NCBI RefSeq assembly: GCF_001995985.1
Contig: NZ_MUFC01000010.1
Coordinates: 1 to 64,000 of the forward strand
Length of the DNA stretch: 64,000 nucleotides
Source: Salinivibrio sharmensis
GTDB lineage: Bacteria; Pseudomonadota; Gammaproteobacteria; Enterobacterales; Vibrionaceae
Direction: 5' to 3'
In this document: positions 1-64,000 of the stretch, piece after piece
Layout of the letters: each line of letters begins with the position of its first letter
Numbering within the stretch: position 1 is the stretch's first letter
Program-made: the position numbers and the translations under genes
Notes under the pieces: model-generated
Seen by the model: the letters and a program-made list of their open reading frames with translations, nothing else
Told to the model about the DNA's origin: nothing
Database searches by the model: none

Positions 1-178
1 GCTGCTGAGCTTGAGCGGGCTCGTAACGGCCGTCCGGTAATCGGTTCCTACTTAGCTCTCTCGAGATTGTTGATTTTGACTTACAAAGGGTTTCGGCAAT
101 GACTGTTTGTGAACAGCCACGGGCCAAAAGGACAGAAATCTGGTATCGTTGTCCTTCGGTCAACTGCTGGTAACTCAT
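1..178 (-). CDS. IS30-family transposase, N-terminal part (cut by window edge)
   Basis: The minus strand opens with ATG at 178-176 and reads 59 codons to the window edge without a stop. The peptide begins MSYQQLTEGQRYQISVLLAR and continues with a helix-turn-helix whose second helix reads KSKSTISREL, followed by SRNRLPDGRYEP. This is the characteristic start of IS30-family DDE transposases, in which the N-terminal helix-turn-helix binds the terminal inverted repeats. The catalytic DDE domain lies outside the window. Whether the rest of the element is intact cannot be seen here. Confidence 0.88.
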   Translation of the reverse strand, partial: MSYQQLTEGQRYQISVLLARGCSQTVIAETLCKSKSTISRELSRNRLPDGRYEPAQAQQ

Positions 179-280
179 GGTAATCACGTTTTGATTTTGG
201 CGATGAGAAGCGTACCACTATCAGCAGTTGACTTCCTCTCGCCAGTTTAACCATGAGTGTTGCACTTATTATCTGAATTC
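1..280 (-). mobile_element. Left end of an IS30-family insertion sequence
   Basis: The transposase start lies at 178, and about 100 bases of leader separate it from the likely element end. The stretch 257-280 contains the GTTGCACTTATTATCTGAAT type of sequence that I associate with IS30-family terminal repeats, so I place the end near 280. The exact boundary is inferred because the opposite end and the target duplication are outside the window. The element sits about 180 bases upstream of the aarF-like gene and points away from it, so it may have replaced that gene's original promoter region. Confidence 0.6.
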
Positions 281-458
281 AGGGCTTCCTAGGCTATTGA
301 CTTCAGCCCGCAACAAACTACGCAGCCCTGAGGTATACATTACACCTCTGCTGATTGCTGTATGCGAGCAAGGCAACAAACGTGACTTTCTGCACGCGCC
401 CCTACCAAACCATTCCGCTGTTCGTCGCGTATTCTTAGTGGGTATTCAGGAGGTGGCT

Positions 459-1793
459 ATGAAAAATCGTAAAGTGCCGCATGGTAAGTTTTCTCGCTTT
501 GGTGCGCTGGCCTCTTTAGCAGGACGGGTGGCGTCGAATGTGGCGTGGGAAGGTACTAAACAGTTTGCCCAGGGCAATCGGCCGAGTCGTAAAGATTTGG
601 TGATGTCGCCGGCCAATATTGCTCACGTGGCGGACAAACTGGCGGATTTGCGCGGGGCGGCAATGAAGGTGGGCCAACTGTTGTCGATGGATGCGGGTGA
701 TCTGATCCCACCCGAGCTTAGCGATCTGCTCGCCCGTTTGCGTAATAATGCTACTCCCATGCCACCGGCGCAGCTTAAAGCAGTACTCAATCAAGAGCTG
801 GGCGACAATTGGCAGGCTGAGTTCACCCACTTTCGTTTCTCACCTATCGCGTCAGCATCGATTGGCCAAGTGCATGAAGCCTACACCGATGCCGGTGAAA
901 AAGTAGCCGTAAAAGTGCAATACCCGCGCATCAAAGACAGCATTGATAACGATGTGGATAATGTGATCACTTTACTGCGCTTAAGTGGCCTGATCCCCAA
1001 AGAAGCCAACTACCAAGCCTTACTCGATGAAGCCAAGCAGCAGCTGCATGACGAAGCCGATTACCGCAAAGAAGCACAAGCACTGACTCGGTTTGGCGAC
1101 CATTTGAAAAATGCCAACGGTTTGGTGGTGCCAAGAGTGCACTCGGCCCTTACCTCCGATCGCATTCTCACCATGAGCTATATGGCGGGAGAGCCGATTG
1201 AGCGGCTTGACAAAGCTTCAGCGAGCATTCGCCACCATGTGATCACTCGATTGTTCCAGTTACTGTTTGAGGAGGTGTTTGTATTCGGTGAAGTGCAAAC
1301 CGACCCCAACTTTGCCAATTACTTGTATCAGCCTGACACCGGGCGTGTGGTGTTGCTCGATTTTGGCGCCACCCGTCAGTATGCTCCGACCATTACCGAT
1401 GGCTATCGCAAGCTATTTTTAGCGGCGATTGAAAAAGACAACGCAGGGATTGAGGCGGCACTGAGCCAAATTGGCTTTTTTGCCGATCATATCTTGCCTG
1501 AGCAAAAAGCCAGTGTACTTGAGCTCGTGAATACGGCTTGTGAGCCGATCGCAACCGATACGCCATTTAACTTTGGTGAAGCAGATTTGGCGACCCGTTT
1601 GCGTAACCGAGGGATGGCACTGAGTATGGAGCAAGGCTATTGGCACACACCACCAGCAGATGCGCTGTTTTTACATCGTAAAATTGCCGGGTTGTATTTA
1701 TTGGCGGCCAAGTTAAACGTCAGTTTTAATGTTCGCCAGTTGCTAATGCCTTATTTAACTCACTCGCACACGGCTAATCCGGTCGAAGCGTAA
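459..1793 (+). CDS. AarF/ABC1/UbiB-family atypical kinase-like protein
   Basis: This 444-residue protein belongs to the ABC1 (AarF/UbiB/ADCK) atypical kinase family, whose members support ubiquinone metabolism or act on unknown substrates. It shows the family KxGQ signature (KVGQ near residue 69), the alanine-rich loop replacement (ASASIGQVHEA near 131), a VKVQYP segment that would hold the ATP-binding lysine, a DPNFANY segment matching the catalytic-loop region, and LLDFG near 300 for the metal-binding aspartate. The ATG at 459 is preceded by CAGGAGG, an excellent ribosome binding site. The frame stays open upstream to 228 inside the IS30 end, but that extension does not look like protein. 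It is not the usual ubiB neighbourhood (no ubiE or ubiJ nearby), so a specific ubiquinone role is not claimed. Confidence 0.85.
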   Translation: MKNRKVPHGKFSRFGALASLAGRVASNVAWEGTKQFAQGNRPSRKDLVMSPANIAHVADKLADLRGAAMKVGQLLSMDAGDLIPPELSDLLARLRNNATPMPPAQLKAVLNQELGDNWQAEFTHFRFSPIASASIGQVHEAYTDAGEKVAVKVQYPRIKDSIDNDVDNVITLLRLSGLIPKEANYQALLDEAKQQLHDEADYRKEAQALTRFGDHLKNANGLVVPRVHSALTSDRILTMSYMAGEPIERLDKASASIRHHVITRLFQLLFEEVFVFGEVQTDPNFANYLYQPDTGRVVLLDFGATRQYAPTITDGYRKLFLAAIEKDNAGIEAALSQIGFFADHILPEQKASVLELVNTACEPIATDTPFNFGEADLATRLRNRGMALSMEQGYWHTPPADALFLHRKIAGLYLLAAKLNVSFNVRQLLMPYLTHSHTANPVEA

Positions 1794-1819
1794 CCATCCA
1801 CAGCGTGCTGCGCCGAGCC

Positions 1820-2761
1820 CTAGGGGCTATCACGCAGCGCCTCACAATAGGCAACCAAATCTTCCGCGGCCCAGTGGCTCGCCACATTACGAGCGGTGAG
1901 AGCAGCATCAACCCGCCCTTCGCTGATTACCTCAAACCAATGGCTGAGCATCGCAGCAAATCCTTTGCTCGCTTGCATCCCCGTCCAGTCTGGCAAGGTG
2001 AGCTGTGTGGTAACGTTATCTTGCATGCGTTCACCACGGGTAAAGCCATCAAAGAAATAGCACTCGTTACGATAGGCCGCAGCAATGGTTTCTTTGGTGA
2101 CCCCATACTGGCGGTTCATGCTGGCCTCAAACAAGCTATTATCGCGGTGCCAACGCACGTCTAAACGCCCGAGCAAGCCCTCGCTAAATTGCGCAAACAC
2201 ATCCAAGTCATCAATATTGATGTCACCATGGACGTTAATGCTGTCGAGCGGGTGAATAAAATCATCAAAGATAAAACGACGTGGCGCATCGGGCAACGCA
2301 TGACGATGTTTTTCCCAACGCAGCGATAAAAGCGGTGTGCCCAGTTCATCTTCAGGGCGCTGACCATTAAGGTGGGTGTTGAGCAAAGGCAAATAACGCC
2401 GGTTAAAGCCGGCAAACAAGGGGATTTGTTGTTGCTCTGCGAGGTTGAATAAGGCTTCAACTTCAGCGCCTGATGGGGTAACAGGTTTATCGACGAACAC
2501 TGGCACCCCTGCTTGTAAGCAGGTACGAATTAAGGCCGCATGCGAGTCGGTGGCGCTGTGGATCATCACCCCATCCACCCCTGAGGCTAAGCACTCGTGG
2601 ATATCACTTGCGGTCTCACTCACACGATATTGCGTGGCCAGCGCCGCCCGTTTCGCGCTATCACGGCTGCACAATACCCATTCCAGCCCCGGCCAGTTGG
2701 CCATCAATGGCAGGTAGGCTTTTTGTGCAATGTCCCCTAACCCGATCGATGCGATCTTCAT
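1820..2761 (-). CDS. Gfo/Idh/MocA-family oxidoreductase
   Basis: This 313-residue protein has an N-terminal Rossmann fold beginning MKIASIGLGDIAQKAYLP, which supplies the NAD(P)-binding glycine-rich loop, and a DKPVTPSG segment near residue 96 equivalent to the EKP motif of Gfo/Idh/MocA dehydrogenases. The C-terminal half fits the substrate-binding alpha/beta domain. Family members oxidise or reduce sugars, inositols or similar polyols in the cytoplasm. No substrate can be assigned, and no sugar operon surrounds it. It converges with the AarF-like gene (26 bases apart) and diverges from the DUF3392 gene. Length is slightly shorter than the common 330-350 residues, as in the MviM-like subgroup. 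Confidence 0.85.
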   Translation of the reverse strand: MKIASIGLGDIAQKAYLPLMANWPGLEWVLCSRDSAKRAALATQYRVSETASDIHECLASGVDGVMIHSATDSHAALIRTCLQAGVPVFVDKPVTPSGAEVEALFNLAEQQQIPLFAGFNRRYLPLLNTHLNGQRPEDELGTPLLSLRWEKHRHALPDAPRRFIFDDFIHPLDSINVHGDINIDDLDVFAQFSEGLLGRLDVRWHRDNSLFEASMNRQYGVTKETIAAAYRNECYFFDGFTRGERMQDNVTTQLTLPDWTGMQASKGFAAMLSHWFEVISEGRVDAALTARNVASHWAAEDLVAYCEALRDSP

Positions 2762-2861
2762 GCCTTCTCCTTACATCGTGCGTTCCCGCGGGCCAAGTCC
2801 ACGCTGGAAGTCGCTAGCAGAAATCAGTAACCTAGCCGCATTCTACACAGTGTAAATCGTT

Positions 2862-3194
2862 ATGAATATTTTAATCTCTTGGTTTTCTCAAGCTGGCGCA
2901 TGGTTAACACCATGGCTCAGTGATATTGCAGTGGCGATTGTCGCGTCACTGTTGGTGGTTTTTGGCAATGATATCAATCGGACGCTACGCCGTTTACTGA
3001 CCGGCCATCATTTTATCGTGCGTACACTCGTTTTTGTGGCGATCAATGCCTTTGGTTATGGTGCTTTTATTATCGCCGTCTCCCCTTGGTTGGCACGACA
3101 AATGCGCGGATGGCCGGATCATTGGCTTTTTGCCGGCTTGGTCGCGACCTTTATTTTTATTGGTATGTGGGCACAACGGCAGCGACAGATCTAG
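2862..3194 (+). CDS. DUF3392-type small inner-membrane protein
   Basis: A 110-residue, strongly hydrophobic protein with about three membrane segments: roughly residues 8-38, 52-72 and 86-106. Between the first two lies a conserved-looking polar stretch (GNDINRTLRRLLTGHHF). Length and sequence match the gammaproteobacterial DUF3392 family, which is common in Vibrionaceae and has no known function. The gene starts 100 bases from the divergent oxidoreductase and has its own promoter region. I see no catalytic motif. Confidence 0.75.
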   Translation: MNILISWFSQAGAWLTPWLSDIAVAIVASLLVVFGNDINRTLRRLLTGHHFIVRTLVFVAINAFGYGAFIIAVSPWLARQMRGWPDHWLFAGLVATFIFIGMWAQRQRQI

Positions 3195-3347
3195 CTCCTA
3201 GCCACTACACTCACCCACAACAGTTAAGTCGCTAATGTAAGCGAGAGGCTTTGCTACATTCGATGTCGATGAATTGTCAGCCAACGAGACGCATCAAGCA
3301 ATCCGGTGACGGCCTCTTGGCGTATTGGTGAGAAAAAGGAGAGATGT

Positions 3348-4625
3348 ATGCAACGCGGATTAATGTGGTTTCGCCACGACCTTCGAATACATGATAACCC
3401 TGCGCTCGCCAATTTAGCCTCGAGCTGCGATCAACTGACCTGCGTGTTTGTGATTGATCCAAGTTGGTATCGCGCGGATCACTTTCAAAGCAAGCACCTC
3501 GGAGCCCCACGAGAAGCGTTTTTGTGGCAAAGCTTAACCGAGCTGCATCGCGCGCTGGATGCGATGGGACAAAAGCTGATCATTCGTACCGGCAAGCCGC
3601 TAGAGGTGGTGGCGAACTTGTGTATGGATCACGAGTTTGATCTTATTGGCGTGACCGACCACCCAGGCACGCACGAGCGTCATCAGGTTGATATGCTGGT
3701 CGAGCGCTTTCCACAGCGAGTGGTCGTCTCGGATGCCCACACCTTGTTTACCCAGCACCAACTGCCTTTTGATTTACCGGATATTCCAGCCACGTTTACC
3801 CAATTTCGCAAAGCGGTGGAGAAACGTGGGATTAAACCGCGCCTGCCGCTTCCGGTGCCTGAGTCGTTGCCTGCCCCCATCAAAGAGATAAAATCCGACC
3901 CCGCGCCCCTGTCTGATCGCCGAATAGCACCGTATCAAGGCGGTGAAATCGCCGGACGCGCGCAGCTCAATCATTACCTTTGGGATACCCATCGTATTCA
4001 GCGCTATAAAGAAACGCGAAATGGCTTAGATGGTTGGGATTTCTCGTCACGCTTATCGGCCTGGCTCGCCAACGGCAGTTTATCCGTACGCTGGGTGGCT
4101 GCAGAGCTCGACCGCTATGAGCGCAATGTCGAGAAGAACGAGTCCACTTATTGGCTATATTTCGAGCTATTGTGGCGCGAGTATTTCCAATGGATGCTGT
4201 ATCACTACGGTGCCCGTTTTTTTGCATTTAAAGGCGTGGCTAACAAACGGCCACTCACGACCTTTTATGCCGAAGCTTTTATGGCATGGCGCGAAGGCAC
4301 CACGTCTTTTCCCATCGTCAATGCGGCGATGCGCCAACTTAAACAAACGGGGTGGCTCTCTAATCGCAGTCGACAATTGGTCGCCAGTTGCTTAATCCAT
4401 GAATTAGGCGTTGATTGGCGCTATGGCGCAGCATACTTTGAGCAGCAACTGATTGATTTTGATGTAGCGGCTAATTATGGCAATTGGCAATACCTAGCCG
4501 GTGTTGGCGCCGACCCGCGTGGCAGCCGCCGATTTAATCTCGATAAACAAGCAGCACAGTACGACCCCGATGGGACGTTTATTAAGGGTTGGGTGGGGGA
4601 ACACGTCTCATCCGAACTAAAGTGA
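3348..4625 (+). CDS. DASH-type cryptochrome / photolyase-family flavoprotein
   Basis: This 425-residue protein opens with MQRGLMWFRHDLRIHDNPAL, the photolyase antenna (Rossmann) domain signature, and its C-terminal half has the FAD-binding motifs: LDGWDFSSRLSAWLANGSLS, STYWLYFELLWREYF, SFPIVNAAMRQL and the ANYGNWQY/GVGADPR region. The end has the YDPDGTFIKGW segment typical of DASH cryptochromes. These bind FAD and methenyltetrahydrofolate and repair cyclobutane dimers in single-stranded or looped DNA, or act as blue-light sensors. The start at 3348 follows AAAAAGGAGAG; an in-frame ATG further upstream at 3306 lacks such a site. It is monocistronic: the next gene converges. Confidence 0.9.
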   Translation: MQRGLMWFRHDLRIHDNPALANLASSCDQLTCVFVIDPSWYRADHFQSKHLGAPREAFLWQSLTELHRALDAMGQKLIIRTGKPLEVVANLCMDHEFDLIGVTDHPGTHERHQVDMLVERFPQRVVVSDAHTLFTQHQLPFDLPDIPATFTQFRKAVEKRGIKPRLPLPVPESLPAPIKEIKSDPAPLSDRRIAPYQGGEIAGRAQLNHYLWDTHRIQRYKETRNGLDGWDFSSRLSAWLANGSLSVRWVAAELDRYERNVEKNESTYWLYFELLWREYFQWMLYHYGARFFAFKGVANKRPLTTFYAEAFMAWREGTTSFPIVNAAMRQLKQTGWLSNRSRQLVASCLIHELGVDWRYGAAYFEQQLIDFDVAANYGNWQYLAGVGADPRGSRRFNLDKQAAQYDPDGTFIKGWVGEHVSSELK

Positions 4626-4643
4626 CCTTATATAGTCACCACT

Positions 4644-5285
4644 TCAACCCTCGGCGGCTGGCACAGCCGCCGACGCATATTGAGCGACTAACTGAATCAC
4701 ACGATCACTGACCCGGCGTGAAAACAGGAGCGCAATGTGGGTCACCGGGTACACATCATGGCTAGTCATGCCCTCGATTTTGGTCTCTTCAACCAGCACA
4801 GTGCCATCGCAAATTTGGTCTTTTAATAACAGTGCAGCCGGTCCCCACGGGCAATCGCCAGCTATGCTATGTAATGGTGGAAGGCTTTGCCAGGGTTTGA
4901 CCTTTTCAGGGACAAGCACCTCTTCGCTGCGTTGAAACAACCAGCCGCCCCACCCCAAATCGCCAAAAATACGTGCCAACTTCGCGCCTTGATGCGGTGT
5001 GCCCAAGGTGATCACTGCACGAATATCAAGAAGCGGTCTATCGTCCTGCTCTGTATGCTGTTCCAAGTAACGGCGAATAATGAGTCCGCCCATCGAGTGG
5101 CCAATCAAGATCGCGGGCTGGTCGCCAATAAAGGCATCTATCTTAGCGGTGATATCATCTAGATCTGGGTTAAGCGTGTTATAAGAAACATTTAGCACCT
5201 GATGGCCATGTTTTTCTAAGCGCTCGCACAGCGGAATTAAGAACACACCGTGCATGTACAACCCATGAAGAGTGACTATTTTCAT
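4644..5285 (-). CDS. Alpha/beta-fold hydrolase, lipase-like
   Basis: The 213-residue protein carries the nucleophile elbow GHSMGG near residue 77, with TLGTPHQGA downstream, as in PGAP1/lipase-class alpha/beta hydrolases. A histidine in the C-terminal part (VTHIALLFS) is a good candidate for the catalytic triad. There is no signal peptide, so it is probably cytoplasmic. The chosen start at 5285 follows GGAGGCGGG; an in-frame ATG at 5342 adds a Cys/Gly-rich tail unlike the family. It converges with the cryptochrome gene, and the last codons form a GC-rich inverted repeat (4652-4672). Substrate unknown. Confidence 0.8.
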   Translation of the reverse strand: MKIVTLHGLYMHGVFLIPLCERLEKHGHQVLNVSYNTLNPDLDDITAKIDAFIGDQPAILIGHSMGGLIIRRYLEQHTEQDDRPLLDIRAVITLGTPHQGAKLARIFGDLGWGGWLFQRSEEVLVPEKVKPWQSLPPLHSIAGDCPWGPAALLLKDQICDGTVLVEETKIEGMTSHDVYPVTHIALLFSRRVSDRVIQLVAQYASAAVPAAEG

Positions 5286-5392
5286 CCCGCCTCCCGTTAA
5301 TCGTTGCGTCCAGCATACCAATATATACCCCGTGCTGCCCATAGGAGGTTGATACGGCGAGGGCTTGCATCACAACAACGAGGACACAATAA

Positions 5393-5430
5393 CAAAAAAC
5401 GCCCCACAAATAGTGAGGCGTTAGTTTTTC
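5393..5430 (-). terminator. Rho-independent terminator downstream of yjiH-like gene
   Basis: Read on the minus strand, a stem AACGCCTCAC / GTGGGGCGTT with a 5-base loop is followed by a run of T residues. It lies about 45 bases after the stop of the YjiH-family gene and would also slow plus-strand transcripts. Confidence 0.75.
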
Positions 5431-5472
5431 ATCTAGCATCCATACTCACGCGATGCTTGGCTGGGTGCCTGA

Positions 5473-6843
5473 TTAGAAAATCAGGTGGGCAATCCCTGCG
5501 ATCACAGGCAGTGTGACCAACGTACGCAGAATAAAGATCACGAACAGTTCCCACAGTTTGACTGGGATCTTGCTGCCCAGCAACAACGCCCCAACTTCCG
5601 AAATATAAATCAGTTGGGTCACCGATACCGTAGCAATCACAAAACGGGTCATTTCACTGTCGATCTCAGCCGCTAAAATGGCCGGGATAAACATGTCTGC
5701 AAAGCCAATTACCATGGTCTCAGAGGCTTTCACCGCATCAGGGATATGCAGCAGTTCAAGCAGTGGTACAAATGGCGCCCCTAGGATGCTAAACACATCG
5801 GTGTATTCAGCGACCATCAACGCCGCCGTACCAATTGCCATCACAACCGGCAACACACCTAACACCATATCAACGGCGTTTTGTACGCCTTCTTTTAGCA
5901 CACTGCTCACCGAGCGAATTTTCTCGGCACGCGTCAGGGCACATTGTAGCCCGTAACTTAGCGTATTGTGACCAGCTGGTAAGACTTCGTCATTGGTTTC
6001 ACGCTCAGAGTTATCGATAAGCGCATCTTTTTTCCAGCTTAATGGTGGGAGACGAGGTACGATAATCGCCGCAGCAATCCCCGCCAAACACACGGTGAGA
6101 TAAAACCAGGCAAACATGTGCATTAAGTCAACTTGGGCTATCACCACCAAACTAAAGCTGATTGAAACCGCAGAGAAGGTGGTGCCTACTACAGCCGCTT
6201 CACGCTGAGTATAAAAGCCTTGCTCATATTGTTTACTGGTCATCAAGATACCGACACTGCCATCGCCTAGCCAAGACGCTGCACAATCAACTGCAGAACG
6301 CCCCGGTAAACCGAATAGTGGGCGCATTACCTTGGTGAAAATCGCGCCAAGCAATTCAAGCAAACCGAAACTCGTAAGCAGCGGCAGTAATAGGCCCGCG
6401 AAGATAAACACTGATAATAAGGTCGGCAGCAGCTCATTGAGCACAAAGGCACCTGTGGTCTCACCCATGATCACCGGTGAGCCAAAGCCATAAAAGGCCA
6501 TCACGATAAAGGCAGCACCAAAAACACGGGTAATTAGCCATACGGGTGACACATTGAATAGGCCATTGAGAAAGCCATTTCGCATAATAACGGCAGGCTT
6601 AGTCAGCGTAACCAACACTGAAACGACGGCACTCAACACCACTAAGGCAGTGACGACCGCTGTTGCACTGTTACCTAGTAAGTCCAAGACACTGCTCGCC
6701 ATCACCGCAATCGGGATGGTGACGCTGTCACCGAAACTGACTGGCGTCATAAAAAGGAACAACCCCAATAATGATGGGATTGCGAACATCAGAATATTTC
6801 TCATCGAAGGTGACTTCGTAGAGAGAGAGTCAGTTTTTTGCAT
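5473..6843 (-). CDS. YjiH-family membrane protein with nucleoside-recognition (Gate) domains
   Basis: A 456-residue polytopic inner-membrane protein with about ten hydrophobic segments. It resembles the YjiH family (COG3314), whose two halves carry nucleoside-recognition/Gate domains; the second half (LGVLPVVMAIGTAALMVAEY near 335) and the GLPGRSAVDCAASWLGDGSVG segment near 180 are typical. Family members are presumed transporters of unproven substrate. The gene is single, with a terminator after it and a 344-base upstream gap holding an ArgR-like palindrome (6897-6910), which hints at arginine-linked control. The start ATG at 6843 is followed by a short polar tail (QKTDSLSTKSPSMRN), and a later in-frame ATG (residue 14) is possible. 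Confidence 0.75.
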   Translation of the reverse strand: MQKTDSLSTKSPSMRNILMFAIPSLLGLFLFMTPVSFGDSVTIPIAVMASSVLDLLGNSATAVVTALVVLSAVVSVLVTLTKPAVIMRNGFLNGLFNVSPVWLITRVFGAAFIVMAFYGFGSPVIMGETTGAFVLNELLPTLLSVFIFAGLLLPLLTSFGLLELLGAIFTKVMRPLFGLPGRSAVDCAASWLGDGSVGILMTSKQYEQGFYTQREAAVVGTTFSAVSISFSLVVIAQVDLMHMFAWFYLTVCLAGIAAAIIVPRLPPLSWKKDALIDNSERETNDEVLPAGHNTLSYGLQCALTRAEKIRSVSSVLKEGVQNAVDMVLGVLPVVMAIGTAALMVAEYTDVFSILGAPFVPLLELLHIPDAVKASETMVIGFADMFIPAILAAEIDSEMTRFVIATVSVTQLIYISEVGALLLGSKIPVKLWELFVIFILRTLVTLPVIAGIAHLIF

Positions 6844-7187
6844 ACGTCTGAATCCTGAATTTTTATTTATCTCACCGCGAGCGTCAGCATCTATGCTGAT
6901 TAATTATTCACTCACTGTGACTAACTGGCATGCAGATTATCGAATCATACACAGGATGTAAATAACTATTTAGTCATAAATACTGAATAAATACACCCTG
7001 GAAGCAGATTACACATGCCTACTGGTGGTTTTATAGTTCAACAAACCATCTTTTGTGAAAAGTTTGTTACACCGTTTTATTGACCAAGATCAGATTCTGT
7101 TACTCACTTGTAGGGAATGAGGCGGGTTAGCTCACAGAATAAGTTTAATTCTCAAACGCTCAACGCCGACAGACACGATATGGTTCG
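6844..7187. other. 344-base intergenic region upstream of the yjiH-like gene
   Basis: AT-rich stretch between two minus-strand genes. I see no coding frame with a start and ribosome site. The part nearest the yjiH-like gene contains the ArgR-like site listed separately and a weaker relative around 6985-6998 (TGAATAAATACACC). No convincing terminator for the gene at 7188 is visible, other than AT-rich sequence. Confidence 0.5.
6897..6910. promoter_or_regulatory. ArgR-box-like palindrome
   Basis: TGATTAATTATTCA matches the ARG-box core TGAATWWWWATTCA at 13 of 14 positions. It is 54 bases upstream of the yjiH-like start, close enough to overlap a promoter. ArgR sites usually come as two boxes 2-3 bases apart and the second box is not evident here, so this is tentative. 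Confidence 0.35.
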
Positions 7188-8030
7188 CTATCCAATTTTG
7201 AAATCAATGCGCGCATATTCTTTGATCAACCAATCGCCAAAGTCATTGAGAAGGGTCATGACAGCACGTTTTTTTACCGGTTTGCGCTCTAGCAGGATAA
7301 AAAGTCGCTCAATCGCCATTTTTTTATCCGGGTAGTGTTTAATAAAAGCATCCGCACACTCGTTGAGTGATTCATTCCACTGCGCTTCTTTATGAAGTAC
7401 CAAACCAAATGCACCGCGTATCAGGGTGTCTGCAATCGCTTGTGCGGTATTTAGCTGAGTGTTCCATGTGGTAGCGGCGGTGATTTTTTGTTTGGCACGC
7501 GCGAGTTTGTCAGAGATATCTGGATTCATCGCCTTCGCCACTTCCCAGCTGGCTTCAAACAAACCAAAACTGACCGATAAGTCTTGGCCATAGAGGCAAA
7601 TGGCTCTGTGTTTAAAAAAGAACCCCCAATGAAAGACTTGTGAGAGATCTCTAACATGTGACACGGTCACGATATCGATATGGCAATCACTGATCACCTT
7701 GCTATGACTGGTTTTTAATCGCCAGAGCAAGGTGTTTAATGCGTTCGATTGATCAAGCGTCAGCGCGTGTTGGCACACCACAGTCAGCGATAGCACGCTT
7801 TCTTTCACCACGGCTCGCCGCCAAACGATATCGCCACTCACATAGACGCTGTGAAGCCGCTTGCCAAGCAAGCCACGTAGTTGTTTCACCGCTTTAATCA
7901 TCACGGGAATAAATTCAGATTGGAACGGGGCACGCCGATCGGGCTCCGGTAAATAGGCGTTTCTGGATTGCAACTGAGTCACGACTTTCACACAGGTTTG
8001 AGTACGCGCGTTATTGTTGGTCATCTGCAT
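7188..8030 (-). CDS. Orphan protein resembling a nucleotidyltransferase with lost catalytic acids
   Basis: I do not recognise a named family for this 280-residue protein. A segment near residues 60-88 (RLHSVYVSGDIVWRRAV, then a beta strand LSLTVV) has the layout of the polymerase-beta-type nucleotidyltransferase core: helix, G-S/D turn, basic helix, strand. The expected metal-binding D-x-D pair is replaced by a Glu-Ser/Ser-Leu stretch, so it may be inactive. The C-terminal half is helical (TLIRGAFGLVLHKEAQWNES, then AFIKHYPDKKMAIERLFILL), like the HEPN-like helical domain that follows the core in aminoglycoside-type nucleotidyltransferases. No membrane segment or signal is seen. It stands alone between yjiH-like and yciU. 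The first ATG lies at 8030 and another at 8024; neither has a strong ribosome site. Confidence 0.55.
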   Translation of the reverse strand: MQMTNNNARTQTCVKVVTQLQSRNAYLPEPDRRAPFQSEFIPVMIKAVKQLRGLLGKRLHSVYVSGDIVWRRAVVKESVLSLTVVCQHALTLDQSNALNTLLWRLKTSHSKVISDCHIDIVTVSHVRDLSQVFHWGFFFKHRAICLYGQDLSVSFGLFEASWEVAKAMNPDISDKLARAKQKITAATTWNTQLNTAQAIADTLIRGAFGLVLHKEAQWNESLNECADAFIKHYPDKKMAIERLFILLERKPVKKRAVMTLLNDFGDWLIKEYARIDFKIG

Positions 8031-8231
8031 AAACAAATCAACGCTCTAGCTGTGGTTCTGCTTTTATTTTAGCCAGAGGTTGGCTATTTGACCATGGGAG
8101 CCGACGGTTGAGAGGACAAACGCGGATAGGCTTTAGATACCTCTTTTGTGCAGGTCAACCGATACGGCACGGCTGAGATACCCCTTACAGCATGGTATAG
8201 TGCGCATACATACAGACAACGAGAGCTTACC

Positions 8232-8567
8232 ATGACGCAAGAGAATCAACTCAGCTTGGAGACCGTGCTAGAGATCGCGTTCGAGATTTTTGCCGAAACC
8301 GCCCCAGACAACTTAGAGTTCGACGATTTAATGCTCTATGAATCACGCTTTGAAGAAGAAGGGGGCGCTGTGGTGGTTGAGGTAAACAACGATTGGCCAG
8401 AGCATGTGGGCGCCGATGTTGACTTATCGCAGTGTGCCGAGGTGCAAATGGGTTTAGCTGGCGCTGAGGTGTTAGATGAAGTCTTTGTTCGTATGCTCAT
8501 CAGTCGAGATCCGGATAATAAATTCTGTCATTTATTGTGGAAGCGTAGCCCAACACAGATCCATTAA
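8232..8567 (+). CDS. yciU: YciU / UPF0263 (DUF440) acidic double-stranded-DNA-mimic-like protein
   Basis: This 111-residue, very acidic protein matches the YciU/HI1450 family along its length: EIAFEIFAETAPDNLEFDDL, a YESRFEEEGGA segment, a DWPEHVGADVDL segment, and a C-terminal DEVFVRMLISRD...CHLLWKR. The HI1450 structure was proposed to mimic double-stranded DNA by its negative surface, with HU as a possible partner; the cellular function is not settled. The ATG at 8232 is preceded by AACGAGAG. A longer in-frame start at 8148 would add 28 residues that look non-coding. The gene is monocistronic. Confidence 0.85.
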   Translation: MTQENQLSLETVLEIAFEIFAETAPDNLEFDDLMLYESRFEEEGGAVVVEVNNDWPEHVGADVDLSQCAEVQMGLAGAEVLDEVFVRMLISRDPDNKFCHLLWKRSPTQIH

Positions 8568-8583
8568 CCCCGCTCCATAGGTT

Positions 8584-8608
8584 AACGGCAGCGACAGATG
8601 CTGCCGTT
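8584..8608. terminator. Inverted repeat between convergent yciU and emrD, possible terminator
   Basis: AACGGCAGC and GCTGCCGTT pair around a 7-base loop 17 bases after the yciU stop. No T-run follows on either strand, so intrinsic termination is uncertain. Confidence 0.4.
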
Positions 8609-8725
8609 GTGGATGCGACTGCGCCGCCCACGGCGTCCAGTTGTAGATATCCCGTCGCGGAAACATGACTAAGTGTTATCGGTACGGACTAGCGCTGACT
8701 TCATTGGATAATACCGGTTGAATGA

Positions 8726-9934
8726 TTACAGTACGGTCACTGAGTCCGTGTCATCATGGGCGTGAGCGCGATAACTGATCACCAGCCCCAAGCTTGCCAG
8801 CGTCGCCAATGTCAGCATGATTACCCCTAATGATAATTGGCTAGCCACACCGAGGCTACTGGCGACGAGTGTTACCAGCCCTGCCAATAGATTTTGCGCG
8901 CCGCCAAGAATGGCCCCTGCCGTACCAGCATGATAAGGAAAAGGACTAATCGCCCCCGTACTGGCAGCCGGAAAGAGAATACCTGCACCAGCAAAATACA
9001 CACAGCCGCCACCCACTAACGCATAGAGTGAAACATCACCGAGCATACCGGGCAATCCTATGATACCTGCCCCCAACAACGCTAAGACACTGCCCAATGT
9101 CAGGGTGGGATAATACCCCATACTCTCGGAAAGCCGGCTCGACAACCCTGACCCGACTAAGTATGCCGGCAGAGGGACAACAAACAGCAAACTGATCACA
9201 CTCGGAGACAACGCTAACGCCTCTGACATGATCACACCTGCCGCCGCCTCGAATAAAGATACACCGGAAAAAACGGTAATTAAGCACAGCAAATAGCCTT
9301 TAAACTGACGTGATCGCATCACATGACGATAGCGCGCGCTAAAATGACCAGGTTGGCGCAAATCGGCAGGCAAAGTCTCACTAAACCGCCAAGCCATGAC
9401 TGTATAAACCAATACACCGAGCAACAATAAAAAGAAGTAACTGGCACGCCAATGTAACGCCTCGGTTAAAACCCCTCCTAGAAGCGGAGCCACTAAAGGA
9501 GAAAAGATCAGTCCCATACTGACTAGGCTATTGGCGCGGTGCAGTTTGGCTCCTGCAAAACAATCTCGGGTTAAGGTGCGCGCCATGGCACCGCCGCAGC
9601 CAATCCCCGCGCCTTGAACCATACTGCCCAGTAAAAATATCGCAAAGGAGGTCGCCAATAAGGTGATAGCCGTCCCGACTAAAAACAATGCTAACCCAAA
9701 CAAGATAACGGGCTTACGGCCGATGCGATCGGAGACAGGACCATAAACAAACTGCGATAACCCGTAGGGAATAAGATAACAAGCCATCACCGCTTGTAGC
9801 CAAGCGGGCGATACGGCGAAGTCGTCTGCCATTGCACCGATGGATGGTACATACATGGTTTGAGTCATTTGCCCAACCGCCGCTAATAGAACGATCAATA
9901 GCAATAGCTTGCCCATAGGCATTGCCGAGGACAT
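8726..9934 (-). CDS. emrD: EmrD-type multidrug efflux MFS transporter
   Basis: A 402-residue major facilitator with 12 predicted membrane helices. It begins MSSAMPMGKLLLLIVLLAAV, has TQTMYVPSIGAMADDF in the first loop region, and the MFS motif A variant GPVSDRIGRKPVILFG between helices 2 and 3. The GSMVQGAGIGCGGAMARTLTRD region and overall length fit EmrD, a drug:proton antiporter for uncouplers and amphipathic compounds. A good ribosome site (AGGAGTGCAGGT) precedes the ATG at 9934. Expressed alone; no regulator gene adjoins it. Confidence 0.82.
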   Translation of the reverse strand: MSSAMPMGKLLLLIVLLAAVGQMTQTMYVPSIGAMADDFAVSPAWLQAVMACYLIPYGLSQFVYGPVSDRIGRKPVILFGLALFLVGTAITLLATSFAIFLLGSMVQGAGIGCGGAMARTLTRDCFAGAKLHRANSLVSMGLIFSPLVAPLLGGVLTEALHWRASYFFLLLLGVLVYTVMAWRFSETLPADLRQPGHFSARYRHVMRSRQFKGYLLCLITVFSGVSLFEAAAGVIMSEALALSPSVISLLFVVPLPAYLVGSGLSSRLSESMGYYPTLTLGSVLALLGAGIIGLPGMLGDVSLYALVGGGCVYFAGAGILFPAASTGAISPFPYHAGTAGAILGGAQNLLAGLVTLVASSLGVASQLSLGVIMLTLATLASLGLVISYRAHAHDDTDSVTVL

Positions 9935-10108
9935 ACCTGCACTCCTAAAAATAATTATGCGAAAATAAGTAAGGAACAGGTAGCGAGGTTGAGACTAAAG
10001 GCCTAGCCCACCCAGCCACCTGATGATAGACAGGCGAATGATAGGCTTTAAGAGAGCGTGTCGCAATCAGAGTCGATAATAACGATCCCGATTCTTTATT
10101 ATACTAAA

Positions 10109-10125
10109 GATTAGTTTATCTAATC
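10109..10125 (-). terminator. Possible weak terminator after the ICMT-like gene
   Basis: On the minus strand GATTAG, five loop bases and CTAATC lie directly after the stop codon and are followed by TTTAGTATAATAAAG. The stem is short and AT-rich, so it is a weak candidate. Confidence 0.3.
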
Positions 10126-10587
10126 CTAAAACCAGCGTCGGACACGGGCCGAATAAGCGTCAAAGTCATCAGGCCATTGGCGTGATAAACGGGCTTCTTC
10201 AGCAGGAATAAATGTGGCGGATAGGTAGGACATAAAGGCAGGAATCATCCCCCAGCACCATAGCGCATTAAAATAAAGCCCAGCTGCGGCGATGATGAGT
10301 ACCAACGCCAGATACATAGGGTTGCGGGTATAGCGATAGATCCCAGTCGTCACCAGCGCTGAGGGCATTTGTAGCGGATCAAGCGTGGTGTGATGGCGAT
10401 GAAACGCCCATTTAGCTGCGGCTAATAACCCCACGGCTAACCCCAGCGGCAAGGCAGCCCACATCGGGGCACCCAGCACCAGCGAAAAAGGAAAGAAATG
10501 GCTCAGTAATAAGCCAATTGCAATCGCAATGATCATAGCCACGGGAGGCAATGGGGGAAAGAGATAATGCCATGTTTGCACACGCAT
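10126..10587 (-). CDS. Isoprenylcysteine carboxyl methyltransferase (ICMT)-family membrane protein
   Basis: A 153-residue protein with four to five membrane helices and the ICMT/PEMT-type SAM-binding signature TTGIYRYTRNPMYLAL near residue 88, followed by FIPAEEARL and a C-terminal FDAYSARVRRWF in place of the common Y-x-x-Y-x-x-x-V-R-R-W ending. Bacterial members are presumed S-adenosylmethionine-dependent methyltransferases acting at the membrane on unidentified small molecules or lipids. The ATG at 10587 follows AAGGAGGAGTC, a very strong ribosome site. It is about 105 bases downstream of ribA on the same strand and might share its transcript. Confidence 0.8.
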   Translation of the reverse strand: MRVQTWHYLFPPLPPVAMIIAIAIGLLLSHFFPFSLVLGAPMWAALPLGLAVGLLAAAKWAFHRHHTTLDPLQMPSALVTTGIYRYTRNPMYLALVLIIAAAGLYFNALWCWGMIPAFMSYLSATFIPAEEARLSRQWPDDFDAYSARVRRWF

Positions 10588-10692
10588 GACTCCTCCTTGA
10601 GCAATGACTGATATAATGGCAGTAATGTAGCGAATTTAGACAGTGATTGTCACTGCCTAGCTGGCAAACTAGCCAATTTTAGCGACGAATGT

Positions 10693-11298
10693 TTAATCTT
10701 GCTCAATATTGAGACGATGCTTGCCGTGCTCGATTTTCGCCTTGAGATAGTTGCGGTTACCATCTTTGAGGTGCGCTTTGGTGCCAATCACTTCTTTTAA
10801 GGTAATGCCCGCAGCTTGCAGCTCTTCAATCTTTTTCGGGTTGTTGGTCACCAAACGAATGCAGTTGATCTCAAGTGCTTTTAGCATCTGTGCCGCTTCT
10901 GAAAAATCACGCAAATCATCCGCAAAGCCCAAATGATTGTTCGCTTCATAGGTGGTCATGCCTTCGCTTTGCAACTTGTAGGCATCTAGCTTGTTATATA
11001 GCCCTATCCCACGCCCTTCTTGGCGAAGATAAAGAATAATTCCCCCATCCTCACCCATTTTTTGGATGGTTTCTTCAAGCTGCTCACCACAATCGCACCG
11101 CGAGGAATGAAAAACATCGCCGGTTAAGCACTCGGAATGCATGCGCACCAGAGGCGGATCGGCTTTTTTATCGGCTTGTTGGAAAATTAGCGCGACGTGC
11201 TCTTGCTCAGACTCTAAACCATGGAAGGAAAGGATCTCTGCTGGGATCTGACTTCCCACCCCGACTTTCAACGGCACTCGGGCCCTAACTTTAACCAT
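10693..11298 (-). CDS. ribA: GTP cyclohydrolase II (riboflavin biosynthesis)
   Basis: This 201-residue enzyme opens the imidazole ring of GTP with loss of formate and pyrophosphate, the first step of riboflavin synthesis in the cytoplasm. Family marks are clear: the zinc ligands Cys57, Cys68 and Cys70 in [16 protein letters not shown], the [19 protein letters not shown] substrate motif near residue 91, and NNPKKIEEL in the C-terminal part. Length matches stand-alone E. coli RibA (196) rather than the RibBA fusion. A perfect Zur-type palindrome lies 77 bases upstream, unusual for this gene. No other rib gene is in the window. Confidence 0.95.
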
Positions 11299-11374
11299 TC
11301 TGCGTCTATCTCTTACTGCTGATACCCGATGAAGGCGCTAACATTACTATACCCACATCAGTATGCCAATTAGA

Positions 11375-11395
11375 AAATGTTATATTATAACATTT
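11375..11395. promoter_or_regulatory. Zur-box palindrome upstream of ribA
   Basis: The core ATGTTATATTATAACAT (11377-11393) is an exact match to the gammaproteobacterial Zur consensus ATGTTATANTATAACAT, and the symmetry extends to AAATG...CATTT. On the ribA strand it contains TATAAT, so a bound repressor would cover a -10 element. It is 77-97 bases before the ribA start and downstream of the co-directional acetyltransferase gene, so ribA is the only sensible target. Confidence 0.75.
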
Positions 11396-11454
11396 ATAGG
11401 GAGGATGCGATAAAATCGTATTGGTAGGTACCTGTCACCTTATCTCTGCCCTCA

Positions 11455-12012
11455 TCACTGCAAACGCCGCACCACTGCAGCCGGATTACCGGCTACGATT
11501 GAGAAAGGCTCAATATCCGTATCAACGACTGACCCAGCTTCAATCACGACTCCTTCGCCGATCGCCGTACCTGCTTTTATCACGGTATTGCCCTCGATGA
11601 TGACGTTATTCCCGATGATCACATCCTGAGAGGACTCACATTCACCGCGGGCGATATCTAGAGGCAATACGCGATGACGCGTGGTATAGATCCCAACATT
11701 AGGGCCAATACTAACGTTATCACCAATACTGACGTGGGCACCGTCTAAAATAGTGCAATTTGGCCCCACACTCACATTGCTCCCCAAATGAATATTCATC
11801 CCATAATGGCAAAAGAAAGGTGCATCGATTTCAACGTTATCGCCGATACGCGCAAATAGTTTGGTGGTCACCACGGCTAAACTAGTCGCATCTTCAGGAT
11901 CAAGCCGGTTAAACTGCTGGCAAAGTCGGCGCGCGGCATATCGAAATAAAGTCAGCTCTTCATCCGCGGGACAATAAGGCAGGCCACGCTGCATTTTTTC
12001 GAACTCTGTCAT
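11455..12012 (-). CDS. Maltose/galactoside-type O-acetyltransferase (hexapeptide repeat)
   Basis: A 185-residue left-handed beta-helix acetyltransferase of the Maa/LacA/NodL group. It starts MTEFEKMQRGLPYCPADEEL, the Mac N-terminal domain, then hexapeptide repeats with the active-site histidine region (YTTRHRVLPLDIARGECESS) and the IVAGNPAAVVRRL ending. These enzymes transfer acetyl from acetyl-CoA to sugars in the cytoplasm. Its ATG overlaps the stop of the upstream patatin gene in a TGATG arrangement, so translation is probably coupled. The acceptor is unknown. Confidence 0.85.
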   Translation of the reverse strand: MTEFEKMQRGLPYCPADEELTLFRYAARRLCQQFNRLDPEDATSLAVVTTKLFARIGDNVEIDAPFFCHYGMNIHLGSNVSVGPNCTILDGAHVSIGDNVSIGPNVGIYTTRHRVLPLDIARGECESSQDVIIGNNVIIEGNTVIKAGTAIGEGVVIEAGSVVDTDIEPFSIVAGNPAAVVRRLQ

Positions 12013-13292
12013 CAGCTCTGACCTTGATGCGGCATTTGTACCGTGGTTGACTCAAAACGTGGATTATCGATTGACGATAAAGAGACCAAGGAATCGCCAT
12101 ATTGGCGCAAAAACTGGTTGCCCAGGGAAACACCCAACTGGTAATCAGCTTCAAGCGCCTCGGGTTTACTTAATAAGGCACTACTTTGTAGCGGCGCACT
12201 CGGCGCAATTTGTAAGACTTGCGTTCGCGCCGGGGGTGAGGCCAAAAACTGCAATTCACTTTGGTAGCTTTGATAATGTGTGGTCAGCATTTTAAGCATT
12301 TCCGTGTTCAATGGCTTGCCCGATAAAGACTGCAGCCGATAAATCGTGTCACCGCCAAACAGCCAACGCCCACCATTTTGCATCGCTTTTTCTTTCATGC
12401 TGTCTCGCACACGACTGACTAATTGCTCTCTTCCTGATTTATAGCGCTCCGAAAGCTCCCCCAACTGCTTACTCAGCTCTTTTTGGAAGGTCTCAAAGCG
12501 GGCGAGTCGATATTTAGACTCAAAATTGGACAAATAATCAGAAAGCTTAAATTGCGGCTTTTTGGTCTCTAGACGCTCGCGCAGTGTTTCGAGGAATCGA
12601 CGGTTTTCATCATCACGTTTTTCTTGTTCAACCACAGGCTCGGTGCGAACCACAACGATAATATCCGCCCCGCGCGCGAACGCCTCTTTCGCTGGGATCG
12701 CTGCGGTTACTCCACCATCGACATAGCGGTGCTCACCAATGTTGACAGGATGCGGGTATAGCAGCGGAATGGCACAGGTCGCTTTCAAGGCATCTGGCCA
12801 GCTGTCTTCTGTCAGTGAGAAAAAGGCCGGTTGCAAAGAATCTACGTCAGTCGCACAGGCGTAGGCATAACGGTTTTGCAGATGATGCCGCGCCGCTTCC
12901 ATATCCAGCGCCGTTTCTTTACCAGGTAGTGCCGTGTCTAGCGCCCAGTCTAAGTCCATGTAATGTTGTCGGCGAACATACTTCATTAAATGGAAGAAGC
13001 GCTCTTGCGTGGTGAGCTGAGTAATAAAGCGGTAACCATATTGGTACTGTTGGCAGACATATGCACTCATATTGAGCGCCCCTGCAGACGTACCAAAATA
13101 GAGCTCAAAGGGGTCAAATCGGTGGGTTAAAAACGCATCCAACACACCCGCGGTAAAGATCCCGCGTTGTCCGCCACCTTGCAGCACTAACGATATACGC
13201 TGCGGTCTTGAATACATGCCATTTTGTGCGCCAGCTGCCAGCGCATTGTCGGTCAAAGCCCTAGATTGCACGGCTTGATTGGTTCCTACCAC
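12012..13292 (-). CDS. Patatin-like phospholipase
   Basis: A 426-residue protein with the patatin catalytic features: oxyanion loop LQGGGQRGIFTAG near residue 36, nucleophile elbow GTSAGA near 70, and the DGG of the Ser-Asp dyad near 190 (YVDGGVTAAIPA). Members hydrolyse phospholipid acyl chains. The rest is a long helical region (FETLRERLETKKPQF onward) and an unusual C-terminal extension of about 100 residues. It is coupled (TGATG) to the acetyltransferase. The start is GTG at 13292 after TAAGGGGCGAAC; the next ATG is residue 26 (MYSRPQR), just before the conserved domain, and could instead be the true start. No signal peptide is evident. Confidence 0.82.
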   Translation of the reverse strand: MVGTNQAVQSRALTDNALAAGAQNGMYSRPQRISLVLQGGGQRGIFTAGVLDAFLTHRFDPFELYFGTSAGALNMSAYVCQQYQYGYRFITQLTTQERFFHLMKYVRRQHYMDLDWALDTALPGKETALDMEAARHHLQNRYAYACATDVDSLQPAFFSLTEDSWPDALKATCAIPLLYPHPVNIGEHRYVDGGVTAAIPAKEAFARGADIIVVVRTEPVVEQEKRDDENRRFLETLRERLETKKPQFKLSDYLSNFESKYRLARFETFQKELSKQLGELSERYKSGREQLVSRVRDSMKEKAMQNGGRWLFGGDTIYRLQSLSGKPLNTEMLKMLTTHYQSYQSELQFLASPPARTQVLQIAPSAPLQSSALLSKPEALEADYQLGVSLGNQFLRQYGDSLVSLSSIDNPRFESTTVQMPHQGQS

Positions 13293-13450
13293 GTTCGCCC
13301 CTTACGTTCACACCTAGCGTTATAATTTTGTTTTTATTAGCTGTTTTTATTTAGTACAACGCCACAGTCTAACGCGTCATGTGACACTGTGCTAGCGCAT
13401 GCCTTTGTACCGCCTCGTCATTGGAGTGCGCAAAGGGCAACACAAGATTG

Positions 13451-13540
13451 TTAGGCCATCACTGCCACGGCGGCAAACGTAAAAATGAGGCCTAATGCAC
13501 AGGCTGCGGTCGCTAATGCATAAGTCAGGTTTATATTCAT
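13451..13540 (-). CDS. 29-residue hydrophobic membrane peptide
   Basis: A short minus-strand frame, ATG at 13540 to TAA at 13451, encodes 29 residues starting MNINLTYALATAACALGLIF and ending in FAAVAVMA. It is one membrane helix with a polar N-terminus. The start is preceded at good spacing by TAGGAGAACATC. It stands alone 158 bases downstream of nothing on its strand, upstream of the patatin gene and divergent from the sodium symporter gene. I do not recognise a family. Small size means chance cannot be excluded, but the ribosome site and pure helix composition support it. Confidence 0.6.
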   Translation of the reverse strand: MNINLTYALATAACALGLIFTFAAVAVMA

Positions 13541-14046
13541 GATGTTCTCCTAGGTGATAACGTTGCTATAACAAGTATAAACCACATTTAGTGTGCGTCT
13601 TTGCTGCCCAAAATTCTGCTGACCAGATCATGTTTTCTGGCGCCGTGGCACGGCTTATGCGCGACATTGCGTTGTTTTTTTCATCAATTAGTGAGCGAAC
13701 AAAAATAACCATTAATCACCATTTATTGATAATTAAGACAGTTTTTATCACTACGTTTAGTTAACAAGGCGCCATTTATATCTACCTTAACAGCCGAACA
13801 CCAGGCAAACCCACACTTTTTTGCTAACTTGTTGGTTTTATGGCTATTGATTTAGCCCCACGCTGTGCTTAATGTGCAATGACTGCCCGCTTTAGATAAA
13901 AAATTCAACATTCGGGCAACAGGAAGTTAAAAATCAATATTGCGGGAATGTGCTATTTCTTTCATATCGGCCAAAAAAAGCAGCTTCACAACACTGCCTA
14001 TTTGGATGCGCGTAAAGAAAGGCGATTCGCAAAGGAGTAAGTAGAT
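13541..14046. other. 506-base non-coding region upstream of the sodium symporter gene
   Basis: Long AT-rich leader region before the symporter gene, with no other frame showing a start and ribosome site. It should contain the divergent promoters for the 29-residue peptide and the symporter. I see no clear operator or riboswitch; GCCCGCTTTAGATAAAAAAT and the ATTCGGGC that follows (about 13887-13918) could pair weakly. Confidence 0.45.
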
Positions 14047-15534
14047 ATGAAAAGAGAACAATGGGGCTCACGTGCCGGGTTTATCCTGGCTGCCGTGGGG
14101 TCAGCAGTCGGGCTAGGGAATATTTGGCGATTCCCTTATATGGCCTATGAGAACGGTGGCGGCGCCTTTTTTATTCCATACCTTTTTGCCATGCTCACTG
14201 CGGGTATTCCATTTATGATTATGGAATTTGGTTTAGGGAAAAAACTGCGTGGGTCATCGCCCGTGGTGTTTTCTAAGCTCAATACCAAATTTGAATGGCT
14301 GGGTTGGTTCCAAGTCTTAATCGCCGCAACGATCGGGATTTACTACGTTGCCGTGATAGGCTGGGCCATTTCCTACTTTGGCTTTTCGTTCGGGCAAGAC
14401 TGGGGCACAGACACCAACGCCTTCTTCTTTTCCGATTACCTAAAACTCGGTGAAAACTCTCCCACCAGCTTGGGTGATTGGCAGTTGCACATCGCGATTC
14501 CAATGATCATTGCTTGGGCAATCACCTATGCAGCCGTTTTCCGTGGCGTGAAAGGCGGCATCGAAAAAGCCAGCAAAATCATGATGCCTTTGCTGTTTAT
14601 CATGGTGTTGTTGCTCATTGGCCGTGTGGTGATGTTGCCAGGTGCACTGGATGGTTTGAATTATCTGTTCTCGCCTGACTTTAGCAAATTGGCCGATGCC
14701 AGTGTGTGGTCCGCCGCTTATGGACAGATCTTCTTCACGCTGTCGGTGGGCTTTGCCATCATGCTTGCCTACTCGAGCTATTTGCCGGAAAAATCTGACG
14801 TCAACAACAATGCACTGATGACGGTACTGATAAACTGCGGCTTCTCTATCGTGGCTGGTGTACTGATCTTCTCAATCCTTGGCTACATGGCAGCAGAGCA
14901 AAGTAAAGGGATTACCGATGTTGTCAGTGGTGGTGTAGGTCTGGCATTTGTGACTCTGCCGGCCGCCATTAACTTACTGCCTGTTCCTTATATTCTTGGT
15001 CCATTGTTCTTCCTGGCATTGGTTGTTGCTGGCTTGAGCTCACACATTTCGATCATTGAAGCCGTGACCTCATCCATCATGGATAAGCTCAACGTCACCC
15101 GTCAAAAAGCGGCGACAGCCGTATGTGGTGTGGGCTTTGTCGTATCAATGGCGTTTGCAACAAATGGCGGCCTGTTGCTGCTTGATTTGGTCGACTACTT
15201 TGTCAACAACGTTGCACTGCTTACAAGCTGCTTACTTGAGCTATTGCTGGTCGGTTGGCTGGTTAAATTGTCCGACATTCGTCAATATGTAAACCGTGTC
15301 TCTGAGTTCAGCGTGGGTCAGTGGATGGAAATTTGTATCCGCTTTATCAGCCCTATTATGCTGGCGGTGATCTTGGTGAAAAACCTGATTGACACCTTCA
15401 ACGAAGGCTATGGTGGTTACGCGCAATTCGAACTACTGACCCTAGGTTGGGGCTTGGTCGCTGCTATGCTCGTGGTAGGTATTATTGTTAACAGCACCAC
15501 TACCCCCGCTCGCGATATGGAGACAGACTCATGA
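14047..15534 (+). CDS. Sodium-dependent transporter, neurotransmitter:sodium symporter (NSS/SNF) family
   Basis: A 495-residue inner-membrane protein with about 11-12 helices. The first helix carries the NSS signature: REQWGSRAGFILAAVGSAVG, with the unwound GLGNIWRFPY stretch that binds sodium and substrate, as in LeuT and MhsT. IYYVAVIGWA in helix 3 provides the conserved tyrosine. These proteins import amino acids or related amines with sodium. AAAGGAGTAAGTAGAT precedes the ATG. Its stop overlaps the start of a 33-residue MetS-like subunit gene, the usual arrangement for bacterial NSS pairs such as MetPS. Substrate not predictable from the motif alone. Confidence 0.9.
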   Translation: MKREQWGSRAGFILAAVGSAVGLGNIWRFPYMAYENGGGAFFIPYLFAMLTAGIPFMIMEFGLGKKLRGSSPVVFSKLNTKFEWLGWFQVLIAATIGIYYVAVIGWAISYFGFSFGQDWGTDTNAFFFSDYLKLGENSPTSLGDWQLHIAIPMIIAWAITYAAVFRGVKGGIEKASKIMMPLLFIMVLLLIGRVVMLPGALDGLNYLFSPDFSKLADASVWSAAYGQIFFTLSVGFAIMLAYSSYLPEKSDVNNNALMTVLINCGFSIVAGVLIFSILGYMAAEQSKGITDVVSGGVGLAFVTLPAAINLLPVPYILGPLFFLALVVAGLSSHISIIEAVTSSIMDKLNVTRQKAATAVCGVGFVVSMAFATNGGLLLLDLVDYFVNNVALLTSCLLELLLVGWLVKLSDIRQYVNRVSEFSVGQWMEICIRFISPIMLAVILVKNLIDTFNEGYGGYAQFELLTLGWGLVAAMLVVGIIVNSTTTPARDMETDS

Positions 15535-15632
15535 CAACAGGCGCAATTATTATGATGCTTATCGGCTTTGCCGTCACATGGGGTGGTGCAGCCCTGTGCA
15601 TCCGCAAAGCCATGCACAGCAATAGCGAATAG
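15531..15632 (+). CDS. MetS-family NSS transporter small subunit
   Basis: ATG at 15531 overlaps the stop of the large subunit (ATGA), giving a 33-residue peptide starting MTTGAIIMMLIGFAVTWGGA and ending CIRKAMHSNSE. It is a single membrane helix with a polar tail, in the place where the MetS-type small subunit of bacterial NSS transporters is found. In Corynebacterium MetS is needed for MetP transport activity. The overlap implies translational coupling and fixed stoichiometry. It is too short for many annotation tools. Confidence 0.85.
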   Translation: MTTGAIIMMLIGFAVTWGGAALCIRKAMHSNSE

Positions 15633-15666
15633 CTCTTCGCAGTTCAAATCACACTATGATGTCAAC

Positions 15667-15696
15667 CAAAGCCCTCTTTCCGAGGGCTTTGTCTTT
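15667..15696 (+). terminator. Rho-independent terminator after the NSS pair
   Basis: AAAGCCCTC (15668-15676) pairs with GAGGGCTTT (15682-15690) around a TTTCC loop and is followed by GTCTTTT. It ends the symporter operon 35 bases after the small subunit stop. Confidence 0.85.
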
Positions 15697-15898
15697 TAGC
15701 GCTTTCGCGTCGTCAAGGGACGAACTATCTGCCTTTTTATACCTTTCCTCCTCCTGGATGTCTGCTATAACATCATCACCATAACGGTTATCAACAAGTC
15801 GCTGATTAATTACACAAAGTGCGCCTTTGTTTGTAGCATCTCAACGATAAAGCACCGATAATGGAGGGACTGACTTTAGCAACGAGGACAATGGCGAT

Positions 15899-16618
15899 AT
15901 GGCTTCAGCCAAACGCATCTTAGTGGTCGACGACGATGTCGAAATTCGTGAGCTTCTCCAAGCTTATCTCACCAAAGCCGGTTACGAAGTGATGGCCGCG
16001 CAAAACGGTCATGAGATGCAAACTAAGCTGGCTGTCCAATATCCGGATCTGATCCTGCTCGACGTGATGCTGCCAGGGGATGATGGCTTCACGCTGTGCA
16101 AAAGTATCCGAAAAGATTCAAGCGTGCCGATCATTATGCTCACTGCTGTATCAGACGAAACCGACCAAATTGTTGGGCTCGAGCTCGGCGCCGATGATTA
16201 TATCGCCAAACCATTTAGCCCACGGCAGCTTATCGCTCGTATTCGCGCATTACTACGCCGTACTCAACAATTGCAAGAAACCACCCTATCGCGCCCCAAG
16301 GCGATTCGTTTTGGCCAGTGGCGTCTTGAACCCGCCACGCAACAACTTCATCACGTGGTCACTGGGATGGAAATTGAGTTATCCGCATCGGATTACGCGC
16401 TACTCATGCTATTTATCGATCACCCACATCAGCTTCTCGATCGTAATGCGATTAGCCAAGCGACGCGAGGCCGCGATGCGCAAGCGCAGGAGCGTGGCAT
16501 TGATGTACAGGTTAGCCGTTTGCGCCAACGTCTGCGTGATACGGGTAAAGCGAATTTGATTAAAACCGTGCGCGGCGCGGGCTACATGTTTGTGGCTGAG
16601 ATCCAATATGAATCATGA
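15899..16618 (+). CDS. OmpR/PhoB-family response regulator
   Basis: The 239-residue regulator has an N-terminal receiver domain (ILVVDDDVEIRELL acidic pocket; phospho-acceptor Asp in LILLDVMLPGDDGF near residue 56; conserved Lys in DYIAKPFSPRQL near 106) and a C-terminal winged-helix DNA-binding domain (GIDVQVSRLRQRL, VRGAGYMF). It shares 11 bases with the kinase gene downstream, so the two are co-translated. The kinase is followed directly by a sugar-binding protein gene, and that context resembles glucose-responsive two-component systems of Pseudomonas (GltR/GtrS next to a glucose-binding protein). The ATG at 15899 is preceded by a weak GAGG; a nearby ATG at 15891 is out of frame. Confidence 0.9.
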   Translation: MASAKRILVVDDDVEIRELLQAYLTKAGYEVMAAQNGHEMQTKLAVQYPDLILLDVMLPGDDGFTLCKSIRKDSSVPIIMLTAVSDETDQIVGLELGADDYIAKPFSPRQLIARIRALLRRTQQLQETTLSRPKAIRFGQWRLEPATQQLHHVVTGMEIELSASDYALLMLFIDHPHQLLDRNAISQATRGRDAQAQERGIDVQVSRLRQRLRDTGKANLIKTVRGAGYMFVAEIQYES

Positions 16619-18056
16619 CTGGTTGGAAAAACTGATCCCTCGATCTTTGCTATCACGCACCTTGCTGCTCACCTTGTTGTCCGTGGTATTGGCGCAGGGC
16701 ATTGCCACCTCAATTTGGTATACCCAATCAAAACGTACCCAGCTTGCGGGGCTAGAGTCGGCCTCTGCGAGCTTGGCTAACATGTTTGCCTCAACCACCA
16801 CCTTTTTCCAATCTTTGCCAGTCGCTTACCGTCATGTTGCACTTAACCAGTTGCGTAACATGGGTGGGACACGTTTCTTTGTCTCCTTTAATAAAGAAAA
16901 AATCCAAATCACGCCCATCGAAGACACTCAGGCAAAAAAGGTGGCAACCAGCACGGTATCGCAAATCTTGCATGAGCAGCTTCCTTCGCTTAATGCCATT
17001 GATGTCGATTTTTCTCGCCCCGAAACCTTGCGCGTACTCAATAACGATATCCTCTTACAAGACTTACCTAAGTCTTGGGCGCACCATACCTTAAGCTTAG
17101 AGCCCTTAAACCCGCCAATTCTGGTGGTACAAATGGAGCTGAAACAAGATGAGTGGATCTATATCGCCGCGTTATTGCCCGCTCCCTATGTCACGCTCGA
17201 CGATACCTTGATTACCGCTGATCAAGTGGTCTTCATCGTGGTGATCACCGCGCTATTACTGTTTTTTACTTATACCTTGATTCGCCAGCAAGCTCGCCCC
17301 TTAAAGCGTTTGGCTAAAGCGGCCAACCTATTCAGCACCGATATTGAGCAACCGCCATTAAAAGAAGAAGGGGCGGCGGAAATCGCGATTGTGACGCGGG
17401 CATTTAATCGTATGCAGCGCCGATTGCAGCGTCACCTGCGTGAACGTGAGACCTTATTTCGCTCCATGTCACATGATTTAAAAACGCCGATCACACGCCT
17501 GCGCTTACGTGCAGAGTTAATCGATGATGAGGTACAAGCTGCAAAGCTCAACAAAGATTTAGATGATCTGGAGATGATGGTTAAAGGTGCCGTACAAACC
17601 GTCAGGGATACCGATATCCATGAGAACATGGCCGCTATCGATGTGATTGATTTCTTAGCGATGATTGTCGAGCCACACAATCAAAACCGTATCCGAGTGA
17701 GCATTGAAAGCGACGCTGTGCCGCCCTTTACCTGTAAACCACTTGCCTTTAAACGCTGTTTATCCAATTTAATTGATAACGGGGTGAAATACGGCGGTAA
17801 AGTGACGATTTACGTGATGGACGCAAAACACACGTTAGATATTACCCTGATAGACGAAGGACCAGGCATTCCTGAACAAGAGCTCGACTCGGTGTTTGAC
17901 CCTTACGTACGCTTACACGATGACAACGACGGTTCAGGGCTCGGATTGGGCATTGCACGCGATATCATCCACGCACATGGCGGAGACATGGTGCTAAGCA
18001 ATCGCAGTGAAGGTGGCCTGCAAGTTGATATCAGTTTCCCACGGGTGGAAGAATAA
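16608..18056 (+). CDS. Sensor histidine kinase, EnvZ-like
   Basis: A 482-residue membrane kinase. One helix (about 15-36) and a second (about 206-226) flank a periplasmic sensor domain of about 165 residues, followed by HAMP, the H-box SMSHDLKTPITRLRLRAEL with phospho-acceptor His near 289, the N-box (LSNLIDNGVKYGG near 381) and the G-boxes (DEGPGIPEQEL, GSGLGLGIARDI). It would phosphorylate the regulator encoded just upstream. The start at 16608 overlaps the regulator gene by 11 bases; a start six codons earlier (16590) is possible. Its stop shares one base with the binding-protein start. The tight three-gene arrangement suggests the binding protein feeds signal to the periplasmic domain. 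Confidence 0.9.
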   Translation: MNHDWLEKLIPRSLLSRTLLLTLLSVVLAQGIATSIWYTQSKRTQLAGLESASASLANMFASTTTFFQSLPVAYRHVALNQLRNMGGTRFFVSFNKEKIQITPIEDTQAKKVATSTVSQILHEQLPSLNAIDVDFSRPETLRVLNNDILLQDLPKSWAHHTLSLEPLNPPILVVQMELKQDEWIYIAALLPAPYVTLDDTLITADQVVFIVVITALLLFFTYTLIRQQARPLKRLAKAANLFSTDIEQPPLKEEGAAEIAIVTRAFNRMQRRLQRHLRERETLFRSMSHDLKTPITRLRLRAELIDDEVQAAKLNKDLDDLEMMVKGAVQTVRDTDIHENMAAIDVIDFLAMIVEPHNQNRIRVSIESDAVPPFTCKPLAFKRCLSNLIDNGVKYGGKVTIYVMDAKHTLDITLIDEGPGIPEQELDSVFDPYVRLHDDNDGSGLGLGIARDIIHAHGGDMVLSNRSEGGLQVDISFPRVEE

Positions 18057-19321
18057 TGAGGATGACACACAAAAGCTTGTCTCAGTGGCTGATTGGCATC
18101 GTGCTTGCTGCCTACAGCGTAGCCTCCCCCGCCAGCGATGTTGAAGTGCTGCACTGGTGGACCTCTGCAGGCGAAGCCAAAGCCGCTTCTGTGCTGCGTA
18201 AAGGGATTGAGCAACAAGGTCACCAGTGGCAAGACTTCGCCGTAGGTGGCCGCGCCGGGATAAGCGCAATGAACACCCTGAGGATCCGCGCCATCAGTGG
18301 CAACCCGCCCCTTGCAGCACAAATTAAAGGGCCAGAGATCACCGAATGGGCCCGTTTAGGCTTTTTACGTAATCTTGATGACATTGCGGAAGCGGAACAC
18401 TGGGAAGAGAAAATTCCTGCCCCATTGCGTGATGTGATGCAATATCAAGGCAGCTATGTAGCGGCACCCATCAATATTCACCGCGTGAATTGGCTGTGGG
18501 TCAACTTACGCGCCTTTGAAGCGGCCAATGCCGACATCCCGACCGACTTTGCGAGCTTTTTTGCTGCCGCCGACAAGCTGCAACAGGCAGGCTATACGCC
18601 TCTTGCCTTAGGCGGCGAGCCATGGCAAGTCGCGACACTTTTCGACAGTTTGGCGCTATCAGTATTGGGCCCACAAGATTATCAACGTGCCTTCTTAGAC
18701 TTTGATCGCAAAGCACTGCTGAGTGACGATGTGGTCAAAGCCTTTACCCTGCTGGCGAGGATGCGCCAATACGTGGATGATTCAGGTCAAGGGCGCAACT
18801 GGAGCGACACCACTCGTCTACTCATCGATAACCAAGCGGGGATGCAAGTGATGGGTGACTGGGCGAAAGGCGAGTTTTTCGCCGCCAATCAGCAAGAAGG
18901 CAAAGCCTTTACCTGTGTCGCCTTCCCTGGGACGAAAAATGCCTTTAGTTACAATGTCGACAGTTTTGTGTTTTTCAAGCCCAATAGCCAAAGTGAACGA
19001 CAAAGCCAAACAGACATAGCCTCGTACCTACTCACACCACAATTTCAGCGTGACTTTAATCGTTACAAAGGCTCGTTACCTATCCGGTTTGATGTGCCCC
19101 TCCCCAAGGGAGACCGTTGCGCACAGCAATCACGTGACGCGTTTATTTATGCGCAAGAGAATGGCACCTTAAGTCCTAGCATGTCGCACGGGTTATCCAC
19201 TACCCGCTATGTACAAAGTGCGGTGTTCGACGTGATTAATGAGTTTTTCTATAACCCTAAGCAAACCCCGCGTGAAGCCACCGAGGCGCTTTATCGCGCG
19301 ATTTTATCCGCACAAGCGTGA
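18056..19321 (+). CDS. Periplasmic sugar-binding protein (ABC family 1), orphan
   Basis: A 421-residue binding protein with an N-terminal signal (hydrophobic stretch about 11-26, Ala-rich cleavage region SVASPAS) and a mature start DVEVLHWWTSAGEA typical of carbohydrate-binding SBPs of the glucose/mannose group. MGDWAKGEF and the AFPGTKNAFSYNVDSFVFF region are also typical. No permease or ATPase gene follows; the next gene is on the other strand. TAATG overlap with the kinase gene ties its translation to the two-component pair. It may be the receptor that presents sugar to the kinase, or the binding protein of an importer elsewhere. A second in-frame ATG is two codons in (18062). Confidence 0.87.
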   Translation: MRMTHKSLSQWLIGIVLAAYSVASPASDVEVLHWWTSAGEAKAASVLRKGIEQQGHQWQDFAVGGRAGISAMNTLRIRAISGNPPLAAQIKGPEITEWARLGFLRNLDDIAEAEHWEEKIPAPLRDVMQYQGSYVAAPINIHRVNWLWVNLRAFEAANADIPTDFASFFAAADKLQQAGYTPLALGGEPWQVATLFDSLALSVLGPQDYQRAFLDFDRKALLSDDVVKAFTLLARMRQYVDDSGQGRNWSDTTRLLIDNQAGMQVMGDWAKGEFFAANQQEGKAFTCVAFPGTKNAFSYNVDSFVFFKPNSQSERQSQTDIASYLLTPQFQRDFNRYKGSLPIRFDVPLPKGDRCAQQSRDAFIYAQENGTLSPSMSHGLSTTRYVQSAVFDVINEFFYNPKQTPREATEALYRAILSAQA

Positions 19322-19403
19322 TCCCCGCTATGGTTTATCGCCACACAGGTATAGCCAGCCCTTCTCAACCGGTAATTGGCGCTTGCGTAGGGCTGGGATA
19401 GCG

Positions 19404-20168
19404 CTAGTCACAAGGAATAAAAGCGATATCTGGCGGCAGCGTCGAATAGTTGCTCAGTACATCGTTAGTGAACACATAATCGAACTGACTTAAGGTTGTC
19501 ACTTTCACCGGTGCGCTGCGCTGCCACTTTGATCCATCTGCCACCAACCAACGCGCACTCGCCGCGCTAAGCATGGTGTCACTGACATCTGCTTCATCGG
19601 GTGAAAACTCACACACCCATCCCTCTTCATTGACCGCCGCACAGCCGATAATGGCGATATCCGGTTGGAAACGAGATAGGAACTGAAGCACTGAGTGGCC
19701 AACCATGTCTTGGTCATTGGCGCGCAACTTCCCCCCTGCCAGCCAAATATCAAGGTCAGGGTTCGCCCCCAAAATGTGCGCGATCTGGACGTTATTGGTG
19801 ATTACGCGAAGGTTGCGTCTTGTTAATAGCTGCTCAGCAATCGCAGAAACCGTGGTCCCTATCCCAAGCATCACTGTCGCCCCCTCAGGAATGTGCTCGG
19901 CCACGGCCCGTGCAATCGCCGTTTTCACACCACTGTGCCGTTGCAAACGGCGCTGGTAATCGCTATTGACATGCGCAGAGGGCATATTAATGCCACCATG
20001 GTGACGTCGAGCTAAGCCCAGCGCACAAAGCTGATTAATATCACGACGAACCGTCTGCGTCGTAACCGAAAACTGCGTGGCTAAATCATCCGTTTCTAGG
20101 TGCTCTGTTTTTGCTAATTGCGCTAATATTTCGCGCTGACGCCAATTTAACTCTGCCTCTTGTGGCAC
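19404..20168 (-). CDS. DeoR-family (GlpR-like) transcriptional regulator
   Basis: A 254-residue regulator with the DeoR helix-turn-helix (RQREILAQLAKTEHLETDDL, then VTTQTVRRDINQL) and a C-terminal effector domain of the sugar-phosphate isomerase-like fold (VMLGIGTTVSAIAEQL, ITNNVQIA, LAGGKLRANDQDMVG, WLVADGSKW). DeoR proteins respond to phosphorylated sugars or polyols, and GlpR responds to glycerol 3-phosphate. It lies 61 bases after a glycerophosphodiesterase gene on the same strand and is divergent from ugpBAEC, so glycerol phosphate is the natural candidate effector. GTTCAT repeats in the divergent promoter region may be its operators. Confidence 0.87.
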   Translation of the reverse strand: MPQEAELNWRQREILAQLAKTEHLETDDLATQFSVTTQTVRRDINQLCALGLARRHHGGINMPSAHVNSDYQRRLQRHSGVKTAIARAVAEHIPEGATVMLGIGTTVSAIAEQLLTRRNLRVITNNVQIAHILGANPDLDIWLAGGKLRANDQDMVGHSVLQFLSRFQPDIAIIGCAAVNEEGWVCEFSPDEADVSDTMLSAASARWLVADGSKWQRSAPVKVTTLSQFDYVFTNDVLSNYSTLPPDIAFIPCD

Positions 20169-20229
20169 GTATGCTCCTTGCTGTCAGAAAGTGCTCGACC
20201 GCTCATCGACCGAGTCGTTTAACCCCGTG

Positions 20230-20964
20230 TTAGCACGGGTGTGTTAAGTATTTGCCCGGATCGTCGGTGATCATCATATCTACGCCCCAAGCCCATAACG
20301 TGTCAACTTCAGCTGGCTCATTAGGGGTATAACACTTCAATGCTAAACCTGATTCTTTCACGGATTTCGCTTTGTCTTGCGTGAGGTGGCGATAGTTGCA
20401 GTGAATACTAAACGTCGCTAAGTCCCGAAACTCATGCCAATTGTCAGGGATCGTTTCCCATAAAATCGCCCGCGCTAACTCAGGCATTTCATCACGAACA
20501 ATCGCGAGTGCTTCAAGAGAAAAAGACGAGACTAATACCTTCTCGGTGCTGATAGGGCTTGCCGACAAGCAAGCAAATATCGCGCGGCATAAGGCAGGAA
20601 TATCGCTATCCGGGTAGGTTTTTATCTCAAGGTTGATATGAAGTGCATCACGGTGCGCTTGGGCTAAAACGGCCGCGAGCGTGGGTACCCTTTCATACCC
20701 AAACACGGGTGAAAAATGTCCGCCTGCATCAAGCTGCTGCAAGTCTGCCAAGGCGGTATCTTTTAGCGCCCCTGTCCCATTCGTGCAACGTGACAAAGTG
20801 TGGTCATGAAACACCACGGGCACCCCGTCTTGGGTCAATTGCACATCGACCTCCACCCAGCTTAATCCCATCTCTCGCACCTTTGAAATAGACGCTAACG
20901 TATTCTCTGGTGCATGAGCGGCGACACCTCGATGTCCGCATAATTGTTGTGGTGCGATTTTCAT
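20230..20964 (-). CDS. ugpQ: Glycerophosphodiester phosphodiesterase (UgpQ-like)
   Basis: A 244-residue GDPD of the cytoplasmic UgpQ type, which splits glycerophosphodiesters into glycerol 3-phosphate and an alcohol. The catalytic set is visible: CGHRGVAAHAPENTL with the first histidine, then WVEVDVQLTQDGVPVVFHDHTLSRCT with the Glu/Asp metal ligands and second histidine, and INLEIKTY in the next strand. There is no signal peptide, so it acts on imported diesters. Divergent from ugpB by about 280 bases and upstream of the DeoR gene on its strand; the pair is probably one transcript. In E. coli ugpQ is instead the last gene of the ugp operon. Confidence 0.88.
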   Translation of the reverse strand: MKIAPQQLCGHRGVAAHAPENTLASISKVREMGLSWVEVDVQLTQDGVPVVFHDHTLSRCTNGTGALKDTALADLQQLDAGGHFSPVFGYERVPTLAAVLAQAHRDALHINLEIKTYPDSDIPALCRAIFACLSASPISTEKVLVSSFSLEALAIVRDEMPELARAILWETIPDNWHEFRDLATFSIHCNYRHLTQDKAKSVKESGLALKCYTPNEPAEVDTLWAWGVDMMITDDPGKYLTHPC

Positions 20965-21137
20965 TTGAACAGTCTCATTTCAATCGGTCATTCGGGTATT
21001 GTAGGACAGCGTTCACCGCATTGTCTCGCGTAACTATGACAGTGTTTTTACGAATAAGTGGTTGCGGTTACGGCATTTTCATCATCAAAACACGCTCTAT
21101 TTAACATTTTTTTCACACAGTATGAGACAGCGGTCAA

Positions 21138-21155
21138 AAGTCATACAATTGTCAT
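21138..21155 (+). promoter_or_regulatory. Pho box upstream of ugpB
   Basis: AAGTCATACAATTGTCAT is two 7-base repeats (AAGTCAT and TTGTCAT) separated by ACAA, which is the 7-4-7 layout of the PhoB site CTGTCAT-N4-CTGTCAT, with only the first bases of each repeat differing. It lies about 90 bases upstream of the ugpB start. PhoB control of ugp is established in E. coli. Confidence 0.7.
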
Positions 21156-21171
21156 CTCCCTTTTCGTTTGG

Positions 21172-21215
21172 GTTCATATTATGTTCATTTTTGTTCATTA
21201 AGTTGCCGAATGAAC
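21172..21215 (+). repeat. Three GTTCAT direct repeats plus one inverted copy, likely operator array
   Basis: GTTCAT occurs at 21172-21177, 21183-21188 and 21193-21198, at 11- and 10-base steps, and its inverse ATGAAC at 21210-21215, just before the ugpB ribosome site. TATGTTCATT differs from the GlpR operator consensus WATKYTCGWW at one base, so binding by the neighbouring DeoR protein is plausible. The 11-base step also resembles Pho-box half-sites, so PhoB binding is an alternative. Confidence 0.5.
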
Positions 21216-21243
21216 ATTACCCAATCCTCAAAAGGAGTGACGC

Positions 21244-22548
21244 ATGAAAACCCAACGCTTAACCGCGCTCTCTTCGGCCCTGTTGCTGGCCTCTTTTTCT
21301 GCCAACGCGACAACCGAAATCGAATGGTGGCACGCAATGGGCGGAAATCTTGGCGAAAAAGTGAATGAAATTGCCGAGAAGTTCAATGCCAGTCAGGATG
21401 ACTATTCCGTCAAACCCGTCTACAAGGGTAACTACACCGAAACCATGACAGGCGCCGTATCGGCATTCCGCGCCAACAAGCAGCCTCATATCGTCCAGGT
21501 GTTTGAAGTCGGCACCGCGACCATGATGTCAGCAAAAGGAGCGGTGTACCCTGTCTATGAGCTGATGGAAAATGCCAACGTCCCGTTTGACCAATCTGAC
21601 TACCTCTCTTCTGTCACGGGTTATTATTCGGATGAAGATGGCAATATGCTGTCGATGCCGTTTAATAGCTCAACGCCCGTGCTGTATTACAACAAAGACC
21701 TATTTGCTAAAGCTGGCGTTAATCCTCCCAAAACCTGGGAAGAGGTTGAGCAAGTATCTGAGAAACTGCTTGCCAATGGTGCTCAGTGCGGCTTCACGAC
21801 TGGTTGGCAATCTTGGGTACAAATTGAAAACCTCGGCGCTCGCCACAATGCCCCCATTGCCACCAATGACAATGGCTTTAGCAGTGTCGATAACAAAATG
21901 CTGATTAACCAGTCTCCGTTTGTGGATCACATTGCCAAAATGGCGGATTGGCAACAGGCTGGCATTTTTGAATATGGCGGTCGCCGCTCTGACAGTGCTC
22001 CGCTGTTCTACAGTGGTGAATGTGCCATGTATATGAACTCGTCAGCGTCTTATGCCGGTGTGCGTGAAAGCGTGAAAGATTTCGAGTTTGGTGTGGCGAA
22101 ACTCCCTTACTGGGACAAAGCCGTTGAGCAGCCAAGAAATACCATCATCGGTGGCGCAACGCTTTGGGTTCTACAAGGCCACGAGTCAGAAGAGTATAAA
22201 GGCGTCGCCCAGTTCTTCTCCTTCTTGTCTCAACCTGAAATCCAAGCCGACTGGCACCAGTTCACCGGTTACTTACCCATTACCCACGACGCCTATGAGC
22301 TAAGCAAGAAGCAAGGCTTTTATGCCAAAAACCCAGGCACGGACATCGCGATTAAGCAGATGACCGAGGTCGAACCAACGCCTGCTTCGAAAGGGATCCG
22401 CTTAGGTAACTTCGTGCAAATCCGTGACGTGATTAACGAAGAGCTTGAGACTGTATGGTCCGGCGATCAATCGGCTCAAGAAGCGCTGGATGAAGCCGTT
22501 GAGCGCGCTAATGGCTTGCTTTCAAAGTTTGCGAAAGCTAATCAATAA
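21244..22548 (+). CDS. ugpB: sn-Glycerol 3-phosphate / glycerophosphodiester binding protein UgpB
   Basis: A 434-residue periplasmic protein with a clear signal peptide (residues 1-22, ending SFSANA) and a mature part that matches UgpB: TEIEWWHAMGGNLGEKVNEI, FNASQDDYSVKPVYKGNYTE, GATLWVLQGHESEEYKGV and QADWHQFTGYLPIT. It delivers glycerol 3-phosphate or glycerophosphocholine-type diesters to UgpAEC. AAAGGAGTGACGC precedes the ATG. First gene of a five-gene operon, behind a Pho box and GTTCAT repeats, so phosphate starvation control is likely. Confidence 0.95.
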   Translation: MKTQRLTALSSALLLASFSANATTEIEWWHAMGGNLGEKVNEIAEKFNASQDDYSVKPVYKGNYTETMTGAVSAFRANKQPHIVQVFEVGTATMMSAKGAVYPVYELMENANVPFDQSDYLSSVTGYYSDEDGNMLSMPFNSSTPVLYYNKDLFAKAGVNPPKTWEEVEQVSEKLLANGAQCGFTTGWQSWVQIENLGARHNAPIATNDNGFSSVDNKMLINQSPFVDHIAKMADWQQAGIFEYGGRRSDSAPLFYSGECAMYMNSSASYAGVRESVKDFEFGVAKLPYWDKAVEQPRNTIIGGATLWVLQGHESEEYKGVAQFFSFLSQPEIQADWHQFTGYLPITHDAYELSKKQGFYAKNPGTDIAIKQMTEVEPTPASKGIRLGNFVQIRDVINEELETVWSGDQSAQEALDEAVERANGLLSKFAKANQ

Positions 22549-22626
22549 ACAGTTAATTCCTTACATAAAAAACCTTGTTGTATGACGGAGCGGTATAAAC
22601 TGCCGCTCCACTTTTTGAGAAAGCCT

Positions 22627-23508
22627 ATGTCCAATAAACCCACATTTAATCATTGTGCGTTTCCCATTTTACTACTCGCGCCTCAATTGCTGATCACGTT
22701 TATCTTTTTTATCTGGCCAGCGGCGCAGGCAGTATGGCAATCCACCTTGTTGGAAGATCCATTCGGTCTCAGTACCGAGTTTGTCGGTGGCGAAAACTTC
22801 ACTGAGTTGCTGGGAGACGCCAGCTATTATCGCTCTTTTTTGACCACCTTGTTCTTTAGTTTTTCTGTTGCAGGCATCGCACTGCTATCGGCGCTTGTGC
22901 TGGCGGTGATGGCCGATCGAGTCATTAAAGGGGCGGCTGGCTATAAAACGCTATTGGTATGGCCCTACGCGGTCGCTCCCGCTGTCGCAGGGGTGCTGTG
23001 GTTATTCATGTTCAATCCCACTGTCGGTGTATTGGCCCATGCGCTAAAAGCCATGGGTTTAGACTGGAATCCGTTTATCCATTCTGGCGATGCCATGACC
23101 ATGGTGATCATTGCCGCCACATGGAAGCAGATTAGCTACAACTTCCTCTTCTTCCTCGCCGGGCTGCAATCCATCCCACGCTCATTGGTGGAAGCGGCAG
23201 CCATCGACGGCGCAGGCCCGGTAAAACGCTTTTTTACCATCATTTTCCCATTGCTCTCTCCGACCTCTTTTTTCCTATTGGTCGTGAACTTGGTGTACGC
23301 CTTTTTCGAAACCTTTGGGGTGATTCATGCCATGACACAAGGTGGGCCCGGGCAATCCACCACGACGCTGGTGTATAAAGTGTATGCAGACGGCTTTGTC
23401 GGCCTCAATATGGGCTCATCCGCCGCGCAATCCGTGGTGTTGATGATCCTCGTGGGTGCATTAACCGTGATTCAGTTTAAATATGTTGAAAAGAAGGTGG
23501 CTTACTAA
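22627..23508 (+). CDS. ugpA: Glycerol-3-phosphate ABC transporter permease UgpA
   Basis: A 293-residue permease with six helices, close to E. coli UgpA (295). The EAA loop reads VEAAAIDGAGPVKRFFTIIFPLLSP near residue 197 and couples to UgpC. TQGGPGQSTTTLVYKVY is typical of sugar-type permeases. The start at 22627 matches the family; an in-frame ATG at 22582 would add 15 residues. It is separated from ugpB by 78 bases and overlaps ugpE by one base. Confidence 0.93.
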   Translation: MSNKPTFNHCAFPILLLAPQLLITFIFFIWPAAQAVWQSTLLEDPFGLSTEFVGGENFTELLGDASYYRSFLTTLFFSFSVAGIALLSALVLAVMADRVIKGAAGYKTLLVWPYAVAPAVAGVLWLFMFNPTVGVLAHALKAMGLDWNPFIHSGDAMTMVIIAATWKQISYNFLFFLAGLQSIPRSLVEAAAIDGAGPVKRFFTIIFPLLSPTSFFLLVVNLVYAFFETFGVIHAMTQGGPGQSTTTLVYKVYADGFVGLNMGSSAAQSVVLMILVGALTVIQFKYVEKKVAY

Positions 23509-24356
23509 TGGTTGAACGTCGCCCTTGGCTTACTGTGTTCTCGCATTTGGTGTTGATTGTAGGGGTGGCCTCGGTCGCCCTCCCCGTGTGGTTAGCGCTC
23601 ACCGCCGCTACCCACGACAGCAGCGCCTTTGTTAGTGGTGTCACCCCATTATGGTTTGGTGACAAAGGTTTATCTGTGTTCGCGGAGGTTTTAACCGAGG
23701 GCACCTCCCGTGAGCTAAATATTTCTGTGGCTGGCATGCTATGGAACTCATTTTTGATGGCGATGGGCATCGCTATTGGCAAGCTCGCGATTTCCATTCT
23801 TTCAGCTTATGCCGTGGTGTACTTTCGCTTTCCTGGTCGAATGTTGGCATTTTGGGTGATCTTCATGACGTTGATGTTGCCGGTCGAGGTGCGCATCATG
23901 CCAACTTTTCAGGTCATTGCTGATCTCAATATGCTCAATTCGATGTCGGGGTTGACCATTCCACTCATCGCCAGCGCTACCGCGACCTTTTTGTTCCGTC
24001 AGTTTTTTATGACGGTCCCAGGTGAAATGCTTGAAGCGGCACGGATTGATGGCGCGGGCCCGTTCAAGTTTTTCAAGGACATTCTGCTGCCCCTCTCGCG
24101 CACCAATATCGCCGCGCTGTTTGTGATCACCTTTATATACGGTTGGAACCAGTACCTTTGGCCGATTTTGATCACCACCGATGATGAGTACTACACCATT
24201 GTGATGAGCATTCAGCGCATGCTCTCCGTGGGTGATGGTGAGGTGCAATGGAACCGTGTAATGGCAACAACCCTTATGGCAATGCTCCCACCGGTTTTGG
24301 TGGTGCTCGGCATGCAAAAATTATTTGTTAAAGGCTTAGTGGAAACGGAGAAGTAA
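23508..24356 (+). CDS. ugpE: Glycerol-3-phosphate ABC transporter permease UgpE
   Basis: A 282-residue partner permease (E. coli UgpE is 281) with six helices and the EAA loop LEAARIDGAGPFKFFKDILLPLSR near residue 181, followed by FIYGWNQYLWPIL. The start shares the final A of the ugpA stop (TAATG) and the stop is followed immediately by the ugpC ATG, so all three are coupled. Confidence 0.94.
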   Translation: MVERRPWLTVFSHLVLIVGVASVALPVWLALTAATHDSSAFVSGVTPLWFGDKGLSVFAEVLTEGTSRELNISVAGMLWNSFLMAMGIAIGKLAISILSAYAVVYFRFPGRMLAFWVIFMTLMLPVEVRIMPTFQVIADLNMLNSMSGLTIPLIASATATFLFRQFFMTVPGEMLEAARIDGAGPFKFFKDILLPLSRTNIAALFVITFIYGWNQYLWPILITTDDEYYTIVMSIQRMLSVGDGEVQWNRVMATTLMAMLPPVLVVLGMQKLFVKGLVETEK

Positions 24357-25460
24357 ATGGCAACGGTAACCCTCGATCAGATTGAAAAGACCTATCCTAA
24401 TGGGTTTAAGGCCATTCACGGGGTCGACTTAGCCGTGAAAGAAGGCGAAATGATTGTATTGGTTGGTCCCAGTGGCTGCGGCAAATCGACCTTGCTGCGG
24501 ATGATTGCAGGCCTGGAAACCATTTCTGATGGCAATTTGGTAATAGACGATAAAAAGGTCAACGATCTTGAGCCAGGTGAGCGCGATATTGCCATGGTTT
24601 TTCAAAACTACGCGCTCTACCCTCATATGAGTGTGTTTGACAATATGGCCTATGGCTTGCGTAACCGTGGAACGCCAAAAAATACCATCCAGCAACTGGT
24701 CAAAGAGGTCGCGACCATGTTGGAGCTCGACCACCTACTCGACAGACGGCCCAATCAATTGTCCGGCGGACAGCGGCAACGCGTGGCCATGGGCCGCGCC
24801 ATTGTGCGTCGCCCCAAGGTTTTTCTCTTCGATGAGCCACTATCCAACCTTGATGCCAAGCTGCGTGTGCAGATGCGATTAGAAATCAAAAGTTTGCAGA
24901 GGAAGCTGAATACCACTGCCGTGTATGTCACTCACGACCAAGTTGAAGCGATGACCCTCGCGGATCGCCTCGTGGTATTAAATGGTGGTAACGTTGAACA
25001 AATTGGCACACCATTAGAGGTTTACGATGCACCGGCGAGTTTGTTTGTGGCCACGTTTATAGGGTCACCGGCCATGAATATCGTCGAGGGGCATATCGAT
25101 AAGGAAACCTTGTCTATCGGTAAACATGTGTTAGCAGCTTGCCAAGGCGTCTCCTCACAGCCCGTCTCAGTGGGTTTACGGCCCGAGCATTTGAAAGTCG
25201 TGCCTGCCGACCAGGCCTGTTTCACACTGTCGGTTACCTTGACCGAGTCTTTGGGAGCTGATTTGCTGGTCTATGGCCATATAAGCGATACTGATAGCAT
25301 CATCACACTGCGTTTAGAGGGGCACAGTAAGGTCGTAGAAGGAGATAACCTACCCCTGGCGATTGCCCCTGACAACCTCCACGTGTTCGACCATCAACAG
25401 GGAAAACGGCTGACGCTTACTCTGCGTCAAATGAATCATCGCCATGTAGCGGCTATTTAA
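24357..25460 (+). CDS. ugpC: Glycerol-3-phosphate ABC transporter ATPase UgpC
   Basis: A 367-residue ATPase of the MalK/UgpC type. It has Walker A GPSGCGKST near residue 37, signature NQLSGGQRQRVAMGRAIVR near 132, Walker B VFLFDEPLSNLDAKLR, the H-loop VTHDQ, and a C-terminal regulatory TOBE domain (PVSVGLRPEHLKVV). It powers import of glycerol phosphate compounds. Begins directly after the ugpE stop with no gap. Confidence 0.94.
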   Translation: MATVTLDQIEKTYPNGFKAIHGVDLAVKEGEMIVLVGPSGCGKSTLLRMIAGLETISDGNLVIDDKKVNDLEPGERDIAMVFQNYALYPHMSVFDNMAYGLRNRGTPKNTIQQLVKEVATMLELDHLLDRRPNQLSGGQRQRVAMGRAIVRRPKVFLFDEPLSNLDAKLRVQMRLEIKSLQRKLNTTAVYVTHDQVEAMTLADRLVVLNGGNVEQIGTPLEVYDAPASLFVATFIGSPAMNIVEGHIDKETLSIGKHVLAACQGVSSQPVSVGLRPEHLKVVPADQACFTLSVTLTESLGADLLVYGHISDTDSIITLRLEGHSKVVEGDNLPLAIAPDNLHVFDHQQGKRLTLTLRQMNHRHVAAI

Positions 25461-25481
25461 TTAACGAGGATCGCGACACCT

Positions 25482-26282
25482 ATGCCGAATCAGTGTTTGC
25501 CCATATCATCAATGCATGATCACGCCATACGCTGGCGTAACGTGCAATGGCTATTTACCGACGTCGATGACACCTTGACATGGAAAGGTGAGCTCCCTTG
25601 GCAAACACTGAAAGCGATGGCCGAACTCCGTGACGCTGGTATTCACGTTGTTCCTGTTACTGGCGCGTGCGCTGGCTGGGGCGATCATATGATTAACGCA
25701 TGGCCTGTCGATACCGTGATAAGCGAAAACGGTGGCGTGCTCCTATGGCAAGAAAACGGTCAGCGCTTCACGGAAATCAATCAAGATGCCCATCAACAGC
25801 AAGCAGCGCTACTCGACTGGGTAAACCGCTTACTTGAGCGCTATCCAGCTCGCGCACTTGCTGCGGATCAGCCTTATCGTCTCTGTGAAGTGGCGATTGA
25901 TATTGGCCAACATACACCACGCGCATCCGTAGATGAGATCAATGCATTGCTCGACGAGCTTCATGGACAGGGCGTCAATGCAACAGCCAGCTCTATTCAC
26001 ATTAATGCTTGGTTAGGTAATCATAGTAAGCGACACGCTGCAAGAGAATGGTTAGATCGTTACAACGTCACCGCTGGGCAGGCTCAGCAACGCGCAGCGT
26101 TTATTGGCGATTCACCAAACGACAGTGACATGTTTGCCTACTTTCCTCTGAGCGTCGGCGTCGCGAATATCTCGACCCACCTTCCAGCGTTAGCAACCAT
26201 ACCAACTTGGATCACAGATGCACCGGGAGGGTTTGGTTTTGCCGAGTTTACCCATCACTGGCTGTCGGTATTGTCGAAATAG
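25482..26282 (+). CDS. HAD-IIB-family phosphatase in the ugp operon
   Basis: A 266-residue HAD hydrolase with motif I WLFTDVDDTLT (nucleophile Asp and general acid Asp), motif II VTGACAG, a lysine in HSKRHAAREW for motif III, and motif IV FIGDSPNDSDMF. The cap fits the type IIB group, which includes mannosyl-3-phosphoglycerate and sugar phosphatases. It begins 21 bases after ugpC and appears to be the last gene of the operon, which is not the E. coli order. Possible substrates are glycerol phosphate or another imported phosphate ester; this is inference. An alternative start is ATG 25515 (MHDHAIRW). Confidence 0.82.
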   Translation: MPNQCLPISSMHDHAIRWRNVQWLFTDVDDTLTWKGELPWQTLKAMAELRDAGIHVVPVTGACAGWGDHMINAWPVDTVISENGGVLLWQENGQRFTEINQDAHQQQAALLDWVNRLLERYPARALAADQPYRLCEVAIDIGQHTPRASVDEINALLDELHGQGVNATASSIHINAWLGNHSKRHAAREWLDRYNVTAGQAQQRAAFIGDSPNDSDMFAYFPLSVGVANISTHLPALATIPTWITDAPGGFGFAEFTHHWLSVLSK

Positions 26283-26497
26283 CAAGCTATGTCAACGCGC
26301 TAACTGAGTGTGGTGTCACAGCTTTTCTGCTACAGGGCTTTTTATATCAATGTGTTATTTAACTTTGTCGCTGGCTCGTTCTACAATATCTGCGTTTTAT
26401 CATTCACAAAGATGCCCAAACCTCAGCGTTTGCGCCCCGCACATGGTTGGTGCGTATAATCATAAAGCGCAAACACGATAACGATTAGGATAATGTT

Positions 26498-27019
26498 ATG
26501 AAACGCTATGCCCTTGCACTGGTCGCGGCACTGTTGCCGATAATGTCAAACGCTGCGCCTGTCAAAAACGCAGACTGCTATTCAGCCAAGTATCATGATT
26601 ATGTGGATGCATCGATCAATTGGTACCAAGCGTTGGTCGATATGACGGTGAAAAAAGACGCATCGCTCGATGAGGTCGCACAATGGTTTTTGCAAGGCCG
26701 TAAAAATCACTTTAATCTTAATGCAAAGGCATTTGATTATTATTTAGAAAATGACAGTGCCAAGCTCAACTTAGAAGCGCCGGTGGAATCTTGGTTAAAA
26801 CTCGGCCAAGAAGACGTCAAAACACTCGCGCAAAGCTCGTTGCCCCCCTCTGCGCTAGCTGAGAAAGTGTTTAACTTCCGCCAAGGCGAAGCGATGGAAG
26901 GGAACTACGCCCTTCGCAGTGCGCTGGCCGACCTTCTCAGTCACCCTAAAGAAATTGATAAGGCGCTTAATCGATATAACGACCAAATGAGTAGCATCAA
27001 CAGACGCCAATGCCAATAA
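26498..27019 (+). CDS. Conserved-looking secreted protein of unknown function
   Basis: A 173-residue protein with a clean signal peptide (MKRYALALVAALLPIMSNAA, cleavage after about residue 19) and two cysteines in the mature part, one near each end (NADCYSAKY and RRQCQ), which could form a disulfide. The body is helical and charged with no membrane segment or known motif. It has its own promoter-like region (TATAAT at 26455 with G-rich flank) and is followed by a terminator. I do not recognise the family. Confidence 0.75.
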   Translation: MKRYALALVAALLPIMSNAAPVKNADCYSAKYHDYVDASINWYQALVDMTVKKDASLDEVAQWFLQGRKNHFNLNAKAFDYYLENDSAKLNLEAPVESWLKLGQEDVKTLAQSSLPPSALAEKVFNFRQGEAMEGNYALRSALADLLSHPKEIDKALNRYNDQMSSINRRQCQ

Positions 27020-27103
27020 TCACGTCCCACGCTCGAGCCAGTAAACGCTGGCTCCTCTAACCGGCAACGTCGCATCCGCACTGTTGCAGCTGTCATTACT
27101 CCG

Positions 27104-27134
27104 TAAAAAAAGCCTGATGCACACGCTTTTTTTT
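27104..27134 (+). terminator. Probable terminator between the secreted-protein gene and panP
   Basis: AAAAAAAGC and GCTTTTTTT pair around an 11-base loop about 90 bases after the secreted-protein stop. An earlier GAGCCAG/CTGGCTC hairpin (27035-27054) lacks a T-run and may assist. Confidence 0.5.
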
Positions 27135-27234
27135 GCTATGTTGTGGCCTGTTTTCAGTCAGTGTTCGTGACCCATCCTCGATGTGTATGATGTGGTCACT
27201 ATTTGGACAGCCAAGCAGATATAAGAAGAACGTC

Positions 27235-28881
27235 ATGGCAACACACAATAAAGCCGCGGACGCCACACCGGAAACCTTGCACCGGATTTTCACTGTCCCC
27301 GAAGCCCCAGACTCAACACTCAGTCAAATTGAGCAAGAGATCTCTCAGAATCTTAATCGGTTTTTACAAAATCACATTACCGCTACCGAGCGCTCACTTG
27401 CCGACATTGAGAGCGATTTTAGCGATCCGGCTATTCCTGAAGATCCTACTTTCGTGTCTGACCACACGCAGTTTTTGCTTGATAAACTGGTCGCTCAGTC
27501 GGTTCACACCGCTTCACCGCGATTTATCGGTCATATGACCTCAGCGCTACCGTACTTTTTGATGCCACTGTCCAAAATCATGATTGGCCTCAACCAAAAT
27601 ACGGTCAAAATTGAAACGTCTAAAGCCTTTACACCGCTTGAGCGGCAAGTGCTTGGCATGTTGCACAACCTGATTTATCAGCAAGATGAAGCCTTCTATC
27701 AAAGCTGGATGCACAGTGCCAACCATTCACTCGGTGCTTTCTGCTCCGGTGGCACAGTGGCCAATATCACCGCGCTATGGGTGGCGAGGAACAACGTCTT
27801 AAAACCTGATGGTGATTTTCCTGGGATCAACAAAGCCGGACTATTCGGTGCGATGCGCCACTACGGCTATCGCGACCTCGCTATCTTGGTCTCAGAGCGT
27901 GGTCACTATTCATTGGGTAAGGCGGCTGATGTACTCGGCATTGGCCGCGATCAACTTATCTCTATCCCCGCCGATAGCCAAAACCGTATTTGCATTGATG
28001 CGCTAGAAGACACAATAGCAGCACTTAACCGGGACAACATCAAACCGGTAGCCATCGTGGGTGTCGCGGGCACCACAGAGACGGGCAGCATTGACCCACT
28101 CAATGCACTGGCTGATATTGCCGAGCGTGAAAGCATTCACTTTCACGTTGACGCTGCGTGGGGCGGCGCAACCTTAATGTCAAATAATCAGCGCCACAAA
28201 CTGGCTGGGATTGAACGTGCCGATTCTGTCACGATTGATGCGCACAAACAGCTTTATGTCCCCATGGGGGCCGGTATGGTGCTATTTAAAGATCCGTCGC
28301 TCGTGGCATCAATCGAGCACCACGCGGAATACATTCTGCGTAAAGGAGCAAAAGATCTGGGGAGTCACACTCTCGAGGGCTCTCGCAGTGGTATGGCAAT
28401 GTTGGTGTTTGCTTGTATGAACATTATCTCTCGCCGCGGTTATGAGTTATTGATCGATCAAAGTATTGATAAAGCGGCGACATTTGCTGACATGATAACT
28501 ACAGATCCAGATTTTGAGCTCATATCGGTACCCGAGTTGTGTCTACTCACCTATCGCTTTGTACCCGCAAAAGTACAAGCCGCGCTGGCTGTGGCAAGTG
28601 AGGAGCAAATTGAGTTGATACATGATTTGCTTAATGACTTAACCAAGTTCATTCAAAAGCGCCAGCGCGAGTCGGGCAAAACCTTTGTCTCCCGTACACG
28701 TCTCACGCCTGAGCAATGGCAACGTCGCACCACTACGGTTTTCCGTGTCGTGCTGGCCAATCCGCTCACCACCGTTGATATTTTGCAAGAAGTGCTAGCG
28801 GAACAAGGTGAAATCGCCAAAGAAAGTGAGTTTGCCTACCCACGTCTGATGACCCTAGCTGACAGTATTCTCAAAGCTTAG
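27235..28881 (+). CDS. panP: PLP-dependent aspartate 1-decarboxylase PanP
   Basis: A 548-residue group II pyridoxal-phosphate decarboxylase of the PanP type, which makes beta-alanine from aspartate for pantothenate and coenzyme A and replaces the pyruvoyl enzyme PanD in Vibrionales. The PLP region is plain: HVDAAWGGATLM with the ring-stacking and Asp residues, and TIDAHKQLYVPMGAG with the Schiff-base lysine. The N-terminal stretch (PRFIGHMTSALPYFLMPLSK) and the C-terminus fit the family length. ATG 27235 matches known PanP starts; an in-frame ATG at 27133 adds a Cys/Met-rich lead overlapping a terminator and is unlikely. Confidence 0.92.
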   Translation: MATHNKAADATPETLHRIFTVPEAPDSTLSQIEQEISQNLNRFLQNHITATERSLADIESDFSDPAIPEDPTFVSDHTQFLLDKLVAQSVHTASPRFIGHMTSALPYFLMPLSKIMIGLNQNTVKIETSKAFTPLERQVLGMLHNLIYQQDEAFYQSWMHSANHSLGAFCSGGTVANITALWVARNNVLKPDGDFPGINKAGLFGAMRHYGYRDLAILVSERGHYSLGKAADVLGIGRDQLISIPADSQNRICIDALEDTIAALNRDNIKPVAIVGVAGTTETGSIDPLNALADIAERESIHFHVDAAWGGATLMSNNQRHKLAGIERADSVTIDAHKQLYVPMGAGMVLFKDPSLVASIEHHAEYILRKGAKDLGSHTLEGSRSGMAMLVFACMNIISRRGYELLIDQSIDKAATFADMITTDPDFELISVPELCLLTYRFVPAKVQAALAVASEEQIELIHDLLNDLTKFIQKRQRESGKTFVSRTRLTPEQWQRRTTTVFRVVLANPLTTVDILQEVLAEQGEIAKESEFAYPRLMTLADSILKA

Positions 28882-28900
28882 CCAGGGCGTCTCGAGTAAT

Positions 28901-28934
28901 AAAAAGGCAGTCATCGCGCGATGACTGCCTTTTT
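28901..28934. terminator. Strong bidirectional terminator between panP and the lipoprotein gene
   Basis: A perfect 34-base palindrome: AAAAAGGCAGTCATCGC and its complement. The A-tract on one side and T-tract on the other let it end panP on the plus strand and the lipoprotein gene on the minus strand. Confidence 0.9.
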
Positions 28935-28969
28935 AATCTGGTTAACAACGATTCAATGTCACATTCGCG

Positions 28970-29413
28970 CTATTTTAGCGGTCCTGTTTTGGGTGAATCT
29001 GTCGATTGCAAGCAATGGGTTTGGCTCAATACGGCTTCGCGTTGATGTTCAATATCAATTTGGGCTTGGCGCCACTGCATCTGCACCTGAGATGCCGTCA
29101 TCGGCCGGCCCGGCTCTGAAAATAAAAACCGCTGCAGTGTGTGTTCAAACTCAGCATTGTTTTCTTGTTCGCTGTATACAATACCCATCAGCTCAAACGC
29201 ACGTGTTTTCTCTCGCGCCGTACCAATCACGGTGTAGCGCTGCGCCGTATCAAGTGTTTTGTCATAGCGGCAATGGACAAGATCTTGTTGCGCACCACGT
29301 AATGCTTCGTTGAGGCCAATGGTGCTATAATTGCGCCACAAATCCGACGTTTTTGGCAGTGAACAGCCGACCAGTAACATCGACAAGCACACCGCAGCCA
29401 TTATCCTAATCAT
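28970..29413 (-). CDS. Small outer- or inner-membrane lipoprotein of unknown function
   Basis: The 147-residue product begins MIRIMAAVCLSMLLVGCSLP, a lipoprotein signal with lipobox LVGC near residues 14-17. Ser at +2 suggests outer-membrane sorting. The rest is helical and has three more cysteines, with no motif I recognise. The start at 29413 follows AGGAAAAGCG; an in-frame ATG eight codons earlier would lengthen the signal. Convergent with panP across the shared terminator. Confidence 0.72.
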   Translation of the reverse strand: MIRIMAAVCLSMLLVGCSLPKTSDLWRNYSTIGLNEALRGAQQDLVHCRYDKTLDTAQRYTVIGTAREKTRAFELMGIVYSEQENNAEFEHTLQRFLFSEPGRPMTASQVQMQWRQAQIDIEHQREAVLSQTHCLQSTDSPKTGPLK

Positions 29414-29551
29414 CGCTTTTCCTACGCTCAGCACCAAATACCACTCTTCTCTCTAAGGCTACCTATACAGAGTTATCGCGCCATCACCACGCCTGCTGCC
29501 ACAATAGCAGTTGCTCTCACTCTTAACGGCATCGCCGCTGATAACTTGAGA

Positions 29552-30022
29552 TCAGTCACGCTTGCCAATCACCACTTCCCCTGATTGCTCAAACATAGCC
29601 ACTTCCTTGCGCCGGCGTCCCAGTAGAATAGGCTTATCGTCGTAGAATAGAAAGTTTTTCCAATACCGTTTAAATACGCCCCATTGGGTTTCGACGATAT
29701 TGTGTTTGTCGTAGCAAAAGTAGACCGTAATATTGTCTTCCCAAGGGAAATTAGCAAGAAACTCATCAGGAAGGTCACCGTCATCATCCCAAGCTTGTTG
29801 CCAAACCAGTCGCTGGGTCCAAACACTTTGCTGGGTCGGCCAATCTTGCTTACCAAAATGATCCGGTGTTGGGCTATCTTTGCTGATAAATTCTTGCCAT
29901 AGCTGCGCCGCACGTGCTTCTGTCATGGGTTTAATATCAGCCAGATCCTGTTCAGGAATAGGTAAAGACTGGTGGGTGAAGATCCACTTCCTTTTATATT
30001 CAGACAACGGGAGATAATTCAT
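29552..30022 (-). CDS. DUF2947-like small cytoplasmic protein
   Basis: A 156-residue acidic, tryptophan-rich protein (MNYLPLSEYKRKWIFTHQSL start, ITVYFCYDKHNIVETQWGVF in the middle, KNFLFYDDKPILLGRRR near the end). It resembles the DUF2947 proteins of Vibrionaceae, whose role is unknown. The chosen ATG is at 30022; a TTG three codons earlier is in frame but unlikely. No signal peptide. It sits alone after the haem operon. Confidence 0.65.
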   Translation of the reverse strand: MNYLPLSEYKRKWIFTHQSLPIPEQDLADIKPMTEARAAQLWQEFISKDSPTPDHFGKQDWPTQQSVWTQRLVWQQAWDDDGDLPDEFLANFPWEDNITVYFCYDKHNIVETQWGVFKRYWKNFLFYDDKPILLGRRRKEVAMFEQSGEVVIGKRD

Positions 30023-30116
30023 GCTAATCAAGTTCTACACTCTATGATGCCGGCAACTTTATCATATTCATCACTGGGTTGTTACCAAGTAAAACCCGAT
30101 TGAAGCGACGCAAGAG

Positions 30117-30138
30117 CGGCAATGCACACACATTGCCG
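30117..30138 (-). terminator. Hairpin after hutZ, possible terminator
   Basis: CGGCAATG and CATTGCCG pair around CACACA, about 20 bases after the hutZ stop on the minus strand. No strong T-run follows, so it is a weak candidate for the end of the hutAXZ transcript. Confidence 0.4.
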
Positions 30139-30157
30139 TTCGCATATGAGAACTTGA

Positions 30158-30727
30158 TTAGTCGTTAACCGCTATCTCATCGATCGAGAGAATATCCTGG
30201 CTGTCGCCAAGTTTTCGATGGCCCTGATCAAGGTGTACCATGTCGACAAAGTCATCACTGCCAACCTGAAAAGCCTGACCAAACCCTTTAACATACAAAC
30301 CGTTTTCCGGCTTTAGACGGAATAAATGGAAGTCAGCTAACCCGCTTAAGCTGTCGATAATATCGCCAAAGCGGTGGGTCAGCGCCGAAATCCCCATTTG
30401 CCACGCCGTGGTGTCACGCATCACTAATTCCGCATTGGCATCGAAACTAAGGCGCTGGCGCGCATAAATTTGTTTTGCCCCGCTTTCATCTTCGATCATC
30501 ATCAACGAAACCTGAGGATTTTGTTGTAAGTTCCGCGCATGACGAGCAATTTCACTGATTAAAATATAAAAACCGTCCTCTAGCTGTGCAAATGGCGCAT
30601 AACTCACGTTGGGTTTTCCTTGGGCATCGACGGTTGCGAGCTGCAAAGTCCGACAGTTAGCACGAAAGGCTTTGATTTCAGGGCCAAGGCGGTTTTGTAG
30701 GCGTTGTTGTTTTGTCGCTTGATCCAT
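30158..30727 (-). CDS. hutZ: Haem-degrading protein HutZ (HugZ family)
   Basis: A 189-residue protein of the HugZ/HutZ family with the split-barrel fold related to pyridoxamine-phosphate oxidase: TLQLATVDAQGKPNVSYAPF, ISEIARHARNLQQNPQVSLM, then the long C-terminal region RFGDIIDSLSGLADFHLFRL. HutZ of Vibrio cholerae binds haem handed over by HutX and breaks it down to release iron. It lies two bases after hutX on the same strand. HutW, the partner radical-SAM enzyme that often precedes hutX, is missing here. Confidence 0.9.
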   Translation of the reverse strand: MDQATKQQRLQNRLGPEIKAFRANCRTLQLATVDAQGKPNVSYAPFAQLEDGFYILISEIARHARNLQQNPQVSLMMIEDESGAKQIYARQRLSFDANAELVMRDTTAWQMGISALTHRFGDIIDSLSGLADFHLFRLKPENGLYVKGFGQAFQVGSDDFVDMVHLDQGHRKLGDSQDILSIDEIAVND

Positions 30728-30729
30728 GA

Positions 30730-31266
30730 TTATTGCTCCCGATCTGTTGCTGTTGAGGTCGCTAACTGCGTTTTTAGTTGATGGAATGCTTCAACCTGAT
30801 GGTCGAGAAGCTGACGTTTTTCATCACGCCCCAAGTAAATCTTAAAGATTGACTCCCCCTGCTCGGTGAAAAAGCCGATGTAGTGGGTTGTTTTACCGCG
30901 AAAAGGCTTGCTGACGAACGCAATACCCGCCATACGCTCTAATTTTAGGTGGCCATGCATTTCACCCGGCTTTCCCATTAAGTTGTAGTAGCCATAAGCG
31001 ATCTTTCCTTTGGGAAACGGGGCTTTTACTTCAAAAATTGAGCCACCGGAATGCACAATCGCTGTGACTGGGCCACCCCATTCGGCCACCTGAGTGAAAA
31101 CGGTTTCCGCATGCTGCCCGTCCACCCACGTTTGATACTCAGCCGGCATGGCACGTACTGCCTCGCCTTCACTCACGCCTAGGGTTTTCGCTATATCAGC
31201 AGGCAATATAGAGGCATTATCTGCCAATATTGCGTCTACCTGCTCGTTTAAAGTGGTGGTTGTCAT
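30730..31266 (-). CDS. hutX: Cytoplasmic haem carrier HutX
   Basis: The 178-residue protein matches HutX/HuvX: an N-terminal DNA-binding-like helical stretch (ILPADIAKTLGVSEGEAVRA) and the haem-binding domain with GGPVTAIVHSGGSIFEVK, GYYNLMGKPGEMHGHLKLE and FIGFFTEQG-type strands (HYIGFFTEQGESIFKIYLGRD). It receives imported haem and passes it to HutZ. The gene sits 77 bases after hutA on the same strand and is almost contiguous with hutZ. Confidence 0.9.
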   Translation of the reverse strand: MTTTTLNEQVDAILADNASILPADIAKTLGVSEGEAVRAMPAEYQTWVDGQHAETVFTQVAEWGGPVTAIVHSGGSIFEVKAPFPKGKIAYGYYNLMGKPGEMHGHLKLERMAGIAFVSKPFRGKTTHYIGFFTEQGESIFKIYLGRDEKRQLLDHQVEAFHQLKTQLATSTATDREQ

Positions 31267-31343
31267 TGATCACTCCCAGCCTATTCTTATTGTGGTGTGT
31301 CGTCTCTGAGTGGGCAGGCGTTCACCTGCCCTTTATCTTTGGC

Positions 31344-33392
31344 TTAAAACTGATAACGAACATTAAACTTAATATCACGCCCGGGTGACGCGGTTTGCGC
31401 CCACGCTTGGGTGTATTGTTCATCGGTTAAATTATCGATCGCGAGATAAAACTTCACCCCATCCCAGGCGCCATTCGGGCTATAACTTGCATAGAGATCC
31501 CACAAGGTATAGCCGTCGTAGCTGTTGGCATTATTCGTGTCGTCTTGATCGGCATAATGAGAAACGCGACCACCAACACTCACCGGTAACGTCGCCAGCG
31601 CGTAGTCGGTTTCCGCAACCCATTTATGAGCGGGAATATTATCTAGATAGCTGCCATCATGCTTATTCTTGCCTTCGGTTTGGCTATAGCTCACGTTGTT
31701 GGTAAAACCACCAAGTTGGTGATGAAGGCTTAGCTCGACGCCTTCAAGTTTGGCATCTTTAACGTTTTCACGCGTTGTTGTTCCTCTCTTCATATTGATG
31801 TTTTGATCTATATAATCATTAACATCGTTCCGGAAAATATGTATGTCTAAGAAAGCATTGTCAACATAACGTGTCGAGGCAAAGTGATAGTTCAGAGAAA
31901 ACTCTTTGTTAGCGCTCTCTTCTGGCCTCAAGTCGGGATTCGGCACAAATTGATTTCCGGGGAAGTGAGTACCACTCGCATACATTTCTTCTAAGCTCGG
32001 TGCCCGGAACGCCTCTCTATAACTGGCGGTGAGTGCGAGCTGCTCAGTGGCCTGCCAGGTTAACGCGGTGGAAGGCGACCACGCCGTGTCATCATGGTTA
32101 CCAATGGTCGATTCGGGTCGCTTATCTTTCGCATCATAGGCATCAAAACGGACACCCGCTTGCCAGTGCCATGCTTGTCCCAGCGGTACATCAACTTGGG
32201 TAAATAAGCCGACACTTTGTGCTTCGGCGTCTTGGTTATCTGGGCGACCAAACATCGAGCGACTGGCGTCTCGTACTGTCTCAAAGTTGTCTTGATAAGC
32301 ATCTAGGCCAGTGGTTAGTGTTAGTGCTTTAAACGTCGAGCGGTTCGATAAAGCCAAACCCAGCGTTTGCATCTGATTATTATCAAACTCACCTTTATCA
32401 ACCCGATGCTCATTGACCTCAGTGTCGTTCCAATACAGGCGAGTGTCTAAATCCACCCATGACTGGCTAGGGTTATAGTTGTACGTGAGCGACAGGCTTT
32501 GGTCTTCGACTTGGCGATACACAAGGGGCGACGAGGTTGACGGCTCTTCTGCCGTCGGATTAGAGGGAACCCTGGCGTCACGTTTACCTTGACGCGCGAT
32601 GAATGACCACTGGTGATCCAAAGAAGGCGTAAACACCAGTTTGGCAAACCCGCCTTTTTCTCGCTCGGCTGAATAAGACAAGGTTTTGCCATTGCCTAAT
32701 TGATTATCATCACTATCGTTGTAGTAACTTTGTACCAGCCAATCAACCGTCTCCGTGCGACCAAACACCGCGCCGCTTGTACGTGAGGCGTTGTCGTTGC
32801 TGTGGAAGCCTTGTTTGACATAACCACCCAAGGTTTCTGTGCCAGAGAGAAAGTCACTGGCTGATTTGGTATTTTGGGCGAATACACCGCCTAATGCACC
32901 GGATCCCCACAAGGTACTGGAAGGGCCACGGACCACTTCGACTGAACGGAGTAACTCAGGATCGATGAATAGGCTGGAACGATGGCCGACCGAGAAATTC
33001 TGACGGGCACCATCAACAAGCTGGATGACGCGGCCGTTGTCACTGCTAAGGCCACGAATGCTAACAGACTGAGCGGCATCACGCCCTCCTCCGAGTACGG
33101 AGACATTGGGTAAATGACGAATCAAATCCGTGACATTGCTTCCCTGGCGTTTCTCTATCTCTTCCAATGACACTGTACTCACCGCCACGCCAGCGTTCGC
33201 TTTTTGTGTGTCCATGCGGCTTCCGTAGACAGAGAGCGTCTCTACAGGATTAGCCTCTTGCGACTGGCTAGCGGCACTCGATCTATCAGCGACGGCCTGA
33301 GGTGTAACACTCATCGTACCCAATACAGCCGCGACTGCTAACGCGACACGGTGGTTATGCTTTACTGCCCAATTATCCTTTCTGGTTTTCAT
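31344..33392 (-). CDS. hutA: TonB-dependent haem/haemoglobin outer-membrane receptor (HutA-like)
   Basis: A 682-residue receptor with a signal peptide (cleavage region VTPQAVA near 36), a TonB-box-like stretch (ETLSVYGSR near 53), the plug domain (DLIRHLPNVSVLGGGRDAAQ, SIRGLSSDNGRVIQLVDGAR) and a 22-strand barrel ending in an aromatic residue (FNVRYQF). The sequence DLRPEESANKEFSLNYHF with nearby YREAFRAPSLEEMYASGTHF is typical of haemoglobin receptors. It imports haem through TonB. A Fur box lies 24 bases upstream and the divergent hutBCD genes complete the pathway. No tonB-exbBD is in the window. Confidence 0.9.
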   Translation of the reverse strand: MKTRKDNWAVKHNHRVALAVAAVLGTMSVTPQAVADRSSAASQSQEANPVETLSVYGSRMDTQKANAGVAVSTVSLEEIEKRQGSNVTDLIRHLPNVSVLGGGRDAAQSVSIRGLSSDNGRVIQLVDGARQNFSVGHRSSLFIDPELLRSVEVVRGPSSTLWGSGALGGVFAQNTKSASDFLSGTETLGGYVKQGFHSNDNASRTSGAVFGRTETVDWLVQSYYNDSDDNQLGNGKTLSYSAEREKGGFAKLVFTPSLDHQWSFIARQGKRDARVPSNPTAEEPSTSSPLVYRQVEDQSLSLTYNYNPSQSWVDLDTRLYWNDTEVNEHRVDKGEFDNNQMQTLGLALSNRSTFKALTLTTGLDAYQDNFETVRDASRSMFGRPDNQDAEAQSVGLFTQVDVPLGQAWHWQAGVRFDAYDAKDKRPESTIGNHDDTAWSPSTALTWQATEQLALTASYREAFRAPSLEEMYASGTHFPGNQFVPNPDLRPEESANKEFSLNYHFASTRYVDNAFLDIHIFRNDVNDYIDQNINMKRGTTTRENVKDAKLEGVELSLHHQLGGFTNNVSYSQTEGKNKHDGSYLDNIPAHKWVAETDYALATLPVSVGGRVSHYADQDDTNNANSYDGYTLWDLYASYSPNGAWDGVKFYLAIDNLTDEQYTQAWAQTASPGRDIKFNVRYQF

Positions 33393-33415
33393 AACGTTTC
33401 TCTATGCCTTACTGC

Positions 33416-33436
33416 AAATGCGACTTATCATCATTT
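33416..33436. promoter_or_regulatory. Fur box in the hutA promoter
   Basis: The 21-base palindrome starting AAATG and ending CATTT agrees with the consensus (AAATGATAATNATTATCATTT layout) at 16 of 20 defined positions. It lies 24-44 bases before the hutA start and so would block that promoter when iron is plentiful. Confidence 0.7.
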
Positions 33437-33470
33437 GAAGGCGATTCTATTGATCGAGAACAGGAATGCA

Positions 33471-33489
33471 AACGATAATTGATCTTGTT
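33471..33489. promoter_or_regulatory. Second, weaker Fur-box-like site near hutB
   Basis: AACGATAATTGATCTTGTT has a near-perfect left half (AACGATAAT) of a Fur palindrome and a poor right half. It is about 100 bases before hutB and could serve that promoter. Confidence 0.4.
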
Positions 33490-33592
33490 TGTATTGAGTA
33501 ATATATTGTCTCCGTTAACGTCACACGGTGTGGCGACCTAAACCGTATACAAACCAATCGACACGACTGGCACTGAAAAATAAGGATAAAGC

Positions 33593-34435
33593 ATGGCAAC
33601 CGCTGCTGTTCGACTGATTGCCCTGATGATGACACTCGTTTCATTTTCAATTTTTGCATCGCCTCGCATAGTGAGCGCGGGGGCAAGCGTTACTGATCTA
33701 CTGATTGAGCTTGGAGCAGAACAACAAGTTGTAGGGATTGACGCCACGAGCCAGCTAGATAGTAAAGATGTTCCCAATATTGGCTACCACCGTCAGCTGG
33801 CGGTAGAGGGTGTACTCTCACTGTCACCCACGCTTTTGTTAGGCTCTGAGGAAATGGGCCCCAAACCTGTATTAACAAAGCTCGACAATGCTGGGGTTGA
33901 GGTGGTTACGCTACCGAGTGCTCCGACGGTGGCGGCGCTGAAACAGCGCATAACCCAAGTCGCCAACCTCACAGAGAAACAAAGTAACGCAGCACCACTG
34001 CTCCGTGCGGTCGATAAGAAACTCGCGCAACTCAAACGTCATGCCCTAGCGTCGACACAACAGGGAGTTTTCTTGCTCGTTCACCAAGGCCGCCCTGCGA
34101 GTATTGCCGGAGCGAGCACAACGCCCAATACGCTCATTGAGCTTATCGGTGCGAATAATCCCGCCGCCAATACGGTTACCAGTTATAAACCCCTGTCACC
34201 GGAGGCGCTGCTCGGTTTTAACCCTGACTTTATTTTGGTGATGCAGCGCTCCCTAGATCAGTTAAGCGGCTTAACGGGGCTTGCCAGTGCTGTGCCTTTA
34301 CTTGAAAACACCCAAGCCTTTCAGCAAAACAAGATCCTCGCGATTGATGGCAGTGTATTGGTTGGCGGCTTGAGCCTGAAAACGCTAGATGAGGCGCTTC
34401 GTGTGCAATCACAGCTAATCGAGCGTAATCAGTGA
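33593..34435 (+). CDS. hutB: Haem ABC transporter periplasmic binding protein HutB
   Basis: A 280-residue binding protein of the HmuT/HutB class. It has a signal peptide (1-22), then RIVSAGASVTDLLIELGAEQ and VVGIDATSQ, the standard cluster 8 start for metal-chelate binders. The later LALSPE-like PLSPEALLGFNPDFILVMQ and AIDGSVLVGG segments fit HmuT. It passes haem to HutCD. It is divergent from hutA, after AATAAGGATAAAGC, and its stop overlaps the hutC start (TGATG). Confidence 0.92.
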   Translation: MATAAVRLIALMMTLVSFSIFASPRIVSAGASVTDLLIELGAEQQVVGIDATSQLDSKDVPNIGYHRQLAVEGVLSLSPTLLLGSEEMGPKPVLTKLDNAGVEVVTLPSAPTVAALKQRITQVANLTEKQSNAAPLLRAVDKKLAQLKRHALASTQQGVFLLVHQGRPASIAGASTTPNTLIELIGANNPAANTVTSYKPLSPEALLGFNPDFILVMQRSLDQLSGLTGLASAVPLLENTQAFQQNKILAIDGSVLVGGLSLKTLDEALRVQSQLIERNQ

Positions 34436-35469
34436 TGTCATTGCAGATACACCACCCATATCAGCGACTCTTTCCCGCGTTGCTTGTTCTATTGCTTGCC
34501 GTGTCAGTGGCCTCCATTGCGGTGGGACAATGGCAGCTAGGTTGGCTAGTCAGTTTACAAAGTTTAACGCCTTGGCAAGACCAGCTTGAGCCTCATGTAT
34601 TGGCCATCGTCCAGCAAGTCAGGCTACCTCGTACACTGCTTTGCTTATTTGTGGGCGCTTTGCTCGCTGTTTGTGGTGCTTTAATGCAAGGGCTTTTTCG
34701 CAACCCGCTCGCGGATCCTGGGATTATAGGCGTCTCTGGTGGCGCGTCTCTGGGCGGCGCTCTGGGGTTATTATTGCTGTCATTTGGCAGTATAAATTTA
34801 GCCTTTCAGTTATCCGTACCATTATTCGCTTTTCTCGGTGCGCTGTTAGCGACGCTATTTGTCTACCGAATTGGCACCACAGTGATGGGCACGTCCGTTA
34901 CCGTCATGCTATTAGCCGGTATCGCTATCAGTGCGCTATCAGGCGCGGCGCTGGGGATGATCAATTATGTGGCCGACAACCAAACCCTACGCGATATCGC
35001 GCTGTGGTCTATGGGGTCGCTGACCGGCGCCAGTTGGGGGCAAATAGGTTTAACCGGCGTAGCGGCTGTTGTCCTCACTGTGCTTGCTTATTGTCGGGCT
35101 CATCAACTGAATGCTTTATTGCTCGGTGAAAACGAAGCCGCGTATTTAGGGATCGATATTCACCGCCTAAAACGTTTGCTGATCATTGCGACCGCTGCTG
35201 GGATGGGCGTATCCGTTAGTGCTGCCGGGTTGATAGGGTTTATTGGCTTAGTGGTACCACATATTGGTCGCCTGATCGCTGGCCCCGATCACCGTATGCT
35301 TATCCCTTTATCAGCAGTATTGGGGGCACTTCTACTCACGCTTGCGGATATTATTGCTCGAGTGATTGTTGCTCCGGCGGAATTGCCAGTCGGCATCATT
35401 ACCGCTTTGATGGGCGCCCCCTTTTTTATTTGGCTGCTTATTCAGCAACGACAAACAATGGTACACTAA
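34435..35469 (+). CDS. hutC: Haem ABC transporter permease HutC
   Basis: A 344-residue FecCD/BtuC-type permease with about ten helices. RLPRTLLCLFVGALLAVCGA, then LMQGLFRNPLADPGIIGVSG is the family signature, and GLIGFIGLVVPHIGRLIAGP is the cytoplasmic coupling region. It transports haem across the inner membrane. I use the ATG at 34435 (coupled to hutB); a GTG one codon earlier is also open. Overlaps hutD by one base. Confidence 0.92.
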   Translation: MSLQIHHPYQRLFPALLVLLLAVSVASIAVGQWQLGWLVSLQSLTPWQDQLEPHVLAIVQQVRLPRTLLCLFVGALLAVCGALMQGLFRNPLADPGIIGVSGGASLGGALGLLLLSFGSINLAFQLSVPLFAFLGALLATLFVYRIGTTVMGTSVTVMLLAGIAISALSGAALGMINYVADNQTLRDIALWSMGSLTGASWGQIGLTGVAAVVLTVLAYCRAHQLNALLLGENEAAYLGIDIHRLKRLLIIATAAGMGVSVSAAGLIGFIGLVVPHIGRLIAGPDHRMLIPLSAVLGALLLTLADIIARVIVAPAELPVGIITALMGAPFFIWLLIQQRQTMVH

Positions 35470-36245
35470 TGGCTCGTATTGCGCTTCATGTTCAACACCT
35501 TCATTACACCCTTGGCCAACGCCCACTGCTTCGCGACATCAATGTCGCTTTTCAAAGTGGGCAGTTACATGCCTTACTCGGCCCTAACGGAGCAGGAAAA
35601 AGCACCTTGCTCAAGCAACTGATGAGTGAGCAGCACCAACAAGGCGACGTATTGTTTTGGTCAGAGCCAAAAGCGACATGGCCTCGCGACGCATTCGCGA
35701 GACAGGTTGCTTTTTTGCCACAAACCAGTGGGTTAACCTTTGCCTTTACGGTTAGAGAAGTCGTCGAAATGGGCGGCACCCCATTGAAAGCAAATCGTAA
35801 GCAAATCCAAGCGTTAGCCGAAGCGCAGTTACACCAATGGCATGTATCTCATCTTGCACATCGTGCTTACCCCACACTGTCGGGTGGTGAAAAGCAGCGT
35901 GTGCATATGGCTCGTATTTCCATGCAATTGGCGGACACCGAACCGACTCGTGCAATGATGATGCTTGATGAGCCGACATCTGCCCTTGATATTAGTCACC
36001 AACACCAAACGCTCATGCAGTGCCGGGCACTGGTTGATCTAGGAATGACCGTAATCATCGTACTGCACGACCTTAACCTTGCCAGTCGCTATGCTGATTA
36101 CCTCTATTTTATGAAACAAGGTGAAATGGTTCTCTCAGGAACGCCTTGGCAATGCTTTACTCACCACCAGATGACTGATATTTATCAACACCCACTGACA
36201 GTAATGACACACCCGACGCATGCTTGCCCATTGATAGTGACGTAA
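35469..36245 (+). CDS. hutD: Haem ABC transporter ATPase HutD
   Basis: A 258-residue ATPase of the FecE/HmuV type. It shows Walker A GPNGAGKSTL near residue 38, signature LSGGEKQRVHMARI near 140, Walker B MMMLDEPTSALDISHQ, and VLHDLNLASRYAD with the H-loop. The ATG at 35469 shares its first base with the hutC stop; an in-frame ATG at 35430 lies inside hutC. A small reading frame of uncertain reality follows right after the stop. Confidence 0.93.
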   Translation: MARIALHVQHLHYTLGQRPLLRDINVAFQSGQLHALLGPNGAGKSTLLKQLMSEQHQQGDVLFWSEPKATWPRDAFARQVAFLPQTSGLTFAFTVREVVEMGGTPLKANRKQIQALAEAQLHQWHVSHLAHRAYPTLSGGEKQRVHMARISMQLADTEPTRAMMMLDEPTSALDISHQHQTLMQCRALVDLGMTVIIVLHDLNLASRYADYLYFMKQGEMVLSGTPWQCFTHHQMTDIYQHPLTVMTHPTHACPLIVT

Positions 36246-36406
36246 TGACAAATTTGTCGACTGTGAGGAAAATGAGATCACTCTTCAAGAGCCTAGCTGG
36301 GTCACAAAACCACCTGTTGATGATGGCTTGCTCATCAGACCAATTGCGACTGAGCAGCAACCTAAGTAAACTGAGACCGCAACCGATTAACTATGAGAAT
36401 GGATGA
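36245..36406 (+). other. Uncertain 53-codon reading frame after hutD
   Basis: ATG at 36245 shares a base with the hutD stop (TAATG) and opens a 53-codon frame (MTNLSTVRKMRSLFKSLAGS...). The neighbouring frame at 36241-36369 lacks a start but has protein-like composition (EITLQEPSWVTKPPVDDGLL, then IRPIATEQQPK). One missing or extra base near 36262 would join the coupled start to that tail. It could be a frameshifted small gene or chance. Confidence 0.3.
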
Positions 36407-36423
36407 AATCGGATTCGTTACCT

Positions 36424-36439
36424 TCGCAACCGTCTAATG
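36424..36439 (+). promoter_or_regulatory. Weak PurR-box-like site upstream of purR
   Basis: TCGCAACCGTCTAATG shares about nine positions with the PurR consensus ACGCAAACGTTTTCGT, mostly in the first two thirds. E. coli purR is autorepressed, which makes the location reasonable; the match itself is weak. Confidence 0.3.
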
Positions 36440-36458
36440 AGCCGGGATTGTGAAAGAC

Positions 36459-36486
36459 AACGCCGCTGCGTTACAGCGGCGTTTTT
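36459..36486 (+). terminator. Terminator hairpin in the purR leader / after hutBCD
   Basis: AACGCCGCTG and CAGCGGCGTT pair around CGTTA, followed by TTTTTC. It is 213 bases past hutD and only about 55 bases before the purR ATG, so it could end hutBCD read-through or act within the purR leader. Confidence 0.8.
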
Positions 36487-36538
36487 CTGTAAGGTCGCGA
36501 GTAACGATCCCAAGGCTTCACAATATAGAAGAATTAAG

Positions 36539-37543
36539 ATGGCAACGATTAAAGATGTCGCGCGTCTCGCGGGCGTTTCAACCACCACGGTTTCACACGT
36601 TATCAATAAGACACGTTTTGTCGCAGAGAAAACAACCGAAAAGGTGTGGCAAGCCGTTGAAGACCTTAATTATGCGCCAAGTGCGGTCGCGCGTAGTTTA
36701 AAGTGTAATACCACACGCACGCTTGGCATGTTGGTGACCAAATCAACCAACCCTTTTTTCGCTGAACTGGTTCACGGTGTAGAAGATTATTGCTATGAGC
36801 AAGGTTATACCCTGATCTTATGTAACACCGAGGGTAACCTAGAAAAACAGCGTGACTATTTACGCATGTTGTCAGAAAAACGCGTCGATGGCTTGATTGT
36901 GGTGTGTTCGGATCTCAATGAAGATCTCATGCTGCTGTTAGAAAAGAAACGCGATCTCCCGATGGTAGTAATGGACTGGGGGAGTCATCATATCAACACC
37001 GATCGCATCGAAGATAATGCTGAGTTGGGCGGCTATCTTGCTACCAAACACTTTATTGACAATGGCCATACCCAAATCGGCTGCATTTCCGGTCAAATGG
37101 ATAAAAATACCTGTAAACAACGACTAGCAGGGTTTTACCGAGCACTGGATGAAGCCAATCTAACCGCGAACCCCGACTGGATTGTGGAGGCTGATTTCGA
37201 GGCCGATCAGGCCAAAGTTGCTGCGCAACAATTCATTGATATGACCCAGCGTCCCACAGGCGTGTTTTGCTTCAACGATATTATGGCACTCGCGGCAATT
37301 AGTACCTTTAACCAAGCTGGATTAAAGGTACCTGAGGACATTTCTGTGATTGGATACGACAATATCGACCTCACCGAGTATTACTCACCACCACTGACGA
37401 CCGTCCACCAACCTAAGCGGCGACTCGGTAAAACTGCTGTTAAACTTTTGCTTGCACGCATTAACGATAATGATACGCAACAGCAAGTATTTGAAATGGA
37501 TCTCGAGCTCATTAGTCGGGAATCTGTAAGAACGATAACATAG
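36539..37543 (+). CDS. purR: Purine repressor PurR (LacI family)
   Basis: A 334-residue LacI-family repressor that follows E. coli PurR closely: [20 protein letters not shown] helix-turn-helix with the [13 protein letters not shown] hinge, then [18 protein letters not shown] and [16 protein letters not shown] with the MVVMDWGSH effector region. PurR binds hypoxanthine or guanine and represses purine synthesis genes. The start at 36539 aligns with E. coli; an in-frame ATG at 36437 would add 34 residues across a terminator and is unlikely. A weak PurR-like box lies 100 bases upstream. The next gene, tfoY, is also its neighbour in Vibrio cholerae. Confidence 0.95.
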
Positions 37544-37561
37544 TGTTTTATAAACACTTTT

Positions 37562-37596
37562 AAAGCCACCATGCCATTGGGTGTAGTGGCTTTTTT
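37562..37596 (+). terminator. Terminator after purR
   Basis: AAAGCCAC pairs with GTGGCTTT with inner pairing, followed by TTTT, 19 bases after the purR stop. Confidence 0.7.
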
Positions 37597-37660
37597 CACA
37601 CCCTTAAGCCAAAAAGAGCCTTTACTCTAACTTGTCAATTACAAACTTTTTGAACCAAAG

Positions 37661-37675
37661 TCACACTTTGTGTGA
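37661..37675. promoter_or_regulatory. Perfect 15-base palindrome upstream of the riboswitch
   Basis: TCACACTTTGTGTGA is an exact inverted repeat about 40-55 bases upstream of the riboswitch start, inside the likely tfoY promoter. Half-site order is opposite to the CRP consensus, so a different protein, or a hairpin, is expected. Confidence 0.4.
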
Positions 37676-37714
37676 TTGGTGAGGGAGACATCACTGTCTA
37701 ATTATTATATGCTT

Positions 37715-37830
37715 ATCACTGATTGAACAAGGCAAACCATGGCGAAAGCATGGGACGCAAAGCCACCGGCCTACGGACGCTGAAGCAATAACATCAGTAA
37801 GTCACGGTAGCGGGGTTGCCAGCATCATTG
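37715..37830 (+). ncRNA. GEMM-I cyclic di-GMP riboswitch upstream of tfoY
   Basis: The segment carries the GEMM-I aptamer core in order: AAGGCAAACCATGGCGAAAG, with the GNRA-type tetraloop GCGAAAGC of P2 (37742-37749), GGGACGCAAAGCCACCGGCC (P2/P3 junction), a variable P3 hairpin, and CACGGTAGCGGGGTTGCC. These match the conserved sites that contact the two guanines in the Vc2 aptamer, which sits before tfoY in Vibrio cholerae. It binds cyclic di-GMP and controls the gene downstream. The roughly 140 bases between aptamer and start codon hold the expression platform; I cannot tell whether it acts on termination or translation. Confidence 0.93.
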
Positions 37831-37968
37831 TTAAAAAGCTGAAGACGGCGTCAAAGCTTACGAGGTATCATTGTTGAGATTTTGATAACTCGCTGACAAT
37901 CCAGTCTGTTTGCCTTGTTACACTCCGTATTATTTTTTAGGCATTTGCATTCATCGAGATTGTTATTA

Positions 37969-38562
37969 ATGGATAAACCAGCTTTAAAAGACGCGATGCG
38001 TTTATTTGCCGAATTTGGCAATATCAAATCCCGATCCATGTTCGGCGGATTTGGCTTATTTTGCGAAGACACCATGTTCGCCCTTGTCGTCAACAACACT
38101 CTTCACCTACGCGCAGGCAAAGAAAACGAAGCGTTACTAAAGCAGCAAGGCTTAGCCCCTTATGTGTATAAAAAACGTGGATTTCCGGTGGTCACCAAAT
38201 ACTTTGCCATTCCTGATGGTTGGTGGGACGATCACCAAAAGCTCATCAATGAAGCTAAAAATGCACTCGATGTTGCCATTCGCGATCGTTCGCTAAAGAC
38301 CGAAACCAGTCCGTCGCGATTAAAAGACCTGCCAAACCTTCGACTAGCCACCGAAAGAATGCTGAAAAAGGCAGGGATTGACACTCCCGAAACGCTGCAA
38401 AAACATGGCGCAGTCAACGCATACAAAGCGTTGGTATCTGCGCATGATACAGACCTAAGCTTGGAGCTCTTATGGTCACTCGAGGGTGCTATCACAGGCA
38501 AACACTGGTCAGTTGTCCCTCCCCAACGCCGCCAAGAGTTATTACAACATCTAGAGAAATAA
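37969..38562 (+). CDS. tfoY: TfoY, TfoX/Sxy-family regulator
   Basis: A 197-residue regulator with the TfoX N-terminal domain (about 1-100: [40 protein letters not shown]) and C-terminal domain (about 110-197: [40 protein letters not shown]). Position after purR and behind a cyclic di-GMP riboswitch fits TfoY of Vibrio cholerae rather than chitin-regulated TfoX. In Vibrio cholerae TfoY promotes type VI secretion and motility at low cyclic di-GMP. The start at 37969 aligns with the family; an in-frame ATG at 37915 would fall in the leader. A terminator follows. Confidence 0.9.
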
Positions 38563-38623
38563 CACCTCACAATAACACTCTCTACTCTGACTCTACTTTT
38601 TCTGTGAGCAATGTTCGCGTCCA

Positions 38624-38653
38624 ACACCGCCTTTAAGGCGGTGTCGCTTTTTC
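38624..38653 (+). terminator. Terminator after tfoY
   Basis: ACACCGCC and GGCGGTGT pair around TTTAA, followed by CGCTTTTTC. It lies 62 bases after the tfoY stop. Confidence 0.85.
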
Positions 38654-38853
38654 TGAACGCACTAAACGCTCAATAAATCATCATTCAAACTAATTTCAGA
38701 CAGAAAACGAAAGTTTCTTGCGATCGGTCGGGTCTGGTTAAAGGTACGATTAAGGACACAGTTCCTCAATGTAACCGACAAATCAGCCAGTTAATTCAGC
38801 TACAGTACCTAAAGTAATAACTGGAACCCATTTACTATCGGACGAGACACAGT

Positions 38854-40989
38854 ATGCCAGTAAAAAAGATATTGCTTGGTTTAGTGGTGGTGGCGCTTGT
38901 AACACTTTGGTTCAGTTTAGATCTCAGCCAGTGGCTCACGCTTGAAAACGCCAAAGCACAACAAGTGGCATTGAATGATTACATTATCGAAAACGCGACC
39001 ACCGCAAGCCTGGTGTTTTTTGTCGGCTATGTAGTGATGACCGCCCTGTCCTTACCGGGTGCGGCAGTGGCGAGTTTATTGGGCGCAGCACTCTTTGGCT
39101 TTTGGTGGGCATTGGTGTTGGTCTCCTTTGCTAGCTCGATTGGCGCCACCCTCGCATTCTTGGTGAGTCGCTTTATGTTGCGCGACTGGGTCCAAGCCAA
39201 ATTTGGTAATAAGCTAGACACCATTAATCGCGGCATAGAGAAAGACGGTAGCTTGTATCTGTTAACCCTCCGCCTGATCCCGATTTTCCCGTTTTTTCTG
39301 ATTAACTTGGTGATGGGGCTAACCTCGTTCAAAACCCGCACCTTCTATTGGGTCAGTCAGCTCGGTATGTTGCCGGGTACCGCAGTCTACGTGAATGCAG
39401 GGACCCAACTGGCCCAAATCGACGCACTTGGCGACGTGGTGTCACCCTCGGTGCTTGGCTCACTCGCCTTACTGGGTGTCTTCCCACTGCTGGCAAAGTG
39501 GGTTTTGGCGTGGATCACGCGTCGTAAACGCTATCAAGGTTGGAACAAGCCCCATCAGTTTGACCGCAATATGGTGGTGATTGGTGCCGGTGCAGGCGGC
39601 TTGGTATCAAGTTATATCGCGGCGGTAGTGAAAGCGAAGGTTACGCTGGTCGAAAAAGGTTCGATGGGAGGAGACTGCCTAAACACAGGGTGTGTTCCCT
39701 CAAAAGCGCTGATCCGTGCGGCGAAAACCATGCGAGAAATTGGCAAGGCTAAGACGTTTGGCATTCATACCCAAGCGCCAGCGGTTGATTTTCCGACGGT
39801 CATGGCGCGGGTTAAGCAAGTCATTACCCAAATTGAGCCTCACGATTCGGTCGAGCGTTACACCAAACTCGGCGTGGAGTGTGTGCAAGGCGAAGCGCAA
39901 ATCGTTTCGCCATGGGAAGTCGAGGTGAATGGCGAACGCCTCACTACCCGCAACATCGTGATTGCGACCGGCGCACGCCCTATGTTGCCCCCGATTCCTG
40001 GTTTGGCTGAGGTCACGCATTACACCTCGGATACGATTTGGTCTTTGTCTGAACTGCCACCACGATTATTGGTTTTAGGCGGGGGGCCTATTGGCGCAGA
40101 GTTAGCGCAAAGTTTTGCGTGTTTAGGCAGCCAAGTCATCCTGGCAGAAATGGCCGACCAACTTCTCAGCCGTGAAGATAAAGATGCCGCCCAGTTGGTT
40201 GAGCAGTCGTTAGAGCGTGACGGCGTGACGGTTTTAACACAGCACAAGGTCAAAGCATTTGAGCACAGTGATAATGAGCAAATCGCCTTACTCGACGGCC
40301 CTGACGGTGAGAAAACCGTCACATTTGATGCGGTGCTGGTCGCGTTAGGACGCAGCGCCAATACCAAAGGTTTTGGTCTCGAAAAGCTCGATATTCCAGT
40401 GACCGAGCGTGGCACAATTCAAGTCAACGAGTATCTGCAAACCGCCTACCCGAATATCTATGCGGTAGGTGATGTAGCGGGTCCGTTTCAGCTCACCCAC
40501 GCCAGTGCTCATCAAGCATGGTATGCCGCGGTGAATGCACTATTCGGGCAATTTAAACGCTTTCGTGCCGATTATTCTGTGATGCCTGCAGCTACCTATA
40601 CCTCTCCGGAAGTAGCCAGAGTGGGCATCAATGAGAAGGAAGCCAAGGCTCAACAACAAGACGTCGAAGTCACCTACTACGGCATTGATGATCTGGATCG
40701 CGCGATTGCTGATGGTAATGATCACGGCTTTATTAAGGTGCTGACACCGAAAGGAAAAGATACCATTCTAGGAGTAACTATTGTTGGCGAACATGCGGGC
40801 GACTTACTCGCAGAATTCACCCTCGCAATGCGGCATGGATTAGGACTAAATAAAATCTTAGGCACCGTCCATCCGTACCCCACCATGAGTGAAGCGGTGA
40901 AGTATACCGCCGGGATGTGGAAACAAGCCCATGCGCCCGAGAAGCTGCTTCGATGGGTCGAAAAATATCATCTTTGGATGCGTCACTAA
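38854..40989 (+). CDS. VTT-domain membrane protein fused to a dihydrolipoamide/mercuric-reductase-like flavoprotein
   Basis: A 711-residue fusion. Residues 1-225 are a VTT/TVP38 (DedA-superfamily) membrane unit with helices and the SRFMLRDWVQAKFG and LRLIPIFPFFLINLVMGLTS signatures. From about 240 there is a complete pyridine-nucleotide disulfide oxidoreductase: FAD motif VIGAGAGGL, redox pair C-LNTG-C near 275-280 (GGDCLNTGCVPSKAL), NAD motif GGGPIGAE near 409, ATYTSPEVARVG near 581, and the dimer-domain HPYPTMSEA active-site base near 673. The two cysteines suggest an active disulfide reductase working at the membrane. Substrate unknown. It leads the ynjBCD-F operon (18 bases to ynjB), and the same pairing is seen elsewhere in Gammaproteobacteria. 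Confidence 0.85.
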   Translation: MPVKKILLGLVVVALVTLWFSLDLSQWLTLENAKAQQVALNDYIIENATTASLVFFVGYVVMTALSLPGAAVASLLGAALFGFWWALVLVSFASSIGATLAFLVSRFMLRDWVQAKFGNKLDTINRGIEKDGSLYLLTLRLIPIFPFFLINLVMGLTSFKTRTFYWVSQLGMLPGTAVYVNAGTQLAQIDALGDVVSPSVLGSLALLGVFPLLAKWVLAWITRRKRYQGWNKPHQFDRNMVVIGAGAGGLVSSYIAAVVKAKVTLVEKGSMGGDCLNTGCVPSKALIRAAKTMREIGKAKTFGIHTQAPAVDFPTVMARVKQVITQIEPHDSVERYTKLGVECVQGEAQIVSPWEVEVNGERLTTRNIVIATGARPMLPPIPGLAEVTHYTSDTIWSLSELPPRLLVLGGGPIGAELAQSFACLGSQVILAEMADQLLSREDKDAAQLVEQSLERDGVTVLTQHKVKAFEHSDNEQIALLDGPDGEKTVTFDAVLVALGRSANTKGFGLEKLDIPVTERGTIQVNEYLQTAYPNIYAVGDVAGPFQLTHASAHQAWYAAVNALFGQFKRFRADYSVMPAATYTSPEVARVGINEKEAKAQQQDVEVTYYGIDDLDRAIADGNDHGFIKVLTPKGKDTILGVTIVGEHAGDLLAEFTLAMRHGLGLNKILGTVHPYPTMSEAVKYTAGMWKQAHAPEKLLRWVEKYHLWMRH

Positions 40990-41007
40990 TTGAAAAGGAA
41001 AACGACA

Positions 41008-42156
41008 ATGAAACATTGGATAGCGGCCATCACATTGGCGATCGCAAGTTCCGCCAGTTTTACTGCCTCTGCGAACACGGAAAACGACAGTTGGGAAAGT
41101 ATTCAGCAACAAGCCAGAGGCCAAACCGTGTATTTTAATGCATGGGGGGGAAGCCAAGAGATCAATGCTTACCTTCGCTGGGCAAGTCGAGAGCTGCAAC
41201 GTGAACATGGGGTGACATTAGAGCATGTAAAAGTGGCGGATATCGCTGAAACCGTGAATCGCCTGCTTGCTGAAAAAACAGCCGGTAAGGATAGCGGCGG
41301 CAGTGTCGACATGGTTTGGATTAACGGCGAGAACTTCAAATCAATGAAGGAAAATGATTTGCTGTACGGTCCTTTTGTTAGCACACTTCCCAATTGGCAA
41401 ATTGCCGATAAAAGCTTACCGGTTGAAGAAGACTTTACGGAACCAACAGACGGCCTCGAAGCGCCTTGGGGGGTTGGACAGCTGGTCTTTATCCATGATC
41501 AGAAAACCTTGGCCAATCCACCTCGATCGTTTGCTGAGCTGCTCAATCTCGCACACGCAAATCCAGGCAGAGTAAGTTATCCAAAACCACCACAGTTTCA
41601 TGGAACCAGTTTTTTAAAAGCCGCGTTGCTTGAGCTAACAAATTCGCCTGAAGCCCTGTACCTACCCGTTGAAGACGTTGACTTTGACGCCGTGACCGCA
41701 CCTCTTTGGCAATACCTAGACAAGCTTCATTCCGTGGCTTGGCGTGAAGGTACGCAGTTTCCCTCTAGCAGCGCTGAAACCCTACAACTGCTAGATGATG
41801 GCGAGCTTCTCGTTGCGATAGCATTTAACCCCAATGCGGCAAAAGCAGCGGTAGCCTCTGGAAAACTCGCCTCGTCAGCGCGTGCGTTTGCCTTTGACCA
41901 AGGCGCGCTATCTAACATTCACTTTATGGCGATTCCATACAACGCCAACGCTAAAGCCGGCGCTATGGTCGCTATCAATTTCTTGATGAGTGAAAAGGCA
42001 CAACTGCGCAAAGCCGACACCCAAGTATGGGGCGATCCACCGGTTGTTAAATTATCCGACACCGCCGAGGTCAGTCGCTTTAACACTCAGCCCGAGCCAC
42101 ATCCAAGCTGGCAAACCGCGCTTGAGACTGCTTGGCTGAAACGCTACGGCCAATAG
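41008..42156 (+). CDS. ynjB: YnjB, periplasmic binding protein of the Ynj ABC transporter
   Basis: A 382-residue binding protein with a signal peptide (1-22, ending SFTASA) and the YnjB-type mature start (GQTVYFNAWGGSQEINAYLR, VADIAETVNRLLAEK). The family belongs to the thiamine/iron/polyamine-type binders. WGDPPVVKLSD near the end is also typical. The ATG at 41008 has AAAAGGAAAACGACA before it; a TTG six codons earlier is open. It follows the fusion flavoprotein by 18 bases, and ynjC begins 13 bases after it. The E. coli ligand is unknown. Confidence 0.87.
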   Translation: MKHWIAAITLAIASSASFTASANTENDSWESIQQQARGQTVYFNAWGGSQEINAYLRWASRELQREHGVTLEHVKVADIAETVNRLLAEKTAGKDSGGSVDMVWINGENFKSMKENDLLYGPFVSTLPNWQIADKSLPVEEDFTEPTDGLEAPWGVGQLVFIHDQKTLANPPRSFAELLNLAHANPGRVSYPKPPQFHGTSFLKAALLELTNSPEALYLPVEDVDFDAVTAPLWQYLDKLHSVAWREGTQFPSSSAETLQLLDDGELLVAIAFNPNAAKAAVASGKLASSARAFAFDQGALSNIHFMAIPYNANAKAGAMVAINFLMSEKAQLRKADTQVWGDPPVVKLSDTAEVSRFNTQPEPHPSWQTALETAWLKRYGQ

Positions 42157-42169
42157 AAAAGAGGCTAAT

Positions 42170-43879
42170 ATGGCACGTTTGCTGTTTGCCATTACCCTGA
42201 CGGTATGCTGCCTACCCTTGTTACCTGGGGTGGGCGGCTTGATTACCACCGCCTTTGCGTTCGTGCCCACACTGGGGCTCACGGAGGCTAGTTTGAGCGG
42301 CTGGCGACATGTGATCGCATGGCCGGGCCTGTCTCAATCGATTCAGCTTACACTTATCTCGGGATTAGGCAGTAGCCTGCTCGCGGTAGCACTTAGCTTT
42401 ATGATTTTACAGGCCACTTGGCAAACGCCCATTTGGCATAAGATCAGTGCACGCTTGCCCGCGCTACTGGCATTGCCACACGTCGCCTTTGCCATTGGTC
42501 TGGTTTTACTGCTTTCCCCCTCGGGTTGGCTGTTTCGCCTGTTAAGTCCCCTTCTCGGTGATAAACCCGTGACTTGGGCGCTGGTGCAAGATCCTTATGT
42601 TATCGGGCTCACCTTGGCGCTGACGCTAAAAGAAACCCCATTTTTACTATTGATGAGCCTGTCGGTACTGCGTCAAATTGATGTCTCTCGGCTGACGATG
42701 GTATCAACCAGCCTTGGGTATAATCACACCGCGACCTGGCTCAAAGTCATCCTACCGCTTTGGCTCGCTAAAATGCGTTTCCCGATTTTTGCCGTCATCG
42801 CCTACAGTCTGTCAGTGGTTGATGTGGCAATGATCCTCGGGCCCAATACGCCGCCTACTTATGCGGTATTGGTATGGCAGTGGTTTAACGACCCTGATTT
42901 AGCGCTATTGCCCAGAGCCTCAGCAGGTGCCTTGCTGTTATTTGCCCTGTGTGGCTTTGCCTTATTGCTGTTTCGCTGTTTGGCGTGGCTTGGTTGCCAA
43001 GTTCTCAATCGCTGGCAATATACGGGACGCCGCTACGCCTGGTTACCCGGCAAAGTATTCTGGTGGCCCGTATTTATCACTCCCCTTGCGATTATGCCTG
43101 TGTTGCTGGTGTGGTCTTTCGCGCTGCGTTGGTCATTTCCCGATTGGTTACCCAGTCGATATAGCTTACGGTTTTGGGAACAAGAGCTTAGCTATGTGTG
43201 GTCACTAGTAGGAAACAGCATTGTGCTGGCGGTGATCAGTGCCAGTGTCGCCTTGCTGTTTGCCATCGGGTGTTTGGAGCGCTCGGTCAATCAGCGACGC
43301 TCAGTACCGAGAGCGGTCATCGCCATTCCATTATTGGTTCCTCAACTCTCTATCTTGTTTGGCATTCAGGTGGCGGTGTATAGCCTCCCCGGCCAGTGGC
43401 ACGTACCGGCAACCCTTTGGGCTCACATTTTTTTCGCGTTTCCTTATGTGTATCTCGCACTCGATGGGCCGTGGCAGCAATTTGATGTGCGGCTTATGCA
43501 AACCGCCAGAAGCCTCGGTGTCAGTGCCACACTCGCATGGTGGCGGGTTAAACTGCCGCTGCTTTTGCCCGCCATTATCTTGGCATGGGCGGTTGGTGCG
43601 AGTGTCAGTTTGGCACAGTACCTACCCACACAATTGCTGGGCGCGGGACGTATTAATACGCTCACTACCGAGGCAGTCAGCTTATCAAGCGGTCTCGATC
43701 GTCGTATCAGTGGCCTATATGGGCTGATGCAAGCGATGCTTCCCCTTATTGTTTTCGCCTTAGCCACTGTGCTGAGCCGCATCGCTGAGCGTCGCCTTTT
43801 ACCTACATCAACACCAACTATCTCAGGAGCTCAACGCCATGACACTGTGTGTCAACCAACTCACCATAAACGCGCCTGA
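42170..43879 (+). CDS. ynjC: YnjC, double-length ABC transporter permease
   Basis: A 569-residue permease with two fused halves, about 12 helices in all, each with an EAA-like loop (VSTSLGYNHTATWLKVILPL near 180 and RSLGVSATLAWWRVKLPLLL near 455). This is the fused layout of thiamine/iron-type permeases such as ThiP and E. coli YnjC (511). Its 3' end overlaps the ynjD start by 41 bases, so translation is coupled. Imports the YnjB ligand. Confidence 0.88.
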   Translation: MARLLFAITLTVCCLPLLPGVGGLITTAFAFVPTLGLTEASLSGWRHVIAWPGLSQSIQLTLISGLGSSLLAVALSFMILQATWQTPIWHKISARLPALLALPHVAFAIGLVLLLSPSGWLFRLLSPLLGDKPVTWALVQDPYVIGLTLALTLKETPFLLLMSLSVLRQIDVSRLTMVSTSLGYNHTATWLKVILPLWLAKMRFPIFAVIAYSLSVVDVAMILGPNTPPTYAVLVWQWFNDPDLALLPRASAGALLLFALCGFALLLFRCLAWLGCQVLNRWQYTGRRYAWLPGKVFWWPVFITPLAIMPVLLVWSFALRWSFPDWLPSRYSLRFWEQELSYVWSLVGNSIVLAVISASVALLFAIGCLERSVNQRRSVPRAVIAIPLLVPQLSILFGIQVAVYSLPGQWHVPATLWAHIFFAFPYVYLALDGPWQQFDVRLMQTARSLGVSATLAWWRVKLPLLLPAIILAWAVGASVSLAQYLPTQLLGAGRINTLTTEAVSLSSGLDRRISGLYGLMQAMLPLIVFALATVLSRIAERRLLPTSTPTISGAQRHDTVCQPTHHKRA

Positions 43880-44510
43880 TCAATGCTTGGTGCGTGATTT
43901 GTCATTTTCGGTCGCCCCGGGAGAAATACTTACTGTGATGGGACCCAGTGGCTGCGGAAAATCCAGCCTACTGAGCGTAGTGGCGGGACACATCCAACCG
44001 CCCATGCATTACAGCGGTCAACTGACGTTAAATGGTGAGCCCTTTGATCACTTACCGCCTGAGCAGCGCCGCATCGGGATTTTGTTTCAAGATGATTTAC
44101 TCTTCCCGCATTTAAATGTGTGGCAAAACTTGGCGTTTGCCTTGCCATCATCGATGAGCAAACTACAAAAACGCGATCAGGCTATTGCGACATTAGGGTC
44201 CGTCAAACTAGCGGAGTTTGCCGATTATGCCCCTAGCCAGCTTTCGGGCGGACAGCGTGCGCGAGTCAGTGTGTTGCGTGCATTACTCGCCGCCCCCGAT
44301 GCTATCTTGCTTGATGAGCCCTTTAGTAAGCTGGATAAGCCGCTGCGTCGGGATTTTCGGGCCTTTGTGTTTGAGCAAATCGCGCAGCGAAACATCCCTG
44401 CGTTGATTGTGACGCATGATGCCGAGGATATTGCGGATCAGAGCCGCTGTTTAAATTGGCCTAAACGCCCAGCTGACTCAGCACTGCAAGAGGAGATACA
44501 AAATGCTTGA
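43839..44510 (+). CDS. ynjD: YnjD, ABC transporter ATPase
   Basis: A 223-residue ATPase. Walker A GPSGCGKSSLLS near 35, signature SQLSGGQRARVSVLRALLA near 130, Walker B AILLDEPFSKLDKPLR, and VTHDAED. It has the short single-domain length of YnjD (217). AGGAGCTCAACGCC precedes the ATG at 43839, which is inside the end of ynjC. The last 8 bases overlap ynjF. Confidence 0.9.
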   Translation: MTLCVNQLTINAPDQCLVRDLSFSVAPGEILTVMGPSGCGKSSLLSVVAGHIQPPMHYSGQLTLNGEPFDHLPPEQRRIGILFQDDLLFPHLNVWQNLAFALPSSMSKLQKRDQAIATLGSVKLAEFADYAPSQLSGGQRARVSVLRALLAAPDAILLDEPFSKLDKPLRRDFRAFVFEQIAQRNIPALIVTHDAEDIADQSRCLNWPKRPADSALQEEIQNA

Positions 44511-45129
44511 TCGCTATGCCATCGCGGTGATCCGCTGGCCATTGAAGCAGGCAGCGGTGCAGCTCACAAAGTGGAAGGTAAAACCTGATACCGTAACATT
44601 GTCAGGCTTTGTGATTGGCTTACTGGCCGTGCCTGCGCTAGCGCTACAAATGTATTGGCTGGCGCTTGTGTTTATTATCATCAACCGACTTTTCGATGGC
44701 CTCGATGGCGCGCTCGCCCGCGAGCAAGGGCTCACGGACGCTGGGGGGTTTTTAGACATTACCCTCGATTTTATCTTCTACGCTGCCATTCCTTTTGGCT
44801 TTGCCTTGGCCGATCCGACCAGCAACGCCATTGCTGCCAGTTTTTTGCTGTTTTGCTTTATGGGGACAGGCGCAAGCTTTTTAGCGTTTGCGATCATGGC
44901 CAGCAAACACCAGATTGATAACCCGGTTTACGCCAACAAGTCGATGTATTATATCGGCGGGATCACCGAAGGGACGGAGACCATTGCAAGCTTTGTGTTG
45001 ATGTGTATTTTCCCTACCTACATGGCGTGGATTGCCGGCATTTTTGGCGCAGCCTGTTTAATCACCGCCGCCTCACGAGTTTGGGCGGGCTATCATACCT
45101 TGCGTACACTCGATACGCCCTCCTCCTAG
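44503..45129 (+). CDS. ynjF: YnjF-like CDP-alcohol phosphatidyltransferase
   Basis: A 208-residue membrane enzyme with the CDP-alcohol phosphotransferase motif D-x2-D-G-x2-A-R-x8-G-x3-D-x3-D, seen as DGLDGALAREQGLTDAGGFL followed by DITLD near residues 65-89. Such enzymes join an alcohol head group to CDP-diacylglycerol or a similar donor in the membrane. Helices flank the motif, as in PgsA and PssA. In E. coli ynjF also ends the ynj cluster, while ynjE is missing here. A head group brought in by YnjBCD would be a possible substrate, which is inference. The stop is one base from the convergent punR stop, with no terminator between. Confidence 0.85.
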   Translation: MLDRYAIAVIRWPLKQAAVQLTKWKVKPDTVTLSGFVIGLLAVPALALQMYWLALVFIIINRLFDGLDGALAREQGLTDAGGFLDITLDFIFYAAIPFGFALADPTSNAIAASFLLFCFMGTGASFLAFAIMASKHQIDNPVYANKSMYYIGGITEGTETIASFVLMCIFPTYMAWIAGIFGAACLITAASRVWAGYHTLRTLDTPSS

Positions 45130-45130
45130 C

Positions 45131-46030
45131 TTATAGCCACTGGTGTTGCAGCTGCTCTTTATCGCCTAAATAATCGAGCAGCCAGCGCACCGGTGGTGAT
45201 TCTTTATCCGAGCGCCATGCAATGCAGCACGGACTGCTTAATAACGGCTCTTCAAGGACAAGCTCCACCAACTCTCCTCGCGCAATCGCATCTTCTGCCA
45301 TGTGTGAAGGCATCACACCAATGCCCAGCCCGGCCTTAAAACATTGCATGGCACTGTGCCAATTGGGGACGGTAAGACGGCGCTGATTATCCAGTAGCCA
45401 TGTCGTACGACGCGGCAAGCGGCGCGAAGTGTCTTCCAAACAGATAGCCGGATACGGCGCAAGCTGCTCATTGGCCAGTGGTTGGGTGCATTGGACGAGT
45501 GGATGCGACGGGCTCACCACAAACCGCCAGCGTAGGGTGCCCATTTCCCGATAGCGAAACGCGCCGCTCACTGGCACAGCAGCCGTGGCACCAATCGCAA
45601 TATCGGCTCGATCATCAGCCAGTGCATCCCATACGCCGTTAAACACTTCCATGGTCAGCAACAATTCGACATCAGGAAACGCATCGTAAAAATCCCGCAC
45701 CAACGTATTGACGCTATCTTCGCGCACGACGTTATCCAGTGCCAACGAGACACTTTGTGTCCAACCGTTGGCCACTCGCTGCGTTTGCTGGCGAATGGCT
45801 TCCATATTTTTAATCATCTCACGTGATTGAGAGACAAAGTATTCTCCTGCCGACGTCAACCGCACTTGGCGGTGAAGTCGCTCAAACAGAGTAACGGCCA
45901 GTTTGTCTTCAATCTGTCGTACCGTGTAACTCACCGCGCTCGGTACCTTGTGCAATTCATCGGCCGCCGCAGAGAAACTTCCTCGCCGCGCAACCACATC
46001 GATCACATGAAAATCTTGGTAAGAAAACAT
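45131..46030 (-). CDS. punR: PunR, LysR-family regulator of punC
   Basis: A 299-residue LysR regulator with the N-terminal helix-turn-helix (GSFSAAADELHKVPSAVSYT) and inducer domain (VVREDSVNTLVRDFYDAFPD, VELLLTMEVFNGVWDAL, EDTSRRLPRRTTWLLDNQ). These segments match E. coli PunR/YdhB almost motif for motif. PunR activates punC in response to adenosine. The start at 46030 aligns with E. coli; an in-frame start at 46054 adds eight residues. Divergent from punC with a perfect inverted repeat between them. Confidence 0.87.
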   Translation of the reverse strand: MFSYQDFHVIDVVARRGSFSAAADELHKVPSAVSYTVRQIEDKLAVTLFERLHRQVRLTSAGEYFVSQSREMIKNMEAIRQQTQRVANGWTQSVSLALDNVVREDSVNTLVRDFYDAFPDVELLLTMEVFNGVWDALADDRADIAIGATAAVPVSGAFRYREMGTLRWRFVVSPSHPLVQCTQPLANEQLAPYPAICLEDTSRRLPRRTTWLLDNQRRLTVPNWHSAMQCFKAGLGIGVMPSHMAEDAIARGELVELVLEEPLLSSPCCIAWRSDKESPPVRWLLDYLGDKEQLQHQWL

Positions 46031-46043
46031 TAAAATCAAATTT

Positions 46044-46062
46044 TTTGAAAGCAATATTCAAA
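46044..46062. promoter_or_regulatory. LysR-type palindrome between punR and punC
   Basis: TTTGAA-N7-TTCAAA, a perfect 19-base inverted repeat of the T-N11-A class, lies 14 bases from punR and about 75 bases from punC. It is the obvious PunR site for both autoregulation and punC activation. Confidence 0.7.
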
Positions 46063-46135
46063 TCATAGCGTTTCACAGCCAGCTTTGTCAGCCATAAACT
46101 ATCTCTATGTCGAGTTTTCTATCAAGAGACAAAAA

Positions 46136-47341
46136 ATGAACAAACAAGTGCCATTTATGACGCTACTGTGGCTAGCGGGGCTCAGTATGCTGGGCTTTTT
46201 AGCCACTGATATGTATTTACCTGCCTTTGAGGCGATGCGACTCGATTTGGCGACCTCTCCCGCCAATATCGGCCTCACCTTAAGTATCTTTTTGCTAGGG
46301 ATGGCCTGTGGACAGCTGGTTTATGGTCCGCTGTCTGATCGCATCGGTCGCAAGCCCGCGCTGCTGATTGGCCTGAGCCTTTATTTAGTCGCGACTGTAG
46401 TGTGTATTTTTGCTAATAACATTTATTTATTGCTTGGCGCACGTCTAGTTCAAGCCTTGGGAGCGTGCAGCGCTGCGGTGATTTGGCAAGCCGTGGTCAT
46501 TGACCGCTATGAAGGCAAGCTAGGACAAAAAGTGTTCGCAACCATCATGCCGCTCGTCGCTTTATCGCCAGCATTGGCGCCACTTGTCGGCTCACACCTA
46601 CTCACCCTATATGATTGGCGCAGTATTTTTGTGGTTTTATTTGCGTTAGGGGTTGGTTTTGTTGCCTTTACCTTACGAGAAAAGGAAAGCCTTTCCAAAC
46701 CCACGCAAGACACTAAAATTATTGACAAATTTGTAAGTGACTATCAGCAAGTTTTTAAATCAAAAAAATTCATCGGTAACATGCTTATTTTCGCAGGTTG
46801 TTCCGCGGCATTTTTTGCTTATCTGACAGGATCACCGTTCGTGATGTCAGCCATGGGTTATACCGAAGCGGATATTGGTCTGAGCTATATTCCACAAACC
46901 ATTGCTTTTGTCGTCGGTGGCTACGCCTGTCGTCATGCCCTCAACAAGCTTAAAGATCACAGTATCTTGCCTTGGCTACTTAAGCTGTTTGTTATCAGTG
47001 TCGTGGTTATCTTTTTGATCAGCTGGCGTACCGATGTCACCAACATCTGGGTAATTTTAGGTCCGTTCTGTTTCCTCGCGGCAGCGAACGGTGCCATCTA
47101 TCCACTGGTCGTCAATCGCGCCTTGGAAAATTTCAAATCCTGTAGTGCGACCGCTGCGGGGCTATTGAACTTCTTGCAAATGATGGTCTGCTTCGTAGCG
47201 AGCGCTGTGGTGTCTGCGTTTGCAGCCGCCGGCTTGATCGCCGTCACCACCGTCATGCTGTCAACCTGCGTGGTGGTCATTATTGGCTTTGGCTTGGTCT
47301 GGCATGCAAACCGTCAAGCGCAAACGCTAGCAGCCGCGTAA
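46136..47341 (+). CDS. punC: PunC, MFS purine nucleoside transporter
   Basis: A 401-residue MFS protein of the Bcr/CflA group, closest in motif to E. coli PunC/YdhC: WLAGLSMLGFLATDMYLPAF at the N-terminus, YGPLSDRIGRKPALLIGLSL (MFS motif A), CSAAVIWQAVV and YIPQTIAFVVGGYACRHAL. PunC imports purine nucleosides such as adenosine. The start at 46136 follows AAGAGACAAAAA and aligns with the family; an in-frame ATG at 46085 is unlikely. Its regulator punR is divergent. Confidence 0.87.
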   Translation: MNKQVPFMTLLWLAGLSMLGFLATDMYLPAFEAMRLDLATSPANIGLTLSIFLLGMACGQLVYGPLSDRIGRKPALLIGLSLYLVATVVCIFANNIYLLLGARLVQALGACSAAVIWQAVVIDRYEGKLGQKVFATIMPLVALSPALAPLVGSHLLTLYDWRSIFVVLFALGVGFVAFTLREKESLSKPTQDTKIIDKFVSDYQQVFKSKKFIGNMLIFAGCSAAFFAYLTGSPFVMSAMGYTEADIGLSYIPQTIAFVVGGYACRHALNKLKDHSILPWLLKLFVISVVVIFLISWRTDVTNIWVILGPFCFLAAANGAIYPLVVNRALENFKSCSATAAGLLNFLQMMVCFVASAVVSAFAAAGLIAVTTVMLSTCVVVIIGFGLVWHANRQAQTLAAA

Positions 47342-47361
47342 TACCACTGAGTTTAGAGACT

Positions 47362-47390
47362 AAAAAGGCGTCTTTCGGGACGCCTTTTTT
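47362..47390. terminator. Bidirectional terminator between punC and the O-methyltransferase gene
   Basis: AAAAAGGCGTC and GACGCCTTTTT pair around TTTCGG. The A- and T-tracts on both sides let it serve both converging transcripts. Confidence 0.88.
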
Positions 47391-47418
47391 ATCGTGCCTG
47401 TCCCGTCCTGAAATACGT

Positions 47419-47988
47419 TCACTCACGCCAATAGGCAACAAGCTCACCTTTGCCAATGGGAAGTACGCCCACATCGAGTTCAGGCTGTTGCTCAAGCCAT
47501 CGTTTAAAAGGAGCAACCTCGTCAGCGTGGGATAATGCATTATCGACTACCAGCATGCCCTGAGGCTTGAGAAGTTGGAATAAACGTGGCGCTAAGGAGA
47601 GGTACTGACTTCGGTCGGCATCGAGAAAAATGAGCTCGAACTGTCCCTCAAGGCGAGTCATCCAATCACTCGCGTCGCCCAATTTCGCATCTATCCGGTT
47701 ATCCATGCCGGCTTGCCTAAAGTGCTGCTGCGCTTGTTGGTGTTTTGCTTCATCGCGCTCAATCGTTACCACCTGCACGCTATTGCCGCCTGCGCGCGCG
47801 AGCCATAACGTTGAATATCCCATTGATGTACCAATTTCTAAAATACGGGTAGGCTGAATTTCATCCACTAACAGCGCTAAGAATTTTCCGGTTCCAGGCG
47901 TAATATTCAGCCATTTTTTACTTTTATCCTGTTGCAGGGCGTCGTTCTCTGTCCCCTGCATTTGCATCTGTTCCAGTAAGGCGTTCAT
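47419..47988 (-). CDS. SAM-dependent O-methyltransferase
   Basis: A 189-residue class I methyltransferase of the catechol/caffeoyl-CoA O-methyltransferase type. ILEIGTSMGYSTLWLARA is the SAM motif I, followed by VVTIERDEAKHQQAQQHF, DWMTRLEGQFELIFLDADRS with the metal-ligand region, and LVVDNALSHADE. These need a divalent metal and usually act on phenolic substrates; the substrate here is unknown. Last of a run of close minus-strand genes (VOC gene 5 bases upstream). Confidence 0.85.
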   Translation of the reverse strand: MNALLEQMQMQGTENDALQQDKSKKWLNITPGTGKFLALLVDEIQPTRILEIGTSMGYSTLWLARAGGNSVQVVTIERDEAKHQQAQQHFRQAGMDNRIDAKLGDASDWMTRLEGQFELIFLDADRSQYLSLAPRLFQLLKPQGMLVVDNALSHADEVAPFKRWLEQQPELDVGVLPIGKGELVAYWRE

Positions 47989-47993
47989 GGTTA

Positions 47994-48422
47994 TTAATCC
48001 AAGACCAGGCTGCCGTTATCATCAAATTGCCAACAATCGCCATAAGCCACTTCCCAAAGATAGTCATCCGGATCGGCAAAGTAGCCGCTGTAGCCTCCCC
48101 AAAAAACGTCTTGTGCAGGTTTAACGATCCGACCACCACAACGCTCTGCCAGCGCCAGTACCTCGTCGACCTCTTCTTTAGATCGCGTGTTATGCGCCAA
48201 TGTGATACCACCAAATCCTGTCTCGTTAACGGTGAGTCCGGGTTTAATATCATCGGCTAACGAGTCAGCGGGATATAACGCTAATCGCGTACCTGCCGTA
48301 CTAAAAAACACAATCCCCTCTTCGGGATGACTATGCGTGGGAAACCCCAGCTGGCGATAGAAATCATAAGAGTGAGAGAGATCTGCAACCCCCAATGTGA
48401 TGATACTAATTCGTGCTTCCAT
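47994..48422 (-). CDS. VOC (glyoxalase/bleomycin-resistance) family protein
   Basis: A 142-residue vicinal-oxygen-chelate protein: MEARISIITLGVADLSHSYD, FYRQLGF near residue 22, and the closing GYFADPDDYLWEVAYGDCW, where the Glu is a metal ligand in the family. Family roles run from dioxygenases to resistance proteins. The start at 48422 follows GAAGGAGCAACGGT; earlier in-frame ATGs overlap the DUF4336 gene. It sits between the DUF4336 and O-methyltransferase genes with 16 and 5 base gaps. Confidence 0.82.
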   Translation of the reverse strand: MEARISIITLGVADLSHSYDFYRQLGFPTHSHPEEGIVFFSTAGTRLALYPADSLADDIKPGLTVNETGFGGITLAHNTRSKEEVDEVLALAERCGGRIVKPAQDVFWGGYSGYFADPDDYLWEVAYGDCWQFDDNGSLVLD

Positions 48423-48438
48423 ACCGTTGCTCCTTCGC

Positions 48439-49149
48439 TTAATGAGTAGGGGCATTGAGCCGCTTTTCACCTAGCCATGAAAATGCGCGCAATAAATGAG
48501 GGACAGCCGCTTCTACAATTTCGCCATGTGCCATGACTAGGCGTTGCGGTGCCCAGTTGATCACAGTACGAATATGTTTTGCTAATTCATCTTTATGAAA
48601 CCAAAAACTCAATCGCCAATCGAGTGGCGTTTTACCATTGGGTGCTGTCACGCCTGCCCACTCAGCAATTTTGCGTTTAAAAGGTGAAAATGCCTCTGGG
48701 CGAAAATTTTCAATCAGATCAGTGACAATCAACGTTTGACTTTGCCGATGGAAAAACACGCATTCTGTCATTACTGGCGAGCCGGTAATCAAACACTGAG
48801 CGATTTCATCCTTCCAAGCTGGCTCCGACACGTCCTCAAAACAGTGGTCAAAACAAAGATCATCTCGTTTTTTCGCCACTTGTTGGGTACCCATTAATTG
48901 TGCGTCAGGAAACACCTCAACCCATTCGGATAAAAAGAGGTGATGCAATTGGTTAGGAGCGATTAAATAACGCACTCTCCCTAACGACGCTAGCTCAGTG
49001 CGTAATGCATCGGTAAGCTTTACCGGGCTGTGAATCCATAGGGAGTGATCGGCAAGCCTCACCACCACCACGCGCGTGGTATAGGGTAAGGCAAAGAAAG
49101 GGACCGCTTCACCATCAGCGATCCAAATTGACGTATCGAGTTGATACAC
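48439..49149 (-). CDS. DUF4336 (metallo-beta-lactamase-like) protein
   Basis: A 236-residue protein matching the DUF4336 group: DTSIWIADGEAVPFFALPYT, IHSPVKLTDALR, RYLIAPNQLHHLFLSEW and VFFHRQSQTLIVTDLIENF. The fold resembles metallo-beta-lactamases, with an HHLF segment in place of HxHxDH. Activity unknown. I chose GTG at 49149 because AGGAGG precedes it by five bases; an in-frame ATG 15 codons upstream (49194) would place that ribosome site inside the gene. Confidence 0.75.
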   Translation of the reverse strand: MYQLDTSIWIADGEAVPFFALPYTTRVVVVRLADHSLWIHSPVKLTDALRTELASLGRVRYLIAPNQLHHLFLSEWVEVFPDAQLMGTQQVAKKRDDLCFDHCFEDVSEPAWKDEIAQCLITGSPVMTECVFFHRQSQTLIVTDLIENFRPEAFSPFKRKIAEWAGVTAPNGKTPLDWRLSFWFHKDELAKHIRTVINWAPQRLVMAHGEIVEAAVPHLLRAFSWLGEKRLNAPTH

Positions 49150-49221
49150 AGCATCCTCCTCATGGCCGACTTTACACTGTAGCTTGTCAGCCATAAGGTA
49201 AGTGTGCGAGTAGTCACAGCC

Positions 49222-49515
49222 TTACAGTGTATCTAACTCAATATGTTGATTGATGTTTTTCAGTGTGACCCCTGCAGCAGTGAGGCGAGTTTGTATATCA
49301 TTCAGAACGGCTTGGTAGTCATCACTCCGTTTAAAGCTGGCTAGTGTCTGCTGGTCTTTAAACATCAACCGCACGATTAAGCTTTGTGGAAAACGCTGAT
49401 AATTCACCTCATGCGTCAGCCACTCGAACCCCGCGATGTTCTCCATCGTGAGCTCACAAACCTCTGTCAGTGCCTCTCGAATCGCTTTGTCATACTTCTT
49501 GTCTGTTTTTCGCAT
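49222..49515 (-). CDS. Hypothetical 97-residue cytoplasmic protein
   Basis: Small charged protein (MRKTDKKYDKAIREALTEVC... ending INQHIELDTL) with mixed alpha/beta content and no membrane segment. I do not recognise the family. It follows the blc gene by 12 bases and precedes the DUF4336 gene, so it is probably in the same transcript. AAGAGAAGCACC precedes the ATG. Confidence 0.65.
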   Translation of the reverse strand: MRKTDKKYDKAIREALTEVCELTMENIAGFEWLTHEVNYQRFPQSLIVRLMFKDQQTLASFKRSDDYQAVLNDIQTRLTAAGVTLKNINQHIELDTL

Positions 49516-49527
49516 GGTGCTTCTCTT

Positions 49528-50076
49528 TTACTGCTCATTGCTCTTATGTTTGGGATCCGTGCGAGTGTGATCGACAAAAATCAGCCCTTCAGTGGCAAAA
49601 CCCCGCTGTTTCGCCGCTGCAATAAACTGTTCCTTTACCGACTCCGAGACGGTTGGCGTGCGCGATAGCAGCCATAGGTAATCGTGGGCAGGCCCCGAGA
49701 TAAAGGCATATTGGTAATCATCATCCAGCTCAAACACCACATATGACCCATAAAAAGGCCCAAAGAATGAAACCTTCAGGTACCCCGTTTTATCATTTTC
49801 AACGAAGTACGCCTTGCCTTCCGCTTCTTGCCATTTTCCCTCTTCACGGCTGTAGCCACGATTAATCACTTTCACGCCACCGTCTTCACGCAACGAATAG
49901 GTCGCGGTCACATCCGACAATCCTCGTTCAAACGAGTGATCCAGTCGCGCCACTTCATACCAAGTGCCTAAATAGCGGTTAAGGTCAAAGTTTGTTACTG
50001 GCGTGACTTGTTTTGGCATTCCTAAGCATCCGGTCAACACTAAGGACAATAACCCAATCATCCAGCCTTTTTTCAT
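49528..50076 (-). CDS. blc: Outer-membrane lipocalin Blc
   Basis: A 182-residue lipoprotein lipocalin. It opens with MKKGWMIGLLSLVLTGCLG (lipobox LTGC) and the lipocalin GxW motif NRYLGTWYEVARLDHSFERG, then TATYSLREDGGVKVINRGY, KVSFFGPFYGSYVVFELDD and the DYLWLLSRTPTVSE closing strand. Bacterial lipocalin Blc binds lysophospholipids or fatty acids at the outer membrane. The start at 50076 puts the signal peptide correctly; an in-frame ATG 11 codons earlier is less likely. Confidence 0.92.
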   Translation of the reverse strand: MKKGWMIGLLSLVLTGCLGMPKQVTPVTNFDLNRYLGTWYEVARLDHSFERGLSDVTATYSLREDGGVKVINRGYSREEGKWQEAEGKAYFVENDKTGYLKVSFFGPFYGSYVVFELDDDYQYAFISGPAHDYLWLLSRTPTVSESVKEQFIAAAKQRGFATEGLIFVDHTRTDPKHKSNEQ

Positions 50077-50175
50077 TGTATTACCCTTATCACGCTTTGT
50101 TGTACTCACGTATTCCCATGCCTTAATTAGGCAGAGTCAAAAGTTCAGCTCATTAAAACATGACAAGCAGCCTGA

Positions 50176-50499
50176 TCAATCAATACGCTTGTCCAGACTA
50201 TGAATGGCACTCACTGTATCTGTGAAGTGAATTTTACTGACACAACACTGCCCTTGCTGCGCATAATGCGCTTGGACACGCGCCACGAGCTGCTCAAGTG
50301 GCATGATTTGCCCACTCGGCTGCCAGTGCTGACCGCCGTCTTGGCTTAGCCAGCAAACGCCTTGGCTATCCACCAGCCGATCATCTTCTGTGATCACGTT
50401 TTCGCTCAGCGCGTTAAGCGACGCCGGATCGGAGGCAAACGAGAGTTCGTCATCGCCATGCCAAATCAGGAGCGCCGGATAGTCAAGAAACGTATTCAT
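50176..50499 (-). CDS. Small conserved-looking protein (DUF4144-like)
   Basis: A 107-residue acidic protein (MNTFLDYPALLIWHGDDELS...). The opening YPALLIWHGDDEL and the VCWLSQDGGQHW segment suggest the DUF4144 group of Vibrionaceae, with no known role. Its start overlaps the stop of the DOPA-dioxygenase-like gene by four bases (ATGA), so the pair is coupled. Confidence 0.6.
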   Translation of the reverse strand: MNTFLDYPALLIWHGDDELSFASDPASLNALSENVITEDDRLVDSQGVCWLSQDGGQHWQPSGQIMPLEQLVARVQAHYAQQGQCCVSKIHFTDTVSAIHSLDKRID

Positions 50500-50858
50500 C
50501 GCTTGGGCTTAAACATGGCCAGATTGAGTTCAACAGACGAACCCATCCAACCGACATGGTCAGTGTGATCTATGTAGTCATCGCCCGTCACGCCATGCAA
50601 AAACACGGTTAAATCGCCCCGATGCGCCTCAAGCCATGCCATCACCTCATCGAACGCAGCGTTGTCAAAGGCGATCTGAAAGCTCCACTTTGGATGTGGG
50701 CCAACACATTTGCGATGAAAGCGGCCAAGATCGATCGGCAGTGACGATGCAGCGGCTGCTTGATAGATAATATCCGCCTGCGCTTCGGTATCGGCCTCAT
50801 AGTAAACATGGGCGTGGTAAGCCTGATGGCGGTTTGGAAAGTCAGTGATTAATGACAT
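50496..50858 (-). CDS. DOPA 4,5-dioxygenase family protein
   Basis: A 120-residue member of the DOPA 4,5-dioxygenase family (COG3805): YHAHVYYEADTEAQA with the first histidine, GRFHRKCVGPHPKWSFQIAF with two more, and FLHGVTGDDYIDHTDHVGWM. The histidines may bind a metal, and fungal members open the ring of DOPA in betalain synthesis. The natural bacterial substrate is not known. It starts the two-gene transcript with the DUF4144-like gene. Confidence 0.85.
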   Translation of the reverse strand: MSLITDFPNRHQAYHAHVYYEADTEAQADIIYQAAAASSLPIDLGRFHRKCVGPHPKWSFQIAFDNAAFDEVMAWLEAHRGDLTVFLHGVTGDDYIDHTDHVGWMGSSVELNLAMFKPKR

Positions 50859-51035
50859 TTAGATTCTTCTGCACATCGGTGTGAATGATAAGAGTTTACG
50901 TTAAACCAGCACATATAAAAAGTGGCTCCCTGTATGGAGCTCGACGGGTAATTCCTCGTCAGTCTGAGTATATAGGCACGCCATGTCCGTGCTAAGCTGG
51001 GGCTGAACCCATACACCAGAACACAAGGAGCTACC

Positions 51036-51509
51036 ATGATTGAACAAGGACAACCTTTGCCGAGCGCTACGCTTAGCGAACTCACTGCTGAGGGAATGCA
51101 AACCCACGATATACCCGCCCTTTTTGCCAACAAGAAGGTTGTGCTGTTCGCGGTGCCGGGTGCCTTTACCCCAACCTGTTCAGAGTCGCACTTACCGGGT
51201 TTTGTGGTTAAGGCAGACGAGATTAAAGCAAAAGGCGTCGATATGATTGCTTGCGTCTCCGTCAACGATGCCTTTGTGATGCAGGCGTGGGGCGAAGCAC
51301 AAAACGCCAATCAGATTCATATGCTGGCCGACGGTGATGGCAGCTTTACCCAAGCGCTAGGCCTGGAAATGGACTCAGGGAAGTTTGGGGGTATTCGCTC
51401 GCAGCGCTATGCGATGGTGATTGACAATGGCATCGTCACGCATTTGAACCTTGAAGCGCCAAAAAGCTTTGACGTCTCCAGTGCCGAGGCGATTCTCGCC
51501 CTGCTGTAG
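51036..51509 (+). CDS. Peroxiredoxin (Prx5-type, AhpC/TSA family)
   Basis: A 157-residue peroxiredoxin with the peroxidatic motif PGAFTPTCSESHLPG (Cys48), HMLADGDGSFTQALGLE and GIRSQRYAMVIDNG. It reduces hydrogen or alkyl peroxides in the cytoplasm. It lacks the fused glutaredoxin domain found in the Haemophilus/Vibrio hybrid forms, so a separate thiol donor is needed. AAGGAGCTACC precedes the ATG. Confidence 0.92.
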   Translation: MIEQGQPLPSATLSELTAEGMQTHDIPALFANKKVVLFAVPGAFTPTCSESHLPGFVVKADEIKAKGVDMIACVSVNDAFVMQAWGEAQNANQIHMLADGDGSFTQALGLEMDSGKFGGIRSQRYAMVIDNGIVTHLNLEAPKSFDVSSAEAILALL

Positions 51510-51518
51510 CAGTTAAGT

Positions 51519-51544
51519 AGCGGTGGCGCTTTCTCGCCACCGCT
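51519..51544. terminator. GC-rich hairpin between convergent genes
   Basis: AGCGGTGGCG and CGCCACCGCT pair perfectly around CTTTCT, ten bases after the peroxiredoxin stop and just before the end of the acyl-CoA synthetase gene. T-runs are lacking on both sides, so intrinsic termination is uncertain. Confidence 0.5.
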
Positions 51545-51551
51545 TCGCTAT

Positions 51552-53186
51552 TTACACTGACTTTTCAGTGACTTTACGACGAAGCACATACTTTTGCACT
51601 TTGCCCGTCGAGGTTTTCGGGAGCGCGGTAAAGATCACCTTTTTCGGCGCCTTGAAGTGCGCCATTTGTTCTCGACAGAAAGCAATAATGTCAGCTTCGG
51701 TCACGGCGGATGCTTCGGTCGTTTTGACAAATGCACAAGGGACCTCACCCCATTTTTCATCGGGCATCGCAATCACCGCCACTTCTTCAATATCAGGGTG
51801 ACGGTACAGGACGTCTTCCACTTCGATACTGGAAATGTTCTCTCCGCCACTAATGATAATGTCTTTGAGTCTGTCCTTGATTTCGATGTAATTGTCGGCA
51901 TGCCATACCGCTAAGTCGCCAGTGCGAAACCAGCCGTTACTCATGGCATCTTCCGTCGCGCTCGGGTTCTTTAGGTAGCCTTTCATTACGATGTTACCGC
52001 GAACAAAAATCTCACCCAGCGTGCCACCATCTTTTGCCACTGGTTTAAACGTCACTGGATCGGCAACCATCAGTCCACCTTGCATTGGGGCCCGAACACC
52101 TTGGCGTGCTTTCATGCGTGCTTTTTCTTGTTGCGAGAGTTGATCCCAGTGGTGTTGCCAGTCACACACCACACAAGGGCCGTAAGTTTCAGTGAGGCCA
52201 TAAACGTGGGTCACTTCAATCCCCATCGCTTCCATCCCTTCAATTACAGAAGCCGGTGGTGCCGCCCCTGCGGTCATCGCTTTAACCGTATGGTGAATCT
52301 CAGCTTTTAGCGCCGGATCTGCGTTATTCATCATGTTCAGCACAATCGGCGCACCACAGAAATGGGTCACTTTGTGGGTTTTTATCGCATCAAAGATAGG
52401 CTCTGCCCTGACATGCCGTAGACTAACACTCACCCCCGCCGTTGCGGCCACCGTCCATGGGAAACACCAACCATTACAGTGGAACATGGGTAGCGTCCAT
52501 AGATAAACAGGATGCGCATCCATATTCCAAGACAACGCATTACTCACCGCATTCAGATGGGCACCGCGATGGTGATACACCACGCCTTTGGGGTTGCCGG
52601 TTGTGCCTGAGGTGTAGTTGAGTGAAATGGCCTGCCATTCATCGTCTGGCAATGTGTACTGATAATCACCATCGCCTTGTGCTAAAAAGGTTTCGTAAGT
52701 GGTCTCAGTGATACATTCGCCATGTGGATAGAGCGGATCATCAATCGCAATCACCAGTGGGCGGTGTTTGATCATTTTTAACGCCCGCTTAGCGACGGCT
52801 GTCATCTCTTTGTCGACGATAAAGACTTTGCTTTCTGCATGTTCGAGGATAAACGCGACGGTTTCCGCTTCCAGCCGGGTATTAATGGTATTGAGAACGG
52901 CACCTGTCATCGGCACGCTAAAATGCAACTCAAAGACTTCAGGTAGATTGGGGGCCATTACTGACACCGTATCACCCAGCCCGATGCCGGCTTGACTCAA
53001 TGCCGAGGCAAATTGACGACATCGCTGATCCACTTGCTGCCAACTCCAACATAAATGACCATGAACGCTAGCCGGATAATCTGGATAGACGCTAGCGGCT
53101 CGCTCAAGGAAAGAAAGTGGACTCAGTGTTTGATAGTTGGCTGGACTTTTGTCCAAGCCAAGTTCATAGATGTTACTGGCTGACAT
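51552..53186 (-). CDS. AMP-binding acyl-CoA synthetase
   Basis: A 544-residue adenylate-forming enzyme. The P-loop motif YTSGTTGNPKGV near 188, WTLPMFHCNGWCFPWTVAA, VYGLTETYGP near 330, GWFRTGDLAVWHADNYIEIK near 420, and the C-terminal lysine in LPKTSTGKVQKY are all present. It joins CoA to a carboxylic acid using ATP. The length and sequence resemble the DmdB-like/medium-chain ligase group (methylmercaptopropionate, short or medium chain acids), but the substrate is not fixed by motifs. Single gene; convergent with the peroxiredoxin. Confidence 0.88.
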   Translation of the reverse strand: MSASNIYELGLDKSPANYQTLSPLSFLERAASVYPDYPASVHGHLCWSWQQVDQRCRQFASALSQAGIGLGDTVSVMAPNLPEVFELHFSVPMTGAVLNTINTRLEAETVAFILEHAESKVFIVDKEMTAVAKRALKMIKHRPLVIAIDDPLYPHGECITETTYETFLAQGDGDYQYTLPDDEWQAISLNYTSGTTGNPKGVVYHHRGAHLNAVSNALSWNMDAHPVYLWTLPMFHCNGWCFPWTVAATAGVSVSLRHVRAEPIFDAIKTHKVTHFCGAPIVLNMMNNADPALKAEIHHTVKAMTAGAAPPASVIEGMEAMGIEVTHVYGLTETYGPCVVCDWQHHWDQLSQQEKARMKARQGVRAPMQGGLMVADPVTFKPVAKDGGTLGEIFVRGNIVMKGYLKNPSATEDAMSNGWFRTGDLAVWHADNYIEIKDRLKDIIISGGENISSIEVEDVLYRHPDIEEVAVIAMPDEKWGEVPCAFVKTTEASAVTEADIIAFCREQMAHFKAPKKVIFTALPKTSTGKVQKYVLRRKVTEKSV

Positions 53187-53283
53187 AACGCGCTCCTTGC
53201 TGACTTTGTCTAGATAACTAGATCAACCTAGCATGTCATCAAGCTTGCGCTATTCAACTTAAGTCGATAAGGCGGCGATAACG

Positions 53284-53310
53284 CAAAAAAGGCCCAGCAA
53301 TGCTGAGCCT
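53284..53310 (-). terminator. Terminator after the TonB siderophore receptor gene
   Basis: On the minus strand AGGCTCAGC and GCTGGGCCT pair around ATT, followed by TTTTT. It lies about 22 bases after the receptor stop. Confidence 0.85.
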
Positions 53311-53332
53311 CGGTAATTAATGATACGTGAAG

Positions 53333-55420
53333 TTAGAAGTGTAATGACGCGCCGAGTATGACTTTGCGCTCTTCGCCCAACGTGGTTTTATTTTGTACAC
53401 CACCGGCGAGATAGCTTTCGTTGAAGAGGTTTTCAACATTCACACTCAGTTTCAAGTCCGTTTGTTCACCGGCTTTGATGGTATGGCCCACACCTGCATT
53501 CACTGTAGTGTAACCTGGCTTATGATAGGTATTTTTAGTATCGCCATAACGATCACCGACGTAACGCGCACCCACGTTCACATAGGTTTGGTTATCGACA
53601 TCATAGCGAGACCAAATGCTGGCGCCCCACTCTGGTGTGTCAGCAGGCTGTTTGCCATCGTTCGCAAGATTGAACGGGTCTTCGATGCGTGCATCTAAAT
53701 ACGTCGCTGAGCTATGCACTGACCAACTGTCAGTCACTTGACCGGCAAGGCTGACCTCAACCCCTTTATGCGTTTGTTTACCTAATTGTGTAGTGCGTGA
53801 AGTAAGACTGCCTTGTCCGGTGATTGCCTCTTTGATCACTTTATTTTCTTGTTCAATTTGGAACAAGGCGGCACTAAATAACGCTTGGTCGTTCAATAAC
53901 GATTGTTTATAGCCGAACTCGTAAAGCTTACCCTTCACCGGCTTTAGTGCCATGCCGTCATTGATATCGGTATCACTATCAACCGGATTTTTTGGCTCAA
54001 AGCTCTCGGAATAGGTCACGTACAGGGTTTGTTCCGGCGATGGATGATACATCACCGCGGCTTTAGGCAACACGTTATAGTACGTATCCGTCTCGTTATC
54101 CTCGCGATCGTAGCGAAGCCCTGCAAGCAGCTGCCATTGTGGATTCAATGTCATTAAGTCTTGCGCATAAAAGCCAATGGAATCAGTAGGCTCAGGATCA
54201 CGCGGAGTTGCTGTGCCATAATGGATGTCCGGCTCTGGATACGCACCACCAATCACGGCGGTTTGGTTTTTCTCCATCACACGCTGACCGACATAGTCAT
54301 TACGCAGCGCATTGGTGCCAATCAGCACTTGGTGATCGATATTTCCGAACTGAAATGCACCGGTGACATCAATATAAGCCGTATCCAGTACCCAATTGTC
54401 GTGACGGTCCATGGCAAAGTATTTGAACGATTGGGTATTGGCGTCGTACGTTTCGCGCTGTCCGAATCCTTCATGGTAATGACGTTTGTAGTCTTGGCGA
54501 TTGTAACCTGCTTTGACTTTCCAATCCGGCGTTAATTGGCTGACGATATCGACTCCGTAGTTCTCGACATCAATGTCCATGAAAGACCAAGGCGCTTCCC
54601 AGATAAACTGGCTACCCAGTTGCGGTTTACCATTGATGATGTTGGCGCCGTTATCGCTGCTACTGTCATCAATCACACGATCATAATGAAGAGAAAGCTG
54701 GGTATCGGGCGTGATGTCGTAATCTAGCATCAAGCCAGCAATTTGGCGGTCGAGCTCAGGTTCACTGCCATCTAAATAGCGACGTGATGAGCCCTCGCTT
54801 TGTTTCGATAGCACCATCCGGCCACGTAACGTGCCGCTCTCGTTGAGAGAACCCGACGCATCGGCGACGGTGTGTTGATAATCGTTAGTACCGATTTTCT
54901 GGCTGATTGACGCTTGGAACGCAGCTGTTGGTCGTTTGGTGACCATATTCACCAGACCGCCCGGTGCGGACTTGCCATAGAGCAAACCTGCTGGCCCTTT
55001 TAATACCTCAACGCGTTCCATCAGCTCAACAGGATGTCGATAATAAGACCATTGCTGCTGGCCATTACGCAAGTAGCCTGTTCCGGTATCAAGTTCAAAA
55101 CCACGTAGCATGAAAATCTCACGATTGCGGTCCGTACCACCTACACCAATGCTGGCGTCATTTACCAACACATCTCCTAATGTCGTGGCGTTTTGCTCTT
55201 GAATCAGCGTTTGGTCCATCACAGCCACTTGGCCCGCTGTTTCTAGTTGGCTGACATCCATTCGCATCGCCGTTTCATTGCTATTAGCTTTAAAACGTAC
55301 CTGATGGCCTTCAACCACATAGACTTCATCAACGGGTTCAGTCGGGTTGGTTGCAGCTGCACTGGCTAGGGGGGACAGTGCGACAGCCACAAAAACGGCA
55401 AGGGGGTGTTTTTTCAACAT
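53333..55420 (-). CDS. TonB-dependent siderophore receptor (FhuE/FoxA-like)
   Basis: A 695-residue receptor. It has a signal peptide (to about residue 22), a TonB-box-like DEVYVVEG near 31, the plug (TLGDVLVNDASIGVGGTDRN, IFMLRGFELDTGTGYLRNGQ, RVEVLKGPAGLLYGKSAPGG with LVNMVTKRP), and a barrel ending GASLHF. The MLRGF and PGGLVNMVTKRP patterns fit hydroxamate receptors such as FhuE, FoxA or DesA. It imports a ferric siderophore through TonB. Two overlapping Fur boxes lie 44-79 bases upstream. No siderophore synthesis or ABC genes adjoin it, so it probably takes up foreign siderophores. The exact ligand is unknown. Confidence 0.9.
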   Translation of the reverse strand: MLKKHPLAVFVAVALSPLASAAATNPTEPVDEVYVVEGHQVRFKANSNETAMRMDVSQLETAGQVAVMDQTLIQEQNATTLGDVLVNDASIGVGGTDRNREIFMLRGFELDTGTGYLRNGQQQWSYYRHPVELMERVEVLKGPAGLLYGKSAPGGLVNMVTKRPTAAFQASISQKIGTNDYQHTVADASGSLNESGTLRGRMVLSKQSEGSSRRYLDGSEPELDRQIAGLMLDYDITPDTQLSLHYDRVIDDSSSDNGANIINGKPQLGSQFIWEAPWSFMDIDVENYGVDIVSQLTPDWKVKAGYNRQDYKRHYHEGFGQRETYDANTQSFKYFAMDRHDNWVLDTAYIDVTGAFQFGNIDHQVLIGTNALRNDYVGQRVMEKNQTAVIGGAYPEPDIHYGTATPRDPEPTDSIGFYAQDLMTLNPQWQLLAGLRYDREDNETDTYYNVLPKAAVMYHPSPEQTLYVTYSESFEPKNPVDSDTDINDGMALKPVKGKLYEFGYKQSLLNDQALFSAALFQIEQENKVIKEAITGQGSLTSRTTQLGKQTHKGVEVSLAGQVTDSWSVHSSATYLDARIEDPFNLANDGKQPADTPEWGASIWSRYDVDNQTYVNVGARYVGDRYGDTKNTYHKPGYTTVNAGVGHTIKAGEQTDLKLSVNVENLFNESYLAGGVQNKTTLGEERKVILGASLHF

Positions 55421-55463
55421 GAGACTTCCTATAGCTAACGATTATTTGAACGCATCGGAACAT

Positions 55464-55484
55464 AAACGATAACCAGTCTCATTT
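55464..55484. promoter_or_regulatory. Fur box upstream of the siderophore receptor
   Basis: A 21-base palindrome (AAACGATAAC...TCTCATTT on the plus strand) agrees with the Fur consensus at 16 of 20 defined positions. It is 44-64 bases upstream of the receptor start. Confidence 0.7.
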
Positions 55485-55499
55485 CTATTTATTTTCATT
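55481..55499. promoter_or_regulatory. Second Fur-box-like site overlapping the first
   Basis: ATTTCTATTTATTTTCATT (minus strand AATGAAAATAAATAGAAAT) agrees at about 13 of 18 defined positions and overlaps the first box by four bases. Adjacent or overlapping boxes are common where Fur polymerises. Confidence 0.5.
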
Positions 55500-55573
55500 C
55501 ATACGCAACTGTTTGCGCTTTTTTTCGTCAATATTGTATAAGTTATGTTACAATTCTTCGAGGTTTCATCAAC

Positions 55574-56086
55574 TTACTGATGATCCACCGTTTGATACCT
55601 TCGGCCTATACCTTGTAGCCAACGAGCGAGATCTTGCGTGGCTATGACCCAAGTTTGATCGTGACAAAAAGGCTGACACTCCACCGCTTGGACTTGCCAT
55701 ATTTCATTCGCGATCACCAGACTGACGCGATGCTCAGGATCGTTCATTACATCAAATACCGATACGGCACCTGATTGTGCCTGCAAATAGGTGTCGAGTT
55801 GCTGCGATGAGGCAAACGATAGGCGAGACGTCCCCAAGGCTTCACTCAATCCGGCTAAATTGACGGTGGCTTTGCCCGGTAATACCACCAAGAAAAAGCG
55901 CTTTCCCTTTCTATCCTTCAACAACAAGTTCTTGGTCGGGTTTGCATCAGTATGCAAACCGAGCGCGTCTGCTTGTTCACACGTATAGACAGGCTGATGA
56001 CGGTATATAGTTACTGAAATACCGTGCACATTGAGGCTTTGAAGCAGCGCAGCCTGTTGACCTGAAAGTGGTGGATTACCCGTCAT
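55574..56086 (-). CDS. YbaK/ProX-type aminoacyl-tRNA deacylase (PrdX-like)
   Basis: A 170-residue stand-alone editing-domain protein of the YbaK/ProX superfamily: HQPVYTCEQADALGLHTDAN, TKNLLLKDRKGKRFFLVVLP with the conserved lysine-rich strand, LSFASSQQLDTYL and VSVFDVMNDPEHRVSLVIAN. This group (PrdX/ProXp-ala) hydrolyses mischarged Ala-tRNA(Pro) and acts outside prolyl-tRNA synthetase. It overlaps the downstream end of the binding-protein gene by four bases (ATGA), an odd pairing by function. The ATG is at 56086. Confidence 0.85.
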   Translation of the reverse strand: MTGNPPLSGQQAALLQSLNVHGISVTIYRHQPVYTCEQADALGLHTDANPTKNLLLKDRKGKRFFLVVLPGKATVNLAGLSEALGTSRLSFASSQQLDTYLQAQSGAVSVFDVMNDPEHRVSLVIANEIWQVQAVECQPFCHDQTWVIATQDLARWLQGIGRRYQTVDHQ

Positions 56087-56886
56087 AACGATCCTATTTG
56101 AAAATAATGTTGACGAAGTTTTTCTATCTCGCCACGTTGCGCTGCGGACACAAGATAGTTGTTTATCAACACGACCAAATCATTCGCTTGTGGCGCATAA
56201 CGGCTGATCTGAGCATGAAATGCTTTAGGGTTAGGTAGAGAGATATAGGCAAGATCGCGTGAAAATTGATAAAGCCCCAAGCGAATGCCACCCAATACAG
56301 GCTCGATTTCACTGGCAAGAAAGCGGCACCGCCCCGCTTCCAACATCCGCAAGGCTTGCTGCAAGGTATTGGCTTCAAACCTCGGCTTAGGGTTATCGCC
56401 AAAGCCGGCATAATTGTAGCCATTCACACCACACACAGAGCCTGATATGGGTAAGGTTGGCTGAGCGGAGGTCGTTGGATCACCGATGTACAAATAGCCG
56501 AGAGAGATAGAATACAAGGGCGCTGTCAGTCGACTGTACTGTGCACGCTCGGGTTTATAGCTCGCATCCCAAGTCAGATCGCAGCGACCCGACTCTCGCG
56601 CCAATTCATGCTGCACGCGTGCCCAAGGCATCAAGACCAGTTGATAAGTAATGTCATTGCTCTCTAGAGCAGACAACACCAAGTCTGTGGCAAACCCCGT
56701 TAAAGTGTCCGCTTTTTGCTGACGCGTTTCTCCCTGCCAATAGGTGTATGGCGGCCAAGGGCTACCGTCACCCACACAAACCTTGAGTGGCTCTGAGGTC
56801 GATGGTGCGGCCCATAGTTGAAAGGAGAAAAGAGTTAGCCAAATCGCAATACACGCTTGTGTCCAATGGGTCATCCAACCACTCAC
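56083..56886 (-). CDS. Periplasmic solute-binding protein, SBP_bac_3-like
   Basis: A 267-residue protein with a signal peptide (MSGWMTHWTQACIAIWLTLF..., cleavage near residue 26) and an amino-acid-binder-like mature part (KVCVGDGSPWPPYTYW, LTGFATDLVLSALESNDITY, LMPWARVQHELARESGRCDL). These proteins bind polar amino acids or other small ligands. No permease gene is adjacent. It resembles the orphan periplasmic sensors/binders that are common in Vibrio and Shewanella. Its stop overlaps the start of the deacylase gene. Confidence 0.8.
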   Translation of the reverse strand: MSGWMTHWTQACIAIWLTLFSFQLWAAPSTSEPLKVCVGDGSPWPPYTYWQGETRQQKADTLTGFATDLVLSALESNDITYQLVLMPWARVQHELARESGRCDLTWDASYKPERAQYSRLTAPLYSISLGYLYIGDPTTSAQPTLPISGSVCGVNGYNYAGFGDNPKPRFEANTLQQALRMLEAGRCRFLASEIEPVLGGIRLGLYQFSRDLAYISLPNPKAFHAQISRYAPQANDLVVLINNYLVSAAQRGEIEKLRQHYFQIGSL

Positions 56887-56957
56887 TATGTTGACTCGCT
56901 ACGCTGTCTATAAGACTAGCATGCCCTCTCGATCGACATGGTCAAGCGCTTTGCTAT

Positions 56958-57398
56958 TTATTCGGACGTTGCGGTTAACGACAACGAAAGCGTGAGAACC
57001 GCATCTCGGCTGCGCCCTGTCTCCACAAACCCCAGCGCTTGATATAATGAAACAGCTGGATTTTCTGCAAAAACACGCAAGGCTAAATGCGCATAGCCAG
57101 ACGTTTGCGCATAAGCGATCGCCCAAGCGATTGCCTCGCGGCCGATCCCTTGCCGCTGCTTACTCGGCTCTATCTGTAAATCGCGGATAAAAAGCGTTTC
57201 ACCGTCTGCCTTCAAGCGAATTACGCCACAACGCTTTCGCTCATGGCGAATTTCATAATTATCAAAAACTCGCCAACTTTCCATAAACATCTGTGGGTTC
57301 CAAGCGATTTTTCTCGCTTCATAGTAAGGGGCCATATTCTCTTGGGTCAGCTTTTGGCTGTAACTGGCATCCGTTGTCGGACCAATCGCAACATCCAT
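56958..57398 (-). CDS. GNAT-family N-acetyltransferase
   Basis: A 146-residue GNAT enzyme. LFIRDLQIEPSKQRQGIGRE carries the acetyl-CoA-binding Q/R-x-x-G-x-G/A signature, followed by AIAYAQTSGYAHLALRVF and NPAVSLYQALGFVETGR, the typical end of the fold. It acetylates an unknown amine, possibly a small molecule. The gene lies 12 bases after the deaminase gene on the same strand, so they are probably co-transcribed. Confidence 0.88.
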   Translation of the reverse strand: MDVAIGPTTDASYSQKLTQENMAPYYEARKIAWNPQMFMESWRVFDNYEIRHERKRCGVIRLKADGETLFIRDLQIEPSKQRQGIGREAIAWAIAYAQTSGYAHLALRVFAENPAVSLYQALGFVETGRSRDAVLTLSLSLTATSE

Positions 57399-57410
57399 GT
57401 CGTTCTCCTC

Positions 57411-57995
57411 TTATCCACGCTTGGCTAAACGCGCTTTAACGGCACTCACACCTTGCCAATCTTCCAACTCTTGTTCGGGGTGCTCGGCTCTAAATTGCTG
57501 ATACAGCGCAATGCCCTGTGGATCTTCCAGCACATCAACCATCACCCCTTTCTCTTGCAGCATCATCTCGTTACCGCTCGCACTGGTGATATCCCCTACC
57601 ACCACTCGAGAGAAACCGCGCATGGTGATCAATGCCGCACACACATCGCATGGGCTTAAACTGGTAAACAAGGTTGTTTGGCTAAAATCAATTCGCCCAG
57701 CATCACGTATCGCCGCCGTTTCACCGTGGTTGTAAGGGTGATTTTCTTGCACCAAGGTGTTGTGTCCTTTACCCACTATATGACGTGTTTCATTGTCAAT
57801 AATCACCGCGCCGATGGGGCATCCTCCTTCCTCAGCGCTTTTTTGGGCTAGCAGCACCGCAATGCGCATCAAGTCCGCATCAGTTAGTTTTTGGCTGAAG
57901 CTGTTATCCACCAGCACCGGCAAACTGCGCGTTGGCATATGCGCCATGGCACGCAGCGCTGCTTCGTTCACCGTGCTGTTTGCATTGAGTAGCAT
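57411..57995 (-). CDS. Cytidine/deoxycytidylate-family nucleoside deaminase
   Basis: A 194-residue zinc deaminase: HGETAAIRDAGR gives the His ligand and catalytic Glu, and TSLSPCDVCAALITMRG gives the PCxxC ligands. A GGCPIGAVIIDNETRHIVGK segment precedes them. It resembles the fungal cytosine deaminase/guanine deaminase-like group. An extra N-terminal stretch of about 35 residues is present. The start at 57995 follows AGGAGAAAGCGG; an in-frame ATG five codons earlier is possible. Substrate (cytosine, guanine or other) not decided. Confidence 0.85.
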   Translation of the reverse strand: MLLNANSTVNEAALRAMAHMPTRSLPVLVDNSFSQKLTDADLMRIAVLLAQKSAEEGGCPIGAVIIDNETRHIVGKGHNTLVQENHPYNHGETAAIRDAGRIDFSQTTLFTSLSPCDVCAALITMRGFSRVVVGDITSASGNEMMLQEKGVMVDVLEDPQGIALYQQFRAEHPEQELEDWQGVSAVKARLAKRG

Positions 57996-58098
57996 CCGCT
58001 TTCTCCTCATCCTCTCTGACAGATAACGTTAGACTGCGTCATACCACAAGATCATCAATTTACTCGCAATTAATGAACCAAACAGTGATAAGGTTTGT

Positions 58099-58134
58099 AT
58101 TGGTCAATTCGATATTTGTTATTGGTTTAATCGA
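58099..58134 (+). repeat. Two similar 14-base direct repeats upstream of the RND efflux genes
   Basis: ATTGGTCAATTCGA (58099-58112) and ATTGGTTTAATCGA (58121-58134) match at 11 of 14 positions with a 22-base period (about two helical turns), about 70-100 bases upstream of the efflux adaptor start. They could be a tandem regulator site. No regulator gene for the pump is adjacent except the LysR gene after it. Confidence 0.4.
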
Positions 58135-58200
58135 CCTTTTGCGCCTTCGTCTGTACTTGTTAGCCAAGGGTGGTGATAGCAACTCTGTTCAGGGATTTTT

Positions 58201-59322
58201 ATGATAAAACGTTTGATTATTATGTTAGTCGCATGTGGGCTCGTTTTTGGGGGAATTTTTGCTTACAAAGCAGTAGGCAATCATTTTATGAACCAATTCT
58301 TTGACAACATGCCTGCCCCCACGGTCACCGTGACGGCCACCACAGTCTCAACCCACCCATGGCGAGAACAACAAACCACCATTGGTAGTTTTGCGGCCAT
58401 TAATGACACCCAGCTAACTACCGAGGCAAGCGGCATCGTCAACAATATCTTGTTCGACAATGCGACATCGGTGAAAAAGGGACAATTGCTCCTCACGCTA
58501 GATGCCAGCGTTGATGAGGCAGAATTACGTCGGCTCGAGTCCGTCGCAGAGCTTGCTCAACTTGAGTTGAGACGCTATCAACGGCTGTTTAAAGATAAAA
58601 ATGTCTCTGAATCTGAGCTAAAGCGCAAAGAAAGCGAAGCCAAACAAGCGATTGCCGCTGTCGACAGCCAAAAAGCGCGCATTGAGCAAAAGTCATTAAC
58701 CGCGCCTTTCGACGGCATCATTGGCATCCGAGAAGTCAGTCTTGGCCAACTCATTGCGCCGGGGACAGCCGTTGCGACACTCACGTCAGTGACCCCCATC
58801 CACCTCAACTTTACCTTACCCGAGCAGCAGCTCAGCACGCTGGAAAATGGCCAAACCGTTTCTGCCACGATTAGCGCACAGCCCGACGAGGTCTTTACCG
58901 GCACAGTGACTGCGATTTCGCCGGTTGTGACGCCCTCGAGTCGCAGTGTCGACATTCAAGCCACCTTTGACAACCCAGATGCCATTTTACGGTCAGGCAT
59001 GTTCGCACGCGTGAGTCTTGATCAAGGTGAAGAAACGCAAAATGTCTTGCTGGCACCACAAAGCGCGATTCAATTTAATCCGTATGGCAACGCAGTCTTC
59101 GTGATCCAGGAGAAAGACGATGCATTAACGGTACAACAGCGCTTTGTGCAAACGGGCGCGCGCCGCGGTGACATGATTGTGATTAAAGAAGGTCTTCAAC
59201 CCGGTGACCGTATCGTTACCTCCGGCCTCCTCAAGCTCCGTAACGGCAGCAACATCAAGATCAGTGACAATGAGCGTGTTCAGCCGAGCGAAGATCTTGA
59301 TCCCAACGTTGTGAATCAATAG
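58201..59322 (+). CDS. RND efflux periplasmic adaptor (membrane fusion protein)
   Basis: A 373-residue adaptor with an N-terminal membrane anchor (residues 5-27), barrel-sandwich/lipoyl halves (TEASGIVNNILFDNATSVKK, GQLLLTLDASVDEAELRRLE and LTAPFDGIIGIREVSLGQLI), an alpha-hairpin (about 90-155), and a beta-barrel and membrane-proximal domain toward the C-terminus (IVTSGLLKLRNGSNI). It connects the RND pump to a TolC-type outer-membrane channel, which is not in the window. It is separated from the pump gene by 10 bases. No lipobox is seen. Confidence 0.92.
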   Translation: MIKRLIIMLVACGLVFGGIFAYKAVGNHFMNQFFDNMPAPTVTVTATTVSTHPWREQQTTIGSFAAINDTQLTTEASGIVNNILFDNATSVKKGQLLLTLDASVDEAELRRLESVAELAQLELRRYQRLFKDKNVSESELKRKESEAKQAIAAVDSQKARIEQKSLTAPFDGIIGIREVSLGQLIAPGTAVATLTSVTPIHLNFTLPEQQLSTLENGQTVSATISAQPDEVFTGTVTAISPVVTPSSRSVDIQATFDNPDAILRSGMFARVSLDQGEETQNVLLAPQSAIQFNPYGNAVFVIQEKDDALTVQQRFVQTGARRGDMIVIKEGLQPGDRIVTSGLLKLRNGSNIKISDNERVQPSEDLDPNVVNQ

Positions 59323-59332
59323 GAGCCATTCG

Positions 59333-62300
59333 ATGCGATTTACCGACGTCTTTATCAAGAAACCCGTCTTGGCCTCCGTGGTGAGCCTATTCATTATCTT
59401 GCTCGGCTTACGCGCCATCACGGACATGAATGTGCGTCAATTCCCCGAGATCAAAAATGCAGTGGTCAGTGTCTCTACCACTTATATCGGTGCAGATGCC
59501 GACCTGATTCAAGGGTTTATCACCACGCCGTTAGAGCGTGAAATTGCTGCCTCTGAAGGGATTGATTACTTAGTCTCGACTTCAACCGCCGGTGTGAGCA
59601 CCATTGAGGCCTACTTGCGTCTGGATTACGATCCGAATGAAGCACTCACACAAATTGCCGCACAGGTGAATAAGGTGCGCTCTGAGCTACCTGATGATGC
59701 CCGTGAGCCCGTCGTTACCCTGCAGGTGGGGGAAACAGTCGCGGCTATGTACCTCGCGTTCTACTCTGACGTCCTCACTGACAATCAAATTACCGATTAC
59801 TTGGTCCGGGTGGTCGAGCCACAACTGTCGACGATTCCCGGTGTCCAGCGTGCTGATGTGTTAGGTGCCAGTAGCTTTGCGATGCGGATCTGGCTCGACT
59901 CGGTCAAAATGGCCGCTTACGATCTCACAGGCACGGATGTGATTGCCGCCCTGCGCAGCAATAATGTGCTTGCTACGCTGGGGCGCACCAAAGGCCAAGA
60001 CGTGGCGATTGATTTGAACGCTGCCACCGACATTCATGACGTTAAGCAGTTTGAAGATTTGGTGATCAGCAGTGATGGCCAATCTGTTGTGCGATTGAGT
60101 GATGTGGCGACCGTTGAGCTCGGCGCCGAAAGTTACCAAACGTCGGTGAACTTTAACGGGCTTGATGCCACCTTTATCGGCATCGAAGTCTCGCCAGATG
60201 CCAACGCGCTGGATGTGATTGAGGCGGTGAATCAGGTGTGGGATGCCGACATTACCACCCAATTGCCTCAAGGGTTATCGGCCTATATCGCCTATGATTC
60301 AACCGAGTATATTGATAACGCCATTGATGAAGTGGTGATATCGATTATTCTCGCCCTAGCCATCGTGGTGTTTGTCATCTATGGCTTTTTGGGGTCATTA
60401 CGCTCAGTGGTTATTCCTGCGGTCGCGATCCCCGTATCGCTCATCGGCACCTTCTTTTTAATGTGGCTACTAGGATTTTCCATCAACCTCCTGACACTGC
60501 TTGCCATGGTGCTTGCAATCGGTGTGGTGGTCGATGATGCGATTATCATGCTTGAAAACGTGCACCGCCATATCGAAGAAGGCAAAAGCCGAACACAAGC
60601 TGCGCTTGAGGGCGCGCGCGAACTGGCGTGGCCGATTATCACCATGTCGACCACCTTGGTCGCGGTATTCCTGCCCATCGGCTTTGTTGGTGGCTTAACT
60701 GGGGTACTGTTTGTTGAATTTGCCTTTACCCTCGCCGCATCGGTGATCTTATCCGGCGTGGTGGCGCTTACGCTCTCGCCTATGATGTGTGCCTATGTGC
60801 TTAAGCCCTATCAAGCGGACAAAGCGACCCAAGAGCGCTCCCTTGAGCACTGGCTGGATAAGCAGTTTGACCGATTGCATCATCGCTACCAACGCACACT
60901 CCATAGCTTGTTGAATACCAATGCGGTGATCCTCACGTTTGGCGCGATTGTTTTAGTGTCTTGCTATTTCCTGTTTATCACCAGTCCTTCTGAGCTTGAG
61001 CCCGCTGAAGACCAAGGGTTTGTGTTCTCCATACTCGAAGCCGACAGCCAATCCACGCTGGATGCGTTGTCTGCCAGTACTGACGAATTAAACCGACTGA
61101 TTGACGATGTACCAGAAATCGACAACGTCTTTATTATCAATGGCTCTGGCGGCACCAATAACGCAATCGCGGGTATTGTACTTGCGCCATGGGATGAGCG
61201 AGAGCGCAGTACCCAAGCGATCTTGGAAAACGAGATTCAACCCTTTATGGACAGCCAACCAAGCTTAAGTAGCTTTGCCTTGGTGCCTCCTTCACTGCCA
61301 TCTCCGGGCGGCGGCACACCGGTTGAATTTATTATCGGTTCAACACAACCCTTTGAAGCAATTAATGAAGTCGCGAACAATATCGTAGTCAAAGCGATGC
61401 AAACGGGGCGGTTTATCTTTGTCGATACCGATCTGAGCATTGACCGCCCCAAACAAACCGTCAACATTGACCGTGAAAAGGCGGCTTTGATGGGCGTGAG
61501 CATGCAACAGCTTGCGGCAGATATGGGCTCACTGTTATCTGGTGCGGATGCGGGACGCTTTTCACTTGAAAACCGCTCTTACCGAGTGATCCCCCAAGTT
61601 GCACGTAATGAACGTCTCACGCCAGAACAGTTGCGCCAGTTTTATACCCGCAACCAAGACGGTGAATTGGTTCAGCTATCAACGTTAGTGACCTTAGAAG
61701 AAAGTGTGCAGCCCCAAGCATTGCGCGGTTTTCAGCAGCTGAATGCGGTGAAAATTTCTGGTGTACCGCGCCCTGGCGTGCCCTTGGGGGAAGCGCTGGG
61801 TGTACTCGAAGAGATTGCGGCGACAGAATTGCCAGCAGGCTTTAGTGTCGATTATGCCGGACAGTCACGCCAGTTTATGAGCGAAGGCCAGCAACTGGTC
61901 GTGACCTTCTTCTTTGCTTTAATCGTGATTTTCTTGATCTTGGCGGCGCAGTTTGAGTCGTTTAAAAACGCGATCATTATTTTGGTCACCGTGCCAATGA
62001 GTGTCTGTGGCGCGCTGATATTTATCAGCCTCGGCTTTACCACCTTGAACATATACACCCAAGTCGGCTTACTCACCCTCGTTGGTCTGATTGCCAAACA
62101 CGGGATATTGATCGTCGAGTTCGCCAACCAGCTCCAACAAGAAGGACGGAGCAAACGTGAGGCGATTGAAGAAGCGACCGCCATCCGTTTACGCCCTATC
62201 TTGATGACCACGGCAGCGACGGTGCTCGCCATGATCCCGCTCTTGATTGCCTCAGGCGCCGGCGCAGGGGCCCGTTTTGCTATGGGGCTGGTGATTGCCA

Positions 62301-62425
62301 GTGGGATGACATTGGGCACCTTGTTCACCCTGTTCGTGGTGCCTGCCATGTATCTGTTCTTAGCCAAAACCATCACGCCGGCATCCACCGAGTTATCGCC
62401 AGCGAGCACGCACCATAGTGATTAA
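59333..62425 (+). CDS. RND multidrug efflux permease (HAE1 family)
   Basis: A 1030-residue AcrB-type proton-driven exporter with 12 membrane helices and two large periplasmic loops. It begins MRFTDVFIKKPVLASVVSLF; GVVVDDAIIMLENVHRHIEE in helix 4 carries the proton-relay aspartates, and GLIAKHGILIVEFANQLQQE is the helix 10 equivalent. The sequence belongs to the HAE1 class, and it resembles the Vibrio VexH group; I do not assign a symbol. Drug range unknown. It follows its adaptor by 10 bases and ends at a strong terminator. Confidence 0.93.
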   Translation: MRFTDVFIKKPVLASVVSLFIILLGLRAITDMNVRQFPEIKNAVVSVSTTYIGADADLIQGFITTPLEREIAASEGIDYLVSTSTAGVSTIEAYLRLDYDPNEALTQIAAQVNKVRSELPDDAREPVVTLQVGETVAAMYLAFYSDVLTDNQITDYLVRVVEPQLSTIPGVQRADVLGASSFAMRIWLDSVKMAAYDLTGTDVIAALRSNNVLATLGRTKGQDVAIDLNAATDIHDVKQFEDLVISSDGQSVVRLSDVATVELGAESYQTSVNFNGLDATFIGIEVSPDANALDVIEAVNQVWDADITTQLPQGLSAYIAYDSTEYIDNAIDEVVISIILALAIVVFVIYGFLGSLRSVVIPAVAIPVSLIGTFFLMWLLGFSINLLTLLAMVLAIGVVVDDAIIMLENVHRHIEEGKSRTQAALEGARELAWPIITMSTTLVAVFLPIGFVGGLTGVLFVEFAFTLAASVILSGVVALTLSPMMCAYVLKPYQADKATQERSLEHWLDKQFDRLHHRYQRTLHSLLNTNAVILTFGAIVLVSCYFLFITSPSELEPAEDQGFVFSILEADSQSTLDALSASTDELNRLIDDVPEIDNVFIINGSGGTNNAIAGIVLAPWDERERSTQAILENEIQPFMDSQPSLSSFALVPPSLPSPGGGTPVEFIIGSTQPFEAINEVANNIVVKAMQTGRFIFVDTDLSIDRPKQTVNIDREKAALMGVSMQQLAADMGSLLSGADAGRFSLENRSYRVIPQVARNERLTPEQLRQFYTRNQDGELVQLSTLVTLEESVQPQALRGFQQLNAVKISGVPRPGVPLGEALGVLEEIAATELPAGFSVDYAGQSRQFMSEGQQLVVTFFFALIVIFLILAAQFESFKNAIIILVTVPMSVCGALIFISLGFTTLNIYTQVGLLTLVGLIAKHGILIVEFANQLQQEGRSKREAIEEATAIRLRPILMTTAATVLAMIPLLIASGAGAGARFAMGLVIASGMTLGTLFTLFVVPAMYLFLAKTITPASTELSPASTHHSD

Positions 62426-62444
62426 TCGAAAAATCGTACCCATT

Positions 62445-62470
62445 GGGGCCACTGAAACGTGGCCCCTTTT
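62445..62470. terminator. Terminator after the RND pump gene
   Basis: GGGGCCAC and GTGGCCCC pair around TGAAAC, followed by TTTT. It lies 20 bases after the pump stop and 36 bases before the convergent LysR gene end. Confidence 0.85.
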
Positions 62471-62505
62471 ATATCGAAATCAGCCCTTTTATGCCTGATT
62501 ACGCG

Positions 62506-63399
62506 CTAAGAGGATGTAAAACGCGCGAGGACGAATTCCACCAACAATCGAACGCGCAAGGGCACTTGTTCTCGGTCTCGATAGAGCAAAAATAGCGTAC
62601 GCGCTCGACTGCACCATTGCGGCAACACGCGCTGTAATTCGCCCTGTTCTATCAAAGGTAGCGCGGAATAATCAGGAATATAGCCGATGCCAAATCCGGC
62701 TTGCACCGCATGGGTTAACATTTCAATTTCATCCACTTCGGCACGTATGCCCGTGGTGGCTTGATAATCAAACGCCTCCCCCGTTTGATGGTGTGTGAGC
62801 TCCCAAACCGTCATCGGATGACAAATCACCACCGGCTGACCACTCAGATCATTGGGTGAGCGCACGTCGTGATAGTCACTGTCAGGACTGGCACACAAAA
62901 TGAAGTGAATATCGGTGAGCGGCCGTGCAATCCAATTTTCTACCACTGGATTCCCGACTCGAAACACCACATCCATGCCTTCCGCTTCAATATCTATCAA
63001 GCTATTGGAAAAGTTAAGATCCAGTTGAATCTCGGGGTACTCACGCATAAAGTCGAAAAAGACGCAGCGTAAAAACTGCTTACCGGCATTGATCGGTGCG
63101 CTAATACGAATTTTGCCTTGGGGGTGATGTTTCTCACTGACGAGATCATCATTGAGTGCCTGCAACTCATCGAACAATCCTGCGGCACGATCAAAGTAGC
63201 GATGACCAATTTGGGTCAGCGAGATACGATGTGCATCGCGATTGAGTAAACGCAGAGCAAGATCCTGCTCAAGCTGGCGAATACGACGACTTAGGGTGGA
63301 TTGCGGCATGGCAAGCTGCTGCGCTGCGGCTTTAAAGCTCCCTAGCTGCGCCACGGTACAAAAACAGCGTAAATCGTCTAACGAATAGTTAGGTTTCAT
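62506..63399 (-). CDS. LysR-family transcriptional regulator
   Basis: A 297-residue LysR regulator: DLRCFCTVAQLGSFKAAAQQ, LAMPQSTLSRRIRQLEQDLA helix-turn-helix, then the effector domain (KIRISAPINAGKQFL, GFGIGYIPDYSALPLIEQGE). It is divergent from the DMT transporter gene across 90 bases, which probably it controls. TTCATATTTGGAA overlaps its own start codon and TTCATATTTTGAA recurs 39 bases on, a likely operator pair. Control of the RND pump is also possible. Confidence 0.88.
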   Translation of the reverse strand: MKPNYSLDDLRCFCTVAQLGSFKAAAQQLAMPQSTLSRRIRQLEQDLALRLLNRDAHRISLTQIGHRYFDRAAGLFDELQALNDDLVSEKHHPQGKIRISAPINAGKQFLRCVFFDFMREYPEIQLDLNFSNSLIDIEAEGMDVVFRVGNPVVENWIARPLTDIHFILCASPDSDYHDVRSPNDLSGQPVVICHPMTVWELTHHQTGEAFDYQATTGIRAEVDEIEMLTHAVQAGFGIGYIPDYSALPLIEQGELQRVLPQWCSRARTLFLLYRDREQVPLRVRLLVEFVLARFTSS

Positions 63400-63446
63400 A
63401 TTTGGAATCTACCGTTCTGATATTGCCGGTTTATTCATATTTTGAA
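63395..63446 (+). repeat. Two near-identical 13-base repeats in the LysR/DMT promoter region
   Basis: TTCATATTTGGAA (63395-63407) and TTCATATTTTGAA (63434-63446) differ at one base and are 39 bases apart. The second is an imperfect palindrome (TTCA...TGAA). The first covers the LysR start codon. LysR-type regulators usually bind two such sites between divergent genes. Confidence 0.45.
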
Positions 63447-63489
63447 ACTTATACACTAGCGCACATCACTCAACAAGTCAGGTCTTGCT

Positions 63490-64000
63490 ATGACAACTAC
63501 TGCTTCACTGTGGAAAGCCATTGCCCTTCTCATTTTATGTGCCTTTTTTTGGGGCAGCACTTTCCCAATTGGTAAAGATGCGCTGAATGAAGTGAATGCG
63601 CTCACCTTGGTCTTTTGGCGCTTTGCCGTCGCCGCAATTTGTCTAAGTTTTTATCTTAAGCTCACCCGAACCCGCGTCCCCACACTCAGCGCTAAACAAT
63701 GGCTGTGGGCGACTACCGTCAGCGCCGTGGGGATTGGCGGTCTTAACCTCTGTTTGTTCACTGGGCTCGAGTACACCCAAGCGACCAATGGGTCATTAAT
63801 CATGGCGCTCAGCCCGTTGGTGACTTCACTTATCGCCTGTATCGCGATTCGCGCATTGCCGCGTAAAGGGCAAGTTTTCAGCTTGGTGGTAAGTTTATCG
63901 GGCGTGCTCGTGGTAATCACCAATGGTCAATGGCAGATGCTCAGCCAATTAAACTTTAACCAAGGCGATCAGATGATTTTCACTGGCATGTTTGCATGGA
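63490..64000 (+). CDS. EamA/DMT-superfamily transporter (cut by window edge)
   Basis: ATG at 63490 opens 170 codons to the edge without a stop: MTTTASLWKAIALLILCAFF, then WGSTFPIGKDALNEVNALTL with LVFWRF, the EamA first-repeat signature. Four or five helices are seen and the rest is outside. EamA proteins export metabolites or amino acids. It is divergent from the LysR gene. Substrate unknown. Confidence 0.88.
   Translation, partial: MTTTASLWKAIALLILCAFFWGSTFPIGKDALNEVNALTLVFWRFAVAAICLSFYLKLTRTRVPTLSAKQWLWATTVSAVGIGGLNLCLFTGLEYTQATNGSLIMALSPLVTSLIACIAIRALPRKGQVFSLVVSLSGVLVVITNGQWQMLSQLNFNQGDQMIFTGMFAW

Follow-up and report, generated by a model that had tools for sequence, protein, structure and literature searches.

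The importer YnjBCD and the CDP-alcohol phosphatidyltransferase YnjF look like one functional pair, judging from the distribution of their genes, because YnjB and YnjF share an identical profile in our order sample (of 197 genomes, the 72 that have YnjB are also the 72 that have YnjF, symmetric difference 0) and YnjF accompanies YnjB in 48 of 50 genomes from several phyla. A VTT membrane domain and a flavoprotein, fused to each other in the window (the whole 64-kb stretch of DNA that was analysed), form a changeable partner of this pair, and the fusion is tied to it more loosely than YnjF. The association in the order sample (Fisher p 1e-55, kinship uncorrected) extends over 20 of 80 genera for either protein, and 18 of the 72 genomes keep both genes without linkage (more than 8 kb apart). 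The survey across phyla took in 50 of 80 contig loci, its two exceptions being YnjB genomes without a YnjF match (L165 and L172); among the 66 contig loci having C and D near B, ynjF lies within 9 kb in 53. A class sample yielded matches to YnjB in 8 and to YnjF in 13 of 229 genomes, and seven of the eight genomes with YnjF above 200 bits also carried YnjB. The preliminary description had held that importer and CDP-alcohol transferase belong together, a view that these profiles bear out; on the basis of the shared profile, the set may reasonably be considered a candidate system for head-group uptake and lipid assembly.

In the window, ORF calling places five genes in a row on the + strand at 38854-45129 (Table 1), with overlaps or otherwise gaps of at most 18 bases between them. 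ORFs and Pfam matches agree with the preliminary description of a membrane VTT unit with a reductase, a three-gene importer and a CDP-alcohol transferase in this tight spacing, while its six gene families reduce to five genes, VTT and flavoprotein being a single ORF. The gene order fusion-B-C-D-F was found again both inside and outside the genus, and the arrangement is therefore not due to chance. For YnjB, the ATG at 41008, which leaves an 18-base gap to the fusion, is a likelier real start than the TTG at 40990; from this ATG the protein opens with the signal-peptide-like MKHWIAAITLAIASSASFTASA.

Table 1 Features of the five-gene row and its borders.
Feature	Position	Strand	Basis
Terminator-like stem-loop, tfoX/operon boundary (upstream border)	38624-38644	+	9 pairs, 6 GC
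VTT/flavoprotein fusion	38854-40989	+	ORF; Pfam VTT_dom + Pyr_redox_2 + Pyr_redox_dim
YnjB, periplasmic solute-binding protein	40990-42156	+	Longest frame, TTG start; Pfam SBP_bac_8
YnjC, double-length ABC permease	42170-43879	+	13-base gap after YnjB; 33% identity to E. coli YnjC
YnjD, ABC ATPase	43839-44510	+	41-base overlap with YnjC; Pfam ABC_tran; 46% identity to E. coli YnjD
YnjF, CDP-alcohol phosphatidyltransferase	44503-45129	+	8-base overlap with YnjD; Pfam CDP-OH_P_transf; 61% identity to E. coli YnjF
punR, convergent, downstream border	from 45131	opposite to operon	Position

Terminator-like patterns such as the one at the upstream border are no commoner in the 64-kb stretch than in shuffled sequence. 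A sigma-70 scan of 38500-45300 gave 0 matches, below the shuffle mean of 5.6, and no FNR-like site was found in 38560-38853 with up to two mismatches allowed. Homologues of YnjE, YnjA and YdjY were not detected in the window (tblastn, E <= 1e-4), in line with the earlier remark that the ynjE of E. coli is missing.

As a gene set, the row is not new, and the label "undescribed" that it had been given does not hold. E. coli K-12 has the same core in ydjX(VTT)-ydjY-ydjZ(VTT)-ynjABCD, ynjE and ynjF (b1750-b1758), sharing YnjB, YnjC, YnjD, YnjF and VTT proteins; it differs in its separate VTT genes YdjX and YdjZ, in having YdjY and YnjA where the window has the fused flavoprotein, in the presence of ynjE, and in the position of ynjF, nearby on the opposite strand. 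The VTT-reductase fusion is likewise in print: Todor 2023 describes a COG0398 DedA protein fused to a pyridine nucleotide-disulfide oxidoreductase, with the same VTT + PF07992 + PF02852 composition, and places COG0398 DedA nearest, among the bacterial subfamilies, to TMEM41B and VMP1 (PMC10127716). The relevant passages of that paper draw no tie to ynjBCD-ynjF and connect the subfamily with aerobic metabolism, whereas ydjXYZ-ynjABCD is reported to be directly FNR-activated in E. coli (PMC3688515). Insertions in ydjX and ydjZ are listed as causing no significant change under honey (PMC8803141), and a selenium lead was dropped, GutS being given as yhfC rather than a ydj or ynj gene (PMC4009273). 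To this the present analysis adds the co-inheritance of YnjB and YnjF, the changeable VTT/redox partner, and the active-site features of the flavoprotein and of YnjF given below.

YnjB is 48% identical to its E. coli counterpart and passes NCBIfam NF008633 (PRK11622) with 531.1 bits against a cut-off of 203. A review tables YnjB among the homologues of a polyamine-binding protein from Streptomyces (PMC9397018), and delta-ynjB of E. coli is listed in the weakest class of 37 ciprofloxacin-sensitive Keio mutants (PMC13131330), a sensitivity that says nothing on lipids. The YnjB structure model (pLDDT 92.7) has an SBP fold, in whose comparison predicted similarities to sugar, phosphonate, iron and thiamine binders tied. 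Ligand assignment from sequence or fold was dropped, as the PDB sequence matches were weak (to binding proteins for AEP and polyamines, with a few others) and the fold scores of the model for maltose and AEP-type binders were equivalent (Z 28.5 vs 28.0). YnjC has no Pfam match and resembles PhnU2/PotC-type permeases, far under their NCBIfam cut-offs; neither the permease nor the ATPase (among its best 25 of 181 families) reached the NCBIfam cut-offs of the thiamine, AEP, polyamine or sulfate importer equivalogs. The nearest Foldseek matches of the YnjB model, which include aminoethylphosphonate-type, iron, thiamine, hexose-phosphate and P5PA binders, may also suit a reading in which the import substrate of YnjBCD is a nutrient or the precursor of a cofactor and the product of YnjF is a minor phospholipid needed in the bilayer by the transporter or a partner, the solute never entering a lipid. 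Such an arrangement would explain the co-inheritance without shared chemistry, but we know of no importer with its own lipid synthase to serve as a precedent, and we consider it unlikely.

YnjF carries the full CDP-AP motif (D65, D68, G69, A72, R73, G81, D85, D89), and the pattern D-x2-DG-x2-AR-...-G-x3-D-x3-D is kept in all 116 YnjF rows (112 distinct in the C-terminal part). The closest solved folds to its predicted structure are the PIP synthases RsPIPS (5d92) and MtPIPS (6h59), with query TM 0.69-0.76. R155 and R195 of MtPIPS are described as phosphate-binding arginines (PMC4634129). The equivalent of R195 is kept in YnjF as R192 (27/27), and the ERxER stretch around R155 is replaced by (L/I)xE(G/A/S)xET in 116/116, with Gly, Ala or Ser at the R155 position itself, in a sub-threshold alignment segment where the alignment to 4mnd gaps. 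YnjF therefore appears to be without one of the two phosphate-binding arginines of PIP synthases. The lipids of E. coli are well studied, and to our knowledge no YnjF product has been reported; our literature search found no paper on YnjF. Of 20 further ynjF loci, 3 have a gene of the fatty-acid-hydroxylase family adjoining ynjF or close to it; they belong to two groups of a tree whose protein sets had been thinned of near-identical members (118 to 98 rows).

The VTT/flavoprotein fusion follows YnjB less strictly. It was found, whole or in part, in 56 of the 72 YnjB-positive and 8 of the 125 YnjB-negative genomes (odds ratio 51, kinship uncorrected), these 64 matches including partial or flavoprotein-only ones (G053, G058, G301, G370). 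An HdrB-like plus GltD-like module replaces the fusion in some Vibrionaceae, and in many Vibrio neither was found. The redox part is not essential, because 16 of the 72 YnjB genomes are without the fusion and 26 of the 32 fusion-less Vibrionaceae tested are also without the HdrB-like protein. One redox module common to all loci was rejected as a candidate, the HdrB-like protein occurring in 9 of 80 chosen genomes (0 of the 18 YnjB-negative ones), near ynjB or ynjF in 9/9. This looseness raises the alternative of an independent fusion protein that joined the ynj genes by operon shuffling, the unit being YnjBCD-YnjF alone: the fusion is unlinked in 28 and linked in 28 of the 56 co-occurring genomes, and a related gene follows it in 5 of 20 further fusion loci (DUF547 in the one scanned). 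The preliminary description had itself named a flavoprotein gene without ynj genes and without linkage, together with unchanged lipids in ynjF mutants, as an outcome that would speak against its proposal; this was found in part, but the association with YnjB is strong. The fusion adjoins ynjB in Salinivibrio, Enterovibrio, Photobacterium, Psychromonas and Aeromonas, it is the immediate neighbour of ynjF, away from ynjB, in three genomes (G493, G503, G288), adjacency to ynjF alone is seen in a Hydrogenophaga, and a VTT partner is also present in E. coli and in HdrB-type loci, all of which makes an independent fusion improbable to about the same degree as the nutrient importer.

The fusion consists of an N-terminal VTT (COG0398-like DedA) membrane domain (PF09335, 80.1 bits against a curated cut-off of 33.9) and a class-I pyridine nucleotide-disulfide oxidoreductase domain spanning residues 229-711. 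According to Todor 2023 (PMC10127716), COG0398 proteins are distinguished by a first re-entrant tip without an acidic residue and a second from which one or both basic residues are missing. In our alignment, built from fusions longer than 690 aa, the window's own protein and six separate flavoproteins (>450 aa, >50% identity) and including some rows that are identical (of the 74 fusions, 69 are distinct in the C-terminal part), S66-x-P68-G69-A70 and L-R140-L-x-P143-x-x-P146-F-F are near-invariant, and the first stretch is without a conserved acid (re-entrant tips placed by eye). An RRKR stretch after the last VTT helix suggests, under the positive-inside rule for membrane protein orientation, that the flavoprotein domain is on the cytoplasmic side. 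E432, placed after the second Rossmann motif, presumably indicates NADH-type cofactor use.

The "apparently active disulfide reductase" of the preliminary description stands as far as its intact redox pair CxxxxC (C275-C280); the catalytic His of lipoamide dehydrogenase, that of HPTxSE, is not present, with Tyr instead at the catalytic-base position in 81/81 aligned rows (Y675, aligned with the His of 2eq6). Scores against NCBIfam models gave a marginal pass for dihydrolipoyl dehydrogenase (TIGR01350, 412.5 bits vs 408.8). CxxxxC and the base-position Tyr match mercuric reductase 5x1y in the alignment (81/81) and, together with redox or sulfur proteins as partners in relatives (AhpD-like YnjA, rhodanese, HdrB-like, GltD-like), would suit a redox or metal-stress system in which a MerA-like enzyme reduces a soft electrophile (metal, metalloid or persulfide) and the importer works for that chemistry, with YnjF and VTT adjusting the membrane, but this is quite improbable given that the MerA cut-off is missed (TIGR02053, 408.5 vs 454.45 bits), that the C-terminal Cys pair of MerA has no counterpart among the last 30 residues of 74/74 fusions, which hold no Cys, that the Pfam matches of the fusion include no N-terminal metal-binding domain, and that many YnjB-positive genomes keep YnjF with the redox part absent or not linked.

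We tentatively favour the reading that the operon is a system for head-group acquisition and phospholipid assembly. The substrate brought in by YnjB-YnjC-YnjD would be an alcohol or amino-alcohol, small and polar, to which YnjF would join the phosphatidyl group from CDP-diacylglycerol on the inner leaflet. Movement of the resulting lipid or a precursor between leaflets may fall to the VTT domain, and the NADH-type flavoprotein on the cytoplasmic side could be the electron donor for an accessory reaction of the head group or the lipid, with a disulfide, a metal-thiolate or another electrophile as candidate targets. Choline uptake by ChoXWV and phosphatidylcholine synthesis by Pcs combine ABC import of a head-group alcohol with a CDP-DAG alcohol transferase; to YnjBCD and YnjF they offer a possible parallel in the way of working, while the protein subfamilies differ. 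Rather doubtful as it stands is the broader proposal that YnjBCD-YnjF is a widespread undescribed importer-synthase pair, also in E. coli, which scavenges a non-phosphorylated alcohol or amino-alcohol and builds it into a phospholipid whose head group would be new for these bacteria, VTT proteins with exchangeable redox modules translocating the lipid and keeping it in its working redox state.

For ynjB, ynjC, ynjD, ynjF, ydjX and ydjZ of E. coli we found no tested function in the literature. E. coli shares the core, so the predicted membrane lipid can be tested there. In conclusion, the near-strict co-inheritance of an ABC importer and a CDP-alcohol transferase points to a possible missing phospholipid pathway, which, if true, would give the COG0398 DedA proteins a bacterial pathway context.

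In the 3.33-Mb genome that contains the window, the five genes of the operon are as tightly packed as the preliminary description had claimed (18 bases or less, or overlapping): the successive junctions are an 18-base gap (with ATG 41008 taken as the YnjB start), a 13-base gap, a 41-base overlap and an 8-base overlap. Among the matches listed, the nearest named contig is from Salinivibrio socompensis (YnjB identity 77%). Separately, TTGATNNNNATCAA-like sites with at most 2 mismatches number 73 in the window, against a shuffle expectation of 35.8 (none of 100 shuffles attains 73), and the stretch 30018-36188 contains six with one mismatch; codon use may account for the excess.

Features of the operon, its flanks and contig loci fetched for comparison (L-numbers)
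Feature	Position	Strand	Remark
VTT/flavoprotein fusion (711 aa), YnjB, YnjC, YnjD, YnjF	38854-45129	+	ORF calls
LacI-type gene and tfoX	upstream of operon		
Terminator-like stem	between tfoX and operon		
punR	downstream of operon		convergent; score above PunR cut-off
MFS gene	beyond punR		divergent from punR; punC label rests on its place only
HdrB-type module, then ynjBCDF (Vibrionaceae)	L061, L065, L066, L069, ~4.5-13.5 kb (oriented on ynjB); also L113, L118		family scan covers L065 alone
PF04116 gene	L185:9993-10790		
PF04116 gene	L189:6880-7665		DUF1365 and PNPOx-like gene also present
PF04116 gene	L194:3932-4750		
ynjA-ynjF, convergent ynjE-like gene, VTT gene	L188:8263-11801		no ynjB in cluster; genome of L130, Enterobacteriaceae bacterium B14

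Across an evenly sampled set of 197 genomes from 80 genera of the order, YnjB was found in 72 genomes and YnjF in the identical 72 (20/80 genera for each; Fisher p = 1e-55, a statistic that ignores kinship). The two genes lie at most 8 kb apart in 54 of these genomes and not within 8 kb in 18, with both still present. A relatives sample of 61 genomes, overlapping the other samples, yielded YnjB in 39 and YnjF in 39. In a class sample of 229 genomes, YnjB matched in 8 and YnjF in 13; five of the latter matches score low (96-106 bits) and appear to be paralogues, and YnjB accompanies 7 of the 8 stronger ones. The exceptions were one genome with a weaker YnjB (303 bits) and no YnjF (G145) and one with YnjF and no YnjB (G165). 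When 50 of 80 named contig loci (Gamma- and Betaproteobacteria, Thermodesulfobacteriota, SAR324 and others) were searched genome-wide, YnjF was found in 48 genomes, with no match in L165 (Kandeliimicrobium) or L172 (Vreelandella). Where ynjC and ynjD lie near ynjB (66 contig loci), ynjF is within 9 kb in 53; eight of the other 13 were searched genome-wide, and seven carry it elsewhere. Within the proposal, the coupling of importer to synthase is well supported; the suggested chemistry is not.

The VTT/redox partner is changeable, and the tie between flavoprotein and ynj genes implied by the preliminary description holds in part: the fusion, whole or partial, occurs in 64/197 order-sample genomes, comprising 56 of the 72 with YnjB and 8 of the 125 without; in 28 of those 56, no more than 8 kb separates it from ynjB. 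It is within 10 kb in 24 of the 80 contig loci, 14 of which also have an AhpD-like ynjA; among the 80, ynjA was never seen near ynjB without the fusion. Fusion-less ynjA does occur in E. coli and L188. The fusion or its flavoprotein part is present in 31/50 contig genomes, and in three genomes (G493, G503, G288) the fusion directly adjoins ynjF, with ynjB not nearby. At the six HdrB-type loci (table), a rhodanese, a GltD-like Fe-S flavoprotein, an HdrB-like CCG protein and a separate VTT gene replace the fusion; at L079, GltD-like, HdrB-like and separate VTT genes stand together with ynjC-ynjD-ynjF. Of 80 chosen genomes, 9 have the HdrB-like protein, and none of these is among the 18 in the set that lack YnjB. 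Many Vibrio have ynjBCDF with neither partner (26/32 fusion-less Vibrionaceae tested). A YnjF tree built quickly from 98 rows requires 11 changes in fusion linkage, no fewer than 3 of which are imposed by branches with good support, so gains or losses of this linkage happened more than once or twice. Split versions of the fusion occur too, as adjacent VTT and flavoprotein genes (L185, L202, L212, L213, L094), and L051 has the VTT part alone ahead of ynjBCDF. A related gene follows the fusion in 5/20 further fusion loci (L195, L198, L199, L200, L210); the L198 copy, the only one scanned, is DUF547 (PF04784).

In the proposed mechanism, YnjBCD would take up a head-group alcohol, YnjF would join it to CDP-diacylglycerol, the VTT domain would move the resulting lipid and the flavoprotein would contribute an accessory reduction. 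The closest system that works alike is choline uptake with phosphatidylcholine synthase.

The flavoprotein had been described as an apparently active disulfide reductase, which agrees with intact C275 and C280 in 81/81 aligned rows and less well with Y675, equally invariant (81/81), where the lipoamide dehydrogenase structure 2eq6 has His and the MerA structure 5x1y has Tyr. E680 is likewise found in 81/81 rows, and the final 30 residues are Cys-free in all 74 fusions. Given this Tyr and the lack of a terminal Cys, the protein is not a true lipoamide dehydrogenase, nor is it a complete MerA. Glu occupies position 432 in 69/81 rows; Glu at this type of site goes with NADH preference, and the residue thus favours NADH.

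All 116 YnjF sequences carry the CDP-AP motif, and the closest folds to the predicted model (pLDDT 90.8) are phosphatidylinositol-phosphate (PIP) synthases. In one of these, MtPIPS, changing R155 or R195, both tied to inositol-phosphate binding, severely reduces activity (PMC4634129). In a secondary segment of a profile alignment, one that scores below threshold and is missing from the alignments printed by another run, GIAERSERLV of RsPIPS faces GLTEGTETIA of YnjF. On this alignment YnjF would have Gly/Ala/Ser in place of R155; R195 is matched by YnjF R192. These residues hint at another acceptor, perhaps a non-phosphorylated one. PF04116 (fatty-acid-hydroxylase family) genes lie near or adjoin ynjF in 3/20 ynjF loci, in two tree groups (table).

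In YnjB (predicted model, pLDDT 92.7), invariant W52, W110, N112, N115, E157, W160, W251 and N309 fall in presumed cleft loops, positioned from predicted secondary structure, and basic residues are few there, which would suit a ligand that is neutral or positively charged. At L056 and L104, a lone ynjB stands beside genes of ~228 and ~473 aa, with ynjF elsewhere in the genome; the L056 neighbours, judged by eye, are a putative response regulator and sensor kinase, and ligand sensing is possible.

E. coli K-12 carries the row xthA, ydjX (DedA/VTT), ydjY, ydjZ (DedA/VTT), ynjA, ynjB, ynjC, ynjD, ynjE and convergent ynjF, with protein identities to the window of 48% (YnjB), 33% (YnjC), 46% (YnjD) and 61% (YnjF). 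An operon list has FNR directly activating ydjXYZ-ynjABCD (PMC3688515), and with BaeR, ynjA goes up 1.6-fold and ynjB 1.4-fold, an effect termed possibly indirect (PMC2731931). A review table enters YnjB as a homologue of a polyamine-binding protein (PMC9397018), a delta-ynjB mutant is weakly sensitive to ciprofloxacin (PMC13131330), and one Marinobacter clade is enriched in YnjBCD (PMC9207381). COG0398 DedA proteins joined to PF07992/PF02852 are also in print (Todor et al. 2023; PMC10127716). The accessible text of the open-access literature yielded no tested function for ynjF, ynjB, COG4134-4136 or ydjX/Y/Z. The idea of an undescribed system thus survives for its function and not for the gene set, which the K-12 row and the published fusion already cover. 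In conclusion, the operon is a real, conserved and apparently coupled unit of known genes, and it can be tested in E. coli K-12.
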